Origin: Hanstruepera ponticola
Lineage (GTDB): Bacteria; Bacteroidota; Bacteroidia; Flavobacteriales; Flavobacteriaceae
Direction of reading: 5' to 3'
Assembly: GCF_012931685.1 (NCBI RefSeq)
Contig: NZ_JABANC010000001.1
Location: 124,001-188,000, forward strand
Length of the DNA stretch: 64,000 nucleotides
Shown: positions 1 to 64,000 of the stretch, one piece after another
Numbering within the stretch: the stretch's first letter is position 1
Layout: every line of letters starts with the position of its first letter
Translations under genes and position numbers: made by a program
Notes under the pieces: generated by a model
What the model was told of the DNA's origin: nothing
Databases searched by the model: none
What the model saw: the letters and a program-made list of their open reading frames with translations, nothing else

Positions 1-902
1 ATTCATTTGATGCAGAACCAGATGCTCAAACTGAAAAAGAAGTACAATATTACTGTATGTTAGGAACTAGAGGGATCTGGAAAGATGGTTGGAAAGCTGC
101 TGCAGTGCATTCACCATTATCTGGAAAAAGTAATTTTGACCAAGATGTTTGGGAACTCTATCATGTTGCAGAAGACCGTTCTGAAACTAATAATTTAGCT
201 GAAGAGTATCCAGAAAAATTACAGGAATTAATAGATGAATGGTTCAGACAAGCAGAAATTAACAAAGTATTGCCTTTAGATGACAGGAGTGCTGCTGAAA
301 TTTTAGGTACCGAAAGACCATCGCAAGAAGCAAAAAAAGACCGTTATGTTTATTACCCAAATACAGCTCCAGTACCTGAAGGTGTGGCTGTTAATATTAG
401 AGGTAGAAACTACAAAATCCTGGCTAATGTAGAGATTACAGAAGCTAATGCCGAAGGTGTAATTTTTGCTCATGGTTCTCGATTTGGTGGGCATTCATTG
501 TTTATAAAAGACAAAAAATTATACTATGTATATAATTTCCTTGGAATAAAACCAGAACAAGTGTTTATATCAAATACAACTTTAAAACCAGGTAAATACA
601 CTTTAGGAATGGAATTTGTTCGCGAAAAAGCAGGAGAATATGGCGAATCACTTGGAAACACAAAATTATATATTAATGAAACTGTTGTTGCCGAAGGGCC
701 AATGCGAACACAACCAGCCAAATTTACTTTATCAGGTGATGGTTTATGTGTAGGTTATGACAGTGGAGATAATGTTAGTAATTTATATAAATCTCCTGGT
801 GAATTTGAAGGAGGGACAATTCAAGGGGTTGGTGTAACAGTAGAAGGCACACCTTATATAGATTTAGAAGCAGAAGCTAAACGTATTATGATGAGTCAAT
901 AA
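1..902 (+). CDS. sulfatase (arylsulfatase), C-terminal part, truncated by window start
   Basis: The reading frame is open from base 3 to the TAA at 900-902, so the start lies outside the window and about 299 codons are visible. The segment around residues 20-75 (GTRGIWKDGWKAAAVHS, then WELYHVAEDRSETNNLAEE) matches the end of the catalytic domain of type I sulfatases, where the strand 'WELYDLxxDpxExxNLA' closes the alkaline-phosphatase fold. A further 200 residues or so form a beta-rich C-terminal domain, as in arylsulfatases of the AtsA type. The formylglycine Cys/Ser motif and metal ligands would be in the missing N-terminal part. Substrate cannot be told; in marine flavobacteria such enzymes often desulfate algal polysaccharides (inference). 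An intrinsic terminator follows directly. Confidence 0.85.
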   Translation, partial: SFDAEPDAQTEKEVQYYCMLGTRGIWKDGWKAAAVHSPLSGKSNFDQDVWELYHVAEDRSETNNLAEEYPEKLQELIDEWFRQAEINKVLPLDDRSAAEILGTERPSQEAKKDRYVYYPNTAPVPEGVAVNIRGRNYKILANVEITEANAEGVIFAHGSRFGGHSLFIKDKKLYYVYNFLGIKPEQVFISNTTLKPGKYTLGMEFVREKAGEYGESLGNTKLYINETVVAEGPMRTQPAKFTLSGDGLCVGYDSGDNVSNLYKSPGEFEGGTIQGVGVTVEGTPYIDLEAEAKRIMMSQ

Positions 903-922
903 ACATGAAATTAAAATAATAG

Positions 923-960
923 AAAAAGGAGCTCCTTTTAAATGAGCTCCTTTTTTTTTT
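923..960 (+). terminator. intrinsic terminator after the sulfatase gene
   Basis: GGAGCTC (928-934) pairs with GAGCTCC (944-950) around a 9-nt loop. The stem is extended by A5/T5 and followed by a run of T to 960. It lies 20 bp downstream of the stop codon. Confidence 0.9.
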
Positions 961-986
961 GGAATTATCCTTTGATTCTGAATTTT

Positions 987-1020
987 TTGTATCTTCATTA
1001 TAACTTACTAATTATCTTTG
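987..1020 (+). promoter_or_regulatory. candidate promoter of aqpZ
   Basis: TTG at 987-989 and TATCTTTG at 1013-1020 match the Bacteroidota housekeeping promoter TTG-N17-23-TAnnTTTG with a 23-bp spacer. The -7 element ends 24 bp before the chosen ATG. It was identified by consensus only. Confidence 0.5.
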
Positions 1021-1044
1021 AATTACTAACTAAAATGAAAAAAC

Positions 1045-1734
1045 ATGAAAAAACTTATTGCTGAATTTATTGGCACACTTTGGCTTGTGCTTGGTGGATG
1101 TGGCAGCGCTGTATTAGCTGCTGGAATTCCTGAATTAGGAATTGGATTTGCAGGTGTTGCCGCTGCATTTGGTTTAACGGTTTTAACGGGAGCCTACGCC
1201 GTTGGACATATTTCAGGCGCTCATTTTAATCCTGCTGTTTCAATAGGGTTATGGGTTGGAGGTCGCTTTGAGGGGAAAGAGCTACCAGGCTATATTATTT
1301 CCCAAGTTCTCGGCGGACTTGCCGGAGCAGCTATTTTGTATGCTATAGCAAGTGGTATTGATACATTTAGCCTATCTGATGGTTTTGCCGCTAATGGTTA
1401 CGGTGAGCATTCTCCTATGGGCTATAGCATGACTTCGGCTTTAGTTACAGAAATTGTTATGACATTTATGTTTTTAATAATAATTTTAGGTGCTACTCAT
1501 AAAAATGCATCGCCTGGAATTGGTGGTATTGCAATTGGCTTAGCACTTACTTTAATTCACCTAATCAGTATTCCTGTAACAAACACATCGGTTAATCCTG
1601 CAAGAAGTACTAGTCAGGCCTTGTTTGTTGGCGATTGGGCTACAGGTCAACTATGGTTGTTTTGGGTAGCTCCTATTATTGGCGCTATTTTAGCAGGTAT
1701 TGTTTATAAATATTTGGCTCCTGATAAGGATTAA
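1045..1734 (+). CDS. aqpZ: aquaporin Z, water channel
   Basis: Inner-membrane water channel of the MIP family, 229 aa, close to the 231 aa of E. coli AqpZ. Both half-helix NPA motifs are visible: [12 protein letters not shown] near residue 60 and [12 protein letters not shown] near residue 185, the second followed by the selectivity-filter Arg. Six hydrophobic segments are evident. The residues between the NPA boxes, including the His/Thr-rich context, fit the narrow water-selective type rather than a glycerol facilitator. An upstream ATG at 1035 opens only a short frame ending in TGA, so 1045 is the start. It is a single-gene unit with its own candidate promoter and a terminator on each side. 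Confidence 0.95.
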
Positions 1735-1754
1735 AGCTTACATATCTCAAAATA

Positions 1755-1788
1755 AAAGGACCTGTAGAACAGGTCTTTTTATTTTTTT
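1755..1788. terminator. terminator shared by convergent aqpZ and gldBC
   Basis: GACCTGT (1759-1765), loop AGA, ACAGGTC (1769-1775), then a T-rich tract on the plus strand and A-rich flank on the left. It serves aqpZ. The right flank overlaps the gldC stop codon at 1779-1781, so it may work in both directions. Confidence 0.8.
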
Positions 1789-2111
1789 AATTCTAATTTT
1801 TCAGCAAAATAATCACAGAAATCCTTCATTGTAGCTGTCATTTTTTCATCTTGTGTCGCTTTATGAAATGTATCACTCATAGCCACCAATGTTTGATGAA
1901 AAAAAACTTTCATTTCATCAACTGGCATATCCTTTGTCCACAAATCTATACGCAACGTCTCTTGTGTTTTATGATCCCAAACTGATAACAACATGGCTTT
2001 TGCCTCCTCATTATTAATCCCGCCATCTTGAGCTGTCCAATTCAGTTTTTCCGGAACACGATTTTCATCTAACTCCACAGTCAATTCTATCGTCGATTTT
2101 ATATTTGCCAT
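1779..2111 (-). CDS. gldC: gliding motility protein GldC
   Basis: Small cytoplasmic protein of 110 aa resembling GldC, an accessory protein for flavobacterial gliding. The N-terminal half (IELTVELDENRVPEKLNW, then a DGG turn) and the segment SVWDHKTQETLRIDLWTKDMP are characteristic of the family. There is no signal peptide or membrane segment. Its start ATG overlaps the gldB stop codon by one base, so the two are translationally coupled. From published Flavobacterium johnsoniae genetics, GldC is not essential but improves motility; its biochemical role is unknown. Confidence 0.9.
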   Translation of the reverse strand: MANIKSTIELTVELDENRVPEKLNWTAQDGGINNEEAKAMLLSVWDHKTQETLRIDLWTKDMPVDEMKVFFHQTLVAMSDTFHKATQDEKMTATMKDFCDYFAEKLELKK

Positions 2112-3073
2112 TACTTTCTGGGTTTAAACTTAGCATTATTAAAAATTTCGGTCGCTTCTTTACTTAACATATCTTTCAATGTCACATCATTATTTTTCAT
2201 ATATGATTTTACAATTTGCCAACCAATGTACTGACCTATTCTTCCTGGTGATTCCTTATCAATCAATTCTAAATAAAACTTTGAAAAAGGTGCAGGATTT
2301 ATAAATCGTGATGGGAGTTTGGGATCTGTACTATATAAAAGTTCTTTATCCATAAAATGATTCCATATAAAAAACTCATTTGCTTCTGCCCAATCCAGCT
2401 GCTCTTGAGTGTAGCCAATTTTTTCTGCATCAGTTTTAAAAGGAATCATGATATCTTTAAAATATAGTAGTTTTCCAAAATAAATCATTTCATCAAGCAA
2501 CGTTTTTCTATTAGCTTGAAAACTATATTTTTCAGCATAAGCCTTGGCCATGTCAACAACGATTTGATCACTTTCAAAATTTTGTCGTAAATAATTCTGA
2601 ATGCCTTGGTAAAACTTATGATCTTTCCCTAAATATGTGTCAATAGATATTAAAACAATAGTATCCGTAACAATTACTTTATTTCTATAATCAACAGATG
2701 ATGTAGTTGTGATAACTCTCGGCGTTTCAAACTCTGGAAAATAGTATTTTAAGTGTTGGAAAAGTTGCGTGATATCATCTTTCTCTTCCGAAAAATCTTC
2801 AAAAGCCTCAATACTTTCGTTCACCAATTCTTGCTGTAATGAATCATTCATTCTATCAATCCAAAAGTTGTCATCATAATGTTTAGGAAACATAAATGGG
2901 TAAGCACCTTTTAATTGTAGTAAATCACTGGCACTGGCTTCACCAAAAGCTTTATCAAAACGTTCAACGACAAAATCAATATCAATAGCATTTATGGCTT
3001 CTTCATTTTTATTTCCTTCATTACAGGACACTAACAGTATTACCAAAATAACTATGTTTAAATACCTAATCAT
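2111..3073 (-). CDS. gldB: gliding motility lipoprotein GldB
   Basis: Lipoprotein of 320 aa required for flavobacterial gliding. The N-terminus has a hydrophobic signal ending in the lipobox LVSC (Cys17), predicting lipidation and envelope anchoring. The mature part (FVVERFDKAFGEAS, FPKHYDDNFWIDRMNDSLQ, GQYIGWQIVKSYM) resembles the GldB family, which looks like an inactive relative of zinc peptidases. It is first in a two-gene operon with gldC. A -7 element TACCTTTG lies on the minus strand at 3131-3124 with no clear TTG at the expected distance. The nadE gene is divergent. Confidence 0.92.
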   Translation of the reverse strand: MIRYLNIVILVILLVSCNEGNKNEEAINAIDIDFVVERFDKAFGEASASDLLQLKGAYPFMFPKHYDDNFWIDRMNDSLQQELVNESIEAFEDFSEEKDDITQLFQHLKYYFPEFETPRVITTTSSVDYRNKVIVTDTIVLISIDTYLGKDHKFYQGIQNYLRQNFESDQIVVDMAKAYAEKYSFQANRKTLLDEMIYFGKLLYFKDIMIPFKTDAEKIGYTQEQLDWAEANEFFIWNHFMDKELLYSTDPKLPSRFINPAPFSKFYLELIDKESPGRIGQYIGWQIVKSYMKNNDVTLKDMLSKEATEIFNNAKFKPRK

Positions 3074-3159
3074 TTATTGAATGTTTTTTATTTTATTTAC
3101 TTTAGGGATTTATTTTTGTAAAGCAAAGGTACATTACTTTGATTAAAAAATTCATTAAA

Positions 3160-3948
3160 ATGCAAACGGAAAAAATTATTGATTATATAGTAAATTGGCT
3201 TAAAGATTATGCAACTAACGCAAAAGTCAATGGATTTGTTGTGGGAATATCTGGTGGAATTGACTCTGCCGTAACCTCAACGTTATGCGCTAAAACTGGT
3301 TTGGACGTTTTATGTATTGAAATGCCAATACATCAAGCAGCGAGCCATGTAAGTCGCGCTCAAGAACATATACAACAATTGAAAACACGTTTTGATAACG
3401 TACGTGATATAAGAGCCGATTTGACACCTGTTTTTGAAGAATTTAAAACTGAAATTTCTCTAGAAGGCATTCAAGCGACCGTAGATATGGCTTTGGCCAA
3501 TGCGCGTGCACGTTTGCGAATGACAACTTTGTATTATTATGCTGGCCTACAGAAATTATTGGTGGCTGGAACAGGAAACAAAGTCGAAGATTTTGGAGTA
3601 GGCTTTTACACCAAATATGGTGATGGTGGTGTGGATTTAAGCCCAATAGCCGATTTGTTAAAATCTGAAGTTTACAAACTCGGTGATGTTTTAAAAGTAC
3701 CTGATTCCATTATGAAGGCTGCACCAAGTGATGGGTTGTTTGGTGATGCAAGAAGTGATGAAGATCAAATTGGTGCTTCTTACCCTGAATTAGAATGGGC
3801 TATGAAAATGGCTGATTTAGGGCATACATCATCTGATTTTGAAGGGAGAAAAAAAGAAGTATTTGAAATTTATAAACGTTTTAATTCATCCAACAAACAT
3901 AAGATGATACCCATTCCTATTTGTGAAATCCCAAAGAATTTAAAATAA
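3160..3948 (+). CDS. nadE: ammonia-dependent NAD+ synthetase
   Basis: Catalyses the last step of NAD synthesis: deamido-NAD + ATP + NH3 to NAD. The PP-loop signature SGGIDSAV (about residues 33-40) binds ATP. GTGNKVEDFGVGFYTKYGDGGVD in mid-protein carries the deamido-NAD and metal contacts. At 262 aa it lacks the N-terminal glutaminase domain, so ammonia should be the nitrogen donor. I chose the ATG at 3160. The open frame also extends upstream to a TTG at 3139, but that adds seven lysine-rich residues not expected in the family. Divergent from gldB. Confidence 0.93.
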   Translation: MQTEKIIDYIVNWLKDYATNAKVNGFVVGISGGIDSAVTSTLCAKTGLDVLCIEMPIHQAASHVSRAQEHIQQLKTRFDNVRDIRADLTPVFEEFKTEISLEGIQATVDMALANARARLRMTTLYYYAGLQKLLVAGTGNKVEDFGVGFYTKYGDGGVDLSPIADLLKSEVYKLGDVLKVPDSIMKAAPSDGLFGDARSDEDQIGASYPELEWAMKMADLGHTSSDFEGRKKEVFEIYKRFNSSNKHKMIPIPICEIPKNLK

Positions 3949-4046
3949 TTACACAAATTCATCTTGAATTTCTTATCTTTACTAAAGTGTATTTGCTAAA
4001 TACTCGTTTTGCCTCAACAGTGAAAAACGTCTAAAACTCTCAAGTT

Positions 4047-4673
4047 ATGATTAAACTGTTGGTTGCCGATAGCCACCCAATTGTAAGAAAAGGTCTAGAA
4101 TTACTTTTTGTTACTTCACCACATATTCAAGTTATTGGTGGTGTAGATAATGGCGAAGCTATTTTTGACTTTTTGAAAGAACATAGAATCGATATTATTC
4201 TTTGTGAAATTGACTTACCTAAATTGAATGGTATTACAGCGTTAAGACGCTTAAAACGAGAACACCCTGAAGTAAAAACCATTATGTTTACTTCGCAACC
4301 AGAAGAAATTTATGCTATTAATACCATCAAAGCTGGTGCTGATGGATACCTCAACAAAGCCGCGAATATTATCACACTTAAAGAAGCTATTTTAAAGGTA
4401 CACGAAGGAGGCACTTATTTAAGTAATGATATCGCACAACAAATGACACTTGGCAGGCGTGTGACCCGTTCAGGTTCTGTTTACAAAAAACTTTCTACCA
4501 GAGAAATTGAAGTCTTAAAGTTATTATCATCTGGGAGAAAAAATAAGGAAGTTGCCCACGAATTAAATATCAACGAAAAAACTGTGAGTACCTACAAAGC
4601 GCGATTAATGAAAAAGCTGAATGTCAATAATATTGTTGATTTAATAAGCCGTGCGAAATTATTGGAATTATAA
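4047..4673 (+). CDS. orphan LuxR/NarL-type response regulator with Glu at the phosphorylation site
   Basis: A 208-aa two-domain regulator with a receiver at residues 1-120 and a LuxR-type helix-turn-helix at about 143-205 (LSTREIEVLKLLSSGRKNKE, then INEKTVSTYKARLMKKL). In the receiver, the usual Asp-Asp pair is D8-S9. The phospho-acceptor position in the segment DIILCEIDLPKLNG is Glu54 instead of Asp. Thr82 and the conserved Lys of YLNKAA remain. An Asp-to-Glu change often mimics phosphorylation, so the protein may be active without a kinase (inference). No kinase gene is adjacent. The stop overlaps the convergent dnaG stop by six bases. DNA target unknown. Confidence 0.88.
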   Translation: MIKLLVADSHPIVRKGLELLFVTSPHIQVIGGVDNGEAIFDFLKEHRIDIILCEIDLPKLNGITALRRLKREHPEVKTIMFTSQPEEIYAINTIKAGADGYLNKAANIITLKEAILKVHEGGTYLSNDIAQQMTLGRRVTRSGSVYKKLSTREIEVLKLLSSGRKNKEVAHELNINEKTVSTYKARLMKKLNVNNIVDLISRAKLLEL

Positions 4674-6626
4674 CACCCTATTCAGTTTTCTTGAAAGTAA
4701 CATTTTTAAACTAGAATAATCTTTTACTTCTTCAAGAATATTCTTATTTACTACATTTTTAGACTCTAATGTTTCTTGCTTAAACTCGACTACTTTTTGT
4801 TCAATCAAGTAACAACGTAAACTTAAAATTGTTTCGCTTACCAGTTGTGATATAGAGTGATGCTTTTCCTTTGGATATATATTTTTTCGCTCCCAGTTTG
4901 CAAGTGTGTAACGCTCATCCTCCATCAAAATAGTCGTAATTTCACTTGCTATTTCAGGCTCTACTGTGTTTATGAAGTTTTCAATGGCAAAATCTGGCTT
5001 TTGATTTAATGTATCAATAATTGTATAATACAATTCTCTAAAGCGTTCATTTGAAAATTGCATTTCATCATCTTGTAAATCCAAATAGATTTTCTCAAAT
5101 ACTTTGGCTTCATGTTTTACTGGTTCTAAAACCAATTCATTTTTATCATTTTCCTTTAAAATCAAATCTTCAAATTCCTCCATTTCACTGCCATATAATA
5201 ATAGGATTTGAATGATTTTTCGCTCCAATTCATACTGAATATCAACTTTTTTAACAGGCTGTTTGTGTTTTATAACCTCAAACGCTTTTTGATCTTGTTT
5301 ATATTGTCTGTTACTTTCTTGAAACTCTTTTTTATCAATTTGAGCAAGGGTACTAAAAAGTACGTCTTCACTTATGTCCATTATTCGTGCACATTCCTGA
5401 ATGTAAATTTCCTTTTTTATTCGATCAGGTATTTTGGCAATACTGTTTACAATGTCCCTTACCGTTTCAGCCTTTTTGATAGGGTCATTTTTTGAAAATT
5501 CAAACAATAATGAAGCCTTAAATTGAATAAAATCTTGAGCATGCTCATCTAAATAGACTGTAATTTCTTCTAGGCTATTGTTTTTTGCAAAACTATCAGG
5601 ATCTTCACCATCTGGAAAGGTACAAACCTTTACATTCATACCTTGTTCTAATATCAAATCAATACCTCGCAATGACGCTCGCAGGCCAGCTGCATCACCA
5701 TCAAACAAAACGGTTATGTTTTTGGTAAGCCTGTTTATAAGCCGAATTTGTTCTGGAGTTAATGCTGTTCCTGAAGAGGAAACAACGTTCTTAATACCTG
5801 ATTGATACAGCTGAATCACGTCAGTATAACCTTCAACCAAATAGCAATTATCCTCTTTGGCTATACTTTGTTTAGCATGGTAAATACCGTATAACACTTT
5901 ACTTTTGTGATAAATATCACTTTCGGGTGAATTAAGGTATTTGGCTGCTTTTTTGTCATTCGTTAAGATACGTCCTCCAAATCCTAGCACGCGCCCACTC
6001 ATACTCTGAATAGGGAACATCACACGACCTTTAAATCGATCAAAACGTTTCTCTTCTTTTACAATGGTCAATCCTGTTTTTTCAAGATATTCCAACTGGT
6101 ATCCTTTTTTAAGAGCATCGTCAGTAAATGCTTGCCATTCATCGAGAGAGTAACCTAAATTAAATTTTTTAATAGTTTCTTCTGTAAAACCTCGTTCTTT
6201 AAAATAACTTAATCCAATGGCTTTTCCCTGATCGGTTTTATGCAAGATGTTTTGAAAATATTTACTCGCGTATTCACTAACTAGATATAAGCTCTCACGC
6301 TCATTGGCTTGTTCTTTTTCCTCGTTGGATTGTTCAGTTTCCACTACTTCTATATTATATTTTTTTGCTAAATATTTTATAGCTTCAGGATAGGTAAAAT
6401 GCTCATGTTCCATTAAAAAAGCAACCACGTTGCCACCTTTACCACTTGAAAAATCTTTCCAGATTTGCTTTACGGGCGAAACCATAAAACTTGGCGAACG
6501 TTCATCGCTAAAAGGACTTAACCCTTTGAAATTACTACCCGATTTTTTAAGCTGTACAAAATCACCAATGACTTCCTCTACTCGGGAAGTTTCAAAAACT
6601 TGGTCTATGGTGGATTTTGATATCAA
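4668..6626 (-). CDS. dnaG: DNA primase DnaG with a zinc ribbon lacking metal ligands
   Basis: Synthesises RNA primers for replication. Domain order is normal: N-terminal zinc-ribbon-like fold (1-95), TOPRIM core (YLVEGYTDVIQLYQ and LFDGDAAG, holding the acidic metal ligands) near residues 260-350, and a C-terminal helicase-interacting part; 652 aa. Aligning SPFSDERSPSF and KDFSSGKGGN with the classical C-H-C-C ribbon puts S37, S40, D58 and S61 at the four ligand positions, so no zinc can be bound in the usual way. The fold residues around them are conserved. The start is a TTG at 6626, since no in-frame ATG precedes it before a stop, and the resulting MISKSTIDQVFE is what I expect for flavobacterial DnaG. 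Confidence 0.93.
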   Translation of the reverse strand: MISKSTIDQVFETSRVEEVIGDFVQLKKSGSNFKGLSPFSDERSPSFMVSPVKQIWKDFSSGKGGNVVAFLMEHEHFTYPEAIKYLAKKYNIEVVETEQSNEEKEQANERESLYLVSEYASKYFQNILHKTDQGKAIGLSYFKERGFTEETIKKFNLGYSLDEWQAFTDDALKKGYQLEYLEKTGLTIVKEEKRFDRFKGRVMFPIQSMSGRVLGFGGRILTNDKKAAKYLNSPESDIYHKSKVLYGIYHAKQSIAKEDNCYLVEGYTDVIQLYQSGIKNVVSSSGTALTPEQIRLINRLTKNITVLFDGDAAGLRASLRGIDLILEQGMNVKVCTFPDGEDPDSFAKNNSLEEITVYLDEHAQDFIQFKASLLFEFSKNDPIKKAETVRDIVNSIAKIPDRIKKEIYIQECARIMDISEDVLFSTLAQIDKKEFQESNRQYKQDQKAFEVIKHKQPVKKVDIQYELERKIIQILLLYGSEMEEFEDLILKENDKNELVLEPVKHEAKVFEKIYLDLQDDEMQFSNERFRELYYTIIDTLNQKPDFAIENFINTVEPEIASEITTILMEDERYTLANWERKNIYPKEKHHSISQLVSETILSLRCYLIEQKVVEFKQETLESKNVVNKNILEEVKDYSSLKMLLSRKLNRVL

Positions 6627-6749
6627 GATTGGCGATAATTATGTAACCGTAAAAGTAATACAATCTTCTTGTATTTAAAATTAATAGTTCCATGAAAAAA
6701 GGCCCCAAAAATACTTGAAGCCTTTTTAACCAATTCAATATAATTAACA

Positions 6750-7829
6750 CTAGTCCATATCAAAACGTAAACCTAATGATATGTTGTTTTGATCAATAGC
6801 TTGGTCCTTAAATATGGTTGATAAATCATATTTCGCATAAATACCTACATTTCCCCAAGAAATATAACTACTTATTCCATATACAAAGTTATTGGTGTTA
6901 TAATCCTTAAACTTATCTTTCTGTTTTTGACCATCTTCATCATACTTAAGCTTTTGTAACGATTGAAGAACAAAGCCACCATACCCACCAACACCTATTT
7001 TGAATTTCTTATAGGTTGAATATCTAAAATAGTCCTCTCGTTCAATTTTTTTGGAGGGTCCAAATTCAAAATGTATGGGAATCACTAAGTTAGTCGTTCT
7101 AAATTTTGATTTTTTTAGATTTAATGGATACTCTTCCAATGTAACCACATCATCAGTTTCAGTAAAATACAAGTTATCTTTTATATCAAGCTTATTCCAT
7201 TGGAATGACAAACCATACTTAATACGCATGGCGTTAGAATTTTTGAATACTCGCGTTTTCCATGCCCATCCTAACTCAACAAAACCTGAACCTCCAATTT
7301 TATATGGTGAATCGTTAAGTGATTGCCCCTCAATAATAGCATTATTAAAACCAATTGCAAATACTAAATCACTTGTTGTACGCCTGTCATACACACGTGG
7401 TTTACGCTTATGGTTAGGACCAATATAAATGCTGCCTATATCATATTCATCAGAGTCTTCATTCTTACCAATCTCAAGGACAAAACTTTCCAAATTGGCT
7501 CCCGTATCATAATTCACCTGCTCATTTCGCTCCAACAATGCTATCCGGTTATCAATAATAGCCAATCTGTTTTCAATATTAAGCGCATGCTTTTCAGCCA
7601 ATTCTTTTTTAAGTTCAGTGGCTTCTTCCAAAGTAATTTCGTTATTATCCAAGCGCTCATTAATTGCCTCTACGCCTTTTTTAAGAGCCTCTTTTTCATT
7701 GCTCTCTACAAATTCTTTTTGAGATTTTAACTCTTCAATTTTGTCTTTGTTTAAATCTTCTTGCGCAGTAATTTTTTGTACTGCAAATACTAGTACGATG
7801 ACTACTAGAAATCTGGTAAAATTTTGCAT
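6750..7829 (-). CDS. outer-membrane beta-barrel protein with N-terminal coiled coil
   Basis: Exported 359-aa protein. A signal peptide (residues 1-22, ending VQKITAQ) is followed by a highly charged, heptad-like helical stretch at about 25-105 (KDKIEELKSQKEFVE, ALNIENRLAIIDNRIALLE). A C-terminal half of amphipathic beta strands follows (LVFAIGFNNA, SGFVELGWAWKTRVF, NISLGLRFDMD), ending in an aromatic/charged last strand like an outer-membrane barrel. It is the last gene behind an ECF sigma factor and a membrane-anchored probable anti-sigma, so it may be their target or the sensor (inference). Specific function unknown. Confidence 0.7.
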   Translation of the reverse strand: MQNFTRFLVVIVLVFAVQKITAQEDLNKDKIEELKSQKEFVESNEKEALKKGVEAINERLDNNEITLEEATELKKELAEKHALNIENRLAIIDNRIALLERNEQVNYDTGANLESFVLEIGKNEDSDEYDIGSIYIGPNHKRKPRVYDRRTTSDLVFAIGFNNAIIEGQSLNDSPYKIGGSGFVELGWAWKTRVFKNSNAMRIKYGLSFQWNKLDIKDNLYFTETDDVVTLEEYPLNLKKSKFRTTNLVIPIHFEFGPSKKIEREDYFRYSTYKKFKIGVGGYGGFVLQSLQKLKYDEDGQKQKDKFKDYNTNNFVYGISSYISWGNVGIYAKYDLSTIFKDQAIDQNNISLGLRFDMD

Positions 7830-7857
7830 AACTGTTTGTTTTTTTTAATTGATGATT

Positions 7858-8637
7858 TTAATTATTACGGTCTGCAACCGCTGTTTTTACTTTTTTGAAA
7901 TTGGTTTTTAAAGCTTCAAAAACTTTATTTTTAAATGATTGATCCAAATCGTTCTCAACATCTTGTAAAAGCGTATTGGCATCTATAGTTTTTGTATTAC
8001 TTGTTGCTGTAAGTGTCGTTTGAGCTTCATTTAGAAGTTTTTCAATTTCAGAATCCAAATCTGATTGGTTTACAACTACTTTTTCAGTGCTATTTGCAAC
8101 GGATTCTTGAACTAATTCAAATGTATTTCCTGTCTTTTCAATACCTATTTGTTCGTCATCAAAAGCAGTATTCAAAACATCTTGACTGTTTTGATTTTGA
8201 GCCAAATTATTGGTTTTAGCATCCGCTTTAATGCGGTTTTGTCTTTGAGCGGTGTTCTGTGAAACCTTTTTCGAATCTGATGATAATTCATTAGCAGATT
8301 CATGATTATTAGAATGATCTGGATGATCTTCTAAAACAGGAGTTTCAACCAGTTTAGTATCTAACTTTTCATTATCAAAAGGAATCTTTTCGCCATCAAC
8401 TACTTGTGGTATATTTTCATCAATTATGGCTGGTGTATTGAACAACAAGCTATTCGCGACAAATAAAATACCGATAATACTGGCTGCAATGCCAACATAC
8501 CAAAATAATTTATTTGATTTTTTACTTTCATGCTCATCCAGTTTCTTTGAAAGTGCATCCCATGATTTGGGATTAGGCTTTAAAGTTCGCTTTTCTAACC
8601 TATCCTTTATATGTTCTTCAAACTTAATTGGTGCCAT
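7858..8637 (-). CDS. probable membrane-anchored anti-sigma factor
   Basis: A 259-aa protein with a cytoplasmic N-terminal stretch (about 1-42, FEEHIKDRLEKRTLKPNPKS), one membrane segment (about 44-66, LFWYVGIAASIIGILFVANS) and a long, low-complexity Asn/Gln/Ser/Asp-rich part outside. This topology and the 14-bp overlap with the upstream ECF sigma gene suggest an anti-sigma factor, although no zinc-binding HxxxCxxC motif is present. The last 60 residues contain heptad-like helices (LDSEIEKLLNEAQ, VENDLDQSFKNKVFEALK). The assignment rests mainly on position and topology. Confidence 0.6.
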   Translation of the reverse strand: MAPIKFEEHIKDRLEKRTLKPNPKSWDALSKKLDEHESKKSNKLFWYVGIAASIIGILFVANSLLFNTPAIIDENIPQVVDGEKIPFDNEKLDTKLVETPVLEDHPDHSNNHESANELSSDSKKVSQNTAQRQNRIKADAKTNNLAQNQNSQDVLNTAFDDEQIGIEKTGNTFELVQESVANSTEKVVVNQSDLDSEIEKLLNEAQTTLTATSNTKTIDANTLLQDVENDLDQSFKNKVFEALKTNFKKVKTAVADRNN

Positions 8638-9199
8638 AATTCTGACTGTTTAATTCATTAATTTGTTTTTGCAAAACTTGTCTTGCCTTAAACAATTGTG
8701 ATTTTGAAGTCCCTTCTGAAATGTTTAGTATTTCTGCTATTTCAAAATGTTTATAACCTTCAATAGCATACAGAACAAAAACCATTTTATATCCTTCAGG
8801 CAAAGCATCAATTAGACTTTGAATTTCTGCAACTTCCATATTACTCTCAATATCATTAGAAAAATCTTTTGAGGTAATTATGTTCTCTTCGAGGAATTCA
8901 ACTCGTTTTTGAACTCTTAAAAAAGATATGGACTCTCTAACCATTATTTTTCGTAACCAACCTTCAAAACTACCTTTGTCCTCAAATTTTTTAAGATTGG
9001 TAAATGCTTTAAAAAAGCCATTAAGCATAGCTTCTTCGGCTTGTTGCAAATCTTTTATGTAATAACGACAAACACTTAGCATTTTTGGCGCATGAACTTC
9101 ATAAAGTCTATTTTGCGCATCACGATTTCCCTTTACAGCTTTACTGATAAGTTCGTTGTTATTTTTATAAAGTTGAATAACCTTCAAAATAGCTTTCAT
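8624..9199 (-). CDS. ECF-type RNA polymerase sigma factor
   Basis: Sigma-70 family factor of 191 aa. Region 2 lies at about residues 25-95 (AEEAMLNGFFKAFTNLKKF, then GSFEGWLRKIMVRESISFLR). Region 4 lies at about 125-180 (LPEGYKMVFVLYAIEGYKHF, EIAEILNISEGTSKSQLFKA), with the recognition helix typical of Bacteroidota ECF factors. Region 3 is absent, as usual for ECFs. It is the first gene of a three-gene operon with a probable anti-sigma and an outer-membrane protein, suggesting control of an envelope response. The inducing signal and promoter are not evident. ispB-like 9262-10239 lies 62 bp upstream on the same strand. Confidence 0.88.
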   Translation of the reverse strand: MKAILKVIQLYKNNNELISKAVKGNRDAQNRLYEVHAPKMLSVCRYYIKDLQQAEEAMLNGFFKAFTNLKKFEDKGSFEGWLRKIMVRESISFLRVQKRVEFLEENIITSKDFSNDIESNMEVAEIQSLIDALPEGYKMVFVLYAIEGYKHFEIAEILNISEGTSKSQLFKARQVLQKQINELNSQNYGTN

Positions 9200-9261
9200 T
9201 AGACTTTCTATTTATAAAGACGCAATTATGATGCAAATGGTTGCCTGGATATGAAAAAAAA

Positions 9262-10239
9262 TTATTTTTTACGTTCAATCACGTAATTAACCATCAACTT
9301 TAAAGATGATTTGTAAGTAGATTCTGGGTAAGTTTCAAGAATATTTAGCGCTTCAGCTTGAAAAGCCTTCATCTTATTAACGGCGTATTCCAATCCATTA
9401 TTCGCTTTAACAAAAGCAATCACTTCTTTTACTCGTGTTTTATCCTTATTATGATTTTTTATGGAATTAATAAGCCAATTTTTTTCTTTTTTAGAAGCTT
9501 GATTGAGAACATGTATTAAAGGTAACGTCATTTTTTGCTCTTTAATGTCTATACCTGTTGGCTTACCAATTTTTTCTTCACCATAATCAAACAAATCATC
9601 CTTAATTTGAAATGCCATCCCAATTAACTCTCCAAACTTTCTCATCTTTTCAATATCTGAAGAATCAGGTTTTACAGAAGCAGCACCTAAACTGCAGCAC
9701 GCTGCAATTAATGTCGCTGTTTTTTGACGAATAATCTCGTAGTATACGGCTTCAGTAATATCTAGTTTTCTAGCTTTCTCAATTTGCAGTAATTCACCTT
9801 CGCTCATTTCCCTAACAGCTATTGAAATAATTTTCAATAAATCGAAATCATTATTATCAATAGAAAGTAATAACCCCTTGGACAATAAATAATCACCTAC
9901 CAAAACAGCTATTTTATTTTTCCACAAAGCATTGATTGAAAAAAATCCACGACGTCTGTTGCTATCGTCGACTACATCATCGTGAACCAATGTCGCTGTA
10001 TGAATAAGCTCAATAACTGATGCGCCTCGATAAGTTCGTTCGCTTACTTCTCCGTTGGCAACCATTTTGGCTACTAAAAAAACGAACATAGGGCGCATTT
10101 GCTTACCCTTTCTATTTACAATGTAGTGTGTAATGCGATTTAACAGAGCCACTTTAGAAGACATTGACAATTGGAACTTTTGCTCGAAAAGTTCCATTTC
10201 ATAGGCAACAGGCTGCTTTATTTGTTCTACAATTTTCAA
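9262..10239 (-). CDS. long-chain polyprenyl diphosphate synthase
   Basis: Trans-isoprenyl diphosphate synthase of 325 aa, cytoplasmic, adding isopentenyl units to an allylic primer. The first Asp-rich motif is in LVHDDVVDDSNRRRG (about 85-100) and the second in FQIKDDLFDYG (about 210-220); the conserved KGKQMRP and IRQKTA stretches are also present. In this phylum the usual product is the side chain of menaquinone, but chain length cannot be read from the sequence. The residues before the first Asp motif are small (TATLVHDD), which favours a long product. The gene could also be named hepT, ispB or sdsA, so no symbol is given. Confidence 0.88.
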   Translation of the reverse strand: MKIVEQIKQPVAYEMELFEQKFQLSMSSKVALLNRITHYIVNRKGKQMRPMFVFLVAKMVANGEVSERTYRGASVIELIHTATLVHDDVVDDSNRRRGFFSINALWKNKIAVLVGDYLLSKGLLLSIDNNDFDLLKIISIAVREMSEGELLQIEKARKLDITEAVYYEIIRQKTATLIAACCSLGAASVKPDSSDIEKMRKFGELIGMAFQIKDDLFDYGEEKIGKPTGIDIKEQKMTLPLIHVLNQASKKEKNWLINSIKNHNKDKTRVKEVIAFVKANNGLEYAVNKMKAFQAEALNILETYPESTYKSSLKLMVNYVIERKK

Positions 10240-10393
10240 AAATGAGATTCTAAAAAACGGATAAACAAACCTACTAAAAAAGCTAGTGATTACATAACTC
10301 TTATAAAAATAGTCCTGATTGATATGTTAAAAATTAAAATGAGCAAAAAAAAATTTGTAACTTGATACATATTTAACTCTAAACTAAACATTT

Positions 10394-11323
10394 ATGAAAA
10401 AAATTACTTTACTGCTTATATGCTTATCTTTTAGTTTATGCATGTATTCCCAACAAACTATTTCTTTCGAAGCATCAGAAGGTTTTGCACTTGGTGATAT
10501 TCACAATCAAGTTGGTTGGACTTCCACTGGTTGTGGTGATGGTTGCAATGTTGAAAACCAGGTTATCTCAAATGAGCAGGCATCAGATGGTACTTTAAGT
10601 CTAAAAATAGTTCAAGAAACTGCTTTTGCGGGACAGGCCAATCCGGTTGTTGGAGGTTTCTATGATTATGCAGCTCCAATTCCAAACACCATGGCTACTT
10701 TTTCGGCTGATTTCTACATTGACACTTTTGATTCAGCCAATACTTCTGATTATTTATTTGGGTTAACAAATTTAACTGAAGGTGCTTTTAGAACTTATAT
10801 TAGATTTACTTTTGAAGGTGATATTTTTGTGCTAGTTGACGATGGCACTGGTACTGTAGATTTAATCGACACAACAGCTGATTGGACACCTCTAACTTGG
10901 TTTAACATGCGAATTGAAATTGATGGAGCCAATGTGGAATTTTATATTAATGATGTTTCAATTTACTCTGGTTTAACTGCAACAGTTGGAGATATTGAAA
11001 ATGTGAGATTTGTACATGACAACTTTTTAGGATTTGCTTATATGGATAATTTTAGAACTAATGACGAGAACTTATCTGTAGATAATTTTAATAAGAATCA
11101 AATTTCTCATTTTTACAATAAGCAAAATGAAAGTTTCAATATTACAGCTTCATCAGCAATAACATCAGTTAAAATTTATGATATATTAGGAAAAAACGTT
11201 GTAAATAAAACGACTAACTCCACCTTGGATGTTACTGATTTATCAAATTTCGGAAAAGGTGTTTATCTTGCCCAAATTCAAACTGAACAAGGTATCAAAA
11301 CTGTAAAATTTGTAAAAAATTAA
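10394..11323 (+). CDS. secreted protein with concanavalin-like domain and T9SS sorting domain
   Basis: A 309-aa exported protein. Signal peptide 1-20 (LLLICLSFSLCMYSQ). A beta-sandwich of the LamG/concanavalin type at about 22-225 includes the fold-typical strands FSADFYIDTF, WFNMRIEIDG, VEFYINDVSIYSG and the closing FAYMDNFR. The last 70 residues (FNITASSAITSVKIYDILGK, then LSNFGKGVYLAQIQT and TVKFVKN) are a type A C-terminal sorting domain of the type IX secretion system. The protein should therefore cross the outer membrane and be exposed or released. No catalytic residues are evident; carbohydrate or protein binding is possible. Confidence 0.8.
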   Translation: MKKITLLLICLSFSLCMYSQQTISFEASEGFALGDIHNQVGWTSTGCGDGCNVENQVISNEQASDGTLSLKIVQETAFAGQANPVVGGFYDYAAPIPNTMATFSADFYIDTFDSANTSDYLFGLTNLTEGAFRTYIRFTFEGDIFVLVDDGTGTVDLIDTTADWTPLTWFNMRIEIDGANVEFYINDVSIYSGLTATVGDIENVRFVHDNFLGFAYMDNFRTNDENLSVDNFNKNQISHFYNKQNESFNITASSAITSVKIYDILGKNVVNKTTNSTLDVTDLSNFGKGVYLAQIQTEQGIKTVKFVKN

Positions 11324-11347
11324 ACTTTTAACAACTTCTATATAATC

Positions 11348-11380
11348 AAAAAAGAGCTACAATAATGTAGCTCTTTTTTT
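11348..11380. terminator. bidirectional terminator between the T9SS cargo gene and rlmN
   Basis: AAAAAAGAGCTAC (11348-11360), loop AATAAT, GTAGCTCTTTTTTT (11367-11380). It has a 7-bp core stem plus A/T extension, with T-runs on both strands, and lies between two convergent genes. Confidence 0.9.
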
Positions 11381-12419
11381 AACTTTTATTTGCTAATTGC
11401 CCGCATGCAGCATCAATATCTTTCCCTCTAGATCGCCTGACAGTAACTGTGATATTATTGCGCTCTAATACTGAAACATAACGATCTATAGCTTCTGAAT
11501 TAGCTTGCTGAAAAACACCATCGTCAATTGGGTTATACTCAATTAAATTAACCTTACTAGGCGCAAATTTGCAAAACTCCACCAAGGCTTTAATATCTTT
11601 ATCCTGATCATTAATCCCTTTCCAAACCACATACTCATAGGTAATTCTGTTTTTGGTTTTGGCATACCAATATTCTAGTGCTTCCCTTAAATCTTTAAGC
11701 GGGAATGTAGCATTAAATGGCATAATTGAGGTTCTAACCTCATCAATAGCTGAATGTAAGGATACTGCTAATTTAAATTTCACCTCATCATCGGCCATTT
11801 TTTTTATCATTTTAGGCACACCCGAAGTTGAGACAACAATCCGTTTCGGAGACATTCCCAAACCTTCTGGAGATGTAATTTTATCAATAGCTTTTAAAAC
11901 ATTATTATAATTCATAAGCGGTTCACCCATTCCCATAAATACAATATTGCTTAAAGGCTTGTTATGATACAACCTACTTTCTTTATCAATGGCAACAACT
12001 TGATCAACAATTTCATCAGGATTCAAATTACGCATACGTTTGAGCCTAGCAGTGGCACAAAATTTACAATCTAGGCTACAACCAACTTGACTAGACACAC
12101 AGGCTGTTGTTCTTTTTTTGGTAGGAATTAATACTGACTCCACAATTAAACCATCATGTAATTTAACCGCATTCTTGATAGTCCCATCACTACTCTTTTG
12201 CATGGAATCAACCTTGATATGATTGATAACAAAATTAGCTTCCAACATGGATCTAGTTTCTTTTGAGATGTTAGTCATATCCTCAAAAGAATGTGCAGAC
12301 TTTTGCCAAAGCCATTCATATACCTGATTACCACGAAAAGCTTTATCACCTTCACTGACGAAGAAATCGCGAAGTTGTTCTTTTGTTAATGCACGTATGT
12401 CTTTTTTTTTGTTTTCCAT
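11379..12419 (-). CDS. rlmN: dual-specificity RNA methyltransferase RlmN
   Basis: Radical-SAM enzyme of 346 aa that methylates C2 of A2503 in 23S rRNA and A37 in some tRNAs. The [4Fe-4S]-binding CxxxCxxC is in GCSLDCKFCATARLKRMRN (about residues 112-130). The downstream NIVFMGMGEPLMNY and VVSTSGVPKMI match the SAM-binding part. The C-terminal Cys that takes part in the mechanism is in the DAACGQLA tail, and the N-terminal helical RNA-binding domain is present (LRDFFVSEGDKAFRGNQVYE). It is convergent with the secreted-protein gene and separated from queA by a terminator. Confidence 0.95.
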   Translation of the reverse strand: MENKKKDIRALTKEQLRDFFVSEGDKAFRGNQVYEWLWQKSAHSFEDMTNISKETRSMLEANFVINHIKVDSMQKSSDGTIKNAVKLHDGLIVESVLIPTKKRTTACVSSQVGCSLDCKFCATARLKRMRNLNPDEIVDQVVAIDKESRLYHNKPLSNIVFMGMGEPLMNYNNVLKAIDKITSPEGLGMSPKRIVVSTSGVPKMIKKMADDEVKFKLAVSLHSAIDEVRTSIMPFNATFPLKDLREALEYWYAKTKNRITYEYVVWKGINDQDKDIKALVEFCKFAPSKVNLIEYNPIDDGVFQQANSEAIDRYVSVLERNNITVTVRRSRGKDIDAACGQLANKS

Positions 12420-12444
12420 TGAAGCTATAAAATAATATTAGCAA

Positions 12445-12474
12445 CAAAAAAGCCTTGATAAACAAGGCTTTTTA
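12445..12474 (-). terminator. terminator between queA and rlmN region
   Basis: AAAAAGCCTTG, a 5-nt loop and CAAGGCTTTTT, spanning about 12446-12473, just 10 bp past the queA stop codon. It is symmetric enough to act on both strands, but only minus-strand transcription reaches it. Confidence 0.85.
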
Positions 12475-12483
12475 ATAACTGTT

Positions 12484-13533
12484 TTATAAAATCAGCATGG
12501 CATCACCATAACTGTAAAACTTATATTTTTCTTTTATGGCTTCATCATAAGCCTTTTTAATAAAATCGTGTCCTGCAAAAGCAGAAGCCATCATTAAAAG
12601 AGTTGATTTTGGTGTATGAAAATTAGTAATCATACAATTTGCAATACTGAACTCATAGGGTGGAAATATAAATTTGTTAGACCACCCATCAAATTCATTT
12701 AGTGTACCACTTGAGGACACTGAACTTTCAATAGCTCGCATGGCGGTTGTTCCCACTGCGCAAACACGCTTTTTATTTTTTATTGCCGTATTAATGGTAT
12801 CAACGGCAGGTGTTTTAATAATAATTTCCTCACTGTCCATTTTATGTTTAGACAAATCTTCAACCTCAACTGGATTAAACGTTCCTAAACCTACATGAAG
12901 CGTAATTTCCGCAAAATTCACTCCTTTTATTTCCAAACGCTTCAATAAGTGTTTTGAGAAATGTAATCCAGCAGTTGGAGCAGCTACAGCACCTTCATTT
13001 TTAGCAAAAATAGTTTGGTATCTATCTTCATCTTCTGGCTCAACTTCCCTTTTAATATACTTTGGTAATGGTGTCTGACCAAGCTCATTTAATTTCACTC
13101 TAAAGTCCCTGTAGGAACCATCATATAAAAAACGTAAGGTACGACCTCTAGAGGTTGTATTATCAATGACTTCAGCTACTAACGACTCTTCTTCTCCAAA
13201 ATACAGTTTGTTACCAATTCTAATTTTACGAGCTGGATCGACCAACACATCCCAAAGACGTTGCTCTTCATTTAACTCTCGTAGTAAAAACACCTCAATC
13301 CTTGCACCAGTTTTTTCCTTATTTCCATAAAGTCTTGCTGGGAATACTTTCGTGTTATTTAAAATCATCACATCATCTTCATCAAAATAATCAATTAAAT
13401 CTTTGAAGTATTTATGTTCTATGGTTTGATCCTTTCTGTTAAGAACCATTAATCGTGCTTCATCTCTATTTTCAGATGGGTATTCGGCTAATAATTCTTC
13501 GGGAAGATCAAAATTAAAATGTGATAATTTCAT
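12484..13533 (-). CDS. queA: S-adenosylmethionine:tRNA ribosyltransferase-isomerase
   Basis: Transfers and isomerises the ribosyl moiety of SAM onto preQ1-modified tRNA to give epoxyqueuosine (queuosine pathway); 349 aa. Family hallmarks are [20 protein letters not shown] at the N-terminus, [46 protein letters not shown] and [18 protein letters not shown]. It is separated from the upstream aroA operon by 95 bp holding a good promoter, and followed by a terminator, so it is probably transcribed alone. No preQ1 riboswitch is evident in its 40-nt leader. Confidence 0.96.
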
Positions 13534-13578
13534 TTGTTGTTATTTATTTAAAATTTATGTGTGTTTTTGTAAAGGCTG

Positions 13579-13610
13579 CAAATATACAATCTCAAAGTAG
13601 GGGTTGTCAA
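13579..13610 (-). promoter_or_regulatory. promoter of queA
   Basis: On the minus strand, TTG (13610-13608), a 21-bp spacer and TATATTTG (13586-13579) match the Bacteroidota consensus exactly. The -7 element ends 45 bp before the queA ATG. Confidence 0.65.
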
Positions 13611-13628
13611 GTATTTAACCAATTATTA

Positions 13629-14852
13629 TTAAGATACTTTTATACCAAGTGCTTTTAAATCATTCCAAAAATCTGGATATGATTTTGAAACGACCTCTGC
13701 ATCCTTTATAATAATATCAGTTTTAAGACAAAGTGGCGCAAAAGCCATAGCCATTCTGTGGTCATTATAAGTATCTATTTCTACTTGATTGTTTATCTTT
13801 TTACTCGACTCTAAACGGAGTGTATTATCTGTTATCTGAACTTGCGCTCCCAATTTCTCTAATTCTATTTTTAGCGCTAGCAATCTATCAGTCTCCTTTA
13901 TTTTAAGCGTATGAAGACCTTTTAAGGCGCATGCTACTCCTAAAGCGAAGCAAGTTACCACAATTGTCTGTGCGATATCAGGAGCATTCACTAAATTATA
14001 TTCATATAATTCCTTTGAGGGCTCTTTAGCTTTTTTTAAAACCAGAGAATCATTATCTAAATTTGAGTTCACACCAAAATCATTATAAATAGCTTTTAAA
14101 ACAGCGTCACCTTGAATACTGTTTTCTTTAAAAGATTTTATTCTAATTTCTGCACCAATAGGACTTAAAGCAATCAAACTATAAAAATAAGAAACTGAAG
14201 ACCAATCGCTTTCAACCACAACGGTCTTATCCTTAATTATCTCATGATGCCGCACATGAATAATATTGTCTTTAAAAGTAGAATTGACACCCATTTCAGA
14301 TAATAAACTTAAGGTCATGTTTATGTAAGGTCTAGAAGTAATATGACCCTCTAAAGTCAATTTCAATCCATTTTGAAGTTTTGGTGCTATCAGTAATAAG
14401 GCAGAAATATATTGGCTACTAACATCTGCTTTCAAAACAACTTCATTTTTTGAAAGCAGCTTTCCATTTATTTTTAACGGTGGAAATCCTTTGTGTCCTA
14501 AATAATCAATATCTGCACCCAATTTTTTTAAGGCGTCCACCAAAATGGCAATAGGTCGTTCTTTCATTCTAGCGGAACCCGTCAAGGTAACATTTCTATC
14601 GGGCTGTACAGCAAAATAAGTTGTAAGGAAACGCATAGCTGTACCTGCATGATGCACATCAACAACTTTTAAATCATTTTGGAGTGCCTTTTGCATCACT
14701 CTTGAATCATCTGAATTAGAGAGATTCTTTATTTTTAAATTTGGATAAAGCGCCTGTAGCAACAATAATCTATTGGATTCGCTTTTTGAGCCCGTGATTA
14801 CAACTTGATTTGATTGCTTCGATATAGCCGATTTATGGAGTACGATATCCAT
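13629..14852 (-). CDS. aroA: 3-phosphoshikimate 1-carboxyvinyltransferase (EPSP synthase)
   Basis: Sixth step of the shikimate pathway: shikimate-3-phosphate + PEP to EPSP. It has 407 aa, slightly shorter than the 427 of E. coli. Recognisable motifs are GSKSESNRLLLLQAL, LTGSARMKERPI (PEP/phosphate contacts), SSQYISALLLIAP, VNAPDIAQTIVV, KETDRLLALKIELEKLGAQ and YNDHRMAMAFAPL. The usual NAGTAMR box reads HAGTAMR here, a substitution next to the active site. It is the last gene of the aromatic operon; its ATG overlaps the mazG-like stop by one base. Confidence 0.94.
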   Translation of the reverse strand: MDIVLHKSAISKQSNQVVITGSKSESNRLLLLQALYPNLKIKNLSNSDDSRVMQKALQNDLKVVDVHHAGTAMRFLTTYFAVQPDRNVTLTGSARMKERPIAILVDALKKLGADIDYLGHKGFPPLKINGKLLSKNEVVLKADVSSQYISALLLIAPKLQNGLKLTLEGHITSRPYINMTLSLLSEMGVNSTFKDNIIHVRHHEIIKDKTVVVESDWSSVSYFYSLIALSPIGAEIRIKSFKENSIQGDAVLKAIYNDFGVNSNLDNDSLVLKKAKEPSKELYEYNLVNAPDIAQTIVVTCFALGVACALKGLHTLKIKETDRLLALKIELEKLGAQVQITDNTLRLESSKKINNQVEIDTYNDHRMAMAFAPLCLKTDIIIKDAEVVSKSYPDFWNDLKALGIKVS

Positions 14853-15184
14853 TATTTTTTTAGCTTATCATTGTTGTGGTGCCTATCGTGATCACGTTTA
14901 GTTTTCTTTGCCATCTTTTTGTCAAAAGCTTCTTGCAAATCAATTCCGGTTTGGTTAGCCAAACATAACACCACAAAAACAACGTCCGCCAATTCTTCTC
15001 CTAGGTCTTTATCCCTGTCACTTTCCTTTTCACTCTGTTCACCATAACGCCTTGCAATAATACGTGCCACCTCACCTACTTCTTCAGTTAGTTGTGCCAT
15101 GTTGGTAAGTTCATTAAAATAACGAACACCATGTTCTTGTATCCACTTATCAACTATTTTTTGCGCGTTTTCTATGTTCATCAT
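14852..15184 (-). CDS. MazG-like nucleotide pyrophosphohydrolase
   Basis: A 110-aa all-alpha NTP pyrophosphohydrolase of the MazG/dUTPase-2 superfamily. The metal-binding acidic helices are visible: LTEEVGEVARIIARRYGEQ (ExxE) and DLGEELADVVFVVLCLANQT (ExxxD). Such single-domain proteins hydrolyse abnormal or surplus nucleoside triphosphates; the substrate is not known here. It has a four-base overlap with dtd upstream and a one-base overlap with aroA downstream, so it is translationally coupled inside the aromatic operon. Two successive Met codons make the exact start uncertain by one residue. Confidence 0.85.
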   Translation of the reverse strand: MMNIENAQKIVDKWIQEHGVRYFNELTNMAQLTEEVGEVARIIARRYGEQSEKESDRDKDLGEELADVVFVVLCLANQTGIDLQEAFDKKMAKKTKRDHDRHHNNDKLKK

Positions 15185-15633
15185 TCTCTATTTTTACTGT
15201 CAATTATTATAGTCACTGGCCCATCATTCAATAATTCTACTTTCATATCAGCTCCAAACTCACCAGATTGAACCTGTTTACCTAAATCATTTTCTAATTG
15301 TTTAATAAATGTCTTATACAACGGAATGGCCACCTCTGGTTTGGCTGCTTTGATATAGCTTGGTCTATTCCCTTTTTTGGTACTAGCATGCAATGTAAAC
15401 TGACTGACCACAATAATGTCACCATCAGCATCTAAAATAGATGTGTTCATAACACCTTGATTGTCAGGAAAAATACGCATATTAACGATTTTATTGGTCA
15501 ACCACTTAATGTCATCAATAGTATCTTCATCAACAATACCAAGGAAGATTAAAAGCCCATTTTGAATATTGGCAATTTTCTCATTTTCAACCGTAACGCT
15601 TGCTTTTGAAACTCTTTGAATGACTACTTTCAT
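15181..15633 (-). CDS. dtd: D-aminoacyl-tRNA deacylase
   Basis: Proofreading enzyme that removes D-amino acids (and glycine from tRNA-Ala) from tRNA; 150 aa, the family's usual size. It shows MKVVIQRVSKASVTVENEKI at the start, the cross-subunit GP dipeptide in NDGPVTIIID near the C-terminus and the SQFTLHAS motif with the nucleophile-region Thr. I use the ATG at 15633: the frame extends to a TTG at 15651, which would overlap rsgA and add six residues foreign to the family. The rsgA stop is two bases upstream. Confidence 0.94.
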   Translation of the reverse strand: MKVVIQRVSKASVTVENEKIANIQNGLLIFLGIVDEDTIDDIKWLTNKIVNMRIFPDNQGVMNTSILDADGDIIVVSQFTLHASTKKGNRPSYIKAAKPEVAIPLYKTFIKQLENDLGKQVQSGEFGADMKVELLNDGPVTIIIDSKNRE

Positions 15634-15635
15634 AT

Positions 15636-16586
15636 TTACTCGGTATCCCAATTATCAGTTCGGTAATGCTCATCATCTCCTTCAATGATTTGCACGTAGC
15701 TCTTATACCTTGAATAGGCGATTTCATCATTATCAAGTGCTTCCTTTACCGCACATTTTGGTTCATCAATATGAATACAATTATTAAACTTGCAGTCTTG
15801 TTTCAAAGCAAAAAATTCTGGAAAATAATCACCCACTTCTTCCTTATCCATATCAACTACACCAAATCCTTTTATGCCTGGTGTATCAATAATTTTAGCA
15901 CCAAAACTTAAATCAAACATTTCAGCAAAAGTTGTTGTGTGCTGACCTTGCATATGCTGATTGGATATTTCTTTGGTTTTTAAATCTAATGACGGTTCAA
16001 TGGCATTAACTAGCGTAGACTTCCCAACACCTGAATGACCAGCAAACATGCTTACTTTATCCTTCATTAATGCTTTTACCTTATCAATATTTTTACTCGT
16101 TTTAGCAGAAATACCTATACATTCATACCCTATTTTACGATAAACATGTGCTAGGTATTTAACCTCATCTAAAGTATCGCCAAAATACGCATCAATTTTA
16201 TTAAACAATAAAATTGTTTTAACATCATAGGCTTGTGCCGTAACCAGAAATCGATCAATAAAACTGGTAAACGTTGGTGGGTTATCTATGGTTATCAATA
16301 AAAACAACTGATCAATATTAGCTGCTATTATATGGGTTTGCTTTGATAAGTTTACTGATTTTCTAACAATATAGTTCTCACGGTCATGAATAGATTCAAT
16401 TACTCCAGTTACCTCATCATTCTTGGTTTCCAGTTCAAAATCTACGACATCGCCAACTGCAATAGGATTAGTGCTTTTAATATCTTTTAATCGAAATTTT
16501 CCCTTTATTCTACACTGGTATGTTGCACCTAATGCAGTTTTCACGGTGTACCAACTTCCTGTAGATTTATAAACGGTTCCAGTCAT
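15636..16586 (-). CDS. rsgA: small ribosomal subunit biogenesis GTPase RsgA
   Basis: Circularly permuted GTPase that assists late 30S maturation; 316 aa. An OB-fold N-terminal domain (1-70) is followed by the permuted G motifs: LLFNKIDAY (G4), then GHSGVGKSTLVNAI (G1, about 182-195), the threonine pair in QHTTTFAEMF (G2) and DTPGIKGFG (G3). The C-terminal zinc knuckle is in CKFNNCIHIDEPKCAV. It sits 21 bp downstream of the DAHP synthase fusion gene and 2 bp upstream of dtd, within the aromatic operon, which links translation quality genes to aromatic synthesis. Confidence 0.95.
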   Translation of the reverse strand: MTGTVYKSTGSWYTVKTALGATYQCRIKGKFRLKDIKSTNPIAVGDVVDFELETKNDEVTGVIESIHDRENYIVRKSVNLSKQTHIIAANIDQLFLLITIDNPPTFTSFIDRFLVTAQAYDVKTILLFNKIDAYFGDTLDEVKYLAHVYRKIGYECIGISAKTSKNIDKVKALMKDKVSMFAGHSGVGKSTLVNAIEPSLDLKTKEISNQHMQGQHTTTFAEMFDLSFGAKIIDTPGIKGFGVVDMDKEEVGDYFPEFFALKQDCKFNNCIHIDEPKCAVKEALDNDEIAYSRYKSYVQIIEGDDEHYRTDNWDTE

Positions 16587-16607
16587 TTCTACAAAGATGC
16601 TAAATTT

Positions 16608-17693
16608 CTAATTATCATTAATAATCTTCTCCTGATGATTTATAGATTCTTGATGAACGGCTTTAAAGACTCGCAGAATAAATTCCTCACTCAAGTTTTT
16701 TTCTTCACCTTGTAAAATCATTTTTCCTAAAATTTCATTCCAACGTTTTGTTTGTAATACTGCCACATTATGGGCTTTTTTAAGTGTCCCAATCTCATCG
16801 GCTACATTCATACGTTTACCAAGAATTTCTATAAGTTGATGATCAATGACATCAATTTGCGTTCTTAACGTATTGATTTTATTCTTGAATTCGGTTGCCT
16901 CCCCTGTTTCTTTTCTAATTTTTAAATCGTCCATAAACTGAATAAGGGTATTTGGTGTGATTTGCTGTGCAGCATCACTCCAAGCATTATCAGGATCAAA
17001 ATGTGTTTCGACCATTAAACCATCATAGTTTAAGTCTAATGCTGTTTGGCACAAATCAAAAATAATATCGCGACGACCAGCAATGTGTGAAGGATCCAAT
17101 ATAAGTGGTAAATCCGGAAAACGATTTTGTAAATCTATTGGTAATTGCCATTCAGGGTTATTTCTGTAACGCGTTTTTTCATAGGTAGAAAACCCTCTGT
17201 GGATAACCCCTAAGTTTTTCACATTAGCCGTATAAAATCGTTCAACAGCTCCTAACCATAGTGCTAAATCTGGATTAACTGGGTTTTTAACTAAAACGGT
17301 TTTATCTGTGCCTTTTAAGGCTTCAGCTATTTCCTGTACAATAAATGGACTTACCGTCGTTCTAGCGCCAATCCACAAAATATCAACATCATGTTGCAAG
17401 GCTAAATCGACATGGTTGGCATTAGCTACCTCGGTAGTGATAAGCATACCTGTTTCTTCTTTTGCTTTTTGCAACCATTTTAGACCTAAAGCACCAACAC
17501 CTTCAAAATTTCCTGGTCGTGTTCTGGGTTTCCAAATACCAGCTCGCAGTACAGTTGCATCACTATCTTTTAATTGATGAGCAATTTTTAAAACTTGCCC
17601 TTCGGTTTCTGCACTACAAGGCCCTGCAATTACCAATGGATGTTCTAATCCAAATTTATCTAACCACGTTCGTAATTCTCTTTTATTTTCCAT
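16608..17693 (-). CDS. bifunctional DAHP synthase / chorismate mutase type II
   Basis: Fusion of two steps of aromatic biosynthesis; 361 aa. The N-terminal part (about 1-265) is a KDO8P-like type I DAHP synthase: LVIAGPCSAETEGQVL, VLRAGIWKPRTRPGNFEG, LVKNPVNPDLALWLGA and LILDPSHIAGRRD bind PEP, phosphate and metal. The C-terminal part (about 272-361) is an AroQ chorismate mutase helix bundle: NTLRTQIDVIDHQLIEILGK, RMNVADEIGTLKK. This domain order is typical of Bacteroidota, where the mutase domain can also confer feedback control on DAHP synthase (known for related fusions). It lies between tyrA and rsgA in the operon. Confidence 0.95.
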   Translation of the reverse strand: MENKRELRTWLDKFGLEHPLVIAGPCSAETEGQVLKIAHQLKDSDATVLRAGIWKPRTRPGNFEGVGALGLKWLQKAKEETGMLITTEVANANHVDLALQHDVDILWIGARTTVSPFIVQEIAEALKGTDKTVLVKNPVNPDLALWLGAVERFYTANVKNLGVIHRGFSTYEKTRYRNNPEWQLPIDLQNRFPDLPLILDPSHIAGRRDIIFDLCQTALDLNYDGLMVETHFDPDNAWSDAAQQITPNTLIQFMDDLKIRKETGEATEFKNKINTLRTQIDVIDHQLIEILGKRMNVADEIGTLKKAHNVAVLQTKRWNEILGKMILQGEEKNLSEEFILRVFKAVHQESINHQEKIINDN

Positions 17694-17702
17694 AGTCTTT
17701 TT

Positions 17703-18554
17703 TTATTCTATTCCGTTTAAAATATCCTTAATATGATTGGTATTCTTCATTTCATTGCGAATCTCTTCAAAATTATCAGCTTTAATAAAATCCTTAAAAG
17801 CAGTTAGATTTTGAATATACTCTTCCAAGGTTTCAATGACATTTGCTTTGTTTTGTTTAAATATAGGTGTCCACATTTCTGGTGAGCTTTTTGCCAATCG
17901 TACTGTTGAAGCAAAACCACTTCCAGCTAAATCGAAAATATCGCGTTCATTCTTTTCTTTTTCAATTACAGTTTTCCCTAACATAAACGAACTGATATGA
18001 GATAAATGGGATACATAAGCAATATGTTTATCATGTGCTTCGGGATTCATATATCGAATACGCATGCCCATAATTTTAAAAATAGACAATGCCCGCTCTT
18101 GTAATTTAAATGCCGTTTTTTCCACTTCACATATTATGTTGGTCTTTCCCTTAAATAGGCCTTCCAATGCCGCTTTTGGACCAGAAAATTCGGTTCCGGC
18201 AATTGGATGCGTAGCCAAAAAATTTCGACGTTTAGGATGCTGCGCTACACTGTTACATATAGCTACTTTAGTAGAACCTGATTCCATTACTAGCGTGTCA
18301 TCTGAAACCCTATCCAAAACTTTTGGGAGCAATTCTACTGTGGCATCTACTGGAATGGACACAATGACAATATCGGCTTTGTCCAAGTCGTTAAAATCTG
18401 CTTTTTCGTCAATAACTCCAAGTGATATAGCTTCATCTAAATGTTTTACATTACTATCTATGCCGTAAATTATTAAATCGGGGTTAAGCTTTTTGACATC
18501 TTTCGCTATACTGCCTCCAATTAATCCAACGCCTATTATGTAAATATTCTTCAT
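17703..18554 (-). CDS. tyrA: prephenate dehydrogenase
   Basis: Oxidative decarboxylation of prephenate to 4-hydroxyphenylpyruvate (tyrosine branch), NAD-dependent. The Rossmann glycine motif VGLIGGSIAKDV is at the N-terminus and the acidic residue after beta2 is in YGIDSNVKH. The catalytic stretch THPIAGTEFSGPKAA and YVSHLSHISSFML carry the substrate His and Ser. At 283 aa it has no ACT domain, so feedback by tyrosine through that route is not expected. It sits nine bases before the DAHP synthase/chorismate mutase start and eight after the aminotransferase stop. Confidence 0.94.
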   Translation of the reverse strand: MKNIYIIGVGLIGGSIAKDVKKLNPDLIIYGIDSNVKHLDEAISLGVIDEKADFNDLDKADIVIVSIPVDATVELLPKVLDRVSDDTLVMESGSTKVAICNSVAQHPKRRNFLATHPIAGTEFSGPKAALEGLFKGKTNIICEVEKTAFKLQERALSIFKIMGMRIRYMNPEAHDKHIAYVSHLSHISSFMLGKTVIEKEKNERDIFDLAGSGFASTVRLAKSSPEMWTPIFKQNKANVIETLEEYIQNLTAFKDFIKADNFEEIRNEMKNTNHIKDILNGIE

Positions 18555-18561
18555 ACTTCTA

Positions 18562-19704
18562 TTAAATTCTGGCTAATGCTTCTTCTAAATCATCAGTGGT
18601 TGCACAAAGTGAAAAACGAATATAGCCTTCACCATTTGACCCAAAAATAGTTCCGGGTGCTACAAAAATGCTCTTGTCTTTTAATAATACATCTATAAAT
18701 TCCTCAGCTTTAACAAATGCAGGCAATTTGGCCCAAACAAACATCCCTGAACTGTTTTTATCATATGTACAATTAAGTGCATTGGCAATTTTCCACACTA
18801 TTTCTCGGCGTTGTTCATAGACATTATTTAGACTAACATACCATAATTTAGTGCATTTAAGAGCTTCTACCGCACCTTTTTGAACACCATAAAACATACC
18901 AGAATCCATGTTGCTTTTTACTTTTAAAATGGCATTAATGAATTCTGATTTCCCCAATACCATTCCTACACGCCATCCGGCCATATTAAACGTTTTGCTT
19001 AATGAATTTAACTCTAAACAAACATCTTTTGCACCTGAAACACCTAATAAACTTTTCGGTTCATTATTGAGAATAAAACTGTAAGGATTATCATTAACAA
19101 TTAAAATGTTATGCCGTTTTGCAAAAGCCACCAATCTGATAAAAAAGGCTTCATTTGCTTTGGCTCCTGTTGGCATGTGCGGGTAATTAACCCACATGAG
19201 TTTAACTTTTGACAAATCTTGATTCTCCAAAGCCTCTATGTCTGGCAACCAATTATTATATTCTATCAAATCGTAATAAACTGGTTTTGCTCCAATAAGC
19301 TTAGTAACCGAAGTGTAGGTTGGGTATCCTGGATTTGGGATAAGCACTTCATCTCCTTCATTTAAAAAAGCCATAGAAATGTGCATAATACCTTCTTTAC
19401 TTCCCATTAATGGTAATACTTCGGTCGATGGACTTAAATACACATCAAACACATCACGATAAAAAGCGACTATTGCTTCACGTAATTCAGGTAAACCTTG
19501 ATAGCTTTGATATTTATGAGCTTGCTCACCACTTAATCCCTCAACTAAAGCTGAAATTACTTTTTGGGGTGGCATTAAATCTGGGCTACCTATACCTAAA
19601 TTAATTATGGGCTTACCACTAGCTTTCAAAAAATTAACTTCTCGTAATTTTTTTGAAAAATAGTATTCCTCAACATGTTCTAGTCGTTTTGCAAATTCAA
19701 TCAT
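18562..19704 (-). CDS. class I PLP-dependent aminotransferase, probably aromatic
   Basis: Fold type I aminotransferase of 380 aa. The PLP Schiff-base lysine is in ELNSLSKTFNMAGWRVGM (about residue 235); LGIGSPDLMPPQ, NPGYPTYTSV, WVNYPHMPTGA and the C-terminal Arg in YIRFSLCATTDD are family motifs. Position between pheA and tyrA in the aromatic operon suggests transamination of phenylpyruvate and 4-hydroxyphenylpyruvate; substrate is inferred from context, since this family also includes LL-diaminopimelate and aspartate enzymes. Its start ATG overlaps the pheA stop by four bases. Confidence 0.88.
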   Translation of the reverse strand: MIEFAKRLEHVEEYYFSKKLREVNFLKASGKPIINLGIGSPDLMPPQKVISALVEGLSGEQAHKYQSYQGLPELREAIVAFYRDVFDVYLSPSTEVLPLMGSKEGIMHISMAFLNEGDEVLIPNPGYPTYTSVTKLIGAKPVYYDLIEYNNWLPDIEALENQDLSKVKLMWVNYPHMPTGAKANEAFFIRLVAFAKRHNILIVNDNPYSFILNNEPKSLLGVSGAKDVCLELNSLSKTFNMAGWRVGMVLGKSEFINAILKVKSNMDSGMFYGVQKGAVEALKCTKLWYVSLNNVYEQRREIVWKIANALNCTYDKNSSGMFVWAKLPAFVKAEEFIDVLLKDKSIFVAPGTIFGSNGEGYIRFSLCATTDDLEEALARI

Positions 19705-20528
19705 GGTTTTGCATTTTTATATTCTCCCAATATCTTAAATTCTTCAGTCATAATTTCCATAATGGTTTTGGCTTTTTCAAAGTTCTTATAATTATCAAAA
19801 GTGACATCTATGAAAAAAGCATACTTCCACGGTGTTTCAATTTTAGGAAGTGATTGTATTTTGGTTAAATTTAATTGACAATCACTCATTACATTCAACA
19901 TAGCCGCTAAACTCCCACGTTTGTGTTCCAATTCAAACTTCAATGACGCCTTATTGATTGCTGATTGCGTAATTTCATGGTTTTCTTTTTTTACAACTAC
20001 AAATCGGGTTTCATTATGTTTAATGGTTTGAATACTTTCAGAGATAATATTTAAACCATACAATTCAGAAGCTAATTGACTACCCAACGCAGCTATTTTA
20101 AAGGTTTTAGTACGTGCAATACGTTTAGCAACTTCAGCCGTATCGGCATCTTCCACTATTTTAATATGTGGATACTGTTTAAAAAATTCTTTGCATTGCA
20201 GCAACGCCATTGGGTGCGAATGCACCTCTTCTATATCTTCTATTAATTGATTAGGTAATGCCATTAAATGATGTTGAATATCCAAATAATACTCACCTAC
20301 AACGTGCAAATTATTAGTATCTAATAATGCATAATTTGGTATAATTGAACCTGCAATTGAATTCTCTAATGCCATGACAACAGCATCTACATCATCACAC
20401 AAGAGACTTTGGACTGTTTTATCAAAAGTCAGATACTCACGTATATTAATGTGATCACCAAAATAGTTATTGGCAACAATATGGTGAAATGAGCCTTTTA
20501 CGCCTTGTATAGCAACCGATTTAATCAT
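19701..20528 (-). CDS. pheA: prephenate dehydratase with ACT domain
   Basis: Converts prephenate to phenylpyruvate, committing to phenylalanine; 275 aa. The catalytic domain (about 1-180) shows IQGVKGSFHHIVANNYFG, AVVMALENSIAGSI and the conserved NETRFVVV (the TRF motif). The C-terminal ACT domain (about 193-275, FELEHKRGSLAAMLNVMSD, then NLTKIQSLPKIETPWKYAFF) should bind phenylalanine for feedback inhibition. No chorismate mutase domain is present here; that activity is in the aroG/aroQ fusion downstream. It is the first structural gene of the operon and directly follows a leader-peptide attenuator, with only two bases between the terminator U-tract and the ATG. Confidence 0.95.
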   Translation of the reverse strand: MIKSVAIQGVKGSFHHIVANNYFGDHINIREYLTFDKTVQSLLCDDVDAVVMALENSIAGSIIPNYALLDTNNLHVVGEYYLDIQHHLMALPNQLIEDIEEVHSHPMALLQCKEFFKQYPHIKIVEDADTAEVAKRIARTKTFKIAALGSQLASELYGLNIISESIQTIKHNETRFVVVKKENHEITQSAINKASLKFELEHKRGSLAAMLNVMSDCQLNLTKIQSLPKIETPWKYAFFIDVTFDNYKNFEKAKTIMEIMTEEFKILGEYKNAKP

Positions 20529-20530
20529 AT

Positions 20531-20560
20531 AAAAAAAAAGTCCCGATTTTCATCGAGACT
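20531..20560 (-). terminator. attenuator terminator in the pheA leader
   Basis: On minus-strand RNA, AGUCUCGAU (20560-20552), tetraloop GAAA, AUCGGGACU (20547-20539), then nine U (to 20531). The stem has nine pairs including one U-G wobble. It ends two bases before the pheA start codon, so pheA can be expressed only if this hairpin fails to form. It competes with the antiterminator for the GUCUCG arm. Confidence 0.9.
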
Positions 20561-20602
20561 TATAGTTATAGTTTATATTAAAATTACACATACAACGTCT
20601 CG
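20554..20602 (-). promoter_or_regulatory. antiterminator of the pheA leader
   Basis: On minus-strand RNA, CGAGACGUUGUA (20602-20591) can pair with UAUAAGUCUCG (20564-20554): six contiguous pairs CGAGAC/GUCUCG, then a bulged G and five more pairs (one G-U). The 3' arm contains the first six bases of the terminator's 5' arm after its A, so the two structures exclude each other. The 5' arm lies in codons 21-25 of the leader peptide, where a ribosome at the stop codon would cover it and a ribosome stalled at the aromatic codons would leave it free. Confidence 0.75.
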
Positions 20603-20664
20603 TTTCCTTTGCTAAAAAAGAAATAGTACCAGTTATAATATGTAAAATTTGTATTTGCGTTCAT
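20584..20664 (-). CDS. aromatic-rich leader peptide of the pheA operon
   Basis: A 26-codon reading frame from ATG 20664 to TAA 20584. Codons 7-17 read FTYYNWYYFFF: eight of the nine residues 9-17 are Tyr, Trp or Phe (YYNWYYFFF). Such a run, followed by competing antiterminator and terminator hairpins and then pheA, is the classic arrangement of ribosome-mediated attenuation (PheL and TrpL in enteric bacteria). Starved ribosomes would stall on these codons and favour antitermination. The frame stays open upstream to an earlier ATG at 20784, but the candidate promoter at 20705-20675 would start RNA a few bases before 20664. That makes the short form the natural leader. The peptide itself probably has no other function. 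Confidence 0.85.
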   Translation of the reverse strand: MNANTNFTYYNWYYFFFSKGNETLYV

Positions 20665-20674
20665 AATTGAATAG

Positions 20675-20705
20675 CTAAAGTAATTAATAAAATGAAAAAA
20701 CAAAA
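20675..20705 (-). promoter_or_regulatory. candidate promoter of the pheA leader and aromatic operon
   Basis: On the minus strand, TTTTG (20705-20701), an 18-bp spacer and TACTTTAG (20682-20675), one mismatch from TAnnTTTG. Transcription would begin about 5 bases before the leader-peptide ATG. Confidence 0.5.
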
Positions 20706-20744
20706 TCATTTTCAAAATCTTTTGAAAAGATAACGTTTTCGTTA

Positions 20745-20776
20745 TTGGTTCGCCTAAAAAATAAATCCTATTTTTG
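20745..20776 (+). promoter_or_regulatory. promoter of gldA
   Basis: TTG (20745-20747), 21-bp spacer, TATTTTTG (20769-20776), an exact match to the Bacteroidota consensus, 17 bp before the gldA ATG. It is divergent from the pheA leader promoter. Confidence 0.6.
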
Positions 20777-20793
20777 AAAAGCAAATAGGAATT

Positions 20794-21690
20794 ATGTCTA
20801 TATCAGTAGAAAATATCAGTAAGCTTTATGGCGAGCAAAAAGCGCTTAATAATATATCGTTTAAGGTAAATAAGCCAGAAATTGTTGGCTTTTTGGGACC
20901 TAATGGAGCTGGGAAGTCAACTATGATGAAAATATTGACGACTTATATTGAACCAACTGAAGGAGAAGCCAAGGTTAATGATTTTGATATTGCTTTACAA
21001 AAACAACAGGTCCAACTGAGTGTAGGTTATCTACCAGAGCACAACCCCTTGTATTTAGAACAATATGTAAGAGAATATTTAGCATTTAATGCACAAGTTT
21101 ATGGCGTAAACAAAACACGAATTGAAGAGGTTATTGAATTAACAGGATTGACTCCTGAAGCCCATAAAAAAATTGGGCAACTTTCTAAAGGTTATAGGCA
21201 ACGTGTTGGGCTGGCCAATGCCCTATTGCATAATCCGGATGTTCTTATTTTAGATGAACCAACAACTGGATTGGATCCAAACCAATTGGTTGATATTAGG
21301 AATTTAATTAAGTCTATTGGTAAAGAAAAAACCGTGTTTTTATCAACCCACATTATGCAAGAAGTTGAGGCCATGTGCGACCGCGTCATCATTATTAATA
21401 AAGGTGAAATTGTTGCCAACAAAACACTTAAAGAATTACGAGACGATAAGGAACAAGTCGTTGTGGTTGAATTTGATTATCGCGTGGAAGATGCCTTTTT
21501 ATTAAAACTTCCAAAAGTTAAGCAAGTGGTAAATACGCATGACTTTGTTTACGAAATCACCTTTACAACAACTGATGATATGCGTTCTCATGTTTTTGAT
21601 TTTGCACATGATAATCAGTTAAAAATTCTTCAACTGAATCAAAAAAATGCTAGTTTGGAAAGTATGTTTAGGGAGTTGACAAACCAATAG
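20794..21690 (+). CDS. gldA: gliding motility ABC transporter ATP-binding protein GldA
   Basis: ATPase subunit of the GldA-GldF-GldG ABC transporter needed for gliding in Flavobacterium; 298 aa. It has Walker A GFLGPNGAGKSTMMKIL (about 31-47), the signature LSKGYRQRVGLANALL (about 133-148) and Walker B with catalytic Glu in DVLILDEPTTGLDPNQLVD; the switch His is in FLSTHIMQEVE. The C-terminal 75 residues are the extension common to export-type ATPases of this clade. The membrane partners GldF and GldG are not in the window. The symbol depends on overall resemblance to GldA; other ABC export ATPases are close. Confidence 0.82.
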   Translation: MSISVENISKLYGEQKALNNISFKVNKPEIVGFLGPNGAGKSTMMKILTTYIEPTEGEAKVNDFDIALQKQQVQLSVGYLPEHNPLYLEQYVREYLAFNAQVYGVNKTRIEEVIELTGLTPEAHKKIGQLSKGYRQRVGLANALLHNPDVLILDEPTTGLDPNQLVDIRNLIKSIGKEKTVFLSTHIMQEVEAMCDRVIIINKGEIVANKTLKELRDDKEQVVVVEFDYRVEDAFLLKLPKVKQVVNTHDFVYEITFTTTDDMRSHVFDFAHDNQLKILQLNQKNASLESMFRELTNQ

Positions 21691-21692
21691 CC

Positions 21693-22685
21693 ATGAAAAA
21701 CACAATTTTAATTATTGTTATTTTATTGTTTTTTGTCAATTGCAATCGTACTAATAAAACTTCTCAAAACCTTAATAGAACATATCCGAAGTATTATTTA
21801 AATGTTGATAGTGTTGAAATCATCGAAGTAAATAAGACTAATGCCTTAAGATACATTTTAAAAGATTCGCTTGAAATTGAACTGAAGCCAAAATCAATCT
21901 CCTACTTTCCAAACACTCTTGATAGCCTACAATTAATTAGTGATTCAAAAGTTTATAAAAGAATTGAGCTCAATACCGAAGAGGATATAAATTTTGAGAA
22001 GAATAGTTTTTGGACAGGCCATTTAAAAGATAACTCTCAATATTGGATTCATTATTCTGAAATTCAAAATATTGACGACCATGAAAATAAAATGCCTTAT
22101 AAAGCTTGTTTTGGTTACATTAACTTTTTAGAAAGCGCTGATACATTATTATATGGAGGACACAGAGATTACTATAATTTTAAACTATTTAATAAGTTTA
22201 GATTTGCTGAAATTGGCCCATCTGTCCCTACATTATGCTTAATAAGTAAATGGAGTGAAGACTCTATCAGTATTATTCCTGTCGAATCTTATTCAGGCAA
22301 TAAAAGTATAAAGCTCTATTTTTTAGAAAAATATAATACACACTATAAAACGTTTCATATTGGTAATTGGGAGCTTAAAGAAGGTGAAGTTTGTATTGAA
22401 AAAGATGGTTTTATTGGAACAAATTTAGAAATTAGTAAAGAATATTTAATTTTCTCAAATAAATCAGAAAGTTTGTCAAAAATCAAATATAATTTAGGTT
22501 TAGATTCTAAATTTTTAGAAATAACTAAATCAAGTTATTACAACCAAAATGATTTCGCAAGAATTTCTTCTATTAAAATTTTAAAGAATAACTCTGAAAT
22601 ATTAAAACTAAAGCTAGATTATAACGGTGGAGCTTGCTCAAAATCAGACACATTAACCTATATAAAAAAAATCAGTCAAAAATAA
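21693..22685 (+). CDS. hypothetical lipoprotein
   Basis: A 330-aa protein I do not recognise. The N-terminus (IIVILLFFVNCNRTNK) is a lipoprotein signal with Cys17, so it should be envelope-anchored. The remainder is Lys/Ser/Tyr/Asn-rich with alternating hydrophobic strands and no catalytic motif I can see. It begins two bases after gldA, so it may be co-transcribed, but its AT content and lack of conserved motifs make it look like a lineage-specific addition rather than a gliding component. Its 3' end overlaps the convergent DUF2807-type gene by 14 bp. Confidence 0.6.
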   Translation: MKNTILIIVILLFFVNCNRTNKTSQNLNRTYPKYYLNVDSVEIIEVNKTNALRYILKDSLEIELKPKSISYFPNTLDSLQLISDSKVYKRIELNTEEDINFEKNSFWTGHLKDNSQYWIHYSEIQNIDDHENKMPYKACFGYINFLESADTLLYGGHRDYYNFKLFNKFRFAEIGPSVPTLCLISKWSEDSISIIPVESYSGNKSIKLYFLEKYNTHYKTFHIGNWELKEGEVCIEKDGFIGTNLEISKEYLIFSNKSESLSKIKYNLGLDSKFLEITKSSYYNQNDFARISSIKILKNNSEILKLKLDYNGGACSKSDTLTYIKKISQK

Positions 22686-23418
22686 GCCCTCCAGTATACA
22701 ACTGTTCAACCTCAACCGTTGGTGGTCTATTAACCGAAATCAAATCACCAGTGCCAACCAGTTCACCACTCAAAGATTGTTGCGGATTAACTATCATATC
22801 ATTACTTCCCCTATGGTAAACATCGACCGTTTGTGCCATTAAGTTAGCACCTTCAAATCGTCCAGCACCAGAATAAAATTGAACTGTTAGATTATTGGTT
22901 TCACCGGAAATATAGAATGAAGAAATATTATTAGATACAACACGTAAATTGTTAGTATTGACTTCTAAATTAAAATCACCAATAGTAAACGATCCGGCTG
23001 CATTAAAATCTTCGGATAACAAATTTAATGTATCATAATTTAATACACCATCAGACTTTACGGTGTATTGTGAAGATGTTCTAATGGTTCTAATATTGGG
23101 AGCAGACACAAACACTTTGGTAATGCCATAATCACGAACATAATTACACGTATTGTTATCTATTAATTGTAATTCATCACCTACTACTTTTGCTTCTACA
23201 TCATTCAATAAGTACTCTCCTGTTTGAATTATAACTTGATATTCTGGAGCTTCTTTAATAATTAATTCTACATCACGATTAACAAGAATTTTTTCAAAAT
23301 CAGTAACGGGTATTACTTGTTGAATAATGGTACCTGCATTTTGAAAACAATCATTAGCGCTTTCTTTGCTACAGGACGCAACACTAATCATGATTAATAT
23401 GTACAAAATTTTCTTCAT
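22672..23418 (-). CDS. head GIN domain (DUF2807) lipoprotein
   Basis: A 248-aa lipoprotein: signal KKILYILIMISVASC with the lipid-accepting Cys, followed by one right-handed beta-helix-like domain of the DUF2807/'GIN' type. This domain is typically auto-adhesin-like in Bacteroidota (FEKILVNRDVELIIKEAPEY, LSEDFNAAGSFTIGDFNLEV, LMAQTVDVYHRGSNDMIVNP). I take the ATG at 23418. The open frame continues ten codons upstream, but that extension reads SFLRRQESI, a signature of a REP-like palindrome rather than protein. Function unknown; GIN proteins are envelope-surface proteins. Confidence 0.85.
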   Translation of the reverse strand: MKKILYILIMISVASCSKESANDCFQNAGTIIQQVIPVTDFEKILVNRDVELIIKEAPEYQVIIQTGEYLLNDVEAKVVGDELQLIDNNTCNYVRDYGITKVFVSAPNIRTIRTSSQYTVKSDGVLNYDTLNLLSEDFNAAGSFTIGDFNLEVNTNNLRVVSNNISSFYISGETNNLTVQFYSGAGRFEGANLMAQTVDVYHRGSNDMIVNPQQSLSGELVGTGDLISVNRPPTVEVEQLYTGGLIFD

Positions 23419-23423
23419 AATAG

Positions 23424-23447
23424 ATTCCTGCCTTCGCAGAAATGACA
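23424..23447. repeat. REP-like palindromic repeat, copy 1
   Basis: ATTCCTGCCTTCGCAGAAATGACA: an imperfect palindrome of the CCTGC-N2-4-GCAGG type, a member of the family also present at 26874-26948 and 29680-29706. It lies between the DUF2807 and PagL-like genes. Confidence 0.75.
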
Positions 23448-23451
23448 AAAT

Positions 23452-24543
23452 TTATAATCTAATACCTACACCAAATTCAACGGCTTCTGCTTTAGCGCCA
23501 TGAGACTTTAATGTCAAAGCACCAAACCACTTATCTCCAAAATAACGTTTTAATCCCACACGGAAATACGTTCTACCTTCAAAATCAAACGGATAATACA
23601 CATAATAACCCAATTGAGTTAAAACAGACATTTTATTAATAAATAATTCATGACCTACAAACAATCCTACTCTTTTGTAATCTTCATCTCCAGATACATT
23701 TTCTTCAGGAAATGCTACTGATTGGTAATAAATCAATTCATCTAAAAATTTAGAGAAAAAAGCATCAACACCAAATTGTACTGCACTTTTATGACTCAAG
23801 CGTTTATCGGCATATGCCGAAAGAATATAAAATGGAAATTGCCCACTACCAACAACATCACTTTCGTTCACGCCACTTCTAAATACCACATTATATTTGA
23901 TACGTTCGGTAAACTTTTCTTTGGTAATGGTTTTAATGTATTCAGCATCTTCTTCGTCTAAATTATAGGTCACACCAACATTAAAAGTTATGGAATTCAC
24001 ACTGGTGTTTGGCGCCTTAACATTGGCATTACTATAGTGAATTAAGCTCAATCCTGCCTGCAAACCAAACTTATCAAAAATGCGTTCCTTTTTATAATTC
24101 AACATCAAATAGGTACTACTTAACAAAGTAGAACCAAAGGCAATATTTTTATGGTTATCAATTTTATCATAAGGATTTGTAGTATATGCCAAACCCTGTC
24201 CAATACGAAACATCAAGTTTCGTTTAAAAAAATAGAAATTATAATGTGCGTACAACGAATAATTATTACCAAGAACCTCATTTTTTAAATTCTGATAAGC
24301 AAACGACACGCCATAATCGGGATAGCCATATCGCTGTTCCCAATCTTGATTACCAAAGGTTTTTTTATTCCAACTTAAAATAAAGCCTTCTGGGTGCCCT
24401 TTTATTAAATGTAAAATGTCATTATTATGAAGCGCAATATTGCCTTTAAAGTAATTAAGGTCAATGTAGGTGTTTGACTGCTTTTCTTGCGAAAAAGCTA
24501 ATGAAATCAAACAACAAAAAAGAAATGCTAAATAATGCCTCAT
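23452..24543 (-). CDS. PagL-like acyloxyacyl hydrolase (lipid A deacylase family)
   Basis: Outer-membrane beta-barrel protein of 363 aa with a signal peptide (1-18, ending LAFSQ). The segment LSLIHYSNANVKAPNTSVNS (His169, Ser171) matches the His-x-Ser catalytic motif of PagL, which removes the 3-O-acyl chain of lipid A; neighbouring residues follow the family pattern. The barrel strands end in FGVGIRL. Flavobacterial members are longer than Pseudomonas PagL (about 170 aa) through an added C-terminal half, also seen here. A -7 element TACATTTG lies at 24567-24560 on the minus strand. Enzyme activity on this organism's lipid A is inferred. Confidence 0.8.
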   Translation of the reverse strand: MRHYLAFLFCCLISLAFSQEKQSNTYIDLNYFKGNIALHNNDILHLIKGHPEGFILSWNKKTFGNQDWEQRYGYPDYGVSFAYQNLKNEVLGNNYSLYAHYNFYFFKRNLMFRIGQGLAYTTNPYDKIDNHKNIAFGSTLLSSTYLMLNYKKERIFDKFGLQAGLSLIHYSNANVKAPNTSVNSITFNVGVTYNLDEEDAEYIKTITKEKFTERIKYNVVFRSGVNESDVVGSGQFPFYILSAYADKRLSHKSAVQFGVDAFFSKFLDELIYYQSVAFPEENVSGDEDYKRVGLFVGHELFINKMSVLTQLGYYVYYPFDFEGRTYFRVGLKRYFGDKWFGALTLKSHGAKAEAVEFGVGIRL

Positions 24544-24584
24544 GAAATAGGTTGTGGCGCAAATGTATATAAATTATTAAACAG

Positions 24585-25847
24585 TTATTTGTTAAGTTTC
24601 AATAAGGCTGTTTCTAATAATTCAAAAATGGTATTGATGTCTTCTTTTCTGACTGTTCCAACCGACAACCTAAACCAATTGGAATCTGTTGATGTTCCAA
24701 AGGCATAGAATGGCACAATAGCTAATTTGGCTTCATTCAATAAATAACTTGTCACCTCTTGAATGGTATTCAACTTCAAACCATCTTTAGTTGACTTTCC
24801 AATTAAATCAAATTGAACTGTCAAGTACAATGCGGCTTGAGGTTCTATTGCCTTAACTGAAAATCCTTTTTTCTGAAGTTTATTAAATCCTTCATAAAAA
24901 GTCACTAAACGTTCATGCAGTTCAGATTTAATGTGTGTTAAATATGATGAAACAGGTTTTTCTTGTTTTAAATAAGATGCCGTAGCCAACTGTTCTGCTT
25001 TTGGAGACCAAGCCCCAATATGACTTAACAAAGCTTTCATTTTATTTATTACATGACTTGGTCCAAATGCCCAGCCCACACGAACACCAGTTGCAGCAAA
25101 CGCTTTGGATATGCCATCAATAAAAATGGTGTAGTCACGAACTTCAGGAACTAATTCCACAGGATTATAATGCACGGTATCACCATAAGTTAGCTGCCAG
25201 TATATCTGATCATAAAGTACATATAACGGTTTCTCATTTAGTGATGCTCTTCGCTTATTTTCTTCAACAACTAGTTGTGATATTTCTGTTAATGCTTCTT
25301 TATCAAATGTCGTTCCTGTTGGGTTTAATGGCGAACAAAGTGCTATTAAATTAACCAACTGAATATGTGGTTTGATATCTTCAACAGTTGGCATAAATTT
25401 GTTTTCTGGCTTGGTCTCAATAATCACAGCCTTGTTTCTGGACAAATATGTATAGGCATCATTGTTCCAAGAAGGTACAGGATATAAAACAGTATCATCA
25501 AGATCTAAAATAGTTTGATAAACAGCGTAAATTAATGGTCGTGCTCCTCCAGATATTAAAATTTCATCTTTAGAATAATCCAACTTAAGATTTTTGGAGA
25601 GATAATCTGAAACACTAAAGCGTAAGGATTCCATGCCATTAGCCACAGGATAATTTGTTTGATTATCGTGATAAGCGTTTACAATTTCTTGCTTAAGCTC
25701 ATCAGGTATCGGAAATATATTGGCATCAAAATCACCAATGGTTTGGTTATAGATAGTCTCACCTTGGGCTTTAAGTGCATTAACTTCTCCTGCAATTTTT
25801 ATGATTTCTGAACCTTTTAATCCTTCAGCTAGTTTAGATGTTTTCAT
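24585..25847 (-). CDS. PLP-dependent aminotransferase (aspartate aminotransferase-like)
   Basis: Fold type I aminotransferase of 420 aa. The PLP lysine is in DGISKAFAATGVRVGWAFG; ISGGARPLIYAVYQT, YPVPSWNNDAY, LCSPLNPTGTTFDKEA and the C-terminal Arg in NWFRLSVGTVR are the family landmarks. In Bacteroidota this type is usually annotated as aspartate or general amino-acid aminotransferase; the exact substrate is not evident. It has its own promoter and is followed by metF upstream on the same strand, so it is probably a single-gene unit or may be read from metF as well. Confidence 0.85.
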   Translation of the reverse strand: MKTSKLAEGLKGSEIIKIAGEVNALKAQGETIYNQTIGDFDANIFPIPDELKQEIVNAYHDNQTNYPVANGMESLRFSVSDYLSKNLKLDYSKDEILISGGARPLIYAVYQTILDLDDTVLYPVPSWNNDAYTYLSRNKAVIIETKPENKFMPTVEDIKPHIQLVNLIALCSPLNPTGTTFDKEALTEISQLVVEENKRRASLNEKPLYVLYDQIYWQLTYGDTVHYNPVELVPEVRDYTIFIDGISKAFAATGVRVGWAFGPSHVINKMKALLSHIGAWSPKAEQLATASYLKQEKPVSSYLTHIKSELHERLVTFYEGFNKLQKKGFSVKAIEPQAALYLTVQFDLIGKSTKDGLKLNTIQEVTSYLLNEAKLAIVPFYAFGTSTDSNWFRLSVGTVRKEDINTIFELLETALLKLNK

Positions 25848-25864
25848 TACCCCGACTTTTTTTG

Positions 25865-25896
25865 CAAAAATACACTTTCTGAACCTATTTCTGCAA
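25865..25896 (-). promoter_or_regulatory. promoter of the 24585-25847 aminotransferase gene
   Basis: On the minus strand, TTG (25896-25894), 21-bp spacer, TATTTTTG (25872-25865). It is an exact consensus match, 17 bp before the ATG. Confidence 0.6.
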
Positions 25897-25912
25897 TGCC
25901 TAACTTCTTTTA

Positions 25913-26869
25913 TTAAAACACCTCTTGCGCAATGGTTTTTATATTATCACTTTTTCCCATGGAATAATAATGTAACACAGGTATGCCAGCTTTTTGAAGT
26001 TCTTTGGATTGCTGAATACACCACTCAATTCCAACTTGAGCGACTTGGCTATTGTCTTGACATTTTATTATCTCTAAAATCAACGTTTCAGGTAAATCCA
26101 CATGAAAGCGATGCGGAATTAAGTTTAGTTGTTTTTTAGTGGCAATTGGTTTTAACCCAGGAATGATTGGCACTGTAATACCTTCTTTTCTGCATTTTTC
26201 AACAAACTTGAAATATTTATCGTTATCGAAAAACATTTGGGTAACAATGTATTCAGCACCTTTTTTTATTTTCTTTTTCAAAAAATGAATATCGCTATCT
26301 AAACTAGGCGCTTCTGCATGCTTTTCTGGATAGGCTGCAACACCTACGCAAAAATCGGTTTTAGAAGAATTTAAAAGATCTTCGTCTAAATAGTTCCCTT
26401 GGTTTAATTCCTGAATTTGATTTACCAAATCGCTGGCATAGGCGTGTCCCTCTTTTTCTGGTTTGAAATAGGTTTCCGTTTTAACAGCATCACCTCGTAA
26501 AGCCATCACATTTTGAATGCCTAAAAAATCTAAATCAATTAAGAAATTTTCAGTATCCTCTTTAGTGAAGCCGCCACATAAAATATGGGGAATGGCATCA
26601 ACACCATATTTATTTTGAATAGCTGCACAAATACCAACCGTTCCAGGACGCTTTTTTACGACTTGCTTTTTTAATAAACCATTTTCAAGTTCTTTGTAAA
26701 CATATTCTTCTCTATGATAGGTAACATCAATAAATGGCGGTTTAAATTCCATTAATGGATCTATATTATCAAAAATTGATTGTACATGTTGCCCTTTTAA
26801 TGGAGGTAAAATTTCAAATGAAAACTGGGTGTTTCCGTTGGCTTGTTTGATATGTTCTGTTACTTTCAT
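25913..26869 (-). CDS. metF: methylenetetrahydrofolate reductase
   Basis: Reduces 5,10-methylene-THF to 5-methyl-THF, the methyl donor for methionine synthase; FAD-dependent TIM barrel of 318 aa. Motifs: FSFEILPPLKGQHVQ (N-terminal catalytic Glu), FIDVTYHREE, VMALRGDAVKTE (FAD/folate contacts), GVAAYPEKHAEAPSLDSDI, YIVTQMFFDNDKYF and VPIIPGLKPI. It lies in the same direction downstream of the two metH genes, probably in the SAM-I-controlled unit, although two REP-like palindromes separate it from metH. Confidence 0.94.
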   Translation of the reverse strand: MKVTEHIKQANGNTQFSFEILPPLKGQHVQSIFDNIDPLMEFKPPFIDVTYHREEYVYKELENGLLKKQVVKKRPGTVGICAAIQNKYGVDAIPHILCGGFTKEDTENFLIDLDFLGIQNVMALRGDAVKTETYFKPEKEGHAYASDLVNQIQELNQGNYLDEDLLNSSKTDFCVGVAAYPEKHAEAPSLDSDIHFLKKKIKKGAEYIVTQMFFDNDKYFKFVEKCRKEGITVPIIPGLKPIATKKQLNLIPHRFHVDLPETLILEIIKCQDNSQVAQVGIEWCIQQSKELQKAGIPVLHYYSMGKSDNIKTIAQEVF

Positions 26870-26873
26870 ATTA

Positions 26874-26893
26874 ATGCCTGCGAAAGCAGGTAT
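26874..26893. repeat. REP-like palindromic repeat, copy 2 (inverted)
   Basis: ATGCCTGCGAAAGCAGGTAT: CCTGC-GAAA-GCAGG palindrome in the opposite orientation to copy 3. It begins five bases past the metF start codon, placing it in the metF leader. Confidence 0.7.
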
Positions 26894-26923
26894 CTTTTGT
26901 TAATTTAATATTGTCTTTTAATA

Positions 26924-26948
26924 GATTCCTGCCTGCGCAGGAATGACA
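26924..26948. repeat. REP-like palindromic repeat, copy 3
   Basis: GATTCCTGCC-TGCGCAGGAATGACA, nearly identical to copy 4 (29680-29706). With copy 2 it forms an inverted pair between the metH stop (26950) and the metF start. Confidence 0.75.
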
Positions 26949-26949
26949 G

Positions 26950-29661
26950 TTATTCTACCAAATTTGGCCTTAACCATTTTCTCGCTTCTTCATTACTAAT
27001 TCCTCTTCGTTTTGCGTAATCTTTTAATTGGTCTTGAGTTATTTTTCCTAAACCAAAATATCTGGCTTCTTTATTGCCAAAATAATAACCGCTAACACTT
27101 GCGGCAGGCCACATGGCTAAATTATCGGTGAGTTCTACACCAATATTCTGTTTGACATTTAATAATTTCCAAATGGTCTTCTTTTCTAAATGATCAGGAC
27201 ATGCTGGATAGCCAGGTGCCGGACGAATTCCTTTATAACTCTCAGCAATCAACTCTTCATTGCTTAAATTTTCTTCGGAAGCATAACCCCAATAATTGGT
27301 TCTGACTTCTTTGTGCAAATACTCTGCAAAAGCTTCTGCCAATCGGTCTGCTAAAGCTTTTATCATTATGGCGTTATAATCATCATGGTTTTTTTCAAAC
27401 TCGGCAGCCAACTCTGAAGTTCCAAAACCTGTACTCACGCAAAAACAACCTATATAATCCTGTTTACCTGTGTCTTTTGGAGCAATAAAATCGGCTAATG
27501 CATAGTTAGGCAAACCTTCACGCTTGTCTAATTGTTGGCGTAAGGTTAGAAACTTGTATTTGGTTGTTGGTGTTTGGTTAGATACTGAATCAAGTTCAGC
27601 ATGACAATCTTCAATTGCCACCTCAATATCATCATCATGAATGGTGTTTGCTGGAAATAGCCCAAAAACGGCTTTAGCTGAAAGTAGTTTTTCATCAAAA
27701 ATGCGTTGAAGCAATGCTTTGGCATCTTTAAATAATTCCGATGCTTGTTCTCCTACTATGTCTTCGGTTAAAATATCAGGATATTTTCCGTGCAAATCCC
27801 AACTTCTAAAAAATGGACTCCAGTCGATATATGGTTCTAGTTTTTTGATATCAAATGTATCAATAACCTGAATTCCTAAATGGTTTGGCTTTACAATTTC
27901 TACTGTGTCCCAATCAATTTTAAACTTGCGTTTGCGGGCATCTTCAATAGTACAATAGTCTTTTTGTTTACCGCGTTTTAAAAACTGCTCACGAAACTTA
28001 TCATATTCATTTCTAATTTGCGCTTTATAAACTTTATTATCCCTCTGCAATAAATTACCAACGATGGTTACCGCTCTTGAAGCATCATTTACATGCACAA
28101 CAGTATTTGAATAATTAGGAGCGATTTTCACCGCCGAATGCGCTCTAGATGTTGTTGCACCACCTATAAGTAATGGTACTGCGATGTTTTTCTTTTCCAT
28201 TTCTTTAGACACGTAAACCATTTCATCAAGCGAAGGTGTTATTAGTCCACTCAAACCAATGATATCTACATTTTCCTTGATAGCTGTTTCAATGATTTTT
28301 TCAGGCGGAACCATCACACCTAAATCGATAATTTCATAGTTATTACAACCCAAAACAACGCTTACTATATTTTTACCAATATCGTGAACATCACCTTTTA
28401 CTGTTGCCAATAACACGCGACCAGCAAATTCTTGTTTTCCGTCTTTTTCAGCCTCAATAAAAGGCTGTAAATAAGCTACTGCTTTTTTCATCACACGTGC
28501 TGATTTCACAACTTGAGGTAAGAACATTTTTCCGCTTCCAAACAAATCGCCAACCACATTCATCCCAATCATTAAATGACCTTCTATAACCTCAATAGGT
28601 TTTTCGCTTTCCTGTCTGGCCTGCTCTACATCTTCAATAATAAACGTATCGATGCCTTTTACCAAACTGTGAGTAATACGTTCTTGAAGCGATTCATTTC
28701 GCCATTCTAAAACTTTGGCTGCATCTTCTTTTTTATCACCTTTAACGGTTTCAGCAAAGTCCAAAAGTCGTTCGGTAGCATCATCACGTCTATCGAAAAG
28801 CACGTCTTCAACATGTTCTAATAAATCCTTCGGAATTTCATCATAGACCTCTAACATGGTTGGGTTTACAATCCCTATAGTCATACCATGCTGAATAGCA
28901 TGATATAAAAATGCCGAGTTTATGGCCTCACGAACAACATTGTTTCCACGAAACGAAAAAGAGACATTACTGACACCACCCGAAACATTGGCATAAGGTA
29001 AATTTTCACGAATCCATTTGGTCGCGTTGAAAAAATCGAGCGCATTTAAACGATGCTCATCCATTCCTGTTGCCACTGGGAAAATATTGGGATCAAAAAT
29101 GATGTCTTCTGGCGGGAAACCAACAACATCTACCAATATTTTATAAGAACGTTCACAAATTTCAATTCTTCGCTCATATGTATCGGCTTGCCCATCTTCA
29201 TCAAACGCCATCACAATGACTGCTGCTCCATAACGTTTTACCAATTTTGCCTGACGAATAAATTCGGCTTCGCCTTCTTTAAGGCTAATAGAGTTCACTA
29301 CCGATTTCCCTTGTACAACTTGCAAACCAGCTTCAATGATTTCCCATTTAGAGCTATCTATCATAATTGGTAATCGTGCAATATCAGGTTCTGATGCAAT
29401 AAGGTTTAAGAAAGTAACCATGGCTTGTTTTCCATCAAGCATGCCTTCGTCCATGTTCACATCAATAATTTGCGCACCACCTTCTACTTGATCGCGTGCA
29501 ACATCTAATGCTTCTTCAAATTTCTCTTCTTTTATCAACCGTAAGAACTTACGCGAACCCGTAACATTGGTACGTTCACCAACATTAATAAAATTACTTT
29601 CTGGCGTAACAATTAAAGGCTCAAGCCCTGATAGTTTTAAGTATCTAGTTTTTTTATCCAT
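26950..29661 (-). CDS. metH: methionine synthase, folate/cobalamin/reactivation subunit (split MetH)
   Basis: The large part of cobalamin-dependent methionine synthase; 903 aa. Domains: pterin-binding barrel (about 1-290; [33 protein letters not shown]), cobalamin cap helices (about 320-430), B12-binding Rossmann domain with the axial His in [13 protein letters not shown] and [14 protein letters not shown] (about 435-580), and the SAM-dependent reactivation domain with [12 protein letters not shown] (about 640-890). The homocysteine-binding module is missing here and is encoded by the gene just upstream. Two in-frame ATGs lie at 29667 and 29661; [12 protein letters not shown] fits the family better. 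Confidence 0.95.
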
Positions 29662-29679
29662 ACACATATTATAGATTTA

Positions 29680-29706
29680 GATTCCTGCCTACGCAGGAAT
29701 GACAGT
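29680..29706. repeat. REP-like palindromic repeat, copy 4, overlapping a gene end
   Basis: GATTCCTGCC-TACGCAGGAATGACAGT. Its right half is inside the reading frame of the homocysteine methyltransferase subunit and encodes that protein's last residues TVIPA and the stop codon at 29689. Confidence 0.8.
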
Positions 29707-30690
29707 CTTTCTTGGTTTATATTTAGCTGCCACTTCTGCAATGGCTTTGATGTGTTCTGGTGTAGTGCCGCAGCAACCACCAATAATGTTTACCAAACCA
29801 TCTTTTAAATAATTTTCGATAAGTTGTTGCATTTGCTTTGGACTTTGGTCATATTCACCAAATGCATTGGGCAATCCAGCATTAGGATGTGCTGATGTGA
29901 AAAATTCTGTTTCATGTGACAAGCGCTGTAAATAGGGTTGCAATAAATCAGCTCCTAAAGCACAATTGAAACCAACGCTTAATAATGGTATGTGGGAAAT
30001 TGAGGTCAAAAATGCTTCAACCGTTTGCCCAGATAGTGTTCGTCCTGATGCATCTGTAATGGTTCCTGATACCATAATTGGCGCTTGAATATTTCGCTCT
30101 TCTTGCACCTCATCTATGGCGAATAAAGCTGCTTTGGCATTTAAGGTGTCGAAAATAGTTTCAACCAATAGAATATCAGCGCCTCCATCCAACAAGGCTT
30201 CGGTTTGTTGTTTGTAAGCTATTCGAAGTTCTTCAAACGTTACAGCGCGATATTCGGGTCTGTTAACATCTGGCGACAAACTTGCTGTACGGTTTGTTGG
30301 CCCAATACTTCCAGCTACAAAACGCGGTTTTTCAGGATTGGCTTTTGTGAATTCATTAGCTACTTGTTTGGCTATTTTTGCCGATTCAAAATTAAGCTCA
30401 TACACCAAATCCTCCATATTATAATCAGCCATTCCAATAGTTGTCCCTGAAAAGGTGTTGGTCTCAACTATATCAGCTCCAGCCTCAAAATACTTACGGT
30501 GTACTTCGGCTATAGCATGCGGTTGCGTGATTGAGAGTAAATCGTTGTTACCTTTTAATGGTGACGGGTAATTTTTGAAACGCTCACCACGATAATCCTC
30601 TTCTGAAAAATTATAGCGTTGTAACATAGTTCCCATGGCGCCATCAAGAACTAGTATTCTATTTTGTAATGTTTTGAAAATATCAGACAT
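29689..30690 (-). CDS. homocysteine S-methyltransferase subunit of split methionine synthase
   Basis: TIM-barrel homocysteine-binding module of 333 aa, corresponding to the N-terminal third of classical MetH. ILVLDGAMGTMLQRYNFSE is the family N-terminus; the zinc-binding cysteines are in VGFNCALGAD (about 237-246) and GGCCGTTPEHIKAI near residue 310. The pterin and cobalamin modules are in the next gene, 27 bp away, so the two proteins must work together. The C-terminus is set by a REP-like repeat and ends shortly after the last barrel helix. It is the first gene after a SAM-I riboswitch. Confidence 0.93.
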   Translation of the reverse strand: MSDIFKTLQNRILVLDGAMGTMLQRYNFSEEDYRGERFKNYPSPLKGNNDLLSITQPHAIAEVHRKYFEAGADIVETNTFSGTTIGMADYNMEDLVYELNFESAKIAKQVANEFTKANPEKPRFVAGSIGPTNRTASLSPDVNRPEYRAVTFEELRIAYKQQTEALLDGGADILLVETIFDTLNAKAALFAIDEVQEERNIQAPIMVSGTITDASGRTLSGQTVEAFLTSISHIPLLSVGFNCALGADLLQPYLQRLSHETEFFTSAHPNAGLPNAFGEYDQSPKQMQQLIENYLKDGLVNIIGGCCGTTPEHIKAIAEVAAKYKPRKTVIPA

Positions 30691-30741
30691 TTTATAGTAT
30701 TTAAAATGCCATCATGAAAAGAGAGAGTAAATCATTCTCGA

Positions 30742-30843
30742 GTCATCTTTCCCAAATTACTTGGGTAGAATTTAGCACCTTCTTTAAAAATAAAGGGTTG
30801 CTAAGGCTTCAACGGGTCTATTCCCTCTGCCTTTCGTGATAAC
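30742..30843 (-). ncRNA. SAM-I riboswitch (S box) of the metH operon
   Basis: Minus-strand RNA from 30843 to 30742. P1 is formed by GUUAUC (30843-30838) and GAUGAC (30747-30742), with one U-G. Hallmark conserved words occur in order: AGAGGGA, GACCC, UGAAGCC, AGCAACC and GGUGCUAAAUUC, followed by the P4 hairpin CCCAA-GUAA-UUGGG. Binding of S-adenosylmethionine should lower expression of the metH genes. The 50 nt to the start codon hold only a weak GAGA/UCUC hairpin, so the expression platform is unclear. Confidence 0.93.
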
Positions 30844-30873
30844 AAATCAGTAAAATTTTGAACTTCTTGAAAA

Positions 30874-30906
30874 CAAATATTGCAACACAAAAAGATAAAA
30901 TCCAAA
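30874..30906 (-). promoter_or_regulatory. candidate promoter of the metH operon
   Basis: On the minus strand, TTTG (30906-30903), 21-bp spacer, AATATTTG (30881-30874), one mismatch to TAnnTTTG. RNA would begin about 20 bases before the SAM-I aptamer. Confidence 0.45.
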
Positions 30907-30932
30907 TTAATTACTAAAAAATTTGAAAACAA

Positions 30933-30962
30933 TTTGTGTTCTATTTTATTTTTTTACATTTG
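30933..30962 (+). promoter_or_regulatory. promoter of metK
   Basis: TTTG (30933-30936), 18-bp spacer, TACATTTG (30955-30962), matching the consensus. RNA would begin about ten bases before the candidate SAM-II aptamer at 30979. Confidence 0.6.
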
Positions 30963-30978
30963 CCAAACAAATATTACA

Positions 30979-31026
30979 GAGGAAAAATTTGTCTGATTGC
31001 AACCTCAATAAAAAATGCTAAAGCAG
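30979..31026 (+). ncRNA. candidate SAM-II riboswitch of metK
   Basis: A compact element with the SAM-II (SAM-alpha) layout. P1 GAGG (30979-30982) pairs with CCTC (31003-31006); the loop contains the conserved ATTTG...GATTGCA segment (30988-31001); a 3' tail AATAAAAAATGCTAAAGCAG (31007-31026) follows. The tail's CAG (31024-31026) can form the H-type pseudoknot with CTG (30993-30995) in the loop. The ATTGCA and GCTAAAG words are the SAM-binding features I recognise from the class. P1 has only four pairs. It was recognised by eye; a covariance-model search would settle it. Downstream metK makes SAM, so feedback regulation fits. Confidence 0.7.
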
Positions 31027-31101
31027 TTTCAATTACTACTCTAGCAGTCTGCAATTTCATATTTTTTCCTTAATTTCAACCAAATTAAAAATTTAGGATT
31101 T

Positions 31102-32355
31102 ATGCCATATTTATTTACTTCAGAAAGTGTTTCTGAAGGACACCCAGACAAGGTAGCAGACCAAATAAGTGATGCCTTAATTGATCATTTTTTAGCATTT
31201 GATAAAGATTCAAAAGTAGCCTGCGAAACACTTGTAACAACTGGTCAAGTGGTATTGGCTGGAGAAGTCAAGTCTGACACCTATTTAGACGTTCAAAAAA
31301 TTGCTAGAGATACGATTAATAAAATTGGTTATACCAGAAGCGAGTATATGTTTGATGGTAATTCTTGTGGCGTGTTTTCTGCTATTCATGAGCAATCGGA
31401 AGACATTAATCGTGGTGTAGATAGAGCCAGTAAAGAGGAACAAGGTGCAGGCGACCAAGGCATGATGTTTGGTTATGCCACACGTGAAACGGACAACTAC
31501 ATGCCGTTGGCTTTAGATTTGGCTCATAGAATATTAATTGAATTGGCCGAACTACGACGCGAAAATAAAGATATCACCTATTTACGTCCGGACTCAAAAA
31601 GTCAGGTTACTATTGAATATAGTGATGATAATATCCCGCAACGTATTGATGCTATTGTCGTTTCAACGCAACATGATGACTTTGATAATGATGAAGCCAT
31701 GCTTGCAAAAATCAGAAAAGATATTGTAGAAATTTTAATTCCTCGCGTAGTTGCAAAACTACCAGAGCATTTACAAGTTTTATTCAACAGCGATATTAAA
31801 TATCATATTAACCCAACAGGAAAATTTGTAATTGGAGGACCTCATGGTGACACAGGCTTAACTGGTCGTAAAATTATTGTAGATACTTATGGTGGCAAAG
31901 GTGCTCATGGAGGTGGTGCTTTTTCTGGAAAAGACCCAAGTAAGGTAGATAGAAGTGCCGCTTACGCCACGAGACACATTGCTAAAAACTTGGTTGCAGC
32001 TGGTGTTTGTGATGAAGTATTGGTGCAAGTTAGTTATGCTATTGGTGTGGTAGAGCCTATGGGAATTTTTATTGACACATATGGTACCTGCCCTTTTAAT
32101 ATGACTGATGGCGAAATTGCACAAAAGGTATCTGAAATATTTGATATGAGACCATCTGCTATTGAAGACCGCTTAAAACTACGCCAGCCTATGTATAGCG
32201 AAACAGCTGCTTATGGCCATATGGGACGCAAACCCGAAACCGTATCTAAAACATTTTCTCAACCTAATGGCGAGGATGTCACGTTAGATGTGGAATTATT
32301 CACTTGGGAAAAGCTGGACTATGTCGATAAAGTCAAACAAGCCTTTGATTTATAA
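31102..32355 (+). CDS. metK: S-adenosylmethionine synthetase
   Basis: Makes SAM from methionine and ATP; 417 aa, cytoplasmic homotetramer in the family. Motifs: [20 protein letters not shown] (N-terminal, with His14 for ATP), [12 protein letters not shown] (flexible loop region), [39 protein letters not shown] and AYGHMGRKP near the C-terminus. It is a single-gene unit between its own promoter plus a candidate SAM-II riboswitch and a strong terminator. It is divergent from the metH/metF unit, which carries a different SAM riboswitch class. Confidence 0.97.
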
Positions 32356-32375
32356 ACGTTTTAACAACTGAACTA

Positions 32376-32409
32376 AAAGCCTCGTAACGAATTTACGAGG
32401 CTTTTTTTT
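32376..32409 (+). terminator. intrinsic terminator of metK
   Basis: GCCTCGTAA (32379-32387), loop CGAAT, TTACGAGGC (32393-32401), then eight T. It lies 20 bp after the metK stop. Confidence 0.92.
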
Positions 32410-32486
32410 GAAATTTATGTCAGAATTCACGCAACCTTTTTACAGTTTCTGCATCTATTAATAAAACGCTATAACCAATCAGCTTT

Positions 32487-34262
32487 ATGAAATTTCTTAA
32501 AACTATATCTCTTTCCCTTTTATTTATTGTAATTTATTCTTGTCAACGAGATGACAGTCCTTCAGAATTAAATTCCAATCAAAACAATAATCGTGACCCA
32601 TTTATAGAAAATTATGGGAATCAAATAACCAGAACTTTTATGGGTAGAGTATCATATTCATTAAACCAGCCTTTAAAAGACGTTCTTGTTAAAATTGGAG
32701 ACCAGTTTACATTTACTGATGAAAACGGAATTTATATTATTGAAAATGCCAATGTATATGAACGGTTTGCATATATCACTGCTGAAAAAGAAGGTTTTTT
32801 TCATAGTTCAAGAACAGTAATTCCTACTATTGGCATTAATAATGTTGACATCAGATGTCAATCAATATTACTAATCGGTGTTACCACTAGCGGCGTTCAA
32901 GAAACTTTTGAAAACACTAACCATGGTACTAAAATCACATTACTTGGAGAGTATATTAATGAAAATGGTTCAGAATACACGGGTAATGTAAAAGTTTATA
33001 TGACAAGAATGAATTATGATTTTGAAAACTTAAATTTTGGTACACATTATGCTTCAAACCAAGATAACGAAGAACGATTACTCAAGCTTTTTGAAGTTTT
33101 TAGAATTGAGTTACAAGGAGAAAATGGTGAACGTTTAAATATAGCTGAAGGTTTTGATGCCGAATTTGAAATTACTGTTAATCAAAATAATCTAGAAGAT
33201 GCTCCATCATTGATTCCATTATGGTATTTTGATGAAACTGCTGGTTATTGGAAAGAAGAAGGTCAGGCCTCATTGGTTGATGGCAAATATATTACTACAC
33301 TTAATAAATCAGCCATTTGGAGTTGCAGTGTCCCTTTAGAAACCGCAAGTCTATGTATAAATGTTATTGACCAAGATGGTGAACCTCTTGAGAATTACAC
33401 AGTGAGTGTATCATCCAACAATTACGACCTCAAGAATGAGCTTACAAATATGGAAGGACAAGCTTGCCAAATGATTCCAATAAACGAAACATTGACCGTC
33501 AATATTCACAGTTTCAATTACTGCGATAATTATTATACACATAACGAGAGCATTGGGTCTTTCAATTTAGATTCTGAAATTACAATTGTTGTCCCTTCAG
33601 ATTCTGAAATAATTAAAGAAACTGTTAGTGGTAATTTTTATTCCTGTAATGGAAATCCAGTAACCGATGGCTATGTTTTATTGAAACATGGTAATAATAA
33701 TGATGTTTATTTTTTAAGGGAGGTCACAAATGGAACATTTGAATACAACATTACAAGATGTACTTACTATTCAAATTTTAACATATTAGGTTATAGTAAT
33801 GATGAATTAGAATCGACTGAATTAAACAGCTACAATTACACAACTCCAGAAACTGTTATCCCAGATACTTATTCCTGTTTTCAACCTGAAGAATATATAA
33901 TTTATCAAGTTGATAATCATCCAGAGATTAGACATGACAGGTATATTAGATCTGGACTTGAAGGTCATAATATTTATCATTTATTGAATTTAGGAAATGG
34001 AGCAGAATTGACAATTGGCTCAACACTAGATAGTCTTGAAGGCGTGCATACTACTAATGATGGTTCTACTTTTTTTATTCATTTTGATAACAATGGAGAC
34101 AGCATGGGAGGATCAACTGAATACTATTTTGAAATTAACATAACTAACGTTGCCTATAACATTGGAGAATTTACTGATGGAACGTTTTCAGGTTACTATA
34201 TTGATGGCGCCGGAATAAATCATACCGTAAGTGGAGAGATTCATGCTATCAGAGATTACTAA
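32487..34262 (+). CDS. large lipoprotein with carboxypeptidase-like regulatory domain
   Basis: A 591-aa lipoprotein. The signal SLSLLFIVIYSC leads to Cys19, followed by a short Ser/Asn/Asp linker. Residues 50-115 (FMGRVSYSLNQPLKDVLVKI, FTDENGIYIIENANVYERFA) form a carboxypeptidase-regulatory-like beta-sandwich as found in Bacteroidota surface proteins. The rest is a series of beta domains: a region around residue 240 (LIPLWYFDETAGYWKEEGQA) resembling the family with repeated Ig-like units, then LCINVIDQDGEPLENYTVSV. There are no enzyme motifs. The role is probably in surface attachment or as a structural envelope protein (inference). Single gene between two terminators. Confidence 0.7.
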   Translation: MKFLKTISLSLLFIVIYSCQRDDSPSELNSNQNNNRDPFIENYGNQITRTFMGRVSYSLNQPLKDVLVKIGDQFTFTDENGIYIIENANVYERFAYITAEKEGFFHSSRTVIPTIGINNVDIRCQSILLIGVTTSGVQETFENTNHGTKITLLGEYINENGSEYTGNVKVYMTRMNYDFENLNFGTHYASNQDNEERLLKLFEVFRIELQGENGERLNIAEGFDAEFEITVNQNNLEDAPSLIPLWYFDETAGYWKEEGQASLVDGKYITTLNKSAIWSCSVPLETASLCINVIDQDGEPLENYTVSVSSNNYDLKNELTNMEGQACQMIPINETLTVNIHSFNYCDNYYTHNESIGSFNLDSEITIVVPSDSEIIKETVSGNFYSCNGNPVTDGYVLLKHGNNNDVYFLREVTNGTFEYNITRCTYYSNFNILGYSNDELESTELNSYNYTTPETVIPDTYSCFQPEEYIIYQVDNHPEIRHDRYIRSGLEGHNIYHLLNLGNGAELTIGSTLDSLEGVHTTNDGSTFFIHFDNNGDSMGGSTEYYFEINITNVAYNIGEFTDGTFSGYYIDGAGINHTVSGEIHAIRDY

Positions 34263-34264
34263 TA

Positions 34265-34292
34265 AAAAAGCCTCGTAAATATGAGGCTTTTT
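34265..34292. terminator. bidirectional terminator between the large lipoprotein and TonB-receptor-like genes
   Basis: AAAAAGCCTC (34265-34274), 8-nt loop, GAGGCTTTTT (34283-34292). It lies three bases after the plus-strand stop and five before the minus-strand stop. Confidence 0.9.
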
Positions 34293-34296
34293 AGTC

Positions 34297-37050
34297 TTAT
34301 AAATTATATATCACCCTAAAGGTTAAAAACCGTGGTTGTATAAAATATTCATTGGTACTGACGCTCAAACCACCAGCATTTACCTGCGTTTGTGATTGGG
34401 TGTTTAACAAGTTGGTTGCCTTTAGTTCAAATTCCCATTTAGCATCGGCATCTTTTCGGTAAGCTAACGAAGCATCCCAAAAATCAAAACTGTTAGATCC
34501 ACCAACTTCACGACTTACGTTGGTATAGGCATATTCTGAGCGCAGTGTAAATGATTTCCAAATGAGTGCATCAAACTCAATAGTTGGTGCACTGGTATAA
34601 GCTTTAGTTCGGCTAGATCCTTGGTCTATATCCTGAATGCCATAGCGGTAACCCACTTCAAAATTTGGGGCTTCTTTAAAATTGGTACGTAGTTCTGCAC
34701 GATACGTTTGATTATAGTTCTCATTCACCGATCTTATTAACTCATTTGGATTTTGACTAGTGGCAATAAATTGATTAAACTTACTGTAGTTAAAGTTTGC
34801 ATTCACGGAAGCCCTGAACTTACCAAAACTACGCTGAAAGCGGCCAAAGGCTGTAAATGTTTCGTCAGAAAAATTAGAATTAAACGGATCGGACACTCTA
34901 ATTACACTACCTTCTTGGAAACGCGATACGGTACGGATATTATCAATGTTTTTGGTATAATTTACCCTGGCAAACACATTGGTGTAATTAAACATATTAA
35001 AACTGAAATAGTTTAAACTTAAATTGTGCGCCAATGAACTTTCTAATTCCTGATTACCAGTAAAAAACGAATCATAGCTATTTAATACCAATCCTTCAGC
35101 CAATTGGTTGACATCTGTAAACTGGGTTTGCATACGGTAATCAAAAACTATTTGCTCACTCTTTTTAAGCTGAATTCTCGCGTTAAAATCCGGTAAAACC
35201 CTAAAGAAATTATCAGTATAATTGAAGCCAAATTGGTCATTTTTCATAGAATAAGCATGAGCAGATAGACCAGGTGTAAACGTAAAAATACCTGCTTTCA
35301 ATCGGTAATGAACACCTAAGTATAAATCGGTAAATGTATAATTGGTATCATTAAGCGGATTATAGTCTGCTGGATTATTATTAAAAATAGAACCATCATC
35401 TAATGTCTGAAAAATTTCTGAATTGAACTTTTGGTTACTGTAAATGGTTCCTAAAGTAAAGTTGATATTACTTTTGGCATTCAGTACATTCCAATAATCT
35501 AATTTAGCATCCAACTGATTGGATTTTACACGCTTATTCTGTGATAAATCATAAGCAAACTGCCCTCTGTCCATACCCAACTCTTCTGCTGTATCGTCAT
35601 ACGGATCATTAGGATCATCACCATTGTTAAATGGGTCATTCGCTAGAATAGCATTGTAAAACGGATCTTCGTCTTTTATAACATGCGTGGCTTCAAAAGC
35701 AAAGATATTAGTCTCATTTAGTGTATAGTAATAGTTTAAACTTTGATTGATGCTAAACGGATTGGTTTCTTCGTACTCACTGATATCGCCAACAACCGTA
35801 GAAAATACATTTTGCTCTTGAGTCTCTTGAGACATACGCCCTAGAATCTCATAATCTAATTGATTATTGGCATTTGGCTTGTAAGTGGCATTCAATTTTA
35901 GCATGCCTAAATCACTACGTTGTGTTGTTTGGCTTTCGGTACGTTCATCTGGAATACCTCTATTGGCATCTGTATAAACTCTATCATTATTTTCTTGAAG
36001 TAAAATTTTATTCCCTGTATAAATACCAAACCCACCAATATCCAGTTTGTCAGTTGGTGAATAGCTAAAATTCGCTGCACCAAAACGTGCATTAATTTGT
36101 TTAGCATTATTATTTTGTAAAGCCAAGAAACCTAAACCATTATCACCTAGGTTAATATTGGTTCCACTACTTTGGCTGGGTTGTCTAAATCCACCTGAAA
36201 AATTAAAATAATCTCTTCGCGAAAAAGCTAATTCCCCAATATTATTAATATCTCCAATAACATTCACACTGTATTTAGGACTGTAATAAAACAATTTTGG
36301 TTGTGCTAAATACAAGCCATTATCATCTGAAAATCCTCCTCCAGCTGTTACTGTTCCAAACCAGAAACTCTCTTTTCCTTCTTTCAACTTTATGTTTAAA
36401 GCTATATTATCCTGATTATTTTGCACACCACTTAATTGGCCTACTTCAGCATAGTTCTTAAGTACCTGAACCTTATCTACAGCATTTGCAGGAATATTTT
36501 TGGTTGCCAATTTGGAATCGCCATCAAAGAAATCTTTTCCTTCAACCATAACCTTTGAGACAACCTTCCCTTCTACTTCTATTTGACCATCATCATTAAT
36601 CTCTACTCCTGGTAGGTTTTTAAGAACATCTTCCAATTTTCTTTCTGTACCTGTATTAAATGAATCTGCATTATAGACTAAAGTATCTCCCTTAATGGTT
36701 ACAGGCATTTCATAAATCAATTCTACCTCATCTAAACTGTTGTCATTGGCTAACGTAAAATCTTTTGTGATGTCTGCTTCTTTAGTAGAAATGGCTTCAT
36801 CAGTCGTTTTCATGCCAATATAACTTACCTGTATGTTATAATTAGTGTTCTTTTCAAGAGACAATTTATAACGCCCTTGATCATTGGTTATACCATAAGA
36901 ATCTAATTTATTGGTTGTTTGATTGATGGCAATAACATTGGCTAATTCCAGAGGATTACCAATACTGTCTTTTACAACACCTTCAATTTTAACTTGGGAA
37001 AAAGTTAAACAGGTTACAATTAGTGCTGCAAGGGTTAAGGTATTTTTCAT
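34297..37050 (-). CDS. TonB-receptor-like outer-membrane beta-barrel protein
   Basis: A 917-aa outer-membrane protein. Signal peptide (1-19, ending TCLTFS). Residues 21-105 form a carboxypeptidase-like regulatory domain (IEGVVKDSIGNPLELANVIA, ITNDQGRYKLSLEKNTNY). A plug-like domain follows at about 110-230 (RKLEDVLKNLPGVEINDDGQ, VMVEGKDFFDGDSKL), then a large C-terminal barrel with the final strand FLTFRVIYNL. A TonB box is not obvious, so it may be a receptor or an Oar-like relative. It is last in an operon with GLPGLI proteins, an association common in this phylum. Confidence 0.82.
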   Translation of the reverse strand: MKNTLTLAALIVTCLTFSQVKIEGVVKDSIGNPLELANVIAINQTTNKLDSYGITNDQGRYKLSLEKNTNYNIQVSYIGMKTTDEAISTKEADITKDFTLANDNSLDEVELIYEMPVTIKGDTLVYNADSFNTGTERKLEDVLKNLPGVEINDDGQIEVEGKVVSKVMVEGKDFFDGDSKLATKNIPANAVDKVQVLKNYAEVGQLSGVQNNQDNIALNIKLKEGKESFWFGTVTAGGGFSDDNGLYLAQPKLFYYSPKYSVNVIGDINNIGELAFSRRDYFNFSGGFRQPSQSSGTNINLGDNGLGFLALQNNNAKQINARFGAANFSYSPTDKLDIGGFGIYTGNKILLQENNDRVYTDANRGIPDERTESQTTQRSDLGMLKLNATYKPNANNQLDYEILGRMSQETQEQNVFSTVVGDISEYEETNPFSINQSLNYYYTLNETNIFAFEATHVIKDEDPFYNAILANDPFNNGDDPNDPYDDTAEELGMDRGQFAYDLSQNKRVKSNQLDAKLDYWNVLNAKSNINFTLGTIYSNQKFNSEIFQTLDDGSIFNNNPADYNPLNDTNYTFTDLYLGVHYRLKAGIFTFTPGLSAHAYSMKNDQFGFNYTDNFFRVLPDFNARIQLKKSEQIVFDYRMQTQFTDVNQLAEGLVLNSYDSFFTGNQELESSLAHNLSLNYFSFNMFNYTNVFARVNYTKNIDNIRTVSRFQEGSVIRVSDPFNSNFSDETFTAFGRFQRSFGKFRASVNANFNYSKFNQFIATSQNPNELIRSVNENYNQTYRAELRTNFKEAPNFEVGYRYGIQDIDQGSSRTKAYTSAPTIEFDALIWKSFTLRSEYAYTNVSREVGGSNSFDFWDASLAYRKDADAKWEFELKATNLLNTQSQTQVNAGGLSVSTNEYFIQPRFLTFRVIYNL

Positions 37051-37086
37051 TTAGTTGTTTTGATTGATTTTATACATTATTATGGG

Positions 37087-37914
37087 CTAACGACCCCTTC
37101 GACCGCTATACATATTTCGCATTTCGGCCATTTTGGTTTTTATGATTTCTTGATATTCTGATTTTGTTACTTGTTTTCCTTTTTCTGGCGGAGTAATCTT
37201 TGTTTTGTCTTTTGGATTGAGTACAATTTTGGAACATAACATAGTAGTATTATCGGCACTTACCTCTAAAATCAATCCAGGTAGTCCCCAATATTCAGAA
37301 GGACCATGACTAACAGGTATTTGAGGCGTGTACCAAGCTTCAACTTGAGTCATTTTAATTTCTGTAGTATCTTTAGATTCTTCATTACTGCGCAATTTCC
37401 CCCAAGAAAAATCAAACCATGTTAAAGAATCTGATGGCACCAAGGCTACAGCTTTCATACACATATACTCTCCAATTTTTTTTGACTCACTAGTCATATT
37501 CCATTCAAATTTTAATAACTTATCACTTACAAGAAACTTTTTTCCGTAAAATTCCTGTTCTTGTAGAAGCGTGTTATTTTTTACATTTTTATATTTATCA
37601 CCAGGTGCAAAATTCTTGCCCCAAGAATCTGTAGCTCCAGAAATGGCATCAAGTTTCTCTTCTTCAACAAACAGAGATTCTTCAACATTAAACTTTAAAA
37701 TGTACGTTTTTTCTAATCTATTTTTTAAACGATCTTGGATTTGTTTTTTTTGTGCTTCACTCATTGTTGCTCCCCAAGTGCCAAGCTCTAATCCTGATTT
37801 AGCAAAGTATTCAGCTTGTCCTTGAAATTCTTGTGCAGCAACCTTTACAGTTGTCATTATTAGCAAAATGAGACATATTTGCTTTGGGATTGGAAAAAAA
37901 AGGTTGGTTTTCAT
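37087..37914 (-). CDS. GLPGLI family protein 1
   Basis: A 275-aa exported protein with signal peptide (about 1-27, ending TVKVAAQ) and the family motif WYTPQIPVSHGP...YWGLPGLILEVS at about residues 200-225. A Gly/Arg tail, YSGRRGR, ends the protein. I use the ATG at 37914; the frame is open to 37965 but the extra 17 residues are charged and precede the signal. It resembles its neighbours at 38003 and 39000, so the three are tandem duplicates. Molecular role unknown; these proteins sit beside TonB-type receptor genes. It is 36 bp upstream of the receptor-like gene. Confidence 0.85.
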   Translation of the reverse strand: MKTNLFFPIPKQICLILLIMTTVKVAAQEFQGQAEYFAKSGLELGTWGATMSEAQKKQIQDRLKNRLEKTYILKFNVEESLFVEEEKLDAISGATDSWGKNFAPGDKYKNVKNNTLLQEQEFYGKKFLVSDKLLKFEWNMTSESKKIGEYMCMKAVALVPSDSLTWFDFSWGKLRSNEESKDTTEIKMTQVEAWYTPQIPVSHGPSEYWGLPGLILEVSADNTTMLCSKIVLNPKDKTKITPPEKGKQVTKSEYQEIIKTKMAEMRNMYSGRRGR

Positions 37915-37932
37915 AATAAGTATTAATTTGTG

Positions 37933-37965
37933 TTGTCTAACAAATATAGGTTTTTTGTTAGACAA
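37933..37965. promoter_or_regulatory. inverted repeat around a candidate -7 element upstream of GLPGLI gene 1
   Basis: TTGTCTAACAAA (37933-37944) and TTTGTTAGACAA (37954-37965) are perfect 12-bp inverted arms around a 9-nt centre. On the minus strand TATATTTG (37948-37941) matches the -7 consensus and lies partly within one arm. It could be an operator or an RNA hairpin just upstream of the gene; it has no U-tract for a terminator. Confidence 0.55.
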
Positions 37966-38002
37966 ATAACCTTTTTTATGAATAAATTGCTATTTGCAAA
38001 TA

Positions 38003-38896
38003 TTATCTGCCGCGACCTCCACCTCTTCGACCTCCATACATTTCCCGCATTTCTTCCATTTTATTTTTTACAATTTCGTTGTATTCTTTTCTTGTGACTT
38101 CTTTACCTTTTGATGGCTTTTTTATCTCATCCTTTTCTTCTGGGTTCAGTACAATTTTTGTACACAGCATGGTTGTTCTATCAGCATTAATTTCCAAAAT
38201 TAATCCAGGCAACCCTGAATATTCTCCTGGACCATTGTTTACTGGTATTTGTGGTGTGTACCAAGCTGTAACAATAATTTCTTTAGGAACTTCAATCTCA
38301 TCCATAGGGTTTTTATTTTCTGCATCAGCCGATTCCGTAGAATCCTTTTTCTTTTCCGCATCATCCTTATCTCTGTTCCTTCTTCTCATACTACTCCAAT
38401 CAAACTCGTCCACTTTTTTTACAGCAGTTGCTTTAAAACAGGTGTATTGACCAATCTGTTTGGTTTCAGTGCCCATTTCCCATTGTAAATCTGGTAAAGA
38501 ATCTTTTATTAAAAATTGCTTTCCAAAAAAATCCTGTTCTTGTAAAAGTTCCTGCTCTTTTACATTTTTATACTGCGCGCCACCTGTAAAACTACTCATC
38601 ATTCCAAATCCGCGGCCGCCACCAGCGCCTGGAGCCTCTAGTTTTTCATCTTCTTTATAAATAGATTCTGATTGTGTGAAGGTCAGAATGTATTGCTTTT
38701 CCAAAAAGCTCTTCATACGTTCCATGATTTGCTTTTTTTGTTGTTCACTCATTTGACCTCTTCCCCAATTATCCAAATCCATAGTTGTTTTGGTTTGATA
38801 ATAGGCTTTACCTTGAAAGTCTTGTTGTGCAATTGAAATAAATGGAATTACCATTAAAAGGTAAATGGCAATCATTTTTTTTGGAAATAGTCTCAT
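38003..38896 (-). CDS. GLPGLI family protein 2
   Basis: A 297-aa exported protein. Signal peptide about 1-23 (IYLLMVIPFISIAQQ). Conserved family blocks are MKSFLEKQYILTFTQSESIY, LLQEQDFFGKQFLI and WYTPQIPVNNGPGEYSGLPG (followed by LILEIN). A Gly-rich insert GAGGGRGFGMM is near residue 90, and the C-terminus ends YGGRRGGGRGR. It is closely related to protein 1 in sequence and order of blocks. It sits between paralogues 1 and 3 and is probably co-transcribed, but the intergenic gaps of about 88 and 103 bp leave room for internal promoters. Confidence 0.85.
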   Translation of the reverse strand: MRLFPKKMIAIYLLMVIPFISIAQQDFQGKAYYQTKTTMDLDNWGRGQMSEQQKKQIMERMKSFLEKQYILTFTQSESIYKEDEKLEAPGAGGGRGFGMMSSFTGGAQYKNVKEQELLQEQDFFGKQFLIKDSLPDLQWEMGTETKQIGQYTCFKATAVKKVDEFDWSSMRRRNRDKDDAEKKKDSTESADAENKNPMDEIEVPKEIIVTAWYTPQIPVNNGPGEYSGLPGLILEINADRTTMLCTKIVLNPEEKDEIKKPSKGKEVTRKEYNEIVKNKMEEMREMYGGRRGGGRGR

Positions 38897-38999
38897 TGAT
38901 AGTAGTCTTAATTATTACTTAAAGATACCTAATAATTACCATAAGACTTATAAACCCATAAAATGTTTAATGCATAACTGTTAAAATTATCACAAAAAA

Positions 39000-39848
39000 T
39001 TAACCGCCTATTCTGATTTCTACATTTTCACCTCGCCTATCCTCATTCCAATTCGACTTCATGCGCTCATGCATTTCCTTTACTTTTTTGTCCATAATAG
39101 CATCATATTCTTCTTGATTAATCTCTTTACCTTTTTTAGGCTCCTCAATATCTAGTTGCTTCTCTGGATTAAAAATAATTTTACTACATATCATGGTCGT
39201 GGTTCCATCATTAACTTCTAAAATCAAACCAGGTAAGCCATGATAATTTGCAGGCCCATTGCTTATAGGAATTTGAGGTGTATACCAGGCTGTTACAGTC
39301 ACTTTTTTCATTTCTGGTTCTTCACCAACTTCAGCATCCAGATCTCTATCACCATTAATACTAATTCCGCTTTGAACAACTTCAACTTCACGTATTTTGG
39401 TTGCTTTTAAACATTCATATTCTCCAATAAATTTCTTTTCATTAGTCAGCTCCCAGTCATGCTCCTCAAGTTTGTCTTTAATTAAGAATAACTTACTAAA
39501 TGACTCATTTTGATTGGTGTAACGATTTTCTTTTAAATTTTTATAGAGCAAATCTGCACCTCCAGTATTAATGACCATTAATTCAACACCCGCTGGTTGT
39601 GGTGCCTCTAATTCTTCATCTTCTTTATACGTTGAAGCTTCTCTATTAAAACTTAATATATAAGTTTTTTGAAATTGCTTTTTCAACATATCCATCATTA
39701 GTTGATGTTGTTCTGAATTAACTTGTGTACTATCTAACTGAATATCTATCTTTCTAGATGTTTTGTAGATAGCTTTGCCTTGAAATTCTTGTGCCATGAT
39801 AATAGTTGTCACAAATGTAAAAGCAAGTAAAATAACTATTCGTTTCAT
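39000..39848 (-). CDS. GLPGLI family protein 3
   Basis: A 282-aa exported protein with signal peptide (about 1-19, ending TTIIMAQ). Blocks: LKKQFQKTYILSFNREASTY, FSKLFLIKDKLEEHDWELTN, TVTAWYTPQIPISNGPANYH, then GLPGLILEVN. Unlike the other two it has no Gly/Arg tail; its C-terminus ends ENVEIRIGG. I chose the ATG at 39848, directly before the signal; the open frame reaches 39890. It is first gene of the minus-strand cluster and is divergent from the two-component system. Three phased GTTAAC repeats lie between them. Confidence 0.85.
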   Translation of the reverse strand: MKRIVILLAFTFVTTIIMAQEFQGKAIYKTSRKIDIQLDSTQVNSEQHQLMMDMLKKQFQKTYILSFNREASTYKEDEELEAPQPAGVELMVINTGGADLLYKNLKENRYTNQNESFSKLFLIKDKLEEHDWELTNEKKFIGEYECLKATKIREVEVVQSGISINGDRDLDAEVGEEPEMKKVTVTAWYTPQIPISNGPANYHGLPGLILEVNDGTTTMICSKIIFNPEKQLDIEEPKKGKEINQEEYDAIMDKKVKEMHERMKSNWNEDRRGENVEIRIGG

Positions 39849-39906
39849 AATTTGATGTTTAATGATTTTTACTTTACAAATATGCTTCACGCAAATCCTT
39901 TTTTAA

Positions 39907-39932
39907 GTTAACCAGTGTTAACGTGTGTTAAC
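39907..39932. promoter_or_regulatory. three phased GTTAAC repeats, candidate response-regulator operator
   Basis: GTTAAC at 39907, 39917 and 39927, exactly ten base pairs apart (one helical turn). A further TTAAC half-site lies at 39952. Direct TTAAC-type repeats with 10-11 bp spacing are typical boxes for OmpR/PhoB-class regulators, and such a regulator is encoded downstream (41446-42129). The array lies just upstream of the -33 position of a TACATTTG (39960-39967, plus) and close to a CATATTTG (39884-39877, minus), neither of which has a TTG at the right distance. Confidence 0.6.
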
Positions 39933-39971
39933 CGATTAGTTATAATAAATTTTAACATATACATTTGAAAC

Positions 39972-41453
39972 ATGAATGACGTTCGCTATAAATGGATTCT
40001 CAATACAATAGTAGTGGTGATTTTATGTACTATTGCTATTCAAGTGTATTGGAATTATAAAAACTACTTGAATAGTAAACAGCAGCTTATTAACGATGTC
40101 CAAGTGAGTCTTGACAACGCTGTTGACAATTACTATGCGAAAATGGCAGAACACAACACCCTTGCTTTTGCTTTTAGTTTAGACGATTCAACAAGTATTC
40201 ATGATCACAATCAAAAAATAGACAGTATCATTGAAAAATTTGATTTTTCATCAAAAAACGATTCTATAAAAATCGAAATATTTGACGATGTTTCAATTTT
40301 AAATGATTCTAAATCCATTCAAAAGAAAACTTTAAAAAAATGGCAACCTATTAAACTTGAAATGGGAGTCAATGACCATTTATCAATAGATTCCTTGACC
40401 ACGGACTCTTTTAAACTATTGACTTCCAAAGTCATTTATTCAATGACAAATGATAGCTTAAAAATTGACCGATTAGATTCACTAGTACAATTAGAACTTT
40501 TAAGAAAAAATCTTAATATTGATTACGGATTATTGTTTAAATCTCCATTCAATAATCTTGAATCAAAAAAATTCAAATCCCTAAAAAACCCAAATTTAAG
40601 AACAGCTTCAAAATCAGCTTATCTACCAAAGTCCAGCGAGTTAGAAATACATTTTGCAAATACGACTATCCTTATTTTAAAACGAATTATGCTGGGGATT
40701 TTTATATCGCTGTTATTAATTTTGGCAGTGATAGGGTGTTTGTTTTATTTATTAAAAATAATCAAGCATCAAAAACAATTAGCTGAAGTAAAAAATGACC
40801 TTATTAGCAATATCACTCATGAATTTAAAACACCTATAGCAACCATAAGTGTGGCCATTGAAAGCATTAAAAACTTTAACACACTTAAAGACCAAGCAAA
40901 GACCAAAAGCTATCTCGATATGTCATCCAATCAATTAGATAAACTGACTATTATGGTAGAGAAGCTGTTGGAAACAGCTACATTAGATAGTGAGAACCTA
41001 GACTTGAATAAAGAAAGTTGTAATATAACAGAGCTTTTAGAAAATCTTGTTACTAAATATCAAATGCAATCAGATGACAAGACCATCACCTTAATAAAAC
41101 CGGAACAGACTATTCATGCTAAAGTGGATGTTTTTCATTTTGAAAATGCAATAAGCAACGTTATTGATAATGCCGTAAAGTATGGCGGAAGAAATATTTC
41201 TGTAGAACTCATTCAAACAGCAATCTCTTTTTCAATTATCATTTCTGACGATGGTAATGGATTAGACAAACATTTAAAAGATCAAATATTTGATAAATTT
41301 TATCGTGTTCCTAAAGGGAATACGCATGACATTAAAGGTTTTGGAATTGGATTATATTATACCAAGAAAATAATTGAAAAGCATAATGGCGTTATAACTG
41401 TTGCTATTGAATTGAATAAAACACTATTTAAAATGACTTTGCCTAATGCATAA
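39972..41453 (+). CDS. sensor histidine kinase
   Basis: Membrane-bound kinase of 493 aa. Two membrane segments (about 8-27 and 238-264) flank a roughly 210-residue periplasmic sensor part that I cannot assign to a family. The dimerisation/phosphotransfer domain has His283 in NDLISNITHEFKTPIA. The ATP-binding domain shows NVIDNAVKYGG (N box), ISDDGNGLD (G1) and KGFGIGLYYTKKI (G2). The start ATG is only four bases after a -7 type TACATTTG, so the mRNA may be nearly leaderless. It overlaps the response regulator gene by eight bases. The signal sensed is unknown; context suggests envelope protein control. Confidence 0.92.
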   Translation: MNDVRYKWILNTIVVVILCTIAIQVYWNYKNYLNSKQQLINDVQVSLDNAVDNYYAKMAEHNTLAFAFSLDDSTSIHDHNQKIDSIIEKFDFSSKNDSIKIEIFDDVSILNDSKSIQKKTLKKWQPIKLEMGVNDHLSIDSLTTDSFKLLTSKVIYSMTNDSLKIDRLDSLVQLELLRKNLNIDYGLLFKSPFNNLESKKFKSLKNPNLRTASKSAYLPKSSELEIHFANTTILILKRIMLGIFISLLLILAVIGCLFYLLKIIKHQKQLAEVKNDLISNITHEFKTPIATISVAIESIKNFNTLKDQAKTKSYLDMSSNQLDKLTIMVEKLLETATLDSENLDLNKESCNITELLENLVTKYQMQSDDKTITLIKPEQTIHAKVDVFHFENAISNVIDNAVKYGGRNISVELIQTAISFSIIISDDGNGLDKHLKDQIFDKFYRVPKGNTHDIKGFGIGLYYTKKIIEKHNGVITVAIELNKTLFKMTLPNA

Positions 41454-42129
41454 AAAAACAACTATTTTATTGGCCGAAGATGAACCTGCTCTGGGACTGA
41501 TAATCAAGGAAAGTCTAGAAACACGGCATTTTCATGTTTTACTATCTGAAAATGGCGAGAGAGCTTTTCAGGTATATCAGGAACATCAACCAGAATTATT
41601 GGTTTTAGATGTCATGATGCCGAGAAAAGATGGTTTCACACTTGCTAAAGAAATCAGAGCCATTGATGACACTATTCCTATTATTTTTTTAACTGCAAAA
41701 TCACAAACTCAAGATGTTGTTGAAGGTTTTACAATTGGTGGTAATGATTATCTAAAAAAACCTTTTAGTATGGAGGAATTAATTGTGCGAATAAATAATC
41801 TTCTAAAAAGAAAAGAAATTCAAAACACTACTGAAATCATATCATTGGGGCAATTTACATTCAATTTTCCCAAGCAGCTTCTTCAATTTAATTCTGAAGA
41901 ACCAATGCAACTAACCCATAGAGAAGCGCATTTGCTTTTTCATTTAATAAAAAACAAAAATCAAGTCTTGGACCGCTCATTAATCTTAAACAAACTTTGG
42001 GGAAATGATGATTTTTTTAGTGCGAGAAGTATGGATGTGTTTATATCCAAACTTCGAAAAAAACTTCACCAAGATGAATCCATTCAAATTCTAAACGTTC
42101 GTGGTTTTGGATACAAATTAATCTGCTGA
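41446..42129 (+). CDS. OmpR-family response regulator
   Basis: A 227-aa regulator partner of the adjacent kinase. Receiver domain 1-120: acidic pair E11-D12, phospho-acceptor Asp55 in LLVLDVMMPRKDG, the Thr in IIFLTAKS and the Lys in NDYLKKPFS are all present. The C-terminal winged helix at about 128-226 (THREAHLLFHLIKNKNQVLD, SARSMDVFISKLRKKL, ILNVRGFGYKL) is the DNA-binding domain. It likely binds tandem direct repeats such as the GTTAAC array at 39907-39932 and controls its own operon and the GLPGLI genes (inference). Confidence 0.93.
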   Translation: MHKKTTILLAEDEPALGLIIKESLETRHFHVLLSENGERAFQVYQEHQPELLVLDVMMPRKDGFTLAKEIRAIDDTIPIIFLTAKSQTQDVVEGFTIGGNDYLKKPFSMEELIVRINNLLKRKEIQNTTEIISLGQFTFNFPKQLLQFNSEEPMQLTHREAHLLFHLIKNKNQVLDRSLILNKLWGNDDFFSARSMDVFISKLRKKLHQDESIQILNVRGFGYKLIC

Positions 42130-42162
42130 TTTTTGGATTGATTTTTGTACTTTTCAAGTCTA

Positions 42163-42939
42163 ATGAAATGGCTTAACTATATTCTTGTTTTTTTTTCTTT
42201 TACGGTCTATTCGCAAGACAGTATTATTCCAGTTATAAAACAGCAACGAAAACTAGATGTTTCAAAAATTATTGGTATTGACAATTTTGGCACCGAGTAT
42301 TATGTAACAAATAATATTCTTTACAAGAAAACTCCAGAAGCCACCATTAATTATAGCAATGTACAATTGGGTAACATCACAACGGTGAATACTTACAATC
42401 CTTTAAAAATTGTTTTATTCTATCAGGACTTTAACACCGTTATCATTTTAGACAATAGATTGGCTGAAGTATTTAAAATTGATTTTAACACAACACAAAC
42501 TTACAGAAATGTTAGTCATGTCTCTATTGGTAATGATAATACCATTTGGATTTTCAATAGAGATATTCAACAATTAGAACTTTACGATTACAAGCTTAAA
42601 CAAGTGCGCGCCACGACACTCCCTGTCACTTCTGAAGTATTGGATTTAAAAAGTAATTATAACTACTGTTGGTTACTAACTGAAAACTTTGTCTATAAGT
42701 ACAATTACTTTAGCAGTCTGCTTTATAAAATAAAAAATGAAGGCTACCAGAAATTAGCTGAAACAAATGATAATATTCTTTTACAAAGAGAAAATGAGCT
42801 GCTTTATTTAGATGACAAAACACAAAAAATCCTACCACTAAATTTACCGGAATTGTTAATAAAACAGTTTTTAGTAACCACCGAAACCTTGTATATTTAC
42901 GATTCCAAAATTCTACATGAATTCCAACTAAAAAATTAA
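42163..42939 (+). CDS. exported hypothetical protein, beta-propeller-like
   Basis: A 258-aa protein with signal peptide (about 1-17, ILVFFSFTVYSQ). The remainder consists of repeated short strands with the pattern 'hydrophobic-x-D-N/D-hydrophobic' (FNTVIILDNRLAEVFKID, NTIWIFNRDIQQLELYDYKL, CWLLTENFVYKYNYFSSLLY), suggesting a partial beta-propeller. The start is the ATG at 42163; a TTG at 42145 in the same frame would put extra residues before the signal. It lies 33 bp after the response regulator and 7 bp before the deoxynucleoside kinase, so co-transcription is possible. Function unknown. Confidence 0.6.
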   Translation: MKWLNYILVFFSFTVYSQDSIIPVIKQQRKLDVSKIIGIDNFGTEYYVTNNILYKKTPEATINYSNVQLGNITTVNTYNPLKIVLFYQDFNTVIILDNRLAEVFKIDFNTTQTYRNVSHVSIGNDNTIWIFNRDIQQLELYDYKLKQVRATTLPVTSEVLDLKSNYNYCWLLTENFVYKYNYFSSLLYKIKNEGYQKLAETNDNILLQRENELLYLDDKTQKILPLNLPELLIKQFLVTTETLYIYDSKILHEFQLKN

Positions 42940-42946
42940 TTGATAT

Positions 42947-43561
42947 ATGCACGTTGCAGTAGCCGGAAATATAGGCGCAGGAAAAACTACGCTCACAAAA
43001 TTATTAGCTAAACATTATAAATGGGAACCTCAATTAGAAGATGTAGTTGACAATCCCTATTTAGATGATTTTTACAATCAAATGGAACGCTGGAGTTTTA
43101 ATTTACAGGTGTATTTTTTAAATAGCCGTTTTCGTCAGGTTGCTCAAATACGTGAAAGTGGCAAAGATATTATTCAGGATAGAACCATTTATGAGGATGC
43201 TCATATTTTTGCACCAAACCTTCATGCGATGGGTTTAATGACTAATCGTGATTTTGAAAATTACCGCTCACTTTTTGATTTAATGGAATCCTTTGTGCAA
43301 GGACCTGATTTACTGATATATTTAAGAAGCTCTATTCCAAATTTGGTAAATCAAATTCATAAACGCGGACGCGATTATGAAAACTCTATTAGCATTGATT
43401 ATTTAAGCAGATTAAATGAGCGCTATGAAGCTTGGATTCACGGTTACGATAAAGGAAAATTATTGATTATTGATGTGGACAACATGGACTTTGTCTCTAA
43501 CCCAGAAGATTTAGGGACAATTATTAACAAGATTGAAGCTGAAATACACGGCTTATTTTAA
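42947..43561 (+). CDS. deoxynucleoside kinase
   Basis: Salvage kinase of 204 aa phosphorylating deoxynucleosides. The P-loop is in AVAGNIGAGKTTLTKLL (about 5-21). The substrate-site region VVDNPYLDDFYNQMERWSFN, the DRTIYEDAHIFA motif (about 78-89; DRS/DRT with the catalytic Glu region) and the lid arginines in IHKRGRDYENSI are present. It is of the dNK/dGK/dCK type; specificity between deoxyadenosine, deoxyguanosine and deoxycytidine is not readable. With the nucleoside transporter and thyA at the end of the window it forms part of nucleoside supply, though not in one operon. Confidence 0.9.
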   Translation: MHVAVAGNIGAGKTTLTKLLAKHYKWEPQLEDVVDNPYLDDFYNQMERWSFNLQVYFLNSRFRQVAQIRESGKDIIQDRTIYEDAHIFAPNLHAMGLMTNRDFENYRSLFDLMESFVQGPDLLIYLRSSIPNLVNQIHKRGRDYENSISIDYLSRLNERYEAWIHGYDKGKLLIIDVDNMDFVSNPEDLGTIINKIEAEIHGLF

Positions 43562-43564
43562 TCA

Positions 43565-44563
43565 TTATCTTATAAAACCGTGTTCTCTTGCATGCGCAAC
43601 AGCTTGTTCGCTAGAATCTACCAACAATACAGGAGTTGTTTTGTAAGATTCAAACAGCCCTCTAATACGAAGCATTTTTTCTTCATGCTTAACGCTTCTC
43701 AAATAAATAGCTTTTACTCGGTTTGGATATGATTGGGCAATCTCCATATAAATATCAGCATCATGTTCGCCACTATCGCCAATTAGGATGAAATTTAAAT
43801 CCGGATAGGTTTTAAGGATATGCATTATTTCCAATTGCTTTTGTGGTTTTTCATCAGTCGTATTTCTTTTGAAAACGGTCGACATACTTCTCAATAAAAT
43901 AGGCCCTTTTGGAAAATTATGCTTCTTTAAAAAGTACTCCAAATATCTGTACATGTTCCAGGGGCTATGACTTACATAAAAAATTGGATTGGCATTTTTG
44001 CCTGATTTCCCTCTGTGAAGTAAATGATAAAATTCAGCAGCTCCTTTAAGAGGCTCTCGCCTAAATGCTCCTTTAAAAATAGTGTTGTAAAGAACACGCC
44101 ATTTTAGTTTAGAAACCACACCTGTGTGTAAAATGGTATCATCAATATCACTGATTACTCCAAATTCTGATGTTTCAGAAGGAATTAACATTTCAGCAGG
44201 AAAACGATTTTCATTCTGAATAACTCGTTGTATGTTGACATCTTTGTAAGAAGCCACTATTGGAAGCCAACCTTCGCTATTACACAATAACTGTAAATTG
44301 GTTAAATTTTCTTCTACTCTAAAATAACCATGCTCATCAGTAGTCGTAGAAATCACCTTATCATTTGGCAGCCTTAAGTTGATAGCCACATGCTTAACTT
44401 CGTCACTTTCAAAACGCTTAAAAGAATTGATAAACAAATTAAACCACCCCTTTGCTTCAAGGTTTATTGATTCGTCTTCGAGTGCTCTACCGCGCAGATA
44501 AAAATGGTTTTGCGTGCCATAACTCTGAAAAGTAATTATTTGAAATGGATCTTTTTTAATCAT
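43565..44563 (-). CDS. App1-like phosphatase (DUF2183)
   Basis: A 332-aa cytoplasmic protein. An N-terminal beta domain (about 1-125, with VKHVAINLRLPNDKVISTTT, DEHGYFRVE) is followed by the DUF2183/App1 phosphatidate-phosphatase-type domain with the HAD motif SDIDDTILHTGVVSK (nucleophile and acid/base Asp) near residue 140, FYVSHSPWNMY and LIGDSGEHDADIYMEIA. HAD-like hydrolases of this group dephosphorylate phosphatidate in yeast; substrate here is unknown. I start at the ATG 44563, as the upstream 12 residues are hydrophobic and not part of the family. Confidence 0.85.
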   Translation of the reverse strand: MIKKDPFQIITFQSYGTQNHFYLRGRALEDESINLEAKGWFNLFINSFKRFESDEVKHVAINLRLPNDKVISTTTDEHGYFRVEENLTNLQLLCNSEGWLPIVASYKDVNIQRVIQNENRFPAEMLIPSETSEFGVISDIDDTILHTGVVSKLKWRVLYNTIFKGAFRREPLKGAAEFYHLLHRGKSGKNANPIFYVSHSPWNMYRYLEYFLKKHNFPKGPILLRSMSTVFKRNTTDEKPQKQLEIMHILKTYPDLNFILIGDSGEHDADIYMEIAQSYPNRVKAIYLRSVKHEEKMLRIRGLFESYKTTPVLLVDSSEQAVAHAREHGFIR

Positions 44564-44590
44564 TTTCTCAAAATTAATGTGTAATAAATA

Positions 44591-44618
44591 AAAAACCACG
44601 CTAATTAGCGTGGTTTTT
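44591..44618 (-). terminator. intrinsic terminator of hppA
   Basis: AAAAACCACGCTAA (44591-44604) and TTAGCGTGGTTTTT (44605-44618) form a perfect 28-bp palindrome 23 bp after the hppA stop; T-runs lie on both strands. Confidence 0.85.
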
Positions 44619-44641
44619 CAATTCAAATATTATCGCAATAT

Positions 44642-47086
44642 CTATTCTTTAATAACTTCTTCCTCAATGGTCATGTCCGTTATTTTTTCTTTAAATTGAG
44701 TTGAAGAAGCTTTTAATTCTTCAATCTTTTCCTGTACTTCATTACGAGTACCAGTTATAATGCGCTCATCAATAATAGGTTTGTCATTTTCAAAAGTAGT
44801 TGTTTGCACTATAGCTTTCACAATGTCATCACCCACAATTTGCATATCTACAAACACTTTTTTTACAACTTCTTCTTTAACAACCTCATCATTTAAGGCG
44901 ACCCCTTCCTCAATAGCATGCCCTCCTAAAATAGGTGCAATTACTAAACCAATTAAGCAAGTTAATTTAATTAATATATTCATTGATGGACCAGATGTAT
45001 CTTTGAACGGATCTCCAACAGTGTCACCAGTTACAGCCGCCTTATGAGCGTCTGATCCTTTATATGTCATTTCACCATTAATTTCAACACCAGCTTCAAA
45101 AGACTTTTTAGCATTATCCCATGCACCTCCTGCATTGTTTTGGAAAATTGCCCATAACACACCAGAAACTGTAACACCAGCCATATAACCACCTAACATT
45201 TCCGCAATAGCAACATGACTCATTCCAAATAACATGGGCACAAAGGCAATTACTAATGGGAATCCAATAGTTAATAAACCTGGTAACATCATTTCTTTCA
45301 AAGATGCTTGTGTAGAAATCGCCACACATTTATCATATTCTGGCTTACCAGTTCCTTCCATAATTCCTGGAATATCTCTAAACTGACGACGTACTTCTTC
45401 TACCATTTCCATCGCAGCTTTACCTACAGCATTCATTGCTAAAGCAGAAAATACTACTGGTACCATACCACCAACAAATAACATGGCTAATACTGGTGCT
45501 TTAAAAATGTTAATACCATCTATACCAGTAAACGTTACATAAGCAGCAAATAATGCTAAGGATGTTAATGCTGCAGAAGCAATAGCAAATCCTTTACCAG
45601 TTGCAGCAGTTGTATTACCAACTGAATCTAAAATATCTGTACGTTCTCTTACGATTGGTTCTTGTTCGCTCATTTCGGCAATACCACCTGCATTATCAGA
45701 AATTGGTCCAAAAGCATCAATAGCTAACTGCATTGCAGTTGTAGCCATCATTGCAGAAGCTGCTAATGCTACACCATAAAATCCAGCAAATGCATAAGAT
45801 GCCCAAATAGCTCCAGCAAATAATAATACTGAAGGGAATGTAGAAATCATACCTGTTGCTAAACCAGCAATAATGTTAGTTCCAGCTCCAGTAGATGATT
45901 GTTGTACAATATTTAATATTGGCTTTTTACCTAATCCCGTGTAGTATTCAGTAACTGAAGAAATAACTGCTCCAACAAATAAACCAACTAAAGTGGCATA
46001 AAATACACGCATTGAAGAAATCTCTTGCAAACCTTCTCCAAAGAAATTCATCTTCATAGTTTCAGGAAGCATATACATACATAATCCGAAACAAGATAAT
46101 GCAACTAAAGCAATAGATGTCCAGTTACCAATGTTTAAAGCACCCATTACTTGAGCTTCTTTTGCATCGTTAGATTTAATTTTAACTAGCATCGTACCTA
46201 TTATAGAGATAATGATTCCTGCACCTGCAATTGCCATTGGTAATAAGATTGGTCCAATACCTCCAAAGGCTTCACCAATGTTACCACCCATATCTTTAAT
46301 TACATAGTTACCAAGAACCATTGCTGCTAATACTGTTGCAACATAAGATCCAAATAAATCAGCTCCCATACCTGCAACATCACCAACATTATCTCCCACG
46401 TTATCTGCAATAGTAGCAGGATTACGAGGATCATCTTCTGGAATTCCAGCCTCTACTTTTCCAACTAAATCAGCTCCAACATCAGCTGCTTTTGTGTAGA
46501 TTCCTCCACCTACTCTTGCAAATAATGCAATAGATTCTGCTCCTAAAGAAAAGCCAGCTAAAGTTTCTAATACAATTGTCATATCCATTGTATTAGTCCA
46601 AGCCCCATCCATAAATACATGGAAAAAAATAATAAAGAAAACTGTTAAACCTAAAACGGCTAAACCTGCAACACCAAGTCCCATTACAGTTCCACCTCCA
46701 AAAGATATATTTAATGCTTTTGGTAAGCTGGTACGTGCAGCTTGCGTAGTTCTAACATTCGTTTTTGTGGCAATTTTCATCCCGATGTTTCCAGCAAAAG
46801 CAGAAAATATAGCTCCAAAAACAAAAGCTATTACAATTAGCCAATGCGTTGTTGGTACAATAAAAGACACAACAGCTAATAATGCTGCAACAATTACAAC
46901 AAAAACTGTTAATAATTTATATTCTGCATTTAAAAATGCTAGGGCTCCTTCGTAGATATGATCTGAAATTTCTTTCATCTTTCCATCTCCAGCATCTTGT
47001 TTCATTACCCAAGATTTCTTTACAAGCATGTAAATTAATCCTAAAAGTGCCAAAGCTATTGGCATGTAAATCATCATTGATTCCAT
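44642..47086 (-). CDS. hppA: membrane-bound cation-translocating pyrophosphatase
   Basis: Couples pyrophosphate hydrolysis to Na+ and/or H+ export; 814 aa, about 16 membrane segments. The active site words are [39 protein letters not shown] and [20 protein letters not shown], and a final set near the C-terminus ([20 protein letters not shown]). [10 protein letters not shown] has Ala at the site where K+-independent enzymes have Lys, so it should be K+-dependent, a class that is mainly Na+-pumping. After the last helix (GGHAIEEG) comes a roughly 90-residue acidic hydrophilic tail absent from shorter family members. A -7 element TACTTTTG lies at 47128-47121 on the minus strand. Confidence 0.93.
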
Positions 47087-47147
47087 ATTATTTAGTTTAT
47101 ATTTTTAATAATTAGCTGGGCAAAAGTAGTGAAATCGATTTTAATAG

Positions 47148-47183
47148 AAAAACCCTACTAAACAATACATTTAGTAGGGTTTT
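47148..47183 (-). terminator. intrinsic terminator of ppa
   Basis: AAAACCCTACTAAA (47149-47162), 7-nt loop, TTTAGTAGGGTTTT (47170-47183), 22 bp after the ppa stop on the minus strand. Confidence 0.88.
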
Positions 47184-47205
47184 AAATTTATTATTTTACC
47201 TTAAA

Positions 47206-47733
47206 CTATATAGTGAAATTACCTTTGGCTTTGTGTTCGCTAATTTCATAGCGTTCTACACATTTGTTGAATATATCATAGGCTTCTTGGGCATTTCCCC
47301 AACCACCTACATCTACTTTCTTTTTTTCTAAATCTTTATAGACTTGAAAAAAATGGGTAATTTCTTTTTTTCTATGCGGATTTAAATCTTCAATGTCATT
47401 ATAACTGTTCCAAATAGGGTCACTAACTGGTACACAAACCAATTTTTCATCTGGTCCTTTTTCATCTGCCATATGAAAAACACCAATAGGCTTTACCTCC
47501 ATAACGCACATAGGAAACGTAGGTTCTGTACCCATTACCAAAACATCTAAAGGATCGCCATCTAATGCTAAAGTTTCTGGAATAAATCCATAATCACCTG
47601 GATACATCATAGATGAAAACAACATACGATCAAATCGTATTTTATTTAATTCAAAATCGTATTCATATTTATTACGACTACCTTTTGGTATTTCAATCAG
47701 TACATCAAACGTAGTTTTACCCTTATTTGTCAT
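47206..47733 (-). CDS. ppa: soluble inorganic pyrophosphatase (family I)
   Basis: Hydrolyses cytoplasmic pyrophosphate to drive biosynthesis; 175 aa hexamer-type enzyme. Active-site residues lie in EIPKGSRNKYEYD, RFDRMLFSSMMYPGDYGFIP, LDGDPLDVLVMG (metal-binding Asp cluster, about 65-75) and VKPIGVFHMADEKGPDEKLV. Together with hppA next door it gives the cell both an energy-conserving and an energy-wasting route for the same substrate. It has its own promoter and terminator, so the two genes are transcribed separately. Confidence 0.96.
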   Translation of the reverse strand: MTNKGKTTFDVLIEIPKGSRNKYEYDFELNKIRFDRMLFSSMMYPGDYGFIPETLALDGDPLDVLVMGTEPTFPMCVMEVKPIGVFHMADEKGPDEKLVCVPVSDPIWNSYNDIEDLNPHRKKEITHFFQVYKDLEKKKVDVGGWGNAQEAYDIFNKCVERYEISEHKAKGNFTI

Positions 47734-47752
47734 TGTTAATTTTTTAGGACTG

Positions 47753-47783
47753 CAAAGGTACGGAAGTGTTTGCGTTTGGGCAA
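47753..47783 (-). promoter_or_regulatory. promoter of ppa
   Basis: On the minus strand, TTG (47783-47781), 20-bp spacer, TACCTTTG (47760-47753), 19 bp before the ATG. It is an exact match to the Bacteroidota consensus. Confidence 0.65.
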
Positions 47784-47845
47784 TAATTAAATTGAAGTTT
47801 GTGTTTTTTTGATTAAATTCGAATAATTCATTTTTTTCAACCTAG

Positions 47846-48568
47846 ATGAAAAACTTTTCCCTGTATTTTTTTATTGCTTTTGCGTTATTGAATTGCTCCT
47901 CTTCAAAAATAGACAAGAAGCTTTTAGGAAATTGGTATTATGTTTCTGGAAATCAAATAATTTCTGTATTTCAATTTCACAAAGACTCTTTGGTTATAAA
48001 TGAACGAATCGGAAAAACGACACTTAAATGGTTTTCAAAAAACCAAAGGATTAACTCTGCCTATTTAAAGGAAAATGGGCCGCAATATGACTACTATTTG
48101 AATCCAAATAATGATACCTTATTTTTGAGACTACTAGGAAAAGTTAATTTAGAAGACATTACCTTAATAAGAGCCAAAAATAATTACGATTTATTTAAAA
48201 AAATAATTGGTTTAAATATTGAACTACCTGAAAGTGATATCAATTTAAATCCCATAAGCATTTCAGATCACAATTTTAATGTTTATGCAGGTTATAAGGA
48301 TAATAATTTAATAGTTAAAACAGATTCAAACCCTAATTTGGATAAAATTATTGAAGAGGTCGGAAGATTTAGAAAAAATTCTCGTGATGAAGCAAAAAGA
48401 TTTTTAAAATTCAACTTAATTGCAGATAAGAACATTCCTGCATCTCAAATGGATTCAATAATAAGCATTCTAGAAGAAACATCAATAAGCAAGGTTTATA
48501 GAACATACCAAAATAAAAACACAACTAACAAAGGTGGTTTATATTGGTTTTGTAAGCAGATAAAATAA
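47846..48568 (+). CDS. hypothetical lipoprotein
   Basis: A 240-aa lipoprotein I cannot assign. Lipobox LLNCSSS at residues 14-20 (Cys17). Residues 22-115 look like a lipocalin-type strand pattern (LLGNWYYVSGNQIISVFQF), common in small Bacteroidota lipoproteins that monitor hydrophobic ligands; the C-terminal half is charged and helical (IPASQMDSIISILEET). A weak promoter, TTG at 47792 with TAAATTCG at 47814 (19-bp spacer, one mismatch), precedes it. It is divergent from ppa. Confidence 0.6.
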   Translation: MKNFSLYFFIAFALLNCSSSKIDKKLLGNWYYVSGNQIISVFQFHKDSLVINERIGKTTLKWFSKNQRINSAYLKENGPQYDYYLNPNNDTLFLRLLGKVNLEDITLIRAKNNYDLFKKIIGLNIELPESDINLNPISISDHNFNVYAGYKDNNLIVKTDSNPNLDKIIEEVGRFRKNSRDEAKRFLKFNLIADKNIPASQMDSIISILEETSISKVYRTYQNKNTTNKGGLYWFCKQIK

Positions 48569-48643
48569 AGTTTACTGTTTTTTTGGTTAAATTAGTTGAA
48601 AAAACAAACATGATTTAACTCACGTAGTTTAGATATACAAATA

Positions 48644-49132
48644 ATGAAAGTACCTTCCAAAAAAGTTGAATTGTCTTCTACTTTCTCACCATCTGAAATA
48701 ATGAAAATTCTTAAAAAAAATGTTCAGAAGAAAAGAAGCGTTAACGATTTTGCTAGTTCAACTCCCGTTTATAAGTATTTCGAAGGTGAGTTTTCATGGG
48801 GAAAATTCAAAATAAAAAGAGCCGTTAAACATGGCAACGCATTTATCCCTGAAATAATTGGAGAATTAAAAAAAAGTGATTCAGGCACTAAAATTCTTCT
48901 AGAATTCAAAATGAACAAATTGACTTTTGCCCTTTTTATTATTTGGTTTGCTATAAGTTTGTTTTATTTTTTATTGATACTTTTTACTAACGACATAAAC
49001 TCATTACCATTAGTTGACCTTCTTTTATCTGTTGGATTTATTGGGTTTGGATTTATAATTATTTGTATAATATATCCTATAGAGTTAAAAAAAGACTTAA
49101 TCCAGTTGAAAAAGATATCAAATATAGTTTAA
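48644..49132 (+). CDS. hypothetical protein with two membrane segments
   Basis: A 162-aa protein of unknown function. A basic N-terminal soluble domain (1-85, with FSPSEIMKILKKNVQKKRSV, YFEGEFSWGKFKIKRAV) is followed by two hydrophobic helices (about 94-116 and 124-146) and a short lysine-rich tail. No motif is recognisable. It is probably an inner-membrane protein. No terminator separates it from the preceding lipoprotein gene, so the two may be expressed together. Confidence 0.5.
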   Translation: MKVPSKKVELSSTFSPSEIMKILKKNVQKKRSVNDFASSTPVYKYFEGEFSWGKFKIKRAVKHGNAFIPEIIGELKKSDSGTKILLEFKMNKLTFALFIIWFAISLFYFLLILFTNDINSLPLVDLLLSVGFIGFGFIIICIIYPIELKKDLIQLKKISNIV

Positions 49133-49263
49133 GGGAAATTAACTCACCTATCTTAATTATTGTTATCTCGTCATTAACCTCATAAACTGTTAAAATAAAA
49201 ATCCTCATGCCTATTTTTTATATCTTGTTGTTCCAATCAAAAAAAACAAACAAACCACACAGC

Positions 49264-51492
49264 ATGAGGTATTTCATTTTCTTACTCGTTTTTAGTTTTA
49301 GTTTTTCTACCATACAATCGCAAACCCAACCTTGGCAAGGTAAGTTTGAGCCCATTGATAATATGATAGCACCTCCAAACAGTTATCGCACAGCTAGTGG
49401 TGCACCAGGAAAAGCCTATTGGCAACAACGTGCCGATTACAAAATAAAAGCGACGCTTGACGAAAAAAACAATACACTTACAGGTGAAGAAACTATTACA
49501 TACCACAACAATTCACCCGATGACTTGAGTTATTTATGGATTCAGTTAGAACAGAATGTCAATAAAAAGGGCAATCCTGATTTTGGTGATGCTTTTGGTG
49601 GTGTTCGTGATAATATGACTACCAGACAAATGCAAAGCTTAACGCGTGCTATTGATTTTCCTGCTGGTTATACTATAAAATACATAAAAGACAGTTCAGG
49701 TAAAGACATGCAAGCCTTGGTAAATAATACCATGATGAAGGTCATGCTAAACGCACCCTTAAAATCTGGTGAATCTATGAGTCTTTCTTTAGCATGGTCC
49801 TACCCAATTACTGATAGAAGTATGTTCTTACTGTCTCGTGAAGGCTATGAATATTTCCCAGAAGATAACAACACAGTGTACTTAATTGCACACTGGTTCC
49901 CGAGAATGGCCGTTTACAATGACACTGAAGGATGGCAAAATCAACAATTTCAGAGATTAGGTGAATTTGCTTTAGAATTTGGTGATTATGATGTTGAAAT
50001 TTCTGTTCCTGAAGATCATATTGTAGCTTCAACAGGACGACTTCAAAATAGTGAATCGGTTTTAACCAAAACACAAAGACAGCGTTTGGAACAAGCGGAA
50101 AAAACATTTGACAAACCCGTGATGATTGTTACTGTAGATGAAGCTAAAGCCAATGAAAAATCAAAAGCTTCTAAACTAAAAACTTGGAAATACACGGCTA
50201 AAAATGTTCGTGATTTTGCTTTTGCTTCGTCTCGTAAATTCATTTGGGATGCTCAAGCAGTTCAGTTAGAGACTAATAAGGTTATGGCTATGTCATTTTA
50301 CCCAAAAGAAGGCTTGCCTGTTTGGAAAGATGAGTCAACAAAAGCGGTAAAAGCTGCATTAGAAGTGTATTCCGAAGCTACTTTTGAATATCCATATCCT
50401 GTAGCTATTTCGGTTAACACCTCGAACATTGGTATGGAATTCCCAATGATTAGCTTCAATGGTGGACGCCCTGATAAAAATGGGAACATTAGCGATCGTG
50501 CTAAACAAGGTATGATAGGCACCATTATTCACGAAGTTGGTCACAACTGGTTTCCCATGATAGTTAGTTCTGATGAGCGTAAGTGGATGTGGATGGACGA
50601 AGGACTGAACACCTTTTTACACCAACGAACTGTTGCCGAACGCTATCCAGAATTTCATAGTACCGAACCAAAAGATATTGTTCCGTTTATGCAAGGTGAT
50701 AAGAATATTTTACGCCCAATTATGACAACTTCAGATAGTGAGCTACTTACTCAATTTGGTGCTAATTTTTATCAAAAACCAACCGTAGGATTACAAATGC
50801 TTCGTAACTCTATTATTGGTAAAGAACTGTTCGATCAGGCTTTTAAAGAATACGCCAATCGATGGAAATATAAGCACCCTAATCCAGGTGATTTATTTAG
50901 AACATTAGAAGATGCTACTGCTACAGATTTAGACTGGTTTTTCAGAGGATGGTTTTTTACAACGGATAATGTTGATATGGAGTTAACTGATGTGAAATGG
51001 TATAAGGTTTATGAAGAAGATATGAATATTGAAGACCAACAGAAAAAAGTGAAAATTGCTGCAACAGGTGAAGGCACAGAACAAAAAGCAAAAGATTTTT
51101 CCAGTGGACCAGATATGATTAAACTATCAGAAACACCAGACCAAGCTTATGGCGGATTTCTATCTCGTTTAGATGAAGATGAATTACGTAAACAAGTTTC
51201 AGGAAAAAATATTTACGAAGTAACTATCAAGAATGTAGGTGGATTAGTCATGCCTGTAAAGATTGAATGGGTTTATAAGGATGGTTCAAAAGAAACAGAT
51301 GTACTACCAGCCGATATTTGGAGAAGAAACGAATATCAGGTTTCTAAAACATTTCTAAAGGACAAGGAAGTTGAAAAAGTGAATTTAGATCCAAACTTTG
51401 AATTTGCTGACACCAATATGGAAAATAATAGTTTCCCAAAAGTTGAGGAAACATCTCAATTTGATGAGTTTAAGAGCAAGAAATCAGATTAA
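49264..51492 (+). CDS. secreted M1 family metallopeptidase
   Basis: Zinc aminopeptidase-like enzyme of 742 aa with signal peptide (about 1-18, FSFSFSTIQSQ). The M1 signature is complete: HEVGHNW with the zinc His pair at residues 423 and 427, and the third ligand Glu446 in MDEGLNTFLHQ, giving HExxH-X18-E. The substrate-anchoring GxMEN-like loop is GMEFPMISF near residue 398. An N-terminal beta domain (ITYHNNSPDDLSYLWIQLEQ) precedes the thermolysin-like fold; a C-terminal helical part is followed by an acidic tail. Start is the ATG at 49264, the first before the signal; an upstream frame to 49207 lacks support. Likely periplasmic peptide degradation. Confidence 0.92.
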   Translation: MRYFIFLLVFSFSFSTIQSQTQPWQGKFEPIDNMIAPPNSYRTASGAPGKAYWQQRADYKIKATLDEKNNTLTGEETITYHNNSPDDLSYLWIQLEQNVNKKGNPDFGDAFGGVRDNMTTRQMQSLTRAIDFPAGYTIKYIKDSSGKDMQALVNNTMMKVMLNAPLKSGESMSLSLAWSYPITDRSMFLLSREGYEYFPEDNNTVYLIAHWFPRMAVYNDTEGWQNQQFQRLGEFALEFGDYDVEISVPEDHIVASTGRLQNSESVLTKTQRQRLEQAEKTFDKPVMIVTVDEAKANEKSKASKLKTWKYTAKNVRDFAFASSRKFIWDAQAVQLETNKVMAMSFYPKEGLPVWKDESTKAVKAALEVYSEATFEYPYPVAISVNTSNIGMEFPMISFNGGRPDKNGNISDRAKQGMIGTIIHEVGHNWFPMIVSSDERKWMWMDEGLNTFLHQRTVAERYPEFHSTEPKDIVPFMQGDKNILRPIMTTSDSELLTQFGANFYQKPTVGLQMLRNSIIGKELFDQAFKEYANRWKYKHPNPGDLFRTLEDATATDLDWFFRGWFFTTDNVDMELTDVKWYKVYEEDMNIEDQQKKVKIAATGEGTEQKAKDFSSGPDMIKLSETPDQAYGGFLSRLDEDELRKQVSGKNIYEVTIKNVGGLVMPVKIEWVYKDGSKETDVLPADIWRRNEYQVSKTFLKDKEVEKVNLDPNFEFADTNMENNSFPKVEETSQFDEFKSKKSD

Positions 51493-51564
51493 TTAGTTCT
51501 CAAATTGATTTAAAGATTAGTCTAAAGATTTTTCGTAACTTTAAAAAATTCATGTCATTTTTTA

Positions 51565-52164
51565 ATGAGTCACTCTAAAAACGAAAATACTTTCAGCAGA
51601 CGTTTTTTTATTAAAACCTCATCTGCTTTTACGGCTCTTGCACTTGTTCCGCATTCTATTAAAGCATTTTATAATGACATTAAGGAAACTTACTTTACTA
51701 AAAAAGTTGTACTTCCTATTTACCTAAAAATTAATGGTAAAGATTATAATTTGAACGCGGATAGTAGAACAACACTCTTGGATTTGTTACGAGAAAATCT
51801 AAATTTAACCGGAACCAAAAAAGGCTGTGATCATGGTCAATGTGGTGCTTGTACGGTTCACATTAATGGGCAACGTGCATTAAGTTGCTTATCATTAGCA
51901 GCCATGATGCAAGGAAAGGAAATAACAACGATTGAAGGTTTAGCCAATGGTGATAACCTTCATCCTATGCAAGAAGCCTTTTTAGAGCATGATGGCTACC
52001 AATGTGGCTATTGTACCCCTGGACAGATTATGTCAGCCGTGGCTTGTGTTAATGAAGGCCACACTAAATCTATTGAAGAAATTAAAGAGTACATGAGCGG
52101 TAACATTTGTAGATGTGGTGCTTATAACGGTATAACCAATGCCATAAAAAGTGTTGCCAAATGA
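51565..52164 (+). CDS. molybdenum hydroxylase [2Fe-2S] subunit, Tat-exported (PaoA-like)
   Basis: Iron-sulfur subunit of a xanthine dehydrogenase family enzyme; 199 aa. The N-terminus carries a Tat signal (FSRRFFIKTSSAFTALALV), predicting folded export to the periplasm. Two 2Fe-2S clusters are readable: plant-type ferredoxin cysteines in GTKKGCDHGQCGACTVHI with a later RALSC, and the helical cluster in CGYCTPGQIMSAVACV plus GNICRCGAYN. It is first of three overlapping genes for a periplasmic aldehyde oxidoreductase resembling E. coli PaoABC; the natural substrate is not evident. Confidence 0.93.
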   Translation: MSHSKNENTFSRRFFIKTSSAFTALALVPHSIKAFYNDIKETYFTKKVVLPIYLKINGKDYNLNADSRTTLLDLLRENLNLTGTKKGCDHGQCGACTVHINGQRALSCLSLAAMMQGKEITTIEGLANGDNLHPMQEAFLEHDGYQCGYCTPGQIMSAVACVNEGHTKSIEEIKEYMSGNICRCGAYNGITNAIKSVAK

Positions 52165-53150
52165 AACCATTTGAATTTCATAGGGCTATAAATTCTGATG
52201 ATGTATTTAAACATATCAGCACAACCAGTAAGTACATAGCAGGAGGCACCAATCTATTGGACTTAATGAAAAAACACATTCATGAACCTAATACTATTAT
52301 TGATTTAAATTCAGCACTATCCAACACTATAGAACAAAAAAATGATGGTATCTTTTTAGGAGCCATGACAACCAATACAAAAGTTACCGAAAATACTATT
52401 GTAAATAAGAACTTTCCGTTAGTCTCTAAAGCTATTTTAGCTGGTGCTTCACCACAAATACGCAATATGGCTACTACGTCAGGTAATCTCTTGCAAAGGA
52501 CAAGATGCCCTTATTTCTATGATACAAATATACCTTGCAATAAACGAAAATCCAACAGTGGTTGTGGCGCTTTAAATGGTCATCAACGCATGGCGGGAAT
52601 TGTAGGCACATCTCAAAACTGTGTAGCTGTGCACCCATCAGATTTTTGTGTGGCATTAGCGGCACTTGATGCAGAAGTGTTTATCACAAAAACAGATAGC
52701 ACAACTGAAAAAATACCTTTTAAAGATTTTCACAGGCTACCAGAAAACAATCCTGAAAAGGATAATAATCTTTCTGACAACGCCATAATAACAGGTGTTT
52801 TTATTCCCAACAACAATTTTGGCAACACTGTATCGTATGTGAAAATTAGAGAACGTGATTCTTATGCTTTTGCATTGGTTTCGGTTGCAGCTGCCCTTGA
52901 AATAAAAGATGATAAAATTAAAAAGGTGCGTCTGGCTTCAGGTGGTGTAGCTCATAAACCTTGGCGTTGGTTTGAAGCTGAAAAATTTCTAAAAAACAAA
53001 AAGGCTTCACGTGACAATTTTATTAAAGCTGCAGAGCTAATTGTATCAAAAACAAAACCATTACCAAACAACACATTTAAAGTTACTCTTTTAAAAGGTG
53101 CTGTTGAAACGGCTTTGATGCAATGTTTAACCAATACATCCAACGGCTAA
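52161..53150 (+). CDS. molybdenum hydroxylase FAD subunit with extra [4Fe-4S] site (PaoB-like)
   Basis: FAD-binding subunit of 329 aa that passes electrons from the iron-sulfur subunit. FAD motif IAGGTNLLDLMKK (about 27-39) and the second flavin segment QIRNMATTSGNLLQRTRC are typical. Cysteines in TRCPYFYDTNIPCNKR, NSGCGALN and SQNCVAVHPSD fit the additional [4Fe-4S] cluster seen in PaoB and 4-hydroxybenzoyl-CoA reductase rather than in mammalian xanthine oxidase. It overlaps the upstream gene by four bases and is two bases before the large-subunit start. Confidence 0.92.
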   Translation: MKPFEFHRAINSDDVFKHISTTSKYIAGGTNLLDLMKKHIHEPNTIIDLNSALSNTIEQKNDGIFLGAMTTNTKVTENTIVNKNFPLVSKAILAGASPQIRNMATTSGNLLQRTRCPYFYDTNIPCNKRKSNSGCGALNGHQRMAGIVGTSQNCVAVHPSDFCVALAALDAEVFITKTDSTTEKIPFKDFHRLPENNPEKDNNLSDNAIITGVFIPNNNFGNTVSYVKIRERDSYAFALVSVAAALEIKDDKIKKVRLASGGVAHKPWRWFEAEKFLKNKKASRDNFIKAAELIVSKTKPLPNNTFKVTLLKGAVETALMQCLTNTSNG

Positions 53151-53152
53151 TT

Positions 53153-55330
53153 ATGTTTGAAATATTAAAAAATAAGGGACGTATTGAAGGTATCGCTAAA
53201 GTAACAGGCAAAGCAAAATATTCAGCAGAATACGCATTACCAAATTTAGCGCATGGTGTTATAGTGGGAAGCACCATTCCTAGTGGCTTTATAACAAATA
53301 TAAACATTGAAGAAGCTAAACAAGTTCCTGGTGTTATAGACGTTTTATCCTATTGGAACAAGCCGGAAGTATCAACGTTTGACAACCCAGAAAAGTCCAA
53401 AAAAATTCCTGCTTTTCATAAATATTTTCACACAACCAAAATTAATTACAGCGACCAACCTGTAGCATTGGTATTAGCTGATACTTTAGAAGATGCCTCC
53501 TATGCTGCTACACTCCTAAAAATTGATTATAAAACTGAAGATTTTAATGTGAATTTCCATGAATCTCTAAAGGATTTAGAATTAAAACCATTTAAAGCTG
53601 AAAGAGGGAATTTAGAAGCTTGGCAAAATGCGGATTATATTTCAGAAAATGAATATACTATCGCCATGGAAGTTCACAATCCTATGGAAATGCATGCTAC
53701 CATTGCACATTGGACAGCAGAAAATAAACTTTCATTATATGATAAAAGTCAAGGTGTTAATGGCGTACAATGGAATCTAGGAAGATTTTTTGATTTACCA
53801 GAGGAGAATATAACTGTTAACAGCGAGTTTGTTGGTGGCGGATTCGGTTCTGGATTAATGACTTGGTTTAATACGGTTGCTGCTAGTTTAGGTGCTAAAC
53901 TTATTGAGCGTCCAGTAAAAGTTGGTTTAACAAGACCACAAATGTTTACCATGGTTGGCTATAGACCTACCTCTTGGCAAAAAGTAAAAATTGGTGCCAA
54001 TAAAGACGAAAAACTTTTAGGTGTGTTACACCACGCAGCACACAATCAATCAAAATACAATGTATATTCAAGAGATTTAAGTGGTATTACAAGTAAAGTA
54101 TATGCGTTTGAAAATGTAAAACGATTTACAGGCTACAGTCCTCTTAATTTACCCATTCCAACTTGGATGCGTGGCCCAGGAGACTCCTCGGGAACATTTG
54201 CTGTAGAATCTGCCATTGATGAACTTTGTTATAAAATGAATGCAGATCCTGTTGATATTAGACTTAACAATATAGCACCTTATTCCATGGACTCTGGAAA
54301 ACCATGGTCAACTCATTATTTAAATGAATGTTTAGAGCGTGGCGCTAAAGAAATAGGCTGGGATGACCGACCTAATCAGCCCAAACAACTTAAAGATGGA
54401 GATTGGTACACGGGCTACGGTGTTGGCGTAGGACTTTGGAACGCTAGTCGAAGAAATGCTGGAGCGTCTATTGAAATGAAACGAGATGGGAATATAATTG
54501 TTAGAACGGCTATGACTGATATTGGTACAGGAACGGGTCAAGCAATAGTAAATATGACTCATGAATTTCTTGGAATTCCTAGAGAAAAAATTTCTATTGA
54601 ACTAGGCAATTCTATTCACCCAAAGTCTGTTACACAAGGTGGTAGTTGGGGCTTATCTTCCTTAAGTGGTGCTGTGGATGCTGCATCTACTGCATTAAAA
54701 CGAAAATTAGCAGATTATGCTTGGGGTAAATCTGAAGTTACGAAGCTCGATGCTGTAATTTTATCTGATTCAGGTGTTGCTTTTATAAATGATCAAAAAA
54801 AATCTGTTTCATATCAGGACATTTTTCAAAAATACAATCTTAATGAAATATATGTAGAGGAGTATTCAAACGCAGGCGGTGAAGAAGAAAAATATGCGTT
54901 CTGTTCCTCTGCTGCTCATTTTTATAAAGTAAAAGTAAATGTTGTAACTGGTAAAGTTAAAATGGATCGCATGGTTATTGTGGTTGATGGTGGAAAAATT
55001 ATTAACCCACAGGCAGCTGCTAATCAAATTATTGGTGCTGCGGTTGGTGGTGTAGGTATGGCCATGCGAGAAAAGCAAGAAGTAGATTTAGCTTCTGGAC
55101 GTTTAATAGGTAGTGACTTCGCAGGTTATCATGTTACTGTTAATGCAGATGTTCCAATAATTGAGGTATCTTTTATTAATAAACCTGATTACAATAGAAA
55201 TCCAGCTGGAGCAAAAGGTTTAGGCGAAGTTGGACTCCTCGGGTCAGCACCAGCGATCACCAATGCTATTTATAATGCAATTGGAAAACGTTTTACCAAT
55301 TTACCTGTTACACCTGATATGATTGTATAG
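53153..55330 (+). CDS. molybdenum hydroxylase molybdopterin subunit (PaoC-like)
   Basis: Catalytic subunit of 725 aa that binds the molybdopterin cofactor. GKAKYSAEYALPNLAHG is the N-terminal family signature; GGGFGSGLMTWFNTVAASL (Q/G-rich Mo-site loop), WMRGPGDSSGTFAVESAIDE, TDIGTGTGQAIVN and the C-terminal GAKGLGEVGLLGSAPAITN with the catalytic base Glu are present. The start is the ATG at 53153, two bases after the upstream gene's stop; an earlier ATG at 53123 lies inside that gene. The assembled heterotrimer should be a periplasmic aldehyde or heteroaromatic oxidase. Cofactor maturation genes are not in the window. Confidence 0.93.
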   Translation: MFEILKNKGRIEGIAKVTGKAKYSAEYALPNLAHGVIVGSTIPSGFITNINIEEAKQVPGVIDVLSYWNKPEVSTFDNPEKSKKIPAFHKYFHTTKINYSDQPVALVLADTLEDASYAATLLKIDYKTEDFNVNFHESLKDLELKPFKAERGNLEAWQNADYISENEYTIAMEVHNPMEMHATIAHWTAENKLSLYDKSQGVNGVQWNLGRFFDLPEENITVNSEFVGGGFGSGLMTWFNTVAASLGAKLIERPVKVGLTRPQMFTMVGYRPTSWQKVKIGANKDEKLLGVLHHAAHNQSKYNVYSRDLSGITSKVYAFENVKRFTGYSPLNLPIPTWMRGPGDSSGTFAVESAIDELCYKMNADPVDIRLNNIAPYSMDSGKPWSTHYLNECLERGAKEIGWDDRPNQPKQLKDGDWYTGYGVGVGLWNASRRNAGASIEMKRDGNIIVRTAMTDIGTGTGQAIVNMTHEFLGIPREKISIELGNSIHPKSVTQGGSWGLSSLSGAVDAASTALKRKLADYAWGKSEVTKLDAVILSDSGVAFINDQKKSVSYQDIFQKYNLNEIYVEEYSNAGGEEEKYAFCSSAAHFYKVKVNVVTGKVKMDRMVIVVDGGKIINPQAAANQIIGAAVGGVGMAMREKQEVDLASGRLIGSDFAGYHVTVNADVPIIEVSFINKPDYNRNPAGAKGLGEVGLLGSAPAITNAIYNAIGKRFTNLPVTPDMIV

Positions 55331-55342
55331 ATTCACAATACA

Positions 55343-57844
55343 TTAAAATACAAACCCAAAACTTCCTGTAATTCCAAAATCTCGAGCTCCAGGATTATCC
55401 AAGTAATTACCTCTAAAATTAAAGTCAATTCTAAAAACCTTGAAAATATTGCCAATACCAAAACTGTATTCGTAATATATTTCATCAGTTGGAGCTACCA
55501 ACGGAATATTAGAAGGTGCACTTAAAGCTATATTTTCATCAGAAATTTGTCCCCAAACGCCTCTTATTCCAATTATTTCACGCCAATTTAGTTTACGCAG
55601 TAATGGTATTCTTGAAAATAACCTCCCGTTAAAATTGTGTTCTAAATGAAGAGACGCATAAGTGTCAGTTACAAATTCATAAAAATTTAATTGAGAAAAG
55701 GATTTATAAATCGAGAAATAGGATTGGTTACCAGGAACTACACTTAATAATCCCAAAGGCACTTCTCCAAATGTTTTACCTACCTCAATAGTAGAATACA
55801 ATCTTCCAAATCCTCCTAAAATCCATGGTTGTATATATGAAAATTGCCATTTTGTATAGGTGAAATCACTTTTAAACAAATCATCCCTACCAACACTTAA
55901 TTGTGCAAAGATTGAAGCATAGGTATCATTAGCATTACGCCGTTCTACTCCGTAACCAGACATTTTTCTGCCAGGAAAATAAGAAACTGCTAACGTACTT
56001 TCAAATTGTTTTACTTCAGATGAAATTCCAGTTGGCGACTCTGGGTCAATATAATCTAAACTGAATGTTGGTGATGCCGATGAAAGCGTTCTATAATCGC
56101 CACCTACACGGAACATCACATTCTTAATAGGCTCTATTTCAATAGCTAAAGCTGTTAAATTTATATTTGAAAGTTTATCATTTGGTGCTGTAGTAAAAAC
56201 AGCATTAGATGCTAAACTACGCCCTAAAACGTCGGTTGAAGTGGTTAAACTAGCTCCAATTTGTTCTATATCACGTCTATGTCCTGCCGAAATGATGAGA
56301 CGATTTCGTTTATTCAACAACCATTTAGCCGAAAAACCATATTTAAACTTGTCATCATTAAAACCATATGCAATAAATCCTTGTAAGCGCCATAAGTCGT
56401 TTGGCCCAAAGTAAGTCCTTCCTCCCGTTCTTAACCTAATGCCTTCAACATCATTATATCCAACAGTTGAAAAAATGGGTCCATAATCCAAATTCCAGGC
56501 ATCAAATTCAATATATCCTGAAGCCAATATACTACCAACATTATAGAGGCGCTTGAATTTTTTGACTGTTTTTAGGGTATCTAGCATTTTATAAACCCCT
56601 TTCTCATCCTTACTCAAGGCTTCCATGCGATTAGCTTCCCAAAAGGCATCTTCGCGATTGTAGGCGTCTTTATCGTAGTCAAAAACTTCTTCTTTATAAA
56701 ACTTTTCATCTTTGACCTCATCAAAAACATAGTTGTCATAAAGCGTCGTACGCTTTCCATAAACACCTCGAGACTTTTCCTTTTTATTAAACGTAAAATC
56801 GGACATAAAATAATCACGCTTTATCAAAAAAACCGAGTCATTAACAACATCAAACTCCTGTTCAATATAAATTTCCTTAACCCAGTTAATATTAGCACTT
56901 TTGGAGGCTTGTAAATTGATTTCCTTTATGGCATAAGTAGTATCATTCACCCAAAAATCACCTTTAAATGTCAGTTCATTCTTTCGCCTTGGATAATAAA
57001 TGATGTTATAACACCATTTATCGCCAATGAAAGCACTATCTGCCAACACATAATTATAGGTGTTAATACCTGTTTTAGACAAAGGGCTAACAAAACTTTT
57101 ATCAAAGAATTTTAGATAATTCTCATACACATCATATTGTGAATACAAGTCTTTAATGAAGTCTATGATAGCTTGGTTGTTACTAAAACCTGAATTTTTA
57201 TTTCCCTTAAGCACTAGTTTTTCTTTATCCAAAATATTGTCTCCGTAAACCTTTGCTGCTTCTTCATTTATAAAAATGGGTAAATAGGTTTTTCCTGTTA
57301 CTTTTGAAGTGTCTACCTGTTCAAAAACAAACTCCATACCCTTGAACAGGTTACTTTTTATAAGTGAACTATCAATAGTATTCAAATCGAATTCTACCTT
57401 TTCATATCTATCATAAGCATATTGATTAAATTGCCTAAGACCATTCTGACGTTTTCGTTCCCATATTTTCTGTAATATGGCTATTGCTGGATTTTCTTCA
57501 GCTTTTTTGGATTGTTTTCCTGAAACAATGACTACTTCATTTAAAGCTGAAGCTTCTTCTTCAATAACGAAACTTAAATCGTAATTAACTCTTTTAGTCA
57601 GTGGGAATTCAATGGTTTTATATCCTACAAATGATACGATAAGTGTATCCCAAGTTTCATCAGATTCTAAATAAAATCGTCCATTTTCATTGGTGATAGT
57701 TCCTTCTGAAGAGTTTTTAAAAATAATGTTGGCATATGCTACTGGCTCATTGCCTTCATCAATAACATGCCCACTAACTTTAGTTTGGGCAAAAACAGAT
57801 GAGCATCCGATAAAGAGCAATGTAATAAGTAGATTAAACTTCAT
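55343..57844 (-). CDS. DUF5686 / carboxypeptidase-like regulatory outer-membrane protein
   Basis: An 833-aa outer-membrane protein. Signal peptide about 1-19 (LLFIGCSSVFAQ). A carboxypeptidase-regulatory-like domain at about 22-110 (VSGHVIDEGNEPVAYANIIF, ITNENGRFYLESDE) precedes a family-specific domain (KIWERKRQNGLRQFNQYAYD, YEKVEFDLNT) matching the DUF5686 group. The last 450 residues are beta-barrel-like strands ending GITGSFGFVF. No enzyme motif is seen. Bacteroidota have several paralogues; function is unknown. It is transcribed alone, downstream of the pdhB terminator. Confidence 0.8.
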   Translation of the reverse strand: MKFNLLITLLFIGCSSVFAQTKVSGHVIDEGNEPVAYANIIFKNSSEGTITNENGRFYLESDETWDTLIVSFVGYKTIEFPLTKRVNYDLSFVIEEEASALNEVVIVSGKQSKKAEENPAIAILQKIWERKRQNGLRQFNQYAYDRYEKVEFDLNTIDSSLIKSNLFKGMEFVFEQVDTSKVTGKTYLPIFINEEAAKVYGDNILDKEKLVLKGNKNSGFSNNQAIIDFIKDLYSQYDVYENYLKFFDKSFVSPLSKTGINTYNYVLADSAFIGDKWCYNIIYYPRRKNELTFKGDFWVNDTTYAIKEINLQASKSANINWVKEIYIEQEFDVVNDSVFLIKRDYFMSDFTFNKKEKSRGVYGKRTTLYDNYVFDEVKDEKFYKEEVFDYDKDAYNREDAFWEANRMEALSKDEKGVYKMLDTLKTVKKFKRLYNVGSILASGYIEFDAWNLDYGPIFSTVGYNDVEGIRLRTGGRTYFGPNDLWRLQGFIAYGFNDDKFKYGFSAKWLLNKRNRLIISAGHRRDIEQIGASLTTSTDVLGRSLASNAVFTTAPNDKLSNINLTALAIEIEPIKNVMFRVGGDYRTLSSASPTFSLDYIDPESPTGISSEVKQFESTLAVSYFPGRKMSGYGVERRNANDTYASIFAQLSVGRDDLFKSDFTYTKWQFSYIQPWILGGFGRLYSTIEVGKTFGEVPLGLLSVVPGNQSYFSIYKSFSQLNFYEFVTDTYASLHLEHNFNGRLFSRIPLLRKLNWREIIGIRGVWGQISDENIALSAPSNIPLVAPTDEIYYEYSFGIGNIFKVFRIDFNFRGNYLDNPGARDFGITGSFGFVF

Positions 57845-57849
57845 AATTA

Positions 57850-57885
57850 TAAAAAAACTTCATCAACAATGTTGCCAATGAAGTT
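57850..57885 (-). terminator. terminator of pdhB
   Basis: AAACTTCAT (57854-57862) pairs with ATGAAGTTT (57877-57885) around a loop holding a small CAAC/GTTG inner stem. The A-run at 57851-57856 supplies the U-tract on the minus strand, about 25 bp after the pdhB stop. Confidence 0.75.
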
Positions 57886-57908
57886 TATTTAACGTAAAAA
57901 ACGCCATT

Positions 57909-58886
57909 TTATTTATACATAACCTTTTTGACTGCCTTTATAACATCGTTACTGTTTGGCAACCATTCTTCCAATAATACAGGAGAATATGGAGCAGGTG
58001 TATCTGCCGTATTTATCTTTACAATGGGCGCATCTAAATAATCAAAAGCTTTTGATTGCACCTGATAAGTAATTTCAGTAGCAACATTACCAAATGGCCA
58101 AGCTTCCTCAAGAATTACCAATCTATTAGTCTTTTTTACTGAATTTAGAATAGCATCATGATCCATTGGTCTTACCGTTCTTAAATCAATAATTTCACAT
58201 GAAATACCTTCTTTTTCAAGTTCTTCAGCAGCTTTATAAGCTTCCTTTATAATTTTACCAAATGACACGATTGTAACATCAGTTCCTTCTCGTTTGATAT
58301 CAGCTACACCAATAGGAATAACATATTCGCCTTCAGGAACTTCACCTTTATCACCATACATTTGCTCACTTTCCATAAAAATGACCGGATCATCATCACG
58401 AATAGCTGATTTTAATAAACCTTTTGCATCATAAGGATTAGACGGTACTATTACTTTTAAACCAGGCGTATTAGCAAACCAACTTTCAAAAGCTTGCGAA
58501 TGTGTTGCTGCCAATTGACCTGCTGAAGCAGTAGGTCCTCTAAAAACAATTGGGCATTTGAACTGGCCACCTGACATCTGTCTTATTTTAGCAGCGTTAT
58601 TAATTATTTGGTCTATTCCAACCAAGGCAAAATTAAACGTCATAAACTCGACGATTGGTCTGCATCCTGTCATTGTAGATCCTACGCCAATTCCTGCAAA
58701 ACCTAATTCGGCAATAGGCGTATCAATTACGCGTTTGGGTCCAAATTCATCCAACATACCTTTACTAGCTTTGTATGCACCATTGTATTCAGCCACTTCC
58801 TCACCCATTAAATAAATGCTGTCATCTGCACGCATTTCTTCACTCATGGCTTCACAAACAGCTTCCCTAAATTGAATTGTCTTCAT
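57909..58886 (-). CDS. pdhB: pyruvate dehydrogenase E1 component, beta subunit
   Basis: Beta subunit of the thiamine-diphosphate enzyme of the pyruvate dehydrogenase complex; 325 aa. TIQFREAVCEAMSEEMRADD, YLMGEEVAEYNGAYKASKGM, DTPIAELGFAGIGVGSTMTG, VEFMTFNFALVGIDQIINNA and the C-terminal ILEEAWPFGNVATEI are family features; the conserved Glu for cofactor activation is in VAEYNG-type context. The start is the ATG at 58886, eight residues inside the longest frame. A -7 element TATTTTTG lies at 58915-58908 on the minus strand. The alpha subunit and E2 gene are not in the window. Confidence 0.93.
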   Translation of the reverse strand: MKTIQFREAVCEAMSEEMRADDSIYLMGEEVAEYNGAYKASKGMLDEFGPKRVIDTPIAELGFAGIGVGSTMTGCRPIVEFMTFNFALVGIDQIINNAAKIRQMSGGQFKCPIVFRGPTASAGQLAATHSQAFESWFANTPGLKVIVPSNPYDAKGLLKSAIRDDDPVIFMESEQMYGDKGEVPEGEYVIPIGVADIKREGTDVTIVSFGKIIKEAYKAAEELEKEGISCEIIDLRTVRPMDHDAILNSVKKTNRLVILEEAWPFGNVATEITYQVQSKAFDYLDAPIVKINTADTPAPYSPVLLEEWLPNSNDVIKAVKKVMYK

Positions 58887-58956
58887 GTAATTACTTATTA
58901 TGATGAGCAAAAATAGGAATAAATGAAAAACTTTACTTAATTGTTGTGATTAAAAA

Positions 58957-58978
58957 TTTACTATGCGCGCATAGTAAA
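58957..58978. promoter_or_regulatory. 22-bp perfect palindrome upstream of etfBA, candidate operator
   Basis: TTTACTATGCG (58957-58967) is followed directly by its reverse complement CGCATAGTAAA (58968-58978). The palindrome sits about 20 bp upstream of a TAACTTCG (58997-59004), one mismatch from the -7 consensus, and covers the expected -33 position of the etfBA promoter; no TTG is present there. It is 71 bp upstream of the pdhB start. It resembles a dimer-type repressor or activator site; the regulator is not identifiable here. Confidence 0.6.
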
Positions 58979-59044
58979 AATTCAGAATAAAATAAGTAAC
59001 TTCGTAACCTCAAAAAATTATACGTTTTATTAAAAAATATCGAT

Positions 59045-59791
59045 ATGAAAATATTAGTATGTATTAGTCATGTTCCTGATACGACTTCCAAAATTAATTT
59101 TACAGAGAACGACACTAAATTTGACACTAACGGTGTTCAGTTTGTGATAAATCCTAACGATGAATTTGGACTAACCAGAGCCATGTGGTTTAAAGAAAAA
59201 CAACAGGCAAATGTTACCGTTGTAAATGTTGGAGGTCCTGAAACTGAACCTACCCTTCGAAAAGCTTTAGCTATTGGAGCAGATAGCGCTATACGTGTTA
59301 ACACAGCTGCAAAAGATGGTTTTCAAGTTGCAAAGGAACTAGCCAAAGTTGTTCAAGATGGTGGTTATGATTTAGTGATTGCTGGTCGTGAGTCAATCGA
59401 TTATAATGGTGGTATGGTTCCAGGTATGTTAGCTGGTTTAACAAACGCTAACTTTGTAAATAATTGTATAAGCCTTGAAGTAGACGGTAACAATGCCAAA
59501 GCAATAAGAGAAATTGATGGTGGTAAAGAAACTGTCTCTACTGCTTTACCATTAGTTATTGGCGGACAAAAAGGTTTAGTAGAAGAAAGTGATTTGCGTA
59601 TTCCAAACATGCGAGGTATCATGATGGCACGCCAAAAACCATTACAAGTTGTTGAGCCCGTTGATGCTCAAGCAGAAACTGATTCGGTAAAATTTGAAAA
59701 ACCAGCTCCAAAAGGTGCAGTAAAGTTAGTTGATGCTGATAATGTTCAAGAACTTGTGGACTTACTACACAACGAAGCCAAAGTAATTTAA
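59045..59791 (+). CDS. etfB: electron transfer flavoprotein beta subunit
   Basis: AMP-binding small subunit of electron transfer flavoprotein; 248 aa. ICISHVPDTTSKINF (N-terminal), VNVGGPETEPTLRKALAIGA, LVIAGRESIDYNGGMVPG and NMRGIMMARQKPL match family motifs. ETF collects electrons from acyl-CoA dehydrogenases and passes them to ETF:quinone oxidoreductase. The alpha subunit follows after 22 bp, so the heterodimer is made from one transcript. A 22-bp palindrome lies about 70 bp upstream. Confidence 0.95.
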   Translation: MKILVCISHVPDTTSKINFTENDTKFDTNGVQFVINPNDEFGLTRAMWFKEKQQANVTVVNVGGPETEPTLRKALAIGADSAIRVNTAAKDGFQVAKELAKVVQDGGYDLVIAGRESIDYNGGMVPGMLAGLTNANFVNNCISLEVDGNNAKAIREIDGGKETVSTALPLVIGGQKGLVEESDLRIPNMRGIMMARQKPLQVVEPVDAQAETDSVKFEKPAPKGAVKLVDADNVQELVDLLHNEAKVI

Positions 59792-59813
59792 TTAACGTTC
59801 AAAAAAGAAAAAA

Positions 59814-60773
59814 ATGTCAGTTTTAGTTTATACAGAATCAGAAAGCGGGAAATTTAAAAAAACCGCATTAGAAGTGGCCTCATATGCCAAAGCAGTGGCC
59901 GACAAAATGGGAACATCTGTTACAGCAATTACTTTTAATGCTGATGACACTAGTGTTCTTGGAAATCATGGAGTTGATAAGGTTTTAAAAGTGACTAATT
60001 CACAATTAGAGTCTTTTAATGCCAATGCGTATGCAAGCGCTATTGCGCAAGCAGTAAGAAATGAAAATGCCAAAGTGGTTATTATAAGCTCAAGTGCAGA
60101 CAGTAAATATCTGGCACCACTTTTAGCCGTTGATTTAGAAGCAGGATATGCTTCAAACGTGGTTGAAGCACCTTCAAACACGGCGCCTTTTACAGTTAAA
60201 AGAACAGCCTTTACCAATAAGGCATTTAACATGACAACTATAAATACAGATGTGAAATTAGTAGGTGTTTCAAAAAATGCTTTCAGAGTTGTGGATAACG
60301 CTGTTTCGGCAACAGCTGAAGATTTTTCACCAAGTATTCCAGAATTAGGTGTTTCTGTTGAATCTGTAGATAAGGTAACAGGCAAAGTAACTATTGCAGA
60401 TGCTGAAATAGTTGTATCAGGTGGTCGCGGATTAAAAGGCCCAGAAAACTGGGGAATGATAGAAGAGCTTGCCGATGTTTTAGGCGCAGCTACTGCCTGT
60501 TCTAAACCAGTGAGTGATTTAGGCTGGAGACCACATAGTGAACACGTTGGGCAAACTGGAAAACCCGTAGCTTCAAACCTATACATTGCAGTTGGTATTT
60601 CAGGTGCCATTCAACATTTGGCGGGAATTAATGCTTCAAAAGTAAAAGTAGTTATCAATACAGATCCTGAAGCACCTTTCTTTAAAGCTGCAGATTACGG
60701 GATAGTTGGTGACGCTTTTGAAGTAGTTCCAAAGCTAATAGAGAATTTAAAAACGTTTAAGGCACAACAATAA
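59814..60773 (+). CDS. etfA: electron transfer flavoprotein alpha subunit
   Basis: FAD-binding large subunit; 319 aa. The FAD signature is in the C-terminal half: SGGRGLKGPENWGMIEELAD, SKPVSDLGWRPHSEHVGQTG, YIAVGISGAIQHLAGI and VKVVINTDPEAPFFKAADYG, with the last motif typical of alpha subunits. The N-terminal domain is the loosely conserved Rossmann-like half. It is the second gene after etfB and is followed by a long structured hairpin (60800-60878) before the next gene. A 214-codon open frame on the opposite strand is considered a chance shadow. Confidence 0.95.
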   Translation: MSVLVYTESESGKFKKTALEVASYAKAVADKMGTSVTAITFNADDTSVLGNHGVDKVLKVTNSQLESFNANAYASAIAQAVRNENAKVVIISSSADSKYLAPLLAVDLEAGYASNVVEAPSNTAPFTVKRTAFTNKAFNMTTINTDVKLVGVSKNAFRVVDNAVSATAEDFSPSIPELGVSVESVDKVTGKVTIADAEIVVSGGRGLKGPENWGMIEELADVLGAATACSKPVSDLGWRPHSEHVGQTGKPVASNLYIAVGISGAIQHLAGINASKVKVVINTDPEAPFFKAADYGIVGDAFEVVPKLIENLKTFKAQQ

Positions 60774-60799
60774 ATATATTTTTTTTAAATTGTATTTAT

Positions 60800-60878
60800 A
60801 AAGGGCTGTTTAAATTAGTTTAAAGTACCAAAAACTGTGTGTAACGGTTTGGTAAAGTCCTAATTTAAACAGTTCTTT
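60800..60878 (+). ncRNA. 79-nt structured element between etfA and the bifunctional-nuclease gene
   Basis: AAAGGGCTGTTTAAATTAG (60800-60818) pairs with CTAATTTAAACAGTTCTTT (60860-60878). In plus-strand RNA this is an uninterrupted 19-bp stem with two G-U wobbles; on the other strand the same positions are A-C mismatches. Inside, TACCAAA (60826-60832) pairs with TTTGGTA (60848-60854) around a 15-nt loop, giving a two-part hairpin. The final T-rich stretch (CTTTGCTTTTT) is broken by GC, so a classical terminator is doubtful. I recognise no known RNA family. It lies 26 bp after etfA and 15 bp before the next start. Confidence 0.6.
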
Positions 60879-60893
60879 GCTTTTTAATAGCCT

Positions 60894-61508
60894 ATGAGTT
60901 TAGTACGACTGAAAATAAAAGGTATTTCCTATAGCCAAACACAAAATGGTGCTTATGCCTTAATATTGAATGAAGTAGATAGTGACCGTAAATTACCTAT
61001 AGTTATTGGAGCTTTTGAAGCCCAATCTATAGCCATTGCCCTTGAAAAGGAAATCAGGCCACCTAGACCACTAACCCACGATCTTTTTAAAAATTTTGCC
61101 GATCGTTTTGACATCGTCGTAAAACAAGTGATTATCCACAAATTGGTTGATGGTGTTTTCTATTCTAGTATCATTTGTGAGCGGGATAAAATTGAAGAAA
61201 TCATTGATGCACGAACTAGTGATGCCATTGCGTTAGCTCTGCGTTTTCAGGCACCTATTTTTACGTATAAAAATATCCTTGACAAAGCAGGTATTTATCT
61301 CAAAATAAATCCGGAAACCGAAGACGAATCAGAAGAGGACAGCGTGCTAGTTGATGATTTAATCGCTGAAGAGCTTGAAACAGGATCAGTTCAGGAAAGC
61401 TATAAAAGCAAGTCTTTAGAAGAATTACATAATTTACTTGATGAAGCTGTAGCCAACGAAGATTACGAGAAAGCAGCAAAAATAAGAGACGAAATTTCAA
61501 AACGCTAA
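60894..61508 (+). CDS. bifunctional nuclease family protein with UVR motif
   Basis: A 204-aa cytoplasmic protein. Residues 1-140 match the DUF151/bifunctional-nuclease fold: LRIK-GISYSQTQNGAYALIL, LPIVIGAFEAQSIAIALE and DARTSDAIALALRFQAPIFT. The C-terminal 35 residues (SLEELHNLLDEAVANEDYEK, AAKIRDEI) are a UVR motif, the UvrB/UvrC interaction helix-turn-helix, linked by an acidic stretch (ETEDESEEDSVLVDD). Function in DNA repair or nucleic-acid metabolism is possible but unproven. It lies 12 bp before the nucleoside transporter gene, so both may be read together. Confidence 0.88.
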   Translation: MSLVRLKIKGISYSQTQNGAYALILNEVDSDRKLPIVIGAFEAQSIAIALEKEIRPPRPLTHDLFKNFADRFDIVVKQVIIHKLVDGVFYSSIICERDKIEEIIDARTSDAIALALRFQAPIFTYKNILDKAGIYLKINPETEDESEEDSVLVDDLIAEELETGSVQESYKSKSLEELHNLLDEAVANEDYEKAAKIRDEISKR

Positions 61509-61520
61509 ACAGCATTTAAA

Positions 61521-63239
61521 ATGAAACAATTTTTATTAGCTATTACGGCTATTTTTTTTGGACTAACCACAATAAGTGCTCAAAGTATTGAAAAAAAATG
61601 GCAGTTTCAGGCTATAGAAAATGATACGGTTTCAAATCTTTTTGAATTATCAGAGTCAGATATTTTTGTTTTAGATAAAGGTAATTTTGAATATAATATT
61701 CAATCTCGAAATTTACAAGCTTTAGGAGATTACATGCACCAAAATAATCTTTTGGTATTTTACTACAATCAACCAAATGATACTATAAGAAGGTATAAAA
61801 TATCTGAACTCACTGATTCCACTTTGGTTTTTAGTGAAAACAATACGCGTTATCGTTTTAAATCTCTACCAGAGTCACAAACAGCTGAAACAGTAATAGT
61901 TCCTTCAAGCACAAAAGATACTATTATACCTAGTCAAGGATTTTCAATGAATAGTCTTTGGCGAGGTGTTTTAGGGATGATTTCCTTGATTTTTATTGCT
62001 TTTTTATTCAGTAGTAATCGTCGTGCAGTGAACTGGAAAACAGTTGGTATTGGATTAGCGTTTCAACTCGTGATTGCTGTAGGTGTACTCAAAGTTCCTA
62101 TCATTCAAAAAATATTTGAAACCATAGGGAAGCTTTTCATAAAAGTACTTGATTTCACTAGAGCTGGTAGTCAGTTTTTATTTGAAGGATTAGTGGTTGA
62201 TATGGATACCTTTGGATTTATTTTCGCCTTTCAAGTACTACCAACCATATTATTCTTTTCAGCTTTAACATCTGTCTTATTCTATTTAGGTATCATTCAA
62301 CGTGTGGTTAAGGCTTTTGGATGGTTGCTTTCTAAACTACTCAAAATTTCAGGTGCCGAAAGTTTAAGTGTTGCTGGAAACATCTTTTTAGGACAAACTG
62401 AAGCACCATTATTAATAAAAGCCTATTTAGAAAAAATGACTAAATCTGAAATGCTTTTAGTCATGATTGGTGGCATGGCAACAGTAGCTGGTGCCGTTTT
62501 AGCTGCGTACATTGGATTTTTAGGAGGAGATGATCCTGCTTTACGTTTAGTTTATGCAAAACACCTTTTGGCAGCTTCAGTCATGGCTGCACCAGGCGCC
62601 ATTGTCATTTCAAAAATATTATACCCACAAACTGAAAAAATAAATACTGATGTTTCAGTAGAATCCGAAAAAATTGGGTCTAACTTTTTAGATGCCATTG
62701 CAAATGGTACCACTGAAGGTTTACGTTTAGCTGTTAATGTTGGCGCAATGTTATTGGTTTTTGTAGCCTTTATTGCTATGCTAAATTATGGATTCTTAAA
62801 AATAGGTAGTTTCTCTGGTCTTAACACGTGGATTGCTGCTAATACACCTTATCCAAATTTATCTTTAGAACTTATTTTGGGTTATATTTTTGCACCTCTT
62901 ATGTGGCTTATTGGTGTAGCTAAAGAAGATATGATGATGATGGGACAATTGTTAGGCATCAAATTGGCTGCTAGTGAATTTGTTGGCTACATTCAATTAG
63001 CCGATTTAAAAAATGTGGCGAATGCAACCCATTTAAATTACAACAAATCGATTATTATGGCAACCTATATGCTATGTGGGTTTGCAAACTTTGCCTCTAT
63101 TGGTATTCAAATTGGAGGTATCGGTTCTTTGGCTCCAGGGCAACGTAAAACATTATCTGAATTCGGAATAAAAGCACTAATTGGTGGAACCATAGCGTCA
63201 TTAATTTCAGCTACAATAGCTGGAATGATAATTGGGTAA
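61521..63239 (+). CDS. concentrative nucleoside transporter with added N-terminal domain
   Basis: A 572-aa protein. Residues from about 148 on are a CNT-family transporter (NupC type): NRRAVNWKTVGIGLAFQLVI, GLVVDMDTFGFIFAFQVLPT, GAESLSVAGNIFLGQTEAPL (nucleoside-binding), FLGGDDPALRLVYAKHLLA and PYPNLSLELILGYIFAPLMW. It should couple nucleoside import to Na+ or H+. The first 145 residues are extra compared with E. coli NupC (400 aa): a cleavable signal (ITAIFFGLTTISAQ) and a roughly 110-residue beta-rich domain (KKWQFQAIENDTVSNLFELS), possibly lipocalin-like. thyA follows. Confidence 0.88.
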   Translation: MKQFLLAITAIFFGLTTISAQSIEKKWQFQAIENDTVSNLFELSESDIFVLDKGNFEYNIQSRNLQALGDYMHQNNLLVFYYNQPNDTIRRYKISELTDSTLVFSENNTRYRFKSLPESQTAETVIVPSSTKDTIIPSQGFSMNSLWRGVLGMISLIFIAFLFSSNRRAVNWKTVGIGLAFQLVIAVGVLKVPIIQKIFETIGKLFIKVLDFTRAGSQFLFEGLVVDMDTFGFIFAFQVLPTILFFSALTSVLFYLGIIQRVVKAFGWLLSKLLKISGAESLSVAGNIFLGQTEAPLLIKAYLEKMTKSEMLLVMIGGMATVAGAVLAAYIGFLGGDDPALRLVYAKHLLAASVMAAPGAIVISKILYPQTEKINTDVSVESEKIGSNFLDAIANGTTEGLRLAVNVGAMLLVFVAFIAMLNYGFLKIGSFSGLNTWIAANTPYPNLSLELILGYIFAPLMWLIGVAKEDMMMMGQLLGIKLAASEFVGYIQLADLKNVANATHLNYNKSIIMATYMLCGFANFASIGIQIGGIGSLAPGQRKTLSEFGIKALIGGTIASLISATIAGMIIG

Positions 63240-63267
63240 ATTAGTTAATAACTTTTAATATAATTTT

Positions 63268-63300
63268 AGGGTTGAATCGCTTTGATTTGACCCTTTTTTC
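63268..63300 (+). terminator. intrinsic terminator of the nucleoside transporter unit
   Basis: AGGGTTGAATC (63268-63278), loop GCTTT, GATTTGACCCT (63284-63294), then a T-run. In RNA the 11-bp stem includes two G-U wobbles. It lies 28 bp after the stop codon. Confidence 0.82.
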
Positions 63301-63331
63301 TATTTTTATTTTTCATAAAATTAAATTGAAG

Positions 63332-64000
63332 ATGAAGCAATATCACGACCTTGTTAAGCATGTTTTAGAAAATGGTAATGAAAAGGCAGACCGCACAGGT
63401 ACTGGAACAAAAAGTGTTTTTGGTTATCAAATGCGTTTTGATTTAAGTGAGGGATTCCCAATGGTAACTACCAAGAAATTACATCTAAAGTCGATAGTTT
63501 ACGAACTACTTTGGTTTTTAAAAGGTGATACTAATATCAACTACTTAACAGAAAATGGTGTGCGTATTTGGAATGAATGGGCTGATGAAAATGGTGATTT
63601 AGGTCCTGTTTACGGTCATCAATGGCGCAACTGGAATAGTGATGATATTGATCAGATAAAAGATATTATTGAAACTTTAAAAACGAATCCTGATAGTCGT
63701 CGTATGTTGGTTTCGGCTTGGAACCCTTCGGTTCTTCCAGATACTTCAAAATCTTTTTCAGAAAATGTTGCCAATGGTAAAGCTGCATTACCACCTTGTC
63801 ACGCTTTTTTTCAGTTTTATGTAGCTAATGGCAAATTATCATGTCAATTATACCAACGTAGTGCCGATATCTTTTTAGGTGTACCTTTTAACATTGCATC
63901 TTATGCCCTATTTACCATGATGATGGCGCAAGTTTGCGGTTATGAAGCTGGTGAATTTATCCACACGTTTGGTGATGCGCATATTTACAGTAATCATTAC
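63332..64000 (+). CDS. thyA: thymidylate synthase, truncated by window end
   Basis: Makes dTMP from dUMP with methylene-THF. The visible 223 codons start at the ATG 63332 ([40 protein letters not shown]). The catalytic Cys156 is in [19 protein letters not shown]; the preceding [11 protein letters not shown] carries the phosphate arginines and [20 protein letters not shown] the folate/dUMP site. An insertion of about ten residues ([14 protein letters not shown]) before the Cys is present relative to the E. coli enzyme, as I recall for Bacteroidota. The frame runs off the window end at [11 protein letters not shown]. Confidence 0.97.

Follow-up and report, generated by a model that had tools for sequence, protein, structure and literature searches.

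What decides whether the operon that begins with pheA is transcribed in Hanstruepera ponticola, and what part does the short reading frame in front of it play? In the window, by which we mean the whole stretch of 64,000 nucleotides that was analysed, pheA for prephenate dehydratase (19701-20528, minus strand) lies divergently from gldA (20794-21690, plus strand). It is followed on its own strand, at intervals of no more than 9 bases, by an aminotransferase whose substrate is not settled (18562-19704), tyrA for prephenate dehydrogenase (17703-18554), and a DAHP synthase (16608-17693) whose C-terminal part resembles chorismate mutase, with chorismate mutase models matching residues about 270-358. 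Curated NCBIfam cut-offs were passed by tyrA (PRK08507, 391 bits, cut-off 295) and gldA (TIGR03522) only; the other genes are named after their best match below the cut-off, PRK11898 for pheA (189 bits, cut-off 219), PRK09276, LL-diaminopimelate aminotransferase, for the aminotransferase (410 bits, cut-off 507), and PRK12595 for the DAHP synthase (197 bits, cut-off 279). From gldA towards pheA the order is a promoter, a frame of 26 codons, CGAGACGUUGUA, UAUAAGUCUCG, AUCGGGACU, a T run, two bases, and the ATG of pheA. The terminator precedes all four genes and therefore stands before the route to Phe and Tyr. Elsewhere in the window are two SAM riboswitches about 130 nt apart, RF00162 (84.2 bits, 30740-30845, minus strand) and RF01726, SAM-II long loop (68.8 bits, 30973-31031, plus strand). 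As they are of two classes and on opposite strands, two divergent transcripts seem to be controlled by unrelated SAM sensors.

The frame, MNANTNFTYYNWYYFFFSKGNETLYV, runs on the minus strand from the ATG at 20664-20662 to a stop codon that ends at 20584, and its regulatory codons 9-17 read YYNWYYFFF, just as an earlier sequence-only reading of this DNA had described it. Upstream, where that reading saw a promoter-like sequence, there is a Bacteroidota-type promoter (20675-20704, minus strand) with TTTG at 20704-20701 and a TAnnTTWG box, TACTTTAG, at 20682-20675, and transcription of the leader would start about 4-8 nt before the leader ATG. Folding showed that the Phe codons form a hairpin with the next codons, H1 (UUUCUUUU-UUAGC-AAAGGAAA, 20603-20623, minus strand), which had gone unmentioned. 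H1 lies directly 5' of S1, the 5' arm of the antiterminator (CGAGAC, 20597-20602, minus strand), identified from sequence, fold, and covariation and extended by UUGUA (20595-20591) past a bulged G. The shared arm S2 (20552-20564, minus strand) pairs through UAUAAGUCUCG with S1 and through AAGUCUCGAU with S3, the 3' arm of the terminator (AUCGGGACUU, 20538-20547, minus strand), known from the S2:S3 covariation. Nine T (20531-20539, minus strand) make up the U-tract, and the run does end two bases before the pheA ATG at 20528.

The two hairpins exclude one another, as had been proposed. The antiterminator consists of 11 pairs between 20602-20591 and 20564-20554, and the only correction needed is the bulged G at 20596. 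The terminator, AGUCUCGAU-GAAA-AUCGGGACU (20560-20539), has the nine pairs ascribed to it and a tenth, A20561:U20538, also forms, but the nine U said to follow the stem do not all do so: the run spans 20539-20531, so one or two T are inside the stem and only 7-8 come after it. The folding energy of the 10-pair terminator is -13.0 kcal/mol as compared to -8.3 kcal/mol for the antiterminator helix alone, which means that the weaker antiterminator works only if it is formed first.

The comparisons presented below make it very probable that this is a ribosome-mediated transcription attenuator which senses charged tRNA-Phe and tRNA-Tyr, perhaps also tRNA-Trp, and controls pheA, the aminotransferase gene, tyrA, and the DAHP synthase gene. 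The interpretation of the sequence-only reading was thus largely right. The locus has a frame with codons for the product, a terminator before the first gene, an antiterminator that has one arm in common with this terminator, and a geometry that suits the ribosome. When Phe and Tyr are plentiful, the ribosome would reach the leader stop codon and cover S1, S2 would pair with S3, and transcription would end in the U-tract before pheA. When they are short, the ribosome would halt on codons 9-17 with its front edge just upstream of S1, which would then be free to pair with S2, and with no terminator formed the operon would be read. An untranslated leader, in which no hairpin that hides S1 was found, would be read through too. 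Judged by comparison between relatives, the frame, its codons, both helices, the shared arm, and the spacing are established, and we infer that the pheA leader responds to amino acids.

Relatives of pheA were found in 5/5 genomes of the genus and, at the level of the family, in 268 of the 299 genomes sampled. We analysed 133 upstream regions from the family, which belong to the better-scoring matches (33 loci and 100 further among those listed), and counted as an aromatic leader any frame that starts with ATG, is 10-45 codons long, and has 6 or more aromatic residues in a stretch of 9. Such a frame is present in 132 of the 133 regions, as compared to 3/133 reverse strands and 70/2660 dinucleotide shuffles (2.6%), and the single miss, L021, is cut off by a contig end. 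The promoter is conserved in the family as well: in 122/131 the 45 nt before the leader ATG contain a TAnnTTWG box, against 8% in shuffled sequences; the -7 box has been given as TAnnTTTG (PMC9723704). To offset the bias to close relatives we added 30 genomes with low-scoring pheA, using at least 5 aromatic residues in 9 as the criterion. All but one, L229, which lacks a leader, had leader and terminator together, and 27 of these 29 had a good competing arm too; L226 and L242 were the two with no good S1. In other orders of the class, 27 pheA loci were analysed: 17 with leader and terminator, three (L283, L285, and L292) with a leader but no clear terminator, and seven with no aromatic leader.

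When 246 genomes of the order were searched with a covariance model of the pheA leader, 45 gave matches, and 36 of the 45 belong to the family itself. The model is not sensitive: the leader before pheA in G178 (L243) escaped it. Of 21 among the model matches listed, 18 are located before pheA (families f1, f2, f13, and f15) and one before another gene. The matches L165 and L169 were rejected as leaders, these being chance hairpins at gene ends.

A terminator and a competing upstream arm could be observed in all 132 leaders with a frame, although the arms are poor in two, L044 and L129. The competing arm was searched for, and three controls were therefore needed: shuffled spacers, foreign cores, and an alignment based on position. 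A best arm score of at least 16 was reached by 99/132 leaders as compared to 88/1320 with shuffled spacers. A leader's own terminator core fits its arm better than cores of other types (mean 14.6 vs 10.7). The own type came top for 6/13 core types, the two largest among them; that it did not do so for the remaining seven is due in part to G-U pairs, which make the types less distinct, and to a poor choice of some cores. The alignments A1 and A2 contain 62 diverse leaders of the 132, with 3' ends set by the terminator finder, and A2 is a realignment from a start set by position only. Pairing in the 62 leaders of A2 amounts to 95.9% for S1:S2, where 5/6 pairs show two-sided changes, and to 99.8% for S2:S3, the best paired element, where 6/8 pairs do; sliding by one column lowers the pairing of both helices to 28-58%. 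The antiterminator was only 69% paired in A1 because MAFFT had shifted one subgroup by one base. The check suggested with the sequence-only reading, a conserved aromatic frame together with compensatory changes in both hairpins, thus turned out in its favour. Much of the two-sided change comes from a single position, where A-U has become G-C in 20 sequences, and probably represents few events. Further matched triples are rare and occur in L127 (GGAGCT/AGCTCC/GGGGCT), L097, and L113. Mean energies over the 132 leaders are -13.0 kcal/mol for the terminator hairpin and -13.1 for the whole S1-to-S2 stretch, with the terminator being the stronger in 61. In L060, L083, L087, and L010 the antiterminator takes in the 3' arm of H1 and continues into the loop of the terminator, with 13 pairs in L060, which implies that H1 and the antiterminator would compete there.

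The proposed geometry, where a stall frees S1 and a ribosome at the stop codon covers it, is conserved too. Counted from the first base of the final aromatic codon, S1 starts after 13-15 nt in 119/132 leaders. In 112/132 the stop codon follows the start of S1 by 10-16 nt, and in the others its position ranges from 11 nt upstream to 22 nt downstream of that start. With a footprint size taken from general knowledge, the first distance would place the front edge of a stalled ribosome just before S1, and the second would let a ribosome at the stop codon cover S1. The spacing is kept although S1 is read in different frames in the two largest subgroups, at offsets of 14 and 13, so that it is the RNA arm that is preserved and not the peptide behind the Phe run.

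In the four-segment leaders of enteric bacteria, a protector hairpin hides the antiterminator arm when the leader is untranslated. We searched 129 leaders for such a 1:2 hairpin. The upstream partners of S1 scored 0.86 per base as compared to 0.96 in shuffled sequences, and 0/129 reached the level that S2 meets in 95/129; as S1 was picked by its fit to S2, the comparison with shuffled sequences is the fair one. The sequence-only reading had seen the logic of enteric pheL/trpL in this leader. The attenuation logic stands, but no protector was found in these leaders to go with it, and readthrough of the pheA leader should therefore be expected when translation fails.

The Phe codons themselves may have a further role. 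TTC is the first Phe codon in 102 of 104 leaders that end in YFFF, against a background in which TTC makes up 12% of Phe codons (long frames, loci L001-L033) or 20% (all loci collected), and in the fold the C of this conserved TTC pairs with a G in the next codons. We compared the native folding energy of the H1 stretch with that of 200 synonymous versions per leader. The native mean was -3.88 vs -1.15 for the synonymous versions; 130/132 leaders beat the median of their synonymous versions and 55/132 were in the best 5%. The H1 of the window is unremarkable when taken alone, with rank 26 of 200. Two independent sets gave 25/29 better than the median and 15 in the best 5% (low-scoring pheA), and 10/17 and 7 (other orders, several leaders there being without any hairpin). 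In control leaders the same test gave 1/14 and 0 for hisG, and 2/12 and 0 for trpE. In two leaders it is the second Phe codon that carries the C, with a G at the corresponding position in each, but this is weak evidence since a G is common there in other leaders too. Avoidance of T runs as the cause of TTC found no support: ordinary FFF, taken from mechanical long frames of the collected loci and the window and not from checked genes, is TTT-TTT-TTT in 9/13 and TTC-TTT-TTT in 0/13. By analogy with enteric leaders, the likeliest role of H1 would be that of a pause hairpin, a gate that may keep polymerase and ribosome in step.

Leaders before other operons were compared with regard to their codons. 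The genome of the window has MTFIQLHHHHFHICTQAN before hisG (L247) and MKLIINNIWWWNFRKQLS before trpE (L301). hisG was found in 14/21 relatives and all 14 loci have a terminator and a leader with 3-5 His in 9 codons, and in the best 16 trpE-like loci 16/16 have 2-3 adjacent Trp codons and 15 a terminator; these His and Trp counts are given without a shuffle control. The hisG leader L247 had no Rfam match at gathering score. In several of 8 ilvD loci the leaders look rich in Ile/Leu/Val, an observation made with no chance level.

It was also possible to observe leaders before genes for biopterin-dependent aromatic amino acid hydroxylases, a family (PF00351) that includes the enzyme converting Phe to Tyr. 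G046 has a Tyr-rich leader, MKNLNNTYYYYPILTRRIGQ, before such a gene (L166, 597-1475; PF00351, 9.5e-44) and no pheA match. In G093 another Tyr-rich leader, MKTNRIYTIYMYTFYHRWRAR, was identified by eye (L188, 1341-1971) before a further gene of the hydroxylase family, which is truncated where the contig ends; G093 has no pheA match either, but this genome is only 82% complete. Each of the two leaders has a terminator and a matching upstream arm. Among loci with the short kind of hydroxylase, 3/5 have no such leader, and for long aromatic hydroxylases (about 590 aa) no convincing leader was seen in 18/25 loci, where the stretch included about 170 nt of their own coding sequence. In G325 (L164, 770-1039) two complete leader-terminator units with Phe but no Tyr codons are arranged in tandem before a prephenate dehydratase gene, and a narrow literature search found no paper on tandem attenuators. 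The prephenate dehydratase frame of L164 is only 185 aa, the PDT domain alone, and a further terminator-like hairpin is located just upstream.

Taken together, it is conceivable that the Phe codons (TTC-TTT-TTT) carry a second message, so that a selected H1 gate and the lack of a protector would make up a three-segment attenuator whose default state, when untranslated, is on, and that has been re-aimed to Tyr and doubled in G325. We put this forward tentatively, and give it somewhat less than even weight.

The same hairpins could also be set by a ribosome that is stalled by the nascent aromatic peptide and not by codon starvation, in the manner of the arrest peptide TnaC. The run YYNWFYFFF is strongly conserved among closer relatives, beyond what the counting of codons would need, and this speaks for an arrest peptide, but RNA hairpin H1 explains part of the conservation and the sequence changes further out (TKQYFWNGFYFYFFF, STFRFFGFFFF). 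Moreover, the residue follows the product, His, Trp, or Tyr before hydroxylases; this match, together with the tandem Phe leaders, fits codon sensing and is hard to reconcile with a fixed arrest peptide, which we consider to be quite improbable.

Two mutually exclusive hairpins would in themselves be sufficient for a trans-acting protein that responds to aromatic amino acids, or a riboswitch, to choose between, with the short frame being incidental. The leader matches no Rfam family at gathering score, only below threshold, and the conservation of the frame, the codons, and the spacing of S1, which is read in varying frames at a conserved distance from the codon run, is not what such control would lead one to expect; its probability appears very small. 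Smaller yet, close to negligible, is that of a constitutive upstream terminator accompanied by a chance frame. The terminator is indeed the best paired element, but its U-tract ends two bases before pheA, the antiterminator co-varies, and an aromatic frame is found in nearly every region as compared to only a few per cent of the shuffles.

The leader shares with enteric pheL the Phe-codon leader, the antiterminator, and the terminator before pheA, and hence part of its logic. It differs in the Tyr and Trp codons that are mixed in, in a host group that lacks Shine-Dalgarno sites (PMC9723704), and in that no protector was found, and for the latter reason the likeness is only partial. Surveys of attenuation, such as that of Lopatovskaya in 2010, may cover the phylum. 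The pheA leader does not reach the gathering cut-off of RF01859, Phe_leader (19.2, cut-off 55), and has no match at the gathering threshold to RF01692, the Bacteroid-trp leader listed in Table 1 of PMC2864571. RF01692 is also a Bacteroidetes leader RNA for amino-acid synthesis, but it has Trp codons before trpE, unlike the pheA leader, and the trpE leader of this same genome (L301) does match it with 63.3 bits against a cut-off of 49. Leader-like short frames have been noted in Bacteroides (PMC7366714).

No published description was found of the alternative pairing, the missing protector, or a codon hairpin before pheA, in a search that subscription journals and supplements were largely outside. 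The locus offers a complete and testable anatomy of amino-acid attenuation in bacteria without Shine-Dalgarno sites, with specific variations in the form of the codon hairpin, Tyr leaders before aromatic hydroxylases, and tandem leaders. As attenuation needs ribosome and polymerase to be in step, the Phe/Tyr, His, and Trp leaders of this genome are natural reporters of their coupling. The closest known system is that of Flavobacterium psychrophilum, from the same family (Flavobacteriaceae) and the same host group without Shine-Dalgarno sites, where a structured 5' element with no Rfam match was described upstream of the same gene, pheA, and in other genera too, in 2021, together with 'strong clues' for leader-peptide attenuation before amino-acid operons (PMC9723704). 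The section on F. psychrophilum contains neither a leader sequence nor an alternative pairing or a codon hairpin, and the paper's supplements may hold more (PMC9723704). A conserved pheA 5' element and leader-peptide attenuation have thus already been reported for that species, and what is possibly new here is H1, as a variant of this system.
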